From: a virus
Direction: 5' to 3' (one strand)
Length of the DNA stretch: 23,754 nucleotides
IMG/VR virus record: IMGVR_UViG_3300033144_009539
Span: 1-23,754 of that record
This document shows positions 1-23,754 of the stretch, piece by piece. Position 1 is the first letter of the stretch, and each line of letters starts with the position of its first letter. The notes below the pieces were generated by a model. It had not been told where the DNA came from. It searched no databases and saw only the letters and a list, made by a program, of their open reading frames with translations. A program made the translations under genes and the position numbers.

Positions 1-423
1 TAAGGAATGCTCATCACGAAACCCCTTCAACGCTGTCAATGTATCCAGAGATTCCAACTTAGTTAGCGCTTCATCAGCTTCATCAGCTTCATCAGCTTCA
101 TCAGCTTCATCAGCTTCATCAGCTTCATCTCCATCATAAATATCATCATCTGTATCATCATCTGTCTCCGTACCCTCATCATCAAAAATAGCATTATCCA
201 AATCATCATCAACTTCTAAATTATCATCACCTTTTTCATCAGGATTTGCTTTGTTCCATTCCTCTCTATCAGTAACTTCTTTTTTATGCGCTTTCCCCTT
301 ATTGCCATCCTCATATTCCATAAATACATAAGGATCTGCAAATTTGGTCACTTTGGCTTCGAAATCTTCACCATCAACAGTATGAATAACTTCTTGCCCT
401 TTTTTAAATACCTTTTTAGCCAC
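1..423 (-). CDS. Acidic protein with (Asp-Glu-Ala)7 repeat, 3' end cut by window edge
   Basis: A GTG start at 423-421 is preceded by AAAAAGGAG at 7 nt spacing, and the frame is open for 141 codons to the left edge, so the C-terminus is missing. Residues 1 to about 50 are basic and mixed (begins VAKKVFKKGQEVIHTVDGED) and could be a small beta-barrel-like module. Residues about 60-100 are very rich in Asp and Glu, followed by seven tandem Asp-Glu-Ala triplets. After the repeat comes a Leu-rich stretch (ALTKLESLDTLTALKGF), possibly the start of a short helical domain. I do not recognise the family. The acidic tract could mimic DNA or bind a basic partner, which is only inference. It follows the 452-817 gene by 28 nt, probably in one transcript. 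Confidence 0.75.
   Translation of the reverse strand, partial: MAKKVFKKGQEVIHTVDGEDFEAKVTKFADPYVFMEYEDGNKGKAHKKEVTDREEWNKANPDEKGDDNLEVDDDLDNAIFDDEGTETDDDTDDDIYDGDEADEADEADEADEADEADEALTKLESLDTLTALKGFRDEHSL
67..129 (-). repeat. Seven tandem 9-bp units inside the acidic gene
   Basis: On the minus strand GATGAAGCT occurs six times in tandem and a seventh copy ends in GCG instead of GCT. The period is three codons, so copy-number change would keep the frame and only add or remove Asp-Glu-Ala units. The copies are identical at the DNA level including synonymous positions, which points to recent expansion by slippage. Confidence 0.95.
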
Positions 424-451
424 GTCAATGCTCCTTTTTAATAATTAATAA

Positions 452-817
452 TTAATTTTCCTTTGCAAATTTTTTCTTTGCTGCTTGTGCTTCCATAATC
501 AGAGGTTTAATAGTCTTCTTTGCAAAACTAATAACTCTATCTCTAACCATTTCAATACTTTCCCCGGGGCGCACATCTTCAGAAATACCAAATTGAATAT
601 CAACAGGTTCATAATTCTTAACCTGTACTTTCTGACCTAACGTACACCACACTCTCGGAACAAACCCATGCAAAACATTAACTCCAGATTTAAGTTTGGA
701 TGCTGAAAGAGTAGTGCCGCTTGTACCAGATTCAGAACCCTTTTTGCTTGAAGATTTTGTACCAGGAGAGTTACCGCCGGGCGATTTTTTCTTGCCCGGA
801 GATTTCTTTACTCCCAT
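452..817 (-). CDS. Hypothetical protein with basic Ser-Pro-Gly-Lys N-terminal tail
   Basis: ATG start with AAAGGAG 9 nt upstream; 121 residues. Residues 1-45 are low complexity and strongly basic, with repeated Ser-Pro-Gly next to Lys (KKSPGKKKSPGGNSPG), like a disordered nucleic-acid-binding tail. Residues about 46-121 look like a small folded domain with the pattern YEPVDIQFGIS, then a helical Lys-rich end. This second part resembles the whole of the protein at 1256-1498 (shared FG[IV]S and L[IV]MEA segments), so the two may be distant paralogues. No function is assigned; a DNA-binding accessory role is a guess from the tail. Confidence 0.75.
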   Translation of the reverse strand: MGVKKSPGKKKSPGGNSPGTKSSSKKGSESGTSGTTLSASKLKSGVNVLHGFVPRVWCTLGQKVQVKNYEPVDIQFGISEDVRPGESIEMVRDRVISFAKKTIKPLIMEAQAAKKKFAKEN

Positions 818-840
818 TTAATAGTGCTCCTTTCCTTTAG

Positions 841-1263
841 TTATAAATATTTATTCCAATTATCCCTTACTTTAACAAAAAAAGATTGTAAGTCCTTCCC
901 ATCATTACACTCTTTCCAACAACGTAATATCATATTGTAATGTTTTTTAGTATAATACCTGTAATTCTTATGCCTAATAGTTTCAGGAAAATCACCAGCT
1001 GATTCCCACTCACGAATACGTTTTGAATTTCTTCCCAATGCAGATGCTAAATAAGATATTCTACAACATTGAACTTTCTTACCGCCTGGAAATTCAAATA
1101 CTCGCCATTGTTTTCTATTAAGTTGAAGTTTTTCGCCCTGCTGTTTACGCTCCCGGGCTTTTCGTTTTTTGTGGGCAGTAACGCTCGCTTTATGCCGTTC
1201 TCTAAATTCAGCATCTGTTTGATACTTACGCTTAAATCTTTCAGAATCAGAAAGTTTACTCAT
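841..1263 (-). CDS. MerR-like helix-turn-helix protein
   Basis: 140 residues from the ATG at 1263. A GTG four codons upstream (1275) is possible, but the ATG has GGTGAG 7 nt before it and the GTG has no SD. The N-terminal half (1-55) is highly charged and basic with many Lys/Arg. Residues about 68-118 fit a MerR-type winged helix: RISYLASALGRNSKRIREWE is the turn-helix segment, followed by FPETIR and an aromatic strand (YRYYT) as the wing. No effector domain follows, as is usual for short phage MerR-like proteins. The gene overlaps the upstream one by 8 nt. It may be a transcription regulator or DNA-packaging accessory; the fold call is better supported than any role. Confidence 0.75.
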   Translation of the reverse strand: MSKLSDSERFKRKYQTDAEFRERHKASVTAHKKRKARERKQQGEKLQLNRKQWRVFEFPGGKKVQCCRISYLASALGRNSKRIREWESAGDFPETIRHKNYRYYTKKHYNMILRCWKECNDGKDLQSFFVKVRDNWNKYL

Positions 1264-1498
1264 CAATTTTCTCACCAGCTAAAAGTTTAATAGCACATAT
1301 TTTAGCTTCCATTACAAGAGCATCTCTTTCTTCTTTAGCAAGATCCGAAATTTTTTGCCCCAATTCTTCATCAGATAAACCACTCTTATTTTCAAGATAA
1401 GAAACACCAAAACTTACCTGAATAGTAACATCCATAATCAATTCATCAGGTTTAACCTTAACAGCGTTATCATATATTCTTTTTTCTATTTTAATCAT
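1256..1498 (-). CDS. Small hypothetical protein, possible paralogue of the 452-817 product
   Basis: 80 residues. The ATG overlaps the stop of the upstream gene (ATGA) and AAAGGA lies just before it, so the two genes are translationally coupled. A beta-like first half (DELIMDVTIQVSFGVS) is followed by a charged helix ending in ERDALVMEAKICAIK. The order and spacing match the C-terminal half of the protein at 452-817. There is no signal peptide or membrane segment. Family not recognised. Confidence 0.7.
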   Translation of the reverse strand: MIKIEKRIYDNAVKVKPDELIMDVTIQVSFGVSYLENKSGLSDEELGQKISDLAKEERDALVMEAKICAIKLLAGEKIDE

Positions 1499-2022
1499 AA
1501 TCCTTTTACAAATTCGGTTGGTTCATCTTCTACATAATTCAAAACGCTTGGGTATGTTTCCGCTAAATCATTTATTTTAACAATGCTCAATTTCTTTTTA
1601 ACAATAACATGCCCCTTATCCAAAAGATTTGCTAGCACTCTTGCATCCTTAGTATTAACAGTATAAGAATAATCATAAACTAATTCCTCATTTAAGTTTT
1701 TTCCCTTCAAAAACTTATCAATACCTTTTTCATCAAAACTAAAATTACTCCTTGAAACAAAAGTAATTACGCCTACATCAGTTTCAATTTTTTCACTTTT
1801 CTCTTTTGCTTTTTTAGCACGTTCAACAAACGCCTCTTTAGTAGCACCCTCAAATATTTTGAAAAAACCTTTAGCTTTAATAAAAGTAGTATGCAATTCA
1901 TTATCAGGAGTTTTTTTAACAATATCAAAAACTTCTTTTTGCTTAACTTCTAATGTAGCTTTTGGTATGATCTTTCGTAGCCGTTTAATAGCCACCAATG
2001 CAGTTTCCTTCGCAGTTGCCAT
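1495..2022 (-). CDS. Hypothetical Lys-rich protein
   Basis: 175 residues, ATG start with AAAAGGAG at 8 nt spacing. It is the first gene after the promoter candidate at 2068-2099, so probably the head of the small operon that runs to base 1. It is basic and soluble, with helical N-terminal half (1-80), a mixed section around 85-105, and a C-terminal part containing ARVLANLLDKGHVIVKKKLS. No catalytic motif is visible. In this position, downstream of a repair-type helicase, a DNA-binding role would be plausible, but nothing in the sequence proves it. Confidence 0.7.
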   Translation of the reverse strand: MATAKETALVAIKRLRKIIPKATLEVKQKEVFDIVKKTPDNELHTTFIKAKGFFKIFEGATKEAFVERAKKAKEKSEKIETDVGVITFVSRSNFSFDEKGIDKFLKGKNLNEELVYDYSYTVNTKDARVLANLLDKGHVIVKKKLSIVKINDLAETYPSVLNYVEDEPTEFVKGL

Positions 2023-2067
2023 AGTAAGTTCTCCTTTTGTAGTAACAATTTTTAATAACGTAACGTT

Positions 2068-2099
2068 TAAATATAAGAAATTACATGGAGAAAATCAAA
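2068..2099 (-). promoter_or_regulatory. Promoter candidate, Bacteroidota type
   Basis: Minus strand TTTG (2099-2096), 20 nt, TATATTTA (2075-2068), which matches the TTTG/TAnnTTTG pattern with one mismatch in the last base. It sits in the 111-bp gap before the 1495-2022 gene and has the same spacing as the better matches at 7113 and 3765. An AT palindrome (ATAAAATTTTAT) lies just upstream. Confidence 0.5.
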
Positions 2100-2133
2100 T
2101 AAAATTTTATGAGCTTTACAATTAAAATATTAT

Positions 2134-3555
2134 TTATTTTTGCAAATATTCATAAATTTGTATTCGCTTATCTGCCATAGCGCCTAGTAATTTATTATTC
2201 ATATCGTATATGTCCAATACTAAAGGACTCTGTTTCCCCTCAAATTGACGCTCAATCCTTCCTACGGACTGTTCAATGGTTGATTCACTACTTAATGGAG
2301 TTGCGTAAACCAAAGTGTCCAGGTGAGGTATATCCACTCCCTCCATAGCTTTCTTATACGTTGCGAAGATTATATTAGCACTATTTAATTCCTCTAATGT
2401 TGGATCTTCGACCTTCTCCTGTTTTATACCCTGTTTACGCTGAGTTTTAGTTATAGATTCGGGACCAAAGAACCGCACAATTTTAGTTTTCTTTGGAACT
2501 TGACTCTTAGTTAGCTCCATCAACCCTTTCAAGTGAACTATTCTTTCAGATAATATAAGTATCGATCTTTTTTCCTTCTTAAAAGCCTTAACTACTATAT
2601 CAACAATTAATTCATTTCTCTTTTCATCAGCAACGATATTATGAATTACCTGAATTTTATAAGGAATATAAGGCGGATAATACTTCCATTTTTTATCCCT
2701 AACATATTCCGTAAACATATGATCTGCTGTTATATTTCTAACCGATTTCCCTGTTATCAAATTATCAGACGTATGTAAATAATATAACTTCTCCATTTCA
2801 TCCGTTCTCTTTGGAGTAGCAGACAAACCCAACCTATATTTAGAATTAAATCTTGTGAATGATTTTAGAAACTCCTTCGCTCCGATTCGATGCACCTCAT
2901 CTTGAATAACCAACCCAAATAATTTATTAATTTCGGGACTTATTGTACCACGCATTAAACTCTGTGTCATTCCAATAACAATCTTTCCGTCCTTAAATTT
3001 CCCTTGCTGCAACAACCCAATTTCATCCTCTTTAACATCAGTAAGCATCATTATATTTTCTTTCCATTGCTTAACAAGAGTATTTTTATGAACAAGCACT
3101 AACGTTTTCATACCTAAATAAGACGCAATAAATATCGCCATAGTAGTTTTACCTTCCCCTGGCTTTGCAACAATCACAGCTCCAAAATGATATTTTAACA
3201 TTTTAATAGTAGCGTCTATAGTTTTTATCTGCTCGTTATTTAACTTAAAATTATCGCCCTTATTTATTATAAGAGGAGCTATTTCAATTTTAGTTTTATT
3301 TTCGCCTACATCCCTTTCATAAGCTTTTCGAGCAGTAGCACTAATATCACCAAAAGTATATCTTGGGACTTGATAAGCATACCCTCCACTTTTAGTTTTA
3401 ACCCTTCTATACAAATGAAATATAGGCGAAGTATCGCCTAATTTTATTCCCTGCTTTATTTTCTTTTCATATTCAGGATTAACAAAAGTAAGTTGGGCTT
3501 TTAATTCAGCAGTAAACTTACTTGGTGAGATATACAAAAATCCTTTTAGTAACAT
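2134..3555 (-). CDS. Superfamily 2 DNA helicase (UvsW-like)
   Basis: 473 residues, ATG with AAAGGAAG upstream. It should use ATP to move along or anneal branched DNA. Two RecA-like lobes are visible: Walker A AKPGEGKT at 130-137, motif Ia region TLVLVHKNTLVKQW at 151-164, DEVH box at 219-222, SAT at 245-247, then ILILSERI (332-339) and motif VI QSVGRIER at 429-436. Residues 1-100 form an N-terminal extension that may hold a DNA-binding domain, as in UvsW-type helicases; there is no nuclease domain. A likely role is branch migration or fork remodelling during phage recombination and replication. The gene stands directly after an intrinsic terminator (3584-3605), so its expression must depend on read-through, antitermination or a promoter hidden in the 30-nt gap. 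Confidence 0.92.
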   Translation of the reverse strand: MLLKGFLYISPSKFTAELKAQLTFVNPEYEKKIKQGIKLGDTSPIFHLYRRVKTKSGGYAYQVPRYTFGDISATARKAYERDVGENKTKIEIAPLIINKGDNFKLNNEQIKTIDATIKMLKYHFGAVIVAKPGEGKTTMAIFIASYLGMKTLVLVHKNTLVKQWKENIMMLTDVKEDEIGLLQQGKFKDGKIVIGMTQSLMRGTISPEINKLFGLVIQDEVHRIGAKEFLKSFTRFNSKYRLGLSATPKRTDEMEKLYYLHTSDNLITGKSVRNITADHMFTEYVRDKKWKYYPPYIPYKIQVIHNIVADEKRNELIVDIVVKAFKKEKRSILILSERIVHLKGLMELTKSQVPKKTKIVRFFGPESITKTQRKQGIKQEKVEDPTLEELNSANIIFATYKKAMEGVDIPHLDTLVYATPLSSESTIEQSVGRIERQFEGKQSPLVLDIYDMNNKLLGAMADKRIQIYEYLQK

Positions 3556-3577
3556 TATCTTCCTTTATTATTTAAAA

Positions 3578-3605
3578 TAAAAAAACCCACTTCGAAAAGC
3601 GGGTT
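3578..3605 (-). terminator. Intrinsic terminator just upstream of the helicase gene
   Basis: Minus-strand RNA forms AACCCGCUU-UUCG-AAGUGGGUU, a 9-bp stem including one G-U pair and a UUCG tetraloop, followed by a run of seven U counting the stem end. It ends about 25 nt before the helicase start codon. It would stop transcripts from the upstream operon and also those from the promoter candidate at 3765-3796. Confidence 0.85.
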
Positions 3606-3676
3606 CTATTCATTCACCCATTTACACAATCCAACATAGGAAAGGAAATTTATGAAAATCAAAATTTCAGATCTAA

Positions 3677-3712
3677 TTAAAGACCTACAGTTGTTCCGCC
3701 ACCACCTAACAT
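3677..3712 (-). CDS. 11-codon leader ORF MLGGGGTTVGL
   Basis: An AGGAGG SD at 3726-3721 lies 8 nt before an ATG that opens an 11-codon frame (MLGGGGTTVGL, then TAA). This is one of the strongest ribosome sites in the window, yet it serves only this tiny Gly-rich peptide. It lies between the promoter candidate (3765-3796) and the terminator (3584-3605), in the place expected for a leader peptide. Whether the peptide has a function or its translation controls read-through into the helicase gene cannot be told from sequence. Confidence 0.5.
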   Translation of the reverse strand: MLGGGGTTVGL

Positions 3713-3745
3713 GATGCGTTCCTCCTAATTTCAGGTTTGGAATTG

Positions 3746-3785
3746 AGCTCTATTTGCTCTTGCCCAAATATACTAAAATAGAGCT
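3746..3785 (-). repeat. 10-bp perfect inverted repeat around a promoter
   Basis: AGCTCTATTT and AAATAGAGCT are separated by 20 bp that contain the -7 element of the promoter candidate at 3765-3796. One arm is between the -33 and -7 elements and the other is just past the expected start of transcription. This is a good arrangement for a dimeric repressor site or for a 5' hairpin. Confidence 0.75.
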
Positions 3786-3796
3786 ACTTAAAACAA
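3765..3796 (-). promoter_or_regulatory. Promoter candidate, Bacteroidota type, before the leader ORF
   Basis: Minus strand TTG (3796-3794), 21 nt, TATATTTG (3772-3765), a full match to TAnnTTTG. It begins directly after the stop codon of the 3797-4081 gene. Transcription would start near 3760 and meet the terminator about 180 nt later. Confidence 0.6.
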
Positions 3797-4081
3797 CTAA
3801 TTTTCAGTAGGATTTTCACCTTTTAATTCCAGTTCAAGAGCCAAAACCATTTGATATTCTTCCTCAGTAACTTCCTTCCACCAAGTAATATGAATCATAT
3901 ATTCTTCCGGATCTTTATCCTTTAACATTTTACCTTTCCATAGAAAAGGATGGCTATCAGTTACAACACTATTATATTTAACCATACTTTGAACCGGAGG
4001 TCTATTACGAATCTCAAGACTAGGTTTTCTTTTCGGAGTAATAAACTCCATAAAAACAATATAATAAAACTTACTTTCCAT
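3797..4081 (-). CDS. Hypothetical protein
   Basis: 94 residues, ATG overlapping the upstream gene by 1 nt, with AGGGA upstream. The N-terminus is mixed hydrophobic (ESKFYYIVFMEFI), then a Pro-rich basic part and an acidic Trp-containing C-terminal half (HITWWKEVTEEEYQMV). No signal peptide, membrane helix or known motif. It is the last gene of the polymerase operon. Confidence 0.65.
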   Translation of the reverse strand: MESKFYYIVFMEFITPKRKPSLEIRNRPPVQSMVKYNSVVTDSHPFLWKGKMLKDKDPEEYMIHITWWKEVTEEEYQMVLALELELKGENPTEN

Positions 4082-4344
4082 TATACATCCCTTATTAAAT
4101 GTTTTTGATTATCACTTATCCAAGGCTGAGTTCCTGCTCTCTGCGCCATAATTAATACATCATGAGAAGTTACATTCTTATCCCAATTTATACCTTCTTG
4201 ATATTGTGCATCACATCTATCACAATGCCAATCCATATACCCATGACACAAATCCCCCTCAGAATCACAACCATTATTAATTACGCCCGCAATAACCCAC
4301 TTATGCCCAAACCTCTTACATAACCACTTTCTAAATTTTTTCAT
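4081..4344 (-). CDS. Small zinc-ribbon-like protein
   Basis: 87 residues, ATG with AAAGGA upstream. The opening KKFRKWLCKRFGHKW with Cys9 and His14, followed by Cys41 and Cys44 in WHCDRC, matches the layout of small phage zinc-finger proteins of the DUF1660 kind (Cys-x4-His then Cys-x2-Cys). Cys26, Cys33 and His34 provide further possible ligands. Function of such proteins is not known; nucleic acid or protein binding is the usual guess. It lies between the GIY-YIG gene and the last gene of the operon. Confidence 0.7.
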   Translation of the reverse strand: MKKFRKWLCKRFGHKWVIAGVINNGCDSEGDLCHGYMDWHCDRCDAQYQEGINWDKNVTSHDVLIMAQRAGTQPWISDNQKHLIRDV

Positions 4345-4353
4345 TTTATCCTT

Positions 4354-5043
4354 TTATTTAATCATCTCAGGTAAAAGTGTGTACCCGGAAGAAACCATTT
4401 TTATATCAAAATATTTATTACCCTCACTATCATATGTAACTATCCCACCTTTTGTTAAAGTAACTTTTGCCATAGCTTTAGGTCTTAAATTCGTATGCGG
4501 ATACTTAGCAATAAAAAAAACTCCCTTAATAGAATACCCTGTAACAATATCACCAACCTGAATATTATCAACAATTTTACAATTGTATTTCATTTTAATT
4601 CCACACTGTATTTTTTTAGAAAATTTTATACTGCCAAATATTTTAATTGTTACATCATCCGAATATTTTAAAGCCCCATTTTGTTCAGGTTTAAATTTAG
4701 ATATAAAAAAAGGCTCAAAAACAAAAGCATCAGAAACAGTTTTAGTAATACCATATTTAATCCATAAAGCTTCCTGTTTAAACTTATAACACGCCTTATA
4801 AGAATCCACTATTCTACCACCAAGATTTTTACTCGCTCCAACATACACAACTTTATTACTCGAATTAGTAAATATATAACAACCTGGTACGCCTCTAAGA
4901 CTTCTCGCCAAATACAAAAACTCCCTCGATTTTCTAACCCAATGCTTCCTTAAACGAGTTGTTTTATCAAAAGCTAACAAAACATTTTCCATGCCCTCGA
5001 CTTTAGGAATAAAATCAATTTGTGGAATAATTTCTTCCTTCAA
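4354..5043 (-). CDS. GIY-YIG nuclease coupled to DNA polymerase gene
   Basis: 229 residues from a TTG start at 5043 that overlaps the polymerase stop (TTGA) and has GGAGG 8 nt upstream. The nuclease core is clear: GCY at 54-56, YVG at 67-69, Arg77, Glu110 and Asn122 give the full expected set (two Tyr, Arg, Glu, Asn). Residues 130-229 are a second, beta-rich part not seen in minimal GIY-YIG proteins (VDNIQVGDIVTGYS onward), possibly a DNA-binding or specificity domain. It cuts DNA by analogy. It could be a free-standing homing endonuclease parked beside polA, a common location for them, or a phage repair or host-DNA nuclease. No intron or intein is visible in the polymerase. The tight coupling argues for stable co-expression. 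Confidence 0.85.
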   Translation of the reverse strand: MKEEIIPQIDFIPKVEGMENVLLAFDKTTRLRKHWVRKSREFLYLARSLRGVPGCYIFTNSSNKVVYVGASKNLGGRIVDSYKACYKFKQEALWIKYGITKTVSDAFVFEPFFISKFKPEQNGALKYSDDVTIKIFGSIKFSKKIQCGIKMKYNCKIVDNIQVGDIVTGYSIKGVFFIAKYPHTNLRPKAMAKVTLTKGGIVTYDSEGNKYFDIKMVSSGYTLLPEMIK

Positions 5044-7022
5044 TGTACTGCCCTCCAGCTATTTCCAATTTTAGTATCACAAACCAAAGGCACTTTCAAA
5101 CGCATAGCACTCTCCATAATTTTTGTTATTTGTTCGGCTCTTTGTTTAGCTACTTTCTTATCTACTTCAATTAATAATTCATCATGTATTTGCAATTTAA
5201 TATCAATATCCTTTACCTCATTATATATATTTACAGTAGCAATTTTAATTAAATCACTACTACTTCCAGATACTATAGTTGATACAGCCGAATTCTCTGC
5301 ATTTTTTCTTCTTTTATAAAATTGAGGTTCATAATCATTTATTCCAACTGTATCCATATTCCTTCTACGACCTAAAAGAGTTTGAACAAAATGCGATTTT
5401 TTGGCTGATTTATGAGTATCCTTAATAAATTGGGTTACACCATAATATAATTCAAAGTATGCCTCCCACACCTCTTTTGCTTTCTGTTTAGGCATTCCTG
5501 TAACCGCTGCCAAAGTAGTCCAATACAACCCATACACCAAACCAAAATTAAGCGGCTTCGCATCCTGTCTCGTTACCAAATATTTAACAATAGCACTAAT
5601 ATCATCAGAAGTCTCCTGGTGAATGTCAGCTCCTTTATTAAATTTATCAATCATAACTTCATCAGGAGCTAAATGAGCAACCATCCGAAGCTCCAACTGT
5701 GAATAATCACTGCCAATAAAAACCCTACCTGGCATAGGAATAAAAACCCTACGCATATCAACAGAACACTCTTTACGCAATTTATTTACCAATACAATTT
5801 TATCCGGCTTAGATAAATCATCAGCAATTTTATCCAGCCATTTAATCAGCTTTGTATCAGTCCAATAGATTTGCTTCGCTCCAATTAAACCTTCCTGCCG
5901 CAACCTTTCCATAAATGCAAGCTTCATTAACACAGATTCTCTCGGTTGATTTTGCAGATTAGGATTATGACCTGAAAACCTTCCAGTACGAGTACCGGTA
6001 TGCATCAAATCATAACCACTTAATACATATACATTTCCCACTTTTTCCAACGATTCAAAAATCGGTCTTATGTAAGTAGAATATAATTTAGATATGCCTC
6101 TGTTATATAAAATAGAGCTTAGTATTAATCCGCCCTGTCTATTATGAAGTTCAACCAAAGCCCCTTCATCAAGTTTATAATTTCCTACCGGCTCCACACC
6201 TTTAGCATAAGCAGTTGCAATCATTTTTGGAGTAGGGTCTCTTCTTTTTAATTTATAACCGGCTTCAAGAAGTTTTTCAGCTAATTGTTTTGTGCTGTTA
6301 TAATTTATATCGCCCAATTTCTCCCTAATTACATCCTTTATTAATTCTATTTCCATACCCATCAAATCATAATACTTGCTCATTAACGTTCTATCCATAC
6401 GAATAAAATTTTTCTTATGATTAATATCCTGCAGAACAGGAATAGTTCCAATTTCCCATCTACGATACAATGAAAATGTATTCTTTCTTTTCTTTATATC
6501 AGGATATATTTTATAGAAAAGCCAAAGGGTGTACTTAGCATCATCCTCACCATATTTCGCAAATTTCTTAAACGATTCCCGCGACTCATTAAAATCAGGT
6601 AAATCCTTACCATACTCTATATTCATAATCGGTTTCAAACCATGCTTACGCTCAGTATTCAAAAGCCAATGAATAAGCATAGTATCCTCAACCTTAGATA
6701 AAGGAACTCTTATATCACACTCCATTTCAAGGATAGTCATATCAAACTGAGCATTATGAAATACAACCCTTCTACCCTTACAAAGTCGTTTCAAGAAAGC
6801 AAGAGCTTTACTAAAAGATACGTTCTTATATTTATCGCCATCAGGAAACTCTTCAAAGTAATGATTAACAGGTATATAATAGCCAACAATTTTTTTATCT
6901 CTTTTATAGGCAAAAGAAAAACCTTCTAGTCCGCCTCTTGTAGTTTCTGATTCCACATCAACACATATTAAATTCGGTATGCTACTCAACGAAGGTAAAT
7001 CACTCAAGTTTTGTATTAACAT
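5040..7022 (-). CDS. polA: DNA polymerase I, family A, with 3'-5' exonuclease
   Basis: 660 residues, ATG with AGAGGAA upstream. It copies the phage genome. Exonuclease motifs: Asp22 and Glu24 (VDVESE), Asp94 (HNAQFD), Tyr157 to Asp161 (YGEDD). Polymerase motifs: TGRFSGHNPNLQNQP at about 346-360, motif A SDYSQLELR with Asp439, motif B from Arg485 through Lys489 and NFG to YG at 497-498, motif C HDE at 613-615. There is no 5' nuclease domain, as usual for phage enzymes. The residue equivalent to E. coli Phe762 is Phe493. Between NLQNQP and RRVFIP lie about 64 residues where family members usually have about 12, so there is an insertion at about 362-422 ahead of motif A. A terminator and promoter precede the gene, and the GIY-YIG gene overlaps its stop. 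Confidence 0.96.
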   Translation of the reverse strand: MLIQNLSDLPSLSSIPNLICVDVESETTRGGLEGFSFAYKRDKKIVGYYIPVNHYFEEFPDGDKYKNVSFSKALAFLKRLCKGRRVVFHNAQFDMTILEMECDIRVPLSKVEDTMLIHWLLNTERKHGLKPIMNIEYGKDLPDFNESRESFKKFAKYGEDDAKYTLWLFYKIYPDIKKRKNTFSLYRRWEIGTIPVLQDINHKKNFIRMDRTLMSKYYDLMGMEIELIKDVIREKLGDINYNSTKQLAEKLLEAGYKLKRRDPTPKMIATAYAKGVEPVGNYKLDEGALVELHNRQGGLILSSILYNRGISKLYSTYIRPIFESLEKVGNVYVLSGYDLMHTGTRTGRFSGHNPNLQNQPRESVLMKLAFMERLRQEGLIGAKQIYWTDTKLIKWLDKIADDLSKPDKIVLVNKLRKECSVDMRRVFIPMPGRVFIGSDYSQLELRMVAHLAPDEVMIDKFNKGADIHQETSDDISAIVKYLVTRQDAKPLNFGLVYGLYWTTLAAVTGMPKQKAKEVWEAYFELYYGVTQFIKDTHKSAKKSHFVQTLLGRRRNMDTVGINDYEPQFYKRRKNAENSAVSTIVSGSSSDLIKIATVNIYNEVKDIDIKLQIHDELLIEVDKKVAKQRAEQITKIMESAMRLKVPLVCDTKIGNSWRAVH

Positions 7023-7033
7023 TTATTCCTCTT

Positions 7034-7080
7034 GTTTAAAAAAGTTAAGCCCGATAAAAAGAGCATTTAATATCGGGCTT
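7034..7080 (-). terminator. Intrinsic terminator just upstream of polA
   Basis: AAGCCCGATA and TATCGGGCTT form a perfect 10-bp stem (7080-7071 with 7056-7047) with a 14-nt loop; on the minus strand it is followed by AACTTTTTT. It ends about 15-20 nt before the polymerase start codon. It should stop transcripts from the primase operon and from the promoter candidate at 7113. Confidence 0.85.
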
Positions 7081-7096
7081 GGAGCACTTACTAAAA

Positions 7097-7111
7097 GGTA
7101 CAACTTGCACC
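7097..7111 (-). repeat. Short dyad at the expected transcription start
   Basis: GGTGCAA, one base, TTGTACC on the minus strand, a 7-bp dyad with one G-U or mismatch position. It starts 1 nt past the -7 element, so it can be an operator or a 5'-end hairpin on the leader RNA. Confidence 0.5.
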
Positions 7112-7112
7112 G

Positions 7113-7143
7113 CAAACATATCAATAAAATTTTAACTTGTCAA
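7113..7143 (-). promoter_or_regulatory. Promoter candidate, Bacteroidota type, before polA leader
   Basis: Minus strand TTG (7143-7141), 20 nt, TATGTTTG (7120-7113), a full match to TAnnTTTG. The -33 element is bracketed by two direct copies of a 14-bp sequence (7122-7135 and 7144-7157). A transcript starting near 7107 would reach the terminator after about 70 nt. Confidence 0.6.
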
Positions 7144-7157
7144 CAATAAAATTTTAA
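7122..7157. repeat. Two direct 14-bp repeats, 22-bp period
   Basis: CAATAAAATTTTAA (plus strand) occurs at 7122-7135 and 7144-7157. The 22-bp period is about two helical turns, so proteins bound to both would sit on one face of the DNA. The second copy runs 4 bp into the primase 3' end. The sequence is AT-only apart from the first base and a related string also occurs in coding DNA near 10485, so chance is not excluded. Confidence 0.6.
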
Positions 7158-8134
7158 TTTACTGTATTAAAAGGACTTAACCAATGGTTCATATACCATA
7201 AAAACTTTCCGGAGTCCTTTATCATCCCGGGATCTTTACCATAATAACGTAAACGGTATATATGAGGAAGCTTACTTTTTGCTCTAGCATAAATGCTTCT
7301 TTCCATTGAACACCCTGCATCATCATGATCTCCCATCAAAATAATACTATCAAAATGTTTAATCAATTTTCGAATTTGAAGATTAGTAACCTTCGCACCA
7401 AAAGTACCCACAACAGAATATTCATCTAACTTATCCAGCCTTCGTAAATGATGATAAACTAAAAGAGCATCATACATTCCCTCAACAACAATTCCTTTTG
7501 CGCCCTCAATTAACCACTCTAAATAAAGATAACTCCCGGTATCAAAATCATTAGTAAATTTGGGCCAAGCTCCTACAATAGATTTCCTTACCGTTCCTAC
7601 TAATCTGTCTGCCTCAGTAAAATTTGGGAATATCACTTGCTCAGCTTCTTTATCATACCTTAATCGAGCAACAAGAATATCTGCCATATCTAAACCGCGA
7701 CCAGCATTATAATCAATAAATACCTGGTCTTTATTATTATAGCTTTTTAGCCTCGTAAGAGCAACTTTTCTCGGATTATCAACGTGCTTTTCATAGAACT
7801 CCGGCAACTGAATTTCAACAGAATTTTGTATATCATACACATCACTATATTCAACTACTACTTTTTCTTCAACTAATTGTTTACCTAATTGAATTAAGCT
7901 TCGTCCTTTTCTATCACAAGTAAAGCAGTTATAAAGAAAACCGTTATTAGTTATCTTTATGCCGAAAGAAGGATTTGAATCCTCCCCACTACTATGCCCA
8001 GAATCAGGTAAGTGAGCAAACGGACACCTTAGCATTATATTATCATTTGTAAATCTCTGATAGGTTACATCAATACCTAACTCCACAAGCATTTTAATTA
8101 CTGCTGCTCGAACCTTTTCAGTATATTGCGCCAT
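7154..8134 (-). CDS. DnaG-type DNA primase (zinc finger plus TOPRIM)
   Basis: 326 residues. It should make RNA primers at the phage fork. N-terminal zinc-binding module: Cys37, His41 or His47, and Cys70/Cys73 (NCFTC), in the CHC2 arrangement. TOPRIM domain: Glu218 in VVEGMYDAL and the DxD pair Asp269/Asp271 in GDHDDAG. It is short next to cellular DnaG (about 580-600 residues): there is no C-terminal helicase-interaction domain, and no fused helicase as in T7 gp4. The separate DnaB-like helicase is encoded at 9104-10324. The ATG has only a distant GGAG (11 nt), and the 43-codon gene upstream overlaps it by 37 nt, so translation may be coupled. Confidence 0.92.
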   Translation of the reverse strand: MAQYTEKVRAAVIKMLVELGIDVTYQRFTNDNIMLRCPFAHLPDSGHSSGEDSNPSFGIKITNNGFLYNCFTCDRKGRSLIQLGKQLVEEKVVVEYSDVYDIQNSVEIQLPEFYEKHVDNPRKVALTRLKSYNNKDQVFIDYNAGRGLDMADILVARLRYDKEAEQVIFPNFTEADRLVGTVRKSIVGAWPKFTNDFDTGSYLYLEWLIEGAKGIVVEGMYDALLVYHHLRRLDKLDEYSVVGTFGAKVTNLQIRKLIKHFDSIILMGDHDDAGCSMERSIYARAKSKLPHIYRLRYYGKDPGMIKDSGKFLWYMNHWLSPFNTVN

Positions 8135-8229
8135 TTATAATAATACTCCATTACTCTTAACCAATAATAATAAATCCAATAAAATGGACTCTTTTTATGT
8201 TTTTTTAATATCTCTTGAAACCAAGTCAT
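8098..8229 (-). CDS. 43-residue aromatic, basic small protein
   Basis: The ATG at 8229-8227 overlaps the stop of the upstream gene as TAATG, with AAAGG 10 nt before it. The 43 residues include four Trp and seven Tyr in runs (FYWIYYYWLRVMEYYYKW) with Lys/Arg at both ends (ILKKHKK, ILKRF). The TAATG coupling and the fact that it fills an otherwise empty 94-bp gap favour a real gene. The 37-nt overlap with the primase and the small size argue for caution. It could be an amphipathic membrane-active or nucleic-acid-binding peptide. Family not recognised. Confidence 0.5.
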   Translation of the reverse strand: MTWFQEILKKHKKSPFYWIYYYWLRVMEYYYKWRNILKRFEQQ

Positions 8230-8477
8230 TACATTATAGCCTTTACCCATTGTCCAGTTCGGCTTTTACTCCACGTTTCAAAATGGGTACCCTCATCAGT
8301 TATCCTAAAACCTTCCTCATATTCAAGTTTATCTACTTCCTGCCTTGCATACGCATAAGCACTCTCTATCTTAGGAGTATAAATAATATATTCCGAACCA
8401 GTATCCTTAAACTGACACAAATCCCCACCTAATTTTTCAAGATGAGTAATAGCATCCTTCTTTTCAGGAAACCTCAT
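8229..8477 (-). CDS. Hypothetical protein
   Basis: 82 residues, ATG overlapping the upstream stop (ATGA). Mixed alpha/beta composition with FKDTGSEYIIYTP and a Trp-containing end (HFETWSKSRTGQWVKAIM). No known motif, signal or membrane segment. Placed between RNase H and primase in the same operon. Confidence 0.7.
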   Translation of the reverse strand: MRFPEKKDAITHLEKLGGDLCQFKDTGSEYIIYTPKIESAYAYARQEVDKLEYEEGFRITDEGTHFETWSKSRTGQWVKAIM

Positions 8478-8686
8478 AATTTGTCCTTTCCATTTTTCTT
8501 AAATTTTGGGTGTAATAAAATTTGTTCACCATTTTTAACAACAAACCCCGAATCAATATCAGAATAAATTTTCCATAGCTGATCTTTAACTACCGGCATT
8601 TTTTTAGCCATATTAGTAATCAAACATTCTAAAGTATCCTTATCAGAATGCTCAACAGCAAATTTAATAAACGCATCTTTGTTCAT
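8474..8686 (-). CDS. Hypothetical protein
   Basis: 70 residues from the ATG at 8686, which has AAAGG at 7 nt spacing. A TTG five codons upstream would give a longer form, but that TTG lies before the SD and has none of its own. Begins MNKDAFIKFAVEHSDKDTL, a helical segment, and ends in a basic tail (HPKFKKNGKDKL). Not recognised. Confidence 0.7.
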   Translation of the reverse strand: MNKDAFIKFAVEHSDKDTLECLITNMAKKMPVVKDQLWKIYSDIDSGFVVKNGEQILLHPKFKKNGKDKL

Positions 8687-8697
8687 AGTAATACCTT

Positions 8698-9111
8698 TCA
8701 ATGCCCAAGAACATCAACCATTTTTGTTCTTGAAATCCACAAGATTCTTAATTTCGGGGCTCGTCCCTTCCATATAGTTTTACACATATTAAACCACTTT
8801 TTATGAGCTTCTTTATGCACCCCGTATAATCCATTCAACTGCTTTACAATTACCTCTGAATCAGAATAAAGAAAATCAGAATCATAACGCTCAGCAATCA
8901 TAAGCCCTTTCCATACTGCAAAATATTCTACTATAAAATTTGTAATTGGTCTTTCTATAACCCAATCACGAAAACTTTCTTTTTTAATTTTCTCAATTAG
9001 ATAACGCTGAAAAAACATTTGTTTATTGTTTCCTTCAACACGAACACTACAACCATTTATCATACCATTAAATTTCAAAAACCCATCCACATAAACTCTT
9101 GTTTTAAGCAT
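8698..9111 (-). CDS. rnhA: Ribonuclease H (type HI fold)
   Basis: 137 residues from the ATG at 9111. The frame is open further upstream, but that part lies inside the helicase gene, reads as a hydrophobic shadow, and the 9111 ATG has GAGGG and GGAG just before it. The four catalytic acids of RNase HI are in place: Asp9 (VYVDG), Glu62 (VEYFAVWKGL), Asp84 (YSDSEVIVKQL) and Asp133 (ISRTKMVDVLGH). It should remove RNA from RNA-DNA hybrids, so primers made by the neighbouring primase. The gene overlaps the DnaB-like helicase stop by 8 nt. Identity between relatives is low outside the motifs, so the exact substrate is inferred. Confidence 0.85.
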   Translation of the reverse strand: MLKTRVYVDGFLKFNGMINGCSVRVEGNNKQMFFQRYLIEKIKKESFRDWVIERPITNFIVEYFAVWKGLMIAERYDSDFLYSDSEVIVKQLNGLYGVHKEAHKKWFNMCKTIWKGRAPKLRILWISRTKMVDVLGH

Positions 9112-10324
9112 CAAACACCCTCTCCTCATTAGAATCAAATTCATTTCTTTTATGCTCACGAAATAACCACTTATCAAAATCCCAATCCATATTAAAACTA
9201 ACAGCACTATCCTCCTCACGAATTTTCAAAAACTCAATACCCATTAAAGAACTATCTTTTAAAGCTTGACTACGCCACATTTTAAGTATCATATCAGCGT
9301 CCTCACCAATAGCTCTTGCGTATTTAGTTTCATCTTTATCTGTCATTTGAGTAGTAAAAACACCTGGGATTTCTAACCGAGATAATAACCTTTGATACGA
9401 CCTGGAAGCGGAACGAGTGTTATCAAATTCATCTCCTTTTCCCATATCCGTAAGATACAAACCATCCACTCCTAAAAGCGACAAATCATCGATACTCATT
9501 AATTCGTATTCAATTTGATCTACAGATTTACCCGCACCCGGAATTACATACATATCGGGCAAACCCTCATAAACACCATTTAGCCCAACAAATCGCTTAG
9601 CTTCATCAGGTCTTAATAAACCTTTTCTATAGCGTGAATACGAAAATTTACCCATTATAGAGTCAGTTCTACCTTCCATTTTTTTCTTACTAATTTCATT
9701 GGTAACAACAGCAATAGGTCCCGGTACTTGTTTCCACATATTGCACAACATCATAAGCATTAAAAAAGTTTTGCCTACCCCCTGCGGACCCATTATTACA
9801 AAAAACTCATCCACTATTCCACCAATCCTATTATCAATAGAATCCACAGTAGTTTGATACCCAATTTTACCTTTAAGTTTTTTATTTTTTATGTACTGTT
9901 TTTTTCGCTCTGAAAGATTAGCTTTAACGGTTGAAGCTTCCAGCATTTCATTCTTACCAAGTTCAATACCAATTTTACGAAGCTCAACTTTTGCTTTTTC
10001 AATATCCTTACCGAATAAAAGTCTCTGAATAGAAGTATTACCATCTGTAAGAATTTCATAGTCAGCCCTATCACGAAGCTCTGTAACATAAAATTGAATA
10101 GTATCATCCGGTTTAATTACACTAAAATCTGGAAATTTTGCTCGAATAGCTTTCTTTGACGGAATAACCCCTTTTGAACGCTTAAAATATACTTTTATCC
10201 ATTGATAAATTGCTCTTTCTTCCCCTTGCATAAATTCCGCTGGCACCTTTTTTACAGCATCAAGAAATTCATCTTTTTTACCAATGGATATTATAGAGTT
10301 AATAAATAACCCATCAATATCCAT
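9104..10324 (-). CDS. dnaB: Replicative DNA helicase, DnaB-like
   Basis: 406 residues, ATG with AGGAG upstream. The N-terminal part (1-125) is helical and resembles the DnaB N-terminal domain. The C-terminal RecA-like motor has Walker A GPQGVGKT at 179-186, a Walker B-like VDGLYLTD at 286-293, TTQM at 324-327 in the place of the DnaB H3 motif, and GEDADMILKMWR at 340-351 matching the DnaB H4 region. It is a little shorter than cellular DnaB (about 450-470). It should form a hexameric ring that unwinds the fork, loaded by the DnaC-like protein encoded at 11574-12176 and primed by the separate primase. Confidence 0.88.
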   Translation of the reverse strand: MDIDGLFINSIISIGKKDEFLDAVKKVPAEFMQGEERAIYQWIKVYFKRSKGVIPSKKAIRAKFPDFSVIKPDDTIQFYVTELRDRADYEILTDGNTSIQRLLFGKDIEKAKVELRKIGIELGKNEMLEASTVKANLSERKKQYIKNKKLKGKIGYQTTVDSIDNRIGGIVDEFFVIMGPQGVGKTFLMLMMLCNMWKQVPGPIAVVTNEISKKKMEGRTDSIMGKFSYSRYRKGLLRPDEAKRFVGLNGVYEGLPDMYVIPGAGKSVDQIEYELMSIDDLSLLGVDGLYLTDMGKGDEFDNTRSASRSYQRLLSRLEIPGVFTTQMTDKDETKYARAIGEDADMILKMWRSQALKDSSLMGIEFLKIREEDSAVSFNMDWDFDKWLFREHKRNEFDSNEERVFDA

Positions 10325-10335
10325 AAATACTCCTT

Positions 10336-10740
10336 CTATAATTCAGATGGCGTTACATATTTTGAAATATTTTTATTGTAATACCTTCTCTTGGCAGTTG
10401 CGAAATGACTTGCAGGTGTTACCATATTAAGCCACATTTTATAATCATCCTCATTTTCAAAATGTATTACCTGGAAAGGAAGCATTAAAATTTTATTAAT
10501 TACTTCTTCTTCAAAATAATAATTAGCTTTTGGAATACACAAAACAGTACGATGAAATTCCCCATCCAATTTCTCAATCAAACGTAAAATTTTTCTATTA
10601 TACTCACTAAAAGAGTAAACTCTTTTTATACGAAAAGGAAACCGCCATTTCCAAGCTACAGAAAACAGCAAGTCATAATCCACCACAAGTACAAGTTCAT
10701 TCTCATCTAACTTACTAGGACTAATTTCGCCTCGTATCAT
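10336..10740 (-). CDS. Hypothetical protein of the replication operon
   Basis: 134 residues; ATG with GGAGG 6 nt upstream, overlapping the upstream stop as TAATG. Alternating strands and helices (ELVLVVDYDLLFSVAW, then RTVLCIPKANYYF, then FQVIHFENEDDYKMWL) suggest a small Rossmann-like or toprim-like alpha/beta fold, but no catalytic pattern is clear. It sits directly before the DnaB-like helicase, so a replication accessory role is likely by context only. Confidence 0.7.
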   Translation of the reverse strand: MIRGEISPSKLDENELVLVVDYDLLFSVAWKWRFPFRIKRVYSFSEYNRKILRLIEKLDGEFHRTVLCIPKANYYFEEEVINKILMLPFQVIHFENEDDYKMWLNMVTPASHFATAKRRYYNKNISKYVTPSEL

Positions 10741-11051
10741 TAACTATCCTCCGCATCCTCATAATACCAAATTATACCCTCCGAATAATGCCCTATCAAA
10801 AACTTTTCATCGTCTTTCAAACCCAAAACAACATGCCTCACACCAAGAGTAAGCAAATTGTTTTGAACCCTAAATGGAACATTTCTATTAATTGATACTT
10901 TCGGATCGGCTTTTATTTCCTCCCCAAGAGATTTAGATTGTCTTCCCTTTGTGAGTGAATCACTAAATAAAACAACAATTTTATCAGGCCCTTCATCAGA
11001 TAAAAGATGTTCCTTTATTTTATCGGCATTTACATTTTTATCCGTTGCCAT
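10740..11051 (-). CDS. Hypothetical protein of the replication operon
   Basis: 103 residues; ATG overlapping the upstream stop as TAATG. Contains KIVVLFSDSLTKGRQSKSL, a central basic stretch, and an aromatic acidic C-terminus (GIIWYYEDAEDS). The acidic, aromatic tip recalls the tails of single-strand binding proteins, but the body shows no clear OB-fold pattern, so this is only a lead. Confidence 0.65.
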   Translation of the reverse strand: MATDKNVNADKIKEHLLSDEGPDKIVVLFSDSLTKGRQSKSLGEEIKADPKVSINRNVPFRVQNNLLTLGVRHVVLGLKDDEKFLIGHYSEGIIWYYEDAEDS

Positions 11052-11332
11052 TATTTACTCTCTGATTGTTTACGAAGTTTCTTTTCAATACGCTTTAACA
11101 CAAGCCACCCAATCCAACTCTTGTTAATTTCGGTAAGTATCACTTTAGATTTAGCAAGCTCATCATTTAAGTAGTCCTCTCTTGTAGCAGTAAGCGGCTT
11201 AACAACAGCTTCAATTTTACCAGCTAAAGTTTTTGTAAGCTTTCCCTCCATAACAGTTGAATAATGAGAAATCAATTCCTCTGCTTTTTTATCAACAAAC
11301 TCATTAAGTATTTTTAGCTCTTTTGGACTCAT
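11051..11332 (-). CDS. Hypothetical helical protein
   Basis: 93 residues; ATG with AGGG upstream and TAATG overlap. Nearly all helical by composition, with a hydrophobic stretch (KSWIGWLVLKRIEKKLRK) near a very basic C-terminus that could bind nucleic acid or a membrane surface. Not recognised. Confidence 0.65.
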   Translation of the reverse strand: MSPKELKILNEFVDKKAEELISHYSTVMEGKLTKTLAGKIEAVVKPLTATREDYLNDELAKSKVILTEINKSWIGWLVLKRIEKKLRKQSESK

Positions 11333-11577
11333 TATACTACCCTATATATTTTATCAAAATAAGATTCATACTCCTCATCTAAATATGAAGAAATAATAAT
11401 AATTCCTTTCCAACTATAAATTCCTCTTTTATAAGGAATCTTAAATTTCTTAAATCCTAACTTAACAAATTTCTTTTCCCTCTTTCCACACAACAAATAA
11501 ATAAACGCGCCTTTCCTACAAGGTTTAATAACCTTCTCATAAAGAACATCCAAGTCAGCTTTAATTACAGAAATCAC
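11332..11577 (-). CDS. Hypothetical basic protein
   Basis: 81 residues from a GTG that overlaps the stop of the DnaC-like gene (GTGA). The SD is weak, so translation probably depends on coupling. Rich in Lys with beta-like segments (GAFIYLLCG, GIIIISSYLDEEYE). Not recognised. Confidence 0.6.
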   Translation of the reverse strand: MISVIKADLDVLYEKVIKPCRKGAFIYLLCGKREKKFVKLGFKKFKIPYKRGIYSWKGIIIISSYLDEEYESYFDKIYRVV

Positions 11578-12176
11578 TTTTGCAAATTTTCTTCCAATAT
11601 TATTTTACCAATATTAAAATCAGGTTCCTCAATATTAATATCAACATATTCTCCACAAATAAAATCATACAAACTTTGCCCATAAAAGTCAATAAAATCT
11701 TCACCATAAATTTTACTTGCTAAATAGGTAACTTTGTTATTCGACATACGCCATCTTAAAAATTCTTCAAACTTAACTTTTACAAAAACAGATTGCTCTT
11801 TACGATATTCCAAGCCTAAATCATCAATAAATAAAAATCTCTTTCCAGCTAAAGTAGAAATTAAATTATCAACGCCTTTCAAATCACTAAAACTAACAAA
11901 CCCTTTCTGCAGGGCTCCCGCAGTAACATACCGCACTGATTTTTCATCAAACCTATCAATTATGCAATTAGCAATTGCATGTAAAGCCCACGTTTTACCA
12001 ATCCTTTGAGCCGAAGCAATAAAAAAATTAAGTTGTTCTCTATAAAATTTTGTCTTACTAATATTTTTATGCTTAACTAAAATTTTACGAATATCAGTTG
12101 GAGTTTCCTTATGTAAATTTTGTAAAGAAGCATCCTTATACTTATCGTACAAACCATATTTTTTATACTTATCCAT
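11574..12176 (-). CDS. DnaC-like AAA+ helicase loader
   Basis: 200 residues. A P-loop ending in IGKT at 59-62 and a Walker B FLFIDDLGLEY (114-124, acidic pair 118-119) match DnaC/DnaI-type loaders, which place DnaB rings on DNA. The first Gly of the usual GxxxxGKT is Ser55, so the loop is slightly degenerate. Residues 1-50 are a basic helical N-terminal part where loaders bind the helicase. An arginine-finger region may lie at about RWRMSNN (137-143). The start ATG has no close SD; GGAGG is 19 nt away at the end of the upstream gene, 5 nt before. Partner is expected to be the DnaB-like helicase at 9104-10324. Confidence 0.83.
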   Translation of the reverse strand: MDKYKKYGLYDKYKDASLQNLHKETPTDIRKILVKHKNISKTKFYREQLNFFIASAQRIGKTWALHAIANCIIDRFDEKSVRYVTAGALQKGFVSFSDLKGVDNLISTLAGKRFLFIDDLGLEYRKEQSVFVKVKFEEFLRWRMSNNKVTYLASKIYGEDFIDFYGQSLYDFICGEYVDINIEEPDFNIGKIILEENLQK

Positions 12177-12181
12177 AACAA

Positions 12182-13369
12182 TTAAAGTATCATACCTCCC
12201 GCAAGTTCCTCAAGATCCCTTTTCCTTCTTGCATCCTTCGACCTGGCAACAGCAGAAATAGCTTGGGATAATTTGAATGTAGTATTCTCACCTTCTACTC
12301 CATCCTCACCTCTACCCCCAGTAAAAATATTTGTTAATTCCTCAACCTCTGTTTTTAACATGCCCATCTTAGGAAGTTTTTCAAGCGTTTTAACAAAATC
12401 AATTTCATTATTTGAAGCTTTTCTAATTCCTTCCACTTTATTTTTAATAGCTTCCGGAGATATAATATCGCTCATAGAATCACTAACCAACCCCGCATAA
12501 AAAGCAGTTTCATGAGCCAAAGTTTTATTACTCAAATTAATATCATCAGGAATTTGCCTACCAGTATGCACCCTCCGTAATTCAGATGCGCTCACAGCAC
12601 CATTCAAACACCAAGCTTTCAACATAAAAAAACTCAATTCAAGAGCACCATCACCAAAGTCACTTGTAGAAATACGAACACCAAAACAAACATGCTGTAT
12701 TCCATTTCTCGGAGTAGTAAAACTCATTACACCAGGATAAATAGCTTCTATCCAACTCTTTGTTTCAGCATAACCAACTCGATATACGACTAACCCTAAA
12801 GAAGTGGCTGTTCCTAAAAAAGAATTATAAATAACATCAGAGTTTAATCGCTTATATGATGAAGAAAGAATACCTCTTGTTTCATTACCTATATTCCTAA
12901 ATAACAATCGCTTATTTTTTTCATGCCTTATATGAGTATTAAAGATAGTAACAGCTAATAATCTCTGCCAATATTCTCCGGACAAATATTTATCCCTTAA
13001 ATATCGAGTAGGAAGTTTATACCTCTCGGCTATTTGCGTAATAGCATGAGGATGAACACTAAAATCAGAATACAATTTATCATTCGTTAATCCTACATCC
13101 GGAACGCCATTTTGATTAGTAATGAGCCTAAACCAGGACTTACCATTAGTCATAAACCTATGAGAAGTATTACCTAAAGGAACAATATAATCTTTCATTA
13201 ATTTTCCATCCCCTTGAATGGAACACAAAGTTTGGTCGTGTATTAAAGAATCTTCCGCCAACTTTTTATTCACATTATCCTGCAAAATCTCTTTTTTACG
13301 TTCAGAATCTCTCGTATCACTCCCCAATATACTATTAACAATCGAACCTCCATCCATTAAACTAACCAT
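12182..13369 (-). CDS. DUF932-like phage protein
   Basis: 395 residues from the ATG at 13369, which has AAAAAGGAG at 7 nt spacing; an ATG 16 codons upstream lies inside the preceding gene and has no SD. The middle (about 175-285) resembles DUF932 / phage-plasmid proteins: a folded region with VYRVGYAETKSW, GVRISTSDFGDGALELSFF and CLNGAVSASELRRVHTG. The C-terminal 100 residues are helical and charged. DUF932 proteins are widespread next to phage and plasmid recombination genes but have no settled biochemical role. Here it sits between the RusA-like resolvase and the helicase loader. The family call is moderate and based on pattern only. Confidence 0.65.
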   Translation of the reverse strand: MVSLMDGGSIVNSILGSDTRDSERKKEILQDNVNKKLAEDSLIHDQTLCSIQGDGKLMKDYIVPLGNTSHRFMTNGKSWFRLITNQNGVPDVGLTNDKLYSDFSVHPHAITQIAERYKLPTRYLRDKYLSGEYWQRLLAVTIFNTHIRHEKNKRLLFRNIGNETRGILSSSYKRLNSDVIYNSFLGTATSLGLVVYRVGYAETKSWIEAIYPGVMSFTTPRNGIQHVCFGVRISTSDFGDGALELSFFMLKAWCLNGAVSASELRRVHTGRQIPDDINLSNKTLAHETAFYAGLVSDSMSDIISPEAIKNKVEGIRKASNNEIDFVKTLEKLPKMGMLKTEVEELTNIFTGGRGEDGVEGENTTFKLSQAISAVARSKDARRKRDLEELAGGMIL

Positions 13370-13370
13370 T

Positions 13371-13787
13371 TTAGTGCTCCTTTTTATAAATGTATATTTT
13401 AGTCCTTGGAACCTCATAATCCAAGTCCTCTGCTGCTACATAATACTTCCTAATATTATTATCATTTTTTATGACACCATTCTTCTGCATTGTATCAAAC
13501 AATAATTCAATAGAAGCATCCGCAAGTTTGTTGTTATACCATATTTCAAAAACCCATAAAAAATCCCTGCTGTTTAAGTCAGGGAATTTTAATCTCTTTA
13601 CTTGTCTCTCTACTAATGTTATATAGTTAATAGCTTGTTTACCCAAAACAAAATGAGTAAGAGTAAATTGACGCTGATTTGATTTTCTTGCCGGTGAACC
13701 GAATAATATAAAACTATGAATCAAGGTATAGTGATTTTTTATCAGCCTCAAGAGCAATTCGTCTTTTTCTACTTTTTTGATACTCAC
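13371..13787 (-). CDS. RusA-like Holliday junction resolvase
   Basis: 138 residues from a GTG at 13787 with AGGAG 6 nt upstream. This start lies 74 nt inside the upstream gene; a TTG at 13724 would remove the overlap but has no SD. From residue 25 on the layout matches RusA: FILFGSPARKSNQR, a conserved Lys-x-Tyr-like helix, then LADASIELLFDTMQKNGVIKND and PRTKIYIY at the end. Asp90 and Asp109 fit two RusA catalytic acids; the second member of the usual DxDN pair is Ser. RusA-type enzymes cut four-way junctions, which would clear recombination intermediates before packaging. The missing acid means activity should be checked. Confidence 0.7.
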   Translation of the reverse strand: MSIKKVEKDELLLRLIKNHYTLIHSFILFGSPARKSNQRQFTLTHFVLGKQAINYITLVERQVKRLKFPDLNSRDFLWVFEIWYNNKLADASIELLFDTMQKNGVIKNDNNIRKYYVAAEDLDYEVPRTKIYIYKKEH

Positions 13788-14058
13788 GCAAATCTCCTAT
13801 AAAAGATATGCGATAACCATATATCTGTCCCATCCCCGGTAAACCTGTTAGTTTGTATTTTATTTTTATCTTCTTCCATTTTTTACAAACAAACTCTAAT
13901 AAATCATTAGTTGTTTCCAACCCCTGTTCCTCACAAAGCATCTTAAATAATCGAGACGTTTTCCCTGCATGATAAGGACACTCCTCATCTAAATAATAAA
14001 AATAATTATCCCGAAAATTCCTCCATACTTGAGGCTTAGTTAGTTCTATAGAACCCAT
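13714..14058 (-). CDS. Hypothetical protein
   Basis: 114 residues, ATG with AAAAAGGAGC upstream. Contains YLDEECPYHAGKTSRLFKMLCEE and a Lys-rich middle (KKWKKIKIKYKL), ending in a basic-charged C-terminus that overlaps the resolvase gene by 74 nt. Not recognised; soluble and basic, possibly DNA binding. Confidence 0.68.
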   Translation of the reverse strand: MGSIELTKPQVWRNFRDNYFYYLDEECPYHAGKTSRLFKMLCEEQGLETTNDLLEFVCKKWKKIKIKYKLTGLPGMGQIYGYRISFIGDLREYQKSRKRRIALEADKKSLYLDS

Positions 14059-14077
14059 GCAAGTTGCTCCTTTTTAG

Positions 14078-14380
14078 TTATTTGGGTGAAGTTCTTTTAA
14101 CCCCTCTATTTTTTCCTGCTAAAAGTTTAGAATCAACAATACCCTCAGCTTCACTAAGCATTTTGTGGAAATCTTTTTCTGTTCCGCCTCTTGCTAAATA
14201 CGCTTTAAGTATTTTTTCCTTCACTTCAGAATAAGCTGTCTTAAAGAACAGTTCGTAAATAACTTCCTTATTAAGTATTTTACCACCAATCTCTATAAGA
14301 GCTAACAGATCTTTTCCATTAACTTTTCTTGGTAAAGTAATAGTTCTTCTAACAGCTATTTCTTTAGTAAATATAGCCAT
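14078..14380 (-). CDS. Hypothetical protein, first gene of the replication module
   Basis: 100 residues, ATG with GAGAG upstream. Starts with a strand-like AIFTKEIAVRRTITLPRKV, then helical with a basic tail (GKNRGVKRTSPK). It is the first gene after the 92-bp gap that separates head genes from replication genes, so it may be the earliest gene of that transcript. Not recognised. Confidence 0.68.
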   Translation of the reverse strand: MAIFTKEIAVRRTITLPRKVNGKDLLALIEIGGKILNKEVIYELFFKTAYSEVKEKILKAYLARGGTEKDFHKMLSEAEGIVDSKLLAGKNRGVKRTSPK

Positions 14381-14423
14381 AGTAATACTCTCACATTGTT
14401 AAAATTTTATTTATTTGATAATA

Positions 14424-14454
14424 TAATAATATCGATTAAAAAAATTAGAATCAA
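14424..14454 (-). promoter_or_regulatory. Weak promoter candidate before the replication module
   Basis: Minus strand TTG (14454-14452), 20 nt, TATTATTA (14431-14424): spacing as in the better candidates but two mismatches to TAnnTTTG. The surrounding gap 14381-14472 is very AT-rich and holds a copy of TTAAAATTTTATT (14399-14411). Location between modules is the main support. Confidence 0.3.
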
Positions 14455-14472
14455 GCAACTGCGAAATTAAAA

Positions 14473-14907
14473 TTAATCAATCAAAGAATTCCTGGTAAGT
14501 CCCTCACGTTTTATAGCATCAAACGAAACAAGCACACTGTTTTCAATAATATCAACGCTTCTTCCGTCTCTTGTATAAAATATAATATTTTTTATGTAAT
14601 AAGCTATTATACCTATTTCAAGTTTATCCTGCTCAGAGGGTACAATAGAATTATCATTAAAAATTTTGGTTGGCATTATAATATCAAGCTTGCGTTTACT
14701 TCGAACCACACCTTGATTAACATCTTCTTTACTCTGGACAAAAGCATAAGTTTCAATTTCTTCCCCAAACACCCTCGTATAAATACTAAATGGGTAATAT
14801 TTAACAGCTACGCCTGAATTAGCAATAACTCCCTCTACGCTGTAAAGAGCATCTTCAGAATCAAGCTCGCTTAATACATTGTGTTTCCAAATATTATGGT
14901 GTTGCAT
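14473..14907 (-). CDS. Hypothetical protein, probable head-tail or neck component
   Basis: 144 residues; ATG overlaps the end of the upstream gene by 14 nt and has no clear SD, suggesting coupling. Beta-rich: ALYSVEGVIANSGVAVKYYPF, DIIMPTKIFNDNS, IIFYTRDGRSVDII. In tailed phages the genes after the capsid and adaptor often encode the head-closure or tail-completion proteins, which are small beta-barrels of about this size, so that is the leading guess. No family recognised. Confidence 0.65.
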   Translation of the reverse strand: MQHHNIWKHNVLSELDSEDALYSVEGVIANSGVAVKYYPFSIYTRVFGEEIETYAFVQSKEDVNQGVVRSKRKLDIIMPTKIFNDNSIVPSEQDKLEIGIIAYYIKNIIFYTRDGRSVDIIENSVLVSFDAIKREGLTRNSLID

Positions 14908-15850
14908 GAGCTATTGTTTGCACCGCACTTTCGAATAATTCGTTATTCAAAGTTTTAATATACATTTTATACTGGTACGTCTTTCCATTCTCAACAGTAG
15001 TATCAATAATAGTTTCTGACTTTAACCTGTATAATTCCTCAATAATATTCTCCGCACCTTCATCATCAATTTGCTTTATAAAATGTAATTTATACGCCGG
15101 AACAAACTTATACTTAATAACAATTTGAACGCCTGTAGCAACGCTTGAAAGAGAAAATGCAGGAATAGGTTGATCAGCTTCATACTGAGTTGGAATCAAA
15201 ATATCTTCCTCCCTATCCTCAACTCTAAATACACTTTGATGAACTATATTACCAGCATTATCATCATCAAGCTCAGCAACTAATCCATCGAATCTTTTTT
15301 CCAACGCTTTAGCAATTTCCAAAAACTGCTGAGGATCTACCTTCTTAGCATTAACATCTTTTAATATATATCTGGAGTACCTTGCAGAATCAGTAGCCAG
15401 CTGATAAATCAAATCAACATTGGTTCTTAACAATAAAATTTCAGTATCAAATTCCTCAAGCTCATCAAAACCTTTTGTACCCTTAAATATTTGAACATTA
15501 GAAGAAGTCAACGCCTCTAACAATTCATCATCCGCCCAAATCTGTTTTTCAATATCCTGAATAATATAGGCACCGGCACTTACATAGCTCTGCACTGTAG
15601 TTAAAGTTACGTCAAAAGTTTTGGCGCTGGCATTAAAAATTGTAAAGCTGGAATTAAGGTCGGTCATACCCAATACCCCCGATATAGTCAAACGCATACT
15701 ATCCTGCAAATCGTGGTTACTCTGCATAATTACAGTTACAACACCCGCAGAATGAGAAGCACCCACTATTCCATTAATAACGATATTTACAGGGTTATCC
15801 CCAAGCTTATTTCTAAGCCGGGAAACAATACCCGCTTCAATAGTAGTCAT
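14894..15850 (-). CDS. Head-tail adaptor-like protein with inserted beta domain and Fn3-like end
   Basis: 318 residues, ATG with no clear SD. Three parts are visible. Residues 1-30 plus about 100-190 are helical and resemble head-tail adaptors (LRNKLGDNP, then QIWADDELLEAL, with long helices after). Residues about 35-97 form an inserted beta module with the signature HDLQDSMRLTISGVLGMTDLN, the pattern often annotated as an E1-FCCH-like repeat in phage structural proteins. Residues about 229-310 look like a fibronectin type III domain (DTTVENGKTYQYKMYIKT). Both beta modules are typical virion decorations for surface or carbohydrate contact. The adaptor call rests on gene order (portal, scaffold, capsid, this) and the helical pattern. 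Confidence 0.65.
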   Translation of the reverse strand: MTTIEAGIVSRLRNKLGDNPVNIVINGIVGASHSAGVVTVIMQSNHDLQDSMRLTISGVLGMTDLNSSFTIFNASAKTFDVTLTTVQSYVSAGAYIIQDIEKQIWADDELLEALTSSNVQIFKGTKGFDELEEFDTEILLLRTNVDLIYQLATDSARYSRYILKDVNAKKVDPQQFLEIAKALEKRFDGLVAELDDDNAGNIVHQSVFRVEDREEDILIPTQYEADQPIPAFSLSSVATGVQIVIKYKFVPAYKLHFIKQIDDEGAENIIEELYRLKSETIIDTTVENGKTYQYKMYIKTLNNELFESAVQTIAHATP

Positions 15851-15863
15851 TTATAAAATCAAA

Positions 15864-16253
15864 TTAAGCTATGAACTTTTGGGCTTTCAAAATCGTTGCT
15901 TGTGGCTCGGTAACATATTTAGATTCATCTTCTACACCTTCAACATACCCATTAATTATAAACAATCGAGGACACTCTTTCAAAAATTTAACTTTAACTT
16001 GTTTACTATCTGTAACCGGTAATTCTTTTTCCAAAACAACATCAACTTTTTTCTCTTCTTTCACTACCGGTGCATCAATTTTATCCTCCTCTATTTTAAC
16101 AGCTTCATCTGTTTTAACAGCATCATCAACCTTTATTTCAGATTCAGCTTCAACAGCAAGAGTTTCTTCCTTTTTAGAATCATCAACAACGCCATCATAT
16201 CCAGAGAATTTATCTCCGGATTTTTTCTTAGTATCTTTTTTTCCTTTAGCCAT
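15864..16253 (-). CDS. Highly charged small structural-module protein
   Basis: 129 residues from the ATG at 16253 with AAGGAG 7 nt upstream; an upstream frame extension crosses a hairpin and is unlikely. The first 90 residues are low complexity Lys/Glu/Asp/Val (AKGKKDTKKKSGDKFSGYDG, then repeated V-K-x-D-E units). Residues 97-129 look folded (VKVKFLKECPRLFIINGY, ending ATILKAQKFIA). It follows the major capsid gene and may be a head decoration or a late assembly factor. Not recognised. Confidence 0.65.
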   Translation of the reverse strand: MAKGKKDTKKKSGDKFSGYDGVVDDSKKEETLAVEAESEIKVDDAVKTDEAVKIEEDKIDAPVVKEEKKVDVVLEKELPVTDSKQVKVKFLKECPRLFIINGYVEGVEDESKYVTEPQATILKAQKFIA

Positions 16254-16268
16254 TTTATTCTCCTTATT

Positions 16269-16297
16269 AAATAAAAGCCGACACAAACGCATCGGCT
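16269..16297 (-). terminator. Hairpin after the major capsid gene, probable partial terminator
   Basis: Minus-strand AGCCGAUGC-GUUU-GUGUCGGCU, a 9-bp stem with G-U pairs, followed by a U-rich UUUAUUU. It lies in the 64-nt gap after the capsid stop codon. The short tail suggests partial termination or 3'-end protection, raising capsid mRNA over the downstream genes. Confidence 0.6.
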
Positions 16298-16317
16298 AAA
16301 TTAAATTAACTTGTAAT

Positions 16318-17310
16318 TTAAGCAGTTCTAATTATAATGATGTTTTCATCATTTATTTTTCCTGCTCCCATAATTGCATACCAAGTGATCCGTCTTTTTC
16401 TCCCAAAGTTTGTCCAACCCGGATCCTCACGAAGTTCAACAGGTAAAGCAATAGCCCATCCATATGCGTACTCACCAAATATGACACATTCATATAAAGC
16501 TATCGCATTAATATGGATTCCGGAAGCGCCGTACTGATAATTTACTATAAGAGTAGCATCATATCCACCAGCACTTGCGCCAGCGGCGCCATTATTACAA
16601 TGAGAAGTCATAATGAAACGAACGCCATTGTATTCACCAATTTCGCCTTTGAAAATCAACTCTGGATATGCGTACTGACGAATAGAAATCATATCCTTTT
16701 TAATAGAAGTTGACTGATGAGGATGGAGAAAACCTCCATAATACTCGCCATTTTGATCAACGTATTTCAGTACGTTACCGGTAGCAAGTACCTCAACTGC
16801 TGCATCGATTTCACCCTGCTTTAAGGTATCGCCTGCAACGATTAATCTCTGCTCCGCTCTGCTATTAGCAAACTGAATCTGAGTTCCGCTAAATAAAGCC
16901 GTTCTCAACATTAAATCAGTTACCTGAGCATAATCCCTTCCCAATGCAACCGCGGCATTCTGCATTTCATCCATAAATGAAAGAGATAAAAATTTCTGAG
17001 TTAAACCAACTGCTTTAGCATATTCCGTCACCGAAATAGTTATTGCAGATTTAGTTAAGTTCTCAGATTCGATATCCTCATCCTCACCGATTGTCCCACC
17101 TCTAGTTAAGTTGCCATATTTAGAGAAAGAGATTGTATCGCCAGGACTTGCTTGAAGATCTGTACGAACCACAGCAAATTGGTCAAACCGCATTACTGGA
17201 AGTGCAGACCATATAACATCGTTTGTATGAAGCGTTAATATATTTGCTGGAATTCCTACTACATCAAAGTCAGTAGAACCCGTTGCCGCTCCTGTAAAGG
17301 CATCAGCCAT
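16318..17310 (-). CDS. Major capsid protein, N4-gp56 family
   Basis: 330 residues, ATG with CGGAGGAAA upstream, one of the best SD sites here and fitting for the most abundant virion protein. The sequence fits the HK97-fold N4-gp56 group: an N-terminal arm, DTISFSKYGNLTRGG, an E-rich loop (GEDEDIESENLT), the helix with FMDEMQNAAVALGRDYAQ, and a C-terminal part with TSHCNNGAAG and a strand-rich end. No N-terminal prodomain is fused; the scaffold-like protein is a separate gene just upstream. The length is within the usual range for the group. A hairpin follows the gene. Confidence 0.85.
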   Translation of the reverse strand: MADAFTGAATGSTDFDVVGIPANILTLHTNDVIWSALPVMRFDQFAVVRTDLQASPGDTISFSKYGNLTRGGTIGEDEDIESENLTKSAITISVTEYAKAVGLTQKFLSLSFMDEMQNAAVALGRDYAQVTDLMLRTALFSGTQIQFANSRAEQRLIVAGDTLKQGEIDAAVEVLATGNVLKYVDQNGEYYGGFLHPHQSTSIKKDMISIRQYAYPELIFKGEIGEYNGVRFIMTSHCNNGAAGASAGGYDATLIVNYQYGASGIHINAIALYECVIFGEYAYGWAIALPVELREDPGWTNFGRKRRITWYAIMGAGKINDENIIIIRTA

Positions 17311-17344
17311 TGAAGTTTCCTCCGTTTTGTTATTTAATCATTTA

Positions 17345-18184
17345 TTATGTTCTTAGATACTTTTTCCAAATTGCATCCGTAGTTTCCTTCTTCTTTGCTT
17401 CCCAAGCTTTTATTGAAGCTGGGTTTCTTGGATCAATTCGTTCAACGGTTACTTCTCCGGCTCCTTCTTCGACTGATTTATCAGGCACTTTCGGAAGATT
17501 GTAATCCTTACGGACTTTTTCAGAATATTCTTCATATTTCTTTACTGCTAATTCTGCTGAAGCATCAATTTCCGCTTCAGTAGTACCCGAAACTATTTCC
17601 GGAACTATTTTACCTTTAGCAGTTTCAATTACTTTCTTTTTATAAGCATCCAAATCTTTTTGAATAAGACTTTGCTCAAGCTGTTCTCCCTTGACTACAA
17701 CTTTGGTAATTTCTTCTTCAAGAATTTTCAACTTTGCACTAAGCTCAATATTTTCACCCTTGAGCTTACTACTTTCAGGATCCCTTTTAATGGCTTCTTC
17801 AGTTGCTTTAATATCCCCTTTAAGTTTATCAATTTCATCATGCAACTGATTTTTAGCTGTAACAGCACCAGCTTTAACAGCATCATTAATAAGTTTTTCA
17901 GTTTCTTCTGCAGTATAAGTTTTACCCTTTTCTACTTTAGGGACCTCAACTTTAATAACAACTTCGGTTTTTTTCTCAGGTTTCGCTTTCTCCGCTGCAA
18001 TTTTATCAGCCTCAATTTTATCAGCTGCAATTTTATCAGCTGCAATTTTATCATCAGCAATTTTTTTGTCAGCTACAACTTTATCAGCATCCGCCTTTTC
18101 CTTAGCTGCTTTATCCTCTGCTTCACCAAAAGCAGTAATAGGACTATAGGGAATTAACCCTAAATAAACTTTAACTCTATCCAT
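17345..18184 (-). CDS. Probable scaffolding protein
   Basis: 279 residues, ATG with AAGGAG upstream. Residues 31-66 are a five-residue repeat (ADK-I-A type, as in KIAADKIAADKIEADK), then a long charged coiled coil (about 88-180) and a C-terminal Lys/Glu-rich helical part with EIVSGTTEAEIDASAELAVKK. Composition, coiled coil, lack of Cys, and position directly before the capsid gene fit scaffolding proteins that shape the procapsid and then leave. No protease domain is visible. Identity is inferred from features and context rather than a specific motif. Confidence 0.72.
   Translation of the reverse strand: MDRVKVYLGLIPYSPITAFGEAEDKAAKEKADADKVVADKKIADDKIAADKIAADKIEADKIAAEKAKPEKKTEVVIKVEVPKVEKGKTYTAEETEKLINDAVKAGAVTAKNQLHDEIDKLKGDIKATEEAIKRDPESSKLKGENIELSAKLKILEEEITKVVVKGEQLEQSLIQKDLDAYKKKVIETAKGKIVPEIVSGTTEAEIDASAELAVKKYEEYSEKVRKDYNLPKVPDKSVEEGAGEVTVERIDPRNPASIKAWEAKKKETTDAIWKKYLRT
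18001..18060 (-). repeat. Four tandem 15-bp units in the scaffold-like gene
   Basis: Plus-strand units TTTTATCAGCNNCAA occur four times back to back (the two central copies are identical, the outer ones differ at two to four positions). Five codons per unit gives the Asp-Lys-Ile-x-Ala repeat. Looser copies extend the protein repeat on both sides (about 17987-18094). Confidence 0.9.
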
Positions 18185-18249
18185 TATTATTCTCCTTATT
18201 AAATGTAACGCATATTAATATATAGAATCCTGAAAGATTCAAATTTTAA

Positions 18250-18283
18250 AAGAACAAAACACTCAACCTATACAGAATGAGTG
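18250..18283 (-). terminator. Probable terminator overlapping the 3' end of the small basic gene
   Basis: Minus-strand CACTCA, 12-nt loop, TGAGTG (18283-18278 with 18265-18260), followed by TTTTGTTCTTTT. The stem uses the last codons of the 18268-18471 gene. Six base pairs make it a weak terminator, perhaps partial, before the scaffold gene. Confidence 0.55.
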
Positions 18284-18471
18284 CTGGCTCCGCCTTTATT
18301 GCCGGAGTTCTTTACCCAAGTATTTTTAGCATTGTTTTTAGCTGTTTCAAGAGCAACTTTACCCTTAGTAGTAACAGATTTGTCACTGCCAAGAGAACCT
18401 AAACCCGCGCCACCTGGCTTTACATTAGTATCAGAAAGATTAACTTTCTCATTAATTTTTCCCTTATCCAT
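18268..18471 (-). CDS. Small basic Gly/Ser/Lys-rich protein
   Basis: 67 residues, ATG with AAAAGGAG upstream. Low complexity and basic (PGGAGLGSLGSDKSVTTKGK), probably disordered. It lies between the portal and scaffold genes with its own promoter candidate before it and a terminator hairpin after it, so it may be made in high amounts. A minor head protein or portal accessory is possible. Not recognised. Confidence 0.65.
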   Translation of the reverse strand: MDKGKINEKVNLSDTNVKPGGAGLGSLGSDKSVTTKGKVALETAKNNAKNTWVKNSGNKGGASTHSV

Positions 18472-18505
18472 TATAATTCTCCTTTTAAATTATTTAGTTT
18501 CAGTA

Positions 18506-18537
18506 CAATAATAATAAAGTACCACAAGTTAAGTCAA
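18506..18537 (-). promoter_or_regulatory. Promoter candidate between portal and the small basic gene
   Basis: Minus strand TTG (18537-18535, part of TTTG), 21 nt, TATTATTG (18513-18506), one mismatch to TAnnTTTG. It would boost the head genes after the portal (small basic protein, scaffold, capsid). Confidence 0.4.
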
Positions 18538-18555
18538 ATAAATAATAAAAAAACT

Positions 18556-20226
18556 TTATTCATTAGCTCGCCTCTGTGATTCCTTTTCACCTTTTACATC
18601 CGGATCTCCTTCCAAACCAGTTTTCTTTTTTGGAGGAAATTTCTTATCCGTAACAATAGTTTGTGCACCATAAAGCTCAGGATACTTTTCAACATCTTCT
18701 GCGATCTCCTTATCCATAAGCTTACTTTCTTCTTCCGACATACCAATATAACTTCTTGCATGTCTTATGCTCCACATTTTATTAGTAACATTTGAAGCAG
18801 CTATATCCGTATTAATTTTTTCATCTCTTGGTAAAGGTGGAAACCAAGTCAAATAAGTTTCATAAATTTCTTCCGGTATTAACCCTCCATAATAAGCATA
18901 TAAAGAGTTATAATTAATCTGTTCATTAATTTTTACCCTAAATGGATACGTTTCATCACGTTTATTCTTACCTGCTCCCTTATATGTTTCTCTCCATCGT
19001 TCAAGACGCTTTTTAATAATACCATTAACATCAAGTTTACCAGCTAAGATATTCATTTTGATTATATGCTTATTCAATGTTAAAAAACCCTTGCCATACA
19101 TTATACGTTTCAATTCCATCACTTCATATAAAGGCATAAAAGTAATAGCAAGCGCTGATGCAGAAGTATTACTTATTGGTTGCTGCTTACCTGACGCTGA
19201 AATGGGCAGATTTCCGCTCTCTCTTAGAGATTCATTAATTCTAATTATATGATCTGATATTGCACCTAAATCACTTTGCAATTCCAGATTTGAAATTTCA
19301 GCATCCTTATTAGTTAAAGACCAAACCCTATTTGCACCTCTTATTAAATCAGTACCCTTTCCGCCTTTAATAATAGTTACAGGAGAACCCTGGTATTCGA
19401 CAATATCCTGAACACTTGTAAGCAACTTATCATACAACCTATTAAGCTCACTAATATTTCGAATATCAGAGAACCCATAATAACTCAGAGTACTTGGAAA
19501 ATTTTGAATATGAGTTATAGGAATTTCAGGATAAATAAATTCCTCTGTATCTCTTGCCTTTTCATCAATAATTCGAGTACGTAATCCCGGTTTATAATAA
19601 TGCCCACCCATTCGTGTACCATATAAAGAAAACCCATACGCTTCCTCTCTAACAAATTTTTCACGCCCATAATAAAGTAGCCCCTGCACTTTATCAAAAG
19701 ACATAACCGGAAAACAATACATCGAATTTAATAAACCGATCTTTGTGTACTCAGAAGCACCACCATCATCAGTAGCAAACAATGTGCTTAACCAAGCATC
19801 ACCAGATATACAACCTGTTAATCCAATTTCCCAACCTAAAGAATTTCTCTCCGCAATTCCAAAGCTATTCTTCTTATAAGTATTCTGCAGGAGCTTTTCA
19901 ATTTCAGGAAAATCGCTCTCTACAAGAAAACCTTTATTCATAAGAAATGATACATTTTTGTTAATGTTAATAGCTATATAATTAACAGTAACAGCTCTCG
20001 GCTTCTTTTTAGAAAAAGAAAACCAATGCTTTCCTAAATACAAATCCCAAGCATATTGATAATATAATAACCGATTTCCATGTTCGGCTAATACTCTATC
20101 ATACAACGTCTTCCGTTCTACTTCATCGCTCTGGATTAAATGAGCATTAAGGAAAGATTGATAAGCCGGATGATTTCCTGCATACCTATAAAGAAAGGTC
20201 TGCAAAGTTTTAGTGTCCGTACTCAT
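18556..20226 (-). CDS. Portal protein (SPP1 gp6-like)
   Basis: 556 residues, ATG with AAGGAAG upstream, overlapping the terminase gene by 17 nt. It should form the dodecameric ring at one capsid vertex through which DNA enters and leaves. Typical pattern: an N-terminal helical part with RLLYYQYAWDLYLGKHWF, NYIAININKNVSFLMNKGF, the GDAWLS segment, ISELNRLYDKLLTSVQDIVEYQ and a helical stem/crown with NLPISASGKQQPISNTSASA. The C-terminal tail is charged and probably disordered (about 520-556). Position straight after terminase supports the call. Confidence 0.85.
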   Translation of the reverse strand: MSTDTKTLQTFLYRYAGNHPAYQSFLNAHLIQSDEVERKTLYDRVLAEHGNRLLYYQYAWDLYLGKHWFSFSKKKPRAVTVNYIAININKNVSFLMNKGFLVESDFPEIEKLLQNTYKKNSFGIAERNSLGWEIGLTGCISGDAWLSTLFATDDGGASEYTKIGLLNSMYCFPVMSFDKVQGLLYYGREKFVREEAYGFSLYGTRMGGHYYKPGLRTRIIDEKARDTEEFIYPEIPITHIQNFPSTLSYYGFSDIRNISELNRLYDKLLTSVQDIVEYQGSPVTIIKGGKGTDLIRGANRVWSLTNKDAEISNLELQSDLGAISDHIIRINESLRESGNLPISASGKQQPISNTSASALAITFMPLYEVMELKRIMYGKGFLTLNKHIIKMNILAGKLDVNGIIKKRLERWRETYKGAGKNKRDETYPFRVKINEQINYNSLYAYYGGLIPEEIYETYLTWFPPLPRDEKINTDIAASNVTNKMWSIRHARSYIGMSEEESKLMDKEIAEDVEKYPELYGAQTIVTDKKFPPKKKTGLEGDPDVKGEKESQRRANE

Positions 20227-21916
20227 ATTCTACTTCCTTATTTTCTGATTGCCAAAAATTAGTGCCTTTCGTATTGTTCTGCATTTTAAATATATTCGCA
20301 CCTACAATGTCTTCTACTACCTGCGCTTCTACTTCTTCCTCAGCAGCTAAGTTAGCTAACATAAGGCTGTTCGGATAATCATCATGCCCTGTCTCCTCAA
20401 TAGTTTCAATCGTTAAAAATCCATTAACAAACTCCTTAGAAACATTTGTCATTTGCTGTATAAATCTCTGCTGTTTTCTAAGTTTTTGAGCATTTGGATT
20501 ATTAGGAAACGTTATACGTCCCGCCAAAAGTTCTTTATAAAGAAGGGAAAATCCATCCGATTTACTCACTTTACTATAAACAAAACCAACAACTCTTTTA
20601 TTTCCTTTCCCTGAATAATGATTACGCAACCTATCATACATCGCCTGTCCAACTCCTGTTGCATCAATAACAAGAATTTGCCACCTAAAGTTATCAATAA
20701 AATCCACAACCTGATAAAATTGTGAATCATAATCATCGCCCTGTATCTCTAACCAATTTTTAATATGCTTATTATGACGCATTAAATTTGATTCCGGATC
20801 TATCATAATAGGATTTTTATAATCAACATCAAGCACAGTTATAACCGTACTATCCATAATTTTACCAACATCAATACCTATAGCATGAATATTCCTCTTG
20901 TCCCAATTAGTAACCATTCCACCTTTACCCGGCTCAATAGAATTTTTAGCCAGCATACCTAAAAGAAGATCTTCTGTTATAAACATACCTCTTTCAATGG
21001 GCCAGTACAATTCGTAGCTCATTCTAAATTCATCTGAGGTTTCCCCTAACTTCATTTTCTCTTTTTTAATATACTTTTTATAATTAGGATTGTATAATTG
21101 GCAAGTTTTATAATCAGCTCTAAAATAACATTTTTTCTTCTTCACCTTATCAATATCATTTTTACTTAGCTGTCTGCATATATCGTAAAAATATACTTTC
21201 TTAGGATACGCTGAACCAATATGCACCATAGTACCATTAGTTGCGGCTAAAAAAGGAGACATAGATTTCTTCAAAACATAATCGCTTATCTCTTGCGTCT
21301 CATCAGTAATACAAAGATGATAAGTATTACCTTCAATGGATACCCGTTTGTTCGCTGATTTTACATTTATGAAAGAATTTCTTGGTAGGTTCCCTGTGTA
21401 TCGGGATATTCGTTCTGGAAAGACCATTCCGATTTCCGGTCTGGATAGTATTCGTTTAGCAAGTTTTGAAGAAAGGGTTGTATTAAGTTTATTTCCTATA
21501 ATGGCTGCTCTATCATAATCAGGACCATATACCCCACACCAAAAGCCATTATTAAATTTATCTACAGTTAAATTTTGCCCTGCTGCTTTTTCAGCAAGAA
21601 TAGGAAGTATAATAGAAATGCCTGGAACTGCAGAACCTAAAGCAGAAGATTTACCTCCTTGCCTTGAAAACTCCGCCGCTATTGTATCCCCATCATCCAC
21701 CAATAAAGAGTAAACTATTCGTTCAACAAATTCACGTTGGTATTTAAAGTATTTCATACCCCATAAATCCTGACAAAAACTGACTGTCCAATCAATTAAT
21801 ACCGGCAAAGTAGCAGAAGCAATTTGATTATAATTTATCTCTGCGAAATCTAATAACTCTTCGTCAGATACAATTTGTTCTTGATAAGTGGAAAAACTTT
21901 TGGCTCGTTCAGACAT
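20210..21916 (-). CDS. terL: Terminase large subunit
   Basis: 568 residues. It pumps DNA into the procapsid and cuts the concatemer. ATPase: Walker A-like SRQGGKS at 84-90 and Walker B LCITDE with Asp205-Glu206. Nuclease (RNase H fold): Asp349 in IGIDVGK, Asp418 in VIDATGVG, and the HDD of 511-513 followed by YPNSLMLA. All expected acids are present. Length is usual for the family. The start ATG at 21916 has only a weak SD-like AGAG. It works with the portal encoded next. No small terminase subunit was recognised; it may be one of the unknown genes upstream. Confidence 0.93.
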   Translation of the reverse strand: MSERAKSFSTYQEQIVSDEELLDFAEINYNQIASATLPVLIDWTVSFCQDLWGMKYFKYQREFVERIVYSLLVDDGDTIAAEFSRQGGKSSALGSAVPGISIILPILAEKAAGQNLTVDKFNNGFWCGVYGPDYDRAAIIGNKLNTTLSSKLAKRILSRPEIGMVFPERISRYTGNLPRNSFINVKSANKRVSIEGNTYHLCITDETQEISDYVLKKSMSPFLAATNGTMVHIGSAYPKKVYFYDICRQLSKNDIDKVKKKKCYFRADYKTCQLYNPNYKKYIKKEKMKLGETSDEFRMSYELYWPIERGMFITEDLLLGMLAKNSIEPGKGGMVTNWDKRNIHAIGIDVGKIMDSTVITVLDVDYKNPIMIDPESNLMRHNKHIKNWLEIQGDDYDSQFYQVVDFIDNFRWQILVIDATGVGQAMYDRLRNHYSGKGNKRVVGFVYSKVSKSDGFSLLYKELLAGRITFPNNPNAQKLRKQQRFIQQMTNVSKEFVNGFLTIETIEETGHDDYPNSLMLANLAAEEEVEAQVVEDIVGANIFKMQNNTKGTNFWQSENKEVEYEYGH

Positions 21917-21944
21917 TTTACTCTATATGATAATATTTCAAGTA

Positions 21945-21976
21945 CAAAATAAAATAAAATATCACCATAAATCAAA
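21945..21976 (-). promoter_or_regulatory. Promoter candidate before the packaging and head genes
   Basis: Minus strand TTTG (21976-21973), 20 nt, TTATTTTG (21952-21945), one mismatch to TAnnTTTG at its second base. It starts just after the stop of the upstream gene and lies 28 bp before the terminase ATG. The rest of the 60-bp gap is AT-rich without other signals. Confidence 0.4.
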
Positions 21977-22237
21977 TTATGGATTGTTCAATAAATGCTC
22001 AATCACAATATTAAACTGATCTTTAATATTTTCATTGCTCTGAAACATCATATCTAATTGATTTTTTACGGCCTCAATATTTGCTTGGAGCTCAATGATA
22101 TTAGCACGTTCCATATCCTTTTTAATATCATCAATATCCCAACGCATCTTTTGATATGTTCCATAAGCAAGTAAAATAGACCAAGCAATTCCAATAATCC
22201 ACTTAATCCAATTTAGATTATCTTTTAACCAGTTCAT
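21977..22237 (-). CDS. Single-pass membrane protein with coiled coil, possible lysis protein
   Basis: 86 residues, ATG with GAGAAAAA upstream, overlapping the upstream gene by 4 nt (ATGA). One membrane helix at about 11-27 (IKWIIGIAWSILLAYG) is followed by a charged coiled coil (DIDDIKKDMERANIIELQAN and on). An N-terminal anchor with a coiled coil facing out of the cytoplasm is the layout of an inner-membrane spanin; a holin accessory or a virion-associated protein is also possible. No sequence family is recognised. Confidence 0.68.
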   Translation of the reverse strand: MNWLKDNLNWIKWIIGIAWSILLAYGTYQKMRWDIDDIKKDMERANIIELQANIEAVKNQLDMMFQSNENIKDQFNIVIEHLLNNP

Positions 22238-22419
22238 TTTATTTTTCTCAAAGAAGTGTCAATTTCAAGTATCTTCCATAAAGAATCAAGCTTAGTATTA
22301 ATATCATTCTGTTGAACTATAATTTTCTCAAGCTTAATATTACATTTAACAGAATCAACTTTAACTTGTAAAGAATCGGAAGAAATAAAAGATAACGCTA
22401 TAAAAAGTATAATTTTCAT
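22234..22419 (-). CDS. Small exported or membrane-anchored helical protein
   Basis: 61 residues. The first 15 (MKIILFIALSFISSDS) look like a short signal peptide or anchor, followed by a charged helical region (NIKLEKIIVQQNDINTKLDS). One Cys (Cys25) is present but not in a clear lipobox. No SD lies close to the ATG; a strong AAGGAGG is about 50 nt upstream. Pairing with the overlapping membrane gene at 21977-22237 suggests a two-part lysis or envelope system. This is inference from topology and gene order. Confidence 0.58.
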   Translation of the reverse strand: MKIILFIALSFISSDSLQVKVDSVKCNIKLEKIIVQQNDINTKLDSLWKILEIDTSLRKIK

Positions 22420-22480
22420 AACGCTAAAAGATAGGTAGTTTTGGTAGGTTTAATCAAGAGGTTCTAACCCTCCTTATTTT

Positions 22481-22753
22481 TCATTTTAATAATATAAATA
22501 TTCTATTAGAACGTTCAGGTGTTTTTGATGTGCCTGGACGCTTTATTTTATACCTTTCAAACAAATTTTTCTTACCCATATAATTACGAATTCCAGCATA
22601 CACTTTATTAGTTTCTTTAACGCTCTCGCAATCAATTTGTAAAGCGTTCTTTTTTGTTATATTCTTAAAATTTTCCTCTACAAAACCACTATACTTATAA
22701 GTTCGAGCAGTTAATTTAGGAATTTCACTGCTTGGTATAAATTTACTTTTCAT
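22481..22753 (-). CDS. Hypothetical basic protein
   Basis: 90 residues, ATG with AAAAGGAG upstream and ATGA overlap with the preceding gene. Basic throughout, with a helix (SVKETNKVYAGIRNYMGKK) and a basic strand-like end (ERSNRIFILLK). Could be a DNA-binding protein; not recognised. The 61-nt gap that follows holds an SD without a nearby ATG. Confidence 0.66.
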   Translation of the reverse strand: MKSKFIPSSEIPKLTARTYKYSGFVEENFKNITKKNALQIDCESVKETNKVYAGIRNYMGKKNLFERYKIKRPGTSKTPERSNRIFILLK

Positions 22754-23016
22754 AACTTTTCTCCTTTTCGATAAATTCTAAACTGACCATAAGGTTCGGC
22801 TTTCAATTCAACCTCAATTAACCAGCCAATCTCCACAAGAAAATGAATATAAGCCATTTCAGTCCAACTACTACCACCAGCACAAACTTTCGTCAAATCA
22901 CCCTCTTGAAAAACAGATGATTCCTGCTTATTAACAAACTCCATTATTTTAATAATATTTTTAAAACCCTCATCATTAAAAATTTTATGTTTTTCAATCC
23001 TATAATCATAACTCAT
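22750..23016 (-). CDS. Possible winged-helix protein
   Basis: 88 residues, ATG with TGGAG upstream. The pattern of helices (GFKNIIKIMEFV, then DLTKVCAG, then SWTEMAYIHFLVEIGWL) followed by two strands (IEVELKAEPYGQFRIYRKG) fits a small winged helix-turn-helix. Such proteins can be regulators or small terminase subunits; its place upstream of terminase allows either. Fold call is tentative. Confidence 0.63.
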   Translation of the reverse strand: MSYDYRIEKHKIFNDEGFKNIIKIMEFVNKQESSVFQEGDLTKVCAGGSSWTEMAYIHFLVEIGWLIEVELKAEPYGQFRIYRKGEKL

Positions 23017-23754
23017 TTTTTCTCCAGCGTATTTTTGAAATGTAGTATTCTAATTTTTTCTTCATCATTTGGTTGCCAGTATTTCCAAATATTACCAAAA
23101 TCAGACAAGTGTTCCTCTAATAAAAATTCACAATCAGCCTGCAACTTAGAACGAATTTCTTTCTCCTCCTGGTTATAATCCTTATCCCCATATTTATTAA
23201 TCATCACAACCGGCTCAGTTCCATAAATAAACGTTTCAGCATCAAGTATTCTACCCACAATAGGACTATTATAATGATCGTAAGCATTTTTCTTAACAAC
23301 ATCATATCTATTTGTATGATCTGCCATAGCTCTAAATCTTGGCATATAATTCATAAAAGTAGTAAATTGTTTTACCTTTCTTCCGTCAATAGTTCGTATA
23401 AAACCTAACACTTTATAATTTATTGCTGCCCTTGCTCGTTTTTCATTATCAACCAAATAACACCAATCATTTTTCCCTTCCATTATAACTTTTCTCCACC
23501 CTTTAGGAAAAGTACAAGTAAACATCCCATAACGATTCTTATTTATCGCAAATCCTAAAAAACGTAAATACTTAGAATGATAATACCCCGCCACTTTATT
23601 TATTCCTCCCGGCTTTACATCATTTAATCCATCCGGTTGCCCTACAAGAACAGGTAAATCCCTACTCCTAATAAATTGATTCATAAATTTATGTTGTTGA
23701 GCTCGGAGTTTCCTATCCTCACGATTTACTTTCTCCTCAGAATTACCCTTAGTT
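23013..23754 (-). CDS. Hypothetical protein, 5' end cut by window edge
   Basis: The frame has an ATG at 23684, but that ATG has no SD and the same frame stays open to the right edge, with a charged, protein-like sequence (GNSEEKVNREDRKLRAQQHK). The gene therefore probably begins outside the window. From the ATG on, 223 residues are visible: a basic first half with LRFLGFAINKNRYGMFTCTF, a middle with FTTFMNYMPRFRAMADHTN, and a Glu-rich helical C-terminus (NQEEKEIRSKLQADCEFLLE). No family recognised. It overlaps the next gene by 4 nt. Confidence 0.65.
   Translation of the reverse strand, partial: TKGNSEEKVNREDRKLRAQQHKFMNQFIRSRDLPVLVGQPDGLNDVKPGGINKVAGYYHSKYLRFLGFAINKNRYGMFTCTFPKGWRKVIMEGKNDWCYLVDNEKRARAAINYKVLGFIRTIDGRKVKQFTTFMNYMPRFRAMADHTNRYDVVKKNAYDHYNSPIVGRILDAETFIYGTEPVVMINKYGDKDYNQEEKEIRSKLQADCEFLLEEHLSDFGNIWKYWQPNDEEKIRILHFKNTLEKK

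Follow-up and report, generated by a model that had tools for sequence, protein, structure and literature searches.

A possible stand-alone miniature gene, complete with promoter and terminator, before the SF2 helicase gene of an uncultured tailed phage

The DNA in front of the SF2 helicase gene of an uncultured tailed phage (IMG/VR) carries a promoter, a very short reading frame and a terminator, which raises the question of whether this unit is a leader of the helicase, a small RNA or a gene in its own right. The window, by which we mean the whole stretch of DNA analysed, is a 23.7-kb fragment whose main genes are all encoded by the minus strand; in order, they specify the terminase, portal, capsid, a DnaC-like loader, a DnaB-like helicase, primase, DNA polymerase A, a GIY-YIG endonuclease and the SF2 helicase.

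Parts of the unit before the helicase gene

The sequence-only reading had proposed a TTG-N21-TATATTTG promoter, an inverted repeat bracketing its −7 box, an AGGAGG site with an 11-codon ORF and a strong terminator about 25 nt before a helicase gene. Each of these parts was recovered, and they and their order can be read directly from the DNA, as listed below.

3797–5043, minus strand: accessory block (94-aa ORF, 87-aa ORF and GIY-YIG endonuclease) between the DNA polymerase and helicase genes
3765–3796, minus strand: Bacteroidota-type promoter, with the −33 TTG at 3796–3794, the −7 element TATATTTG at 3772–3765 and a spacer of 21
3776–3785, no strand: left arm AGCTCTATTT of a perfect 10-bp inverted repeat, a possible operator
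3746–3755, no strand: right arm AAATAGAGCT of the repeat, perfect over 10 bp
3582–3760, minus strand: RNA of ~179 nt, predicted from the promoter and terminator positions
3721–3726, minus strand: AGGAGG Shine-Dalgarno (SD) site, 8 nt 5' of the ATG and partly in a hairpin (−5.7 kcal/mol)
3677–3712, minus strand: 11-codon ORF MLGGGGTTVGL with its stop codon
3669–3686, minus strand: stop-codon hairpin AGGUCU-UUAAUU-AGAUCU with the stop in its loop, to which a G-U adds a seventh pair
3582–3607, minus strand: intrinsic terminator with a UUCG loop and a T-run (−13.1 kcal/mol)
2134–3555, minus strand: SF2 helicase (ResIII/DEAD), with ResIII (1.5e-24), DEAD and Helicase_C domains

The promoter has TTG at −33 and TAnnTTTG at −7, matching in sequence those of the Bacteroidota primary sigma factor (sigma-ABfr type), for which the consensus is TTTG / TAnnTTTG at −33 / −7 (PMC7366714, PMC6847099). 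Two intergenic promoters of this type were found in the window (P = 0.0075). Taking the −7 element to cover positions −12 to −5, the placement determined in Flavobacterium (PMC6847099), would put the start of transcription near 3760. The two repeat arms are separated by a gap of 20 nt around the −7 box, and inverted repeats of at least 10 bp are present in 0.6% of shuffled gaps. The repeat may be an operator. A conserved operator was rejected as a candidate because in L024, the related phage described below, the repeat arms are different and fall partly within an upstream terminator.

The ORF is the sole ATG mini-ORF with a strong (AGGAGG-type) SD site in the window, whereas 0.025 per strand would be expected from shuffling and such a mini-ORF occurs in 1.5% of shuffled gaps. 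Its SD energy ranks second among 37 starts. The predicted peptide is uncharged and without a hydrophobic stretch, and a pattern search of the sequence collection for peptides of this type gave no match. The stop codon lies within a hairpin loop in both the window and L024 mini-ORFs, a pattern that was seen after the fact and that holds for 5% of stop trinucleotides and 0 of 36 genes as background. With regard to SD use in general, sites of −6 kcal/mol or better precede 53% of the window genes compared with 17% of random sites, and the phage combines Bacteroidota-type promoters with frequent strong SD sites. To our knowledge, Bacteroidia normally do without SD sites, in which respect the window phage differs from the system that its promoters resemble. 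Because the phage genes use SD sites and Bacteroidia do not, the host may be an SD-using lineage near Bacteroidota.

The terminator ends 26 nt 5' of the helicase ATG (3555) and separates the helicase from every possible upstream promoter. Since no promoter fits in these 26 nt, helicase transcripts must cross the terminator, and a dosage effect of the terminator on the helicase is thus likely.

The polymerase–helicase junction in related phages

Relatives were found by capsid and polymerase alignments, namely G005 (54 kb), G006 (72 kb) and L024/G008 (38 kb), with polymerases 38–46% identical (45% for L024) and capsids 54–66% identical to those of the window phage. The capsid scan gave two relatives and the single-protein scan with the polymerase gave distant ones only; those with the helicase or terminase gave no close relatives, and nothing close to the window was found among the genome contigs scanned. 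The accessory block has no match in G005, G006 or L024; its endonuclease ORF (4354–5043), likewise not found in these three phages, overlaps the end of the polymerase gene by 4 nt. As for G006, radical-SAM (QueE-like) and GTP cyclohydrolase-like (FolE-like) ORFs, read from translations alone, are present at L108:9183–10511 on the minus strand and suggest a 7-deazaguanine pathway.

Among the three relatives that span the polymerase–helicase junction (L024, G005 and G006), one, L024, has the same layout as the window, in the order polymerase, accessory genes, promoter, SD site, 12-codon glycine-rich ORF, terminator and gene. Its features are as follows.

8819–8845 of L024: upstream terminator, read from the sequence, just 5' of the promoter and isolating the unit
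8857–8887 of L024: promoter TTG-N20-TATCTTTG, followed by a CGGAGG SD site
12-codon ORF of L024: VGGGNRGSKTLG (GTG-GGT-GGC-GGA-AAC-AGA-GGT-AGT-AAA-ACT-TTA-GGT-TAA)
second terminator of L024, after the 12-codon ORF: −12.5 kcal/mol

In G005 and G006, the polymerase and helicase genes are separated by small overlapping ORFs alone, with no leader. The recurrence in L024 concerns the layout: when each gap was shuffled 20,000 times, promoter and SD-ORF took this arrangement in none of the shuffles for the window and in 1 for L024, whereas a local alignment of the two leaders did not rise above shuffled sequences (P = 0.58) and their sole common stretch, the 10-mer GGTGGCGGAA, is matched equally well by shuffles. 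Thus, as the leaders are unalignable and the layout is rare in shuffles, what the two phages have in common is the architecture and a Gly-Gly-Gly start. As to the check proposed earlier, whether this gap is conserved in relatives, L024 keeps the layout but not the leader sequence, and G005 and G006 lack the unit. Immediately behind the unit, L024 has a 165-aa ORF, and only then the helicase. The L024 helicase gene (L024:9543–12350) contains an in-frame intein with a LAGLIDADG domain, and the window helicase is without an intein.

Units of a similar kind were sought elsewhere by scanning for a small glycine-rich ORF with an SD site or TAnnTTTG element 5' of it and a terminator after it. As a result, one site each was found in the window, L024, G006 (43 aa), BS162P1 (36 aa) and MT835482 (43 aa), and none in G005. 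In the latter three phages, which are more distantly related and of which BS162P1 and MT835482 are gut phages, the ORFs each have their own TAnnTTTG element and a terminator 20–30 nt past the stop; their products are basic proteins, and the genes lie at other genome places than the window unit. Their link to the window unit, drawn by layout only, is a guess, and these 36–43-aa proteins may be unrelated to the window peptide. The proteins of Bacteroides phage BS162P1 (L241:9902–10156, corresponding to 59902–60156 of that phage) and MT835482 (L240:30900–31179) are Gly/Ala-rich, each with its own Bacteroidota promoter and terminator, and the stretch conserved between the two phages is a part of the untranslated leader (45 nt, 87%, E 2e-4). 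A looser scan for the promoter-SD-Gly pattern returned at least 120 stretches and, among the matches listed, a glycine-rich mini-ORF followed by a terminator was present in L024 only. The view of the window unit as self-contained is supported by the syntenic recurrence in L024 and by the glycine-rich units found once each in the three further relatives.

A sister unit before the DNA polymerase gene

The polymerase-side intergenic region is the sole other one in the window with a Bacteroidota-type promoter, and it also has a terminator.

7113–7143, minus strand: promoter TTG-N20-TATGTTTG before the DNA polymerase gene
7047–7080, minus strand: terminator hairpin before the DNA polymerase gene (−15.2 kcal/mol)

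This sister unit corresponds to a compact RNA without an SD site or ORF, with the polymerase gene directly behind the terminator; in G005 and L024, too, the polymerase gene is closely preceded by a terminator. The order promoter, RNA, terminator and gene, seen before both the polymerase and the helicase, is thus a repeated arrangement in the phage. An AT-rich 10-bp repeat, TAAAATTTTA, flanks the −33 element of the polymerase promoter (7156–7125) and differs in sequence from the repeat at the helicase promoter.

The polymerase-side RNA (7112–7036, minus strand) contains TGCAAGTTGTACCTTTTAGT, which is near-exactly antisense to the SD site and start codon of the gene at 13714–14058 (ACTAAAAAGGAGCAACTTGCATGG, 14058–14080), with a pairing energy of −27 kcal/mol (P 0.01 vs shuffles). 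The equivalent RNA of L024 is also antisense to gene starts, with the DnaB-like gene as the best (P 0.013), and the signal for that of G005 is not significant (P 0.57). A GCTCC anti-SD motif is present in all three. From these matches, it is possible that the polymerase-side RNA is a trans-acting phage antisense RNA.

Interpretation of the window unit

We tentatively favor, at a little short of even odds, a reading of the window unit as an autonomous miniature phage gene of a moron-like kind, and rank a conditional leader second, a small regulatory RNA third and chance last. In such a mini-gene, the host RNA polymerase of Bacteroidota type would start near 3760 to produce an mRNA of ~180 nt, ribosomes would engage AGGAGG and synthesize the 11-residue glycine-rich peptide, and transcription would stop at 3582, with the repeat that brackets the −7 box as a possible operator. 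The helicase would be made only from the fraction of transcription that reads through, from either the mini-gene promoter or the upstream operon, and the unit would double as a dosage step for the helicase. From their arrangement we infer that these parts are active, that the product is the peptide and not the RNA, and that the repeat acts as an operator. In support of the mini-gene, the unit sits within an accessory block, is missing from G005 and G006, and in L024 is not directly 5' of the helicase, a placement and patchy presence as expected for movable cargo. Against it, just two phages show the unit at the polymerase–helicase site, with sequences no more alike than shuffled ones; the L024 ORF can also be read as 9 codons from the next GTG or as a leaderless frame of 30 aa; and an uncharged 11-residue peptide that lacks a hydrophobic stretch has no obvious activity.

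The mini-gene resembles phage morons of the lambdoid type in having its own promoter and terminator, both recognized by sequence, and in lying between conserved genes as an insertion that is present in the window and L024 and absent in G005 and G006; it differs in that a product of 11–12 residues is far below known moron proteins. Another point of comparison is mccA of microcin C, a 7-codon gene followed by a terminator. The likeness lies in a very short ORF that has a promoter of its own and is separated from the next gene by a terminator, but the peptide has no similarity to that of the window ORF, and no MccB-like adenylating enzyme was seen among the neighboring window proteins searched.

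A less probable, indeed rather unlikely, alternative is a conditional leader (attenuator), in which the promoter would drive the helicase operon, and whether transcription stops at 3582 or goes on into the helicase would depend on translation of the mini-ORF or on a phage antitermination factor. The 26 nt behind the terminator and the recurrence of promoter, terminator and gene before the polymerase both speak for it, as do the terminators before the polymerase genes of G005 and L024. Furthermore, because a terminator lies upstream of the L024 promoter, the downstream genes of that phage, including the helicase, depend on this promoter and read-through. Long 5' UTRs of Bacteroides have also been reported to contain sORFs like attenuation leader peptides (PMC7366714). 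As far as can be told from sequence, the unit shares with attenuators of the trp/his/thr type a short SD-driven, translatable ORF with an intrinsic terminator behind it, close to the start of a structural gene. However, the alternative partner for the 5' arm of the window terminator is a 4-bp helix, to which at most three long-range pairs with the 5' end of the RNA can be added, and L024 has weak alternative pairs only, against terminator hairpins of −12.5 to −13.1 kcal/mol. With 69 nt in the window and 23 nt in L024 between the end of the ORF and the terminator stem, a ribosome on the stop codon could not reach far enough to block the terminator. The glycine codons are, moreover, unrelated to the helicase, the next gene in L024 is a different one, and G005 and G006 manage without a leader. 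We rejected classical attenuation as unlikely, since the window terminator has no substantial antiterminator, its 5' arm having no strong partner, and the ORF ends too far away. The earlier description of the unit as a helicase leader therefore stands insofar as the terminator must be crossed, and is weakened by the leaderless relatives, the second place of the helicase in L024 and the missing antiterminator. We prefer a stand-alone unit to a helicase-specific attenuator because L024 has another gene than the helicase next to the unit, the two sequences do not align and neither leader has a convincing antiterminator.

It is improbable that the product is a small regulatory RNA of ~180 nt to which the ORF would be incidental or add a second function. 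The length, the 5' hairpin and the terminator all fit such an RNA, and the sister RNA before the polymerase is compact and without an SD site or ORF. Nevertheless, the folding of the leader RNA is not exceptional (z −1.6), an Rfam search gave no match at gathering score, the stop-codon hairpin is the only structure in common with L024, and the SD site and start codon recur in that phage. Antisense action of the leader RNA was rejected, since its matches to phage gene starts were no better than those of shuffles (P 0.37–0.62). The leader DNA showed similarity to phages and plasmids at chance level. Finally, a chance juxtaposition of an upstream-gene terminator and a helicase-operon promoter in the wrong order, with a meaningless mini-ORF, is the least probable explanation: promoter-like strings are frequent in AT-rich DNA (52 sigma70-like ones found vs 53.8 expected) and none of the single features is more than moderately rare (the SD mini-ORF, for one, turns up in 1.5% of shuffled gaps), but in combination they are very seldom reproduced by shuffling and recur at the polymerase–helicase junction of L024.

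To return to the mini-gene, there is a slim chance that it represents a wider family in phages of Bacteroidota-like hosts, consisting of an 11–12-codon gene, equipped with a promoter and a terminator of its own, that would encode a glycine-rich diffusible regulator or host-takeover effector, and of which the G006 unit and the two gut-phage units would be longer versions. Ultra-short genes escape annotation pipelines, and a layout recurring in diverged phages offers a cheap and clear test of whether phages keep genes of a dozen codons. The order of promoter, terminator and gene before both the polymerase and the helicase also suggests that the levels of replication genes in this phage group are set by read-through or antitermination, a form of control that has been little studied in Bacteroidota phages.
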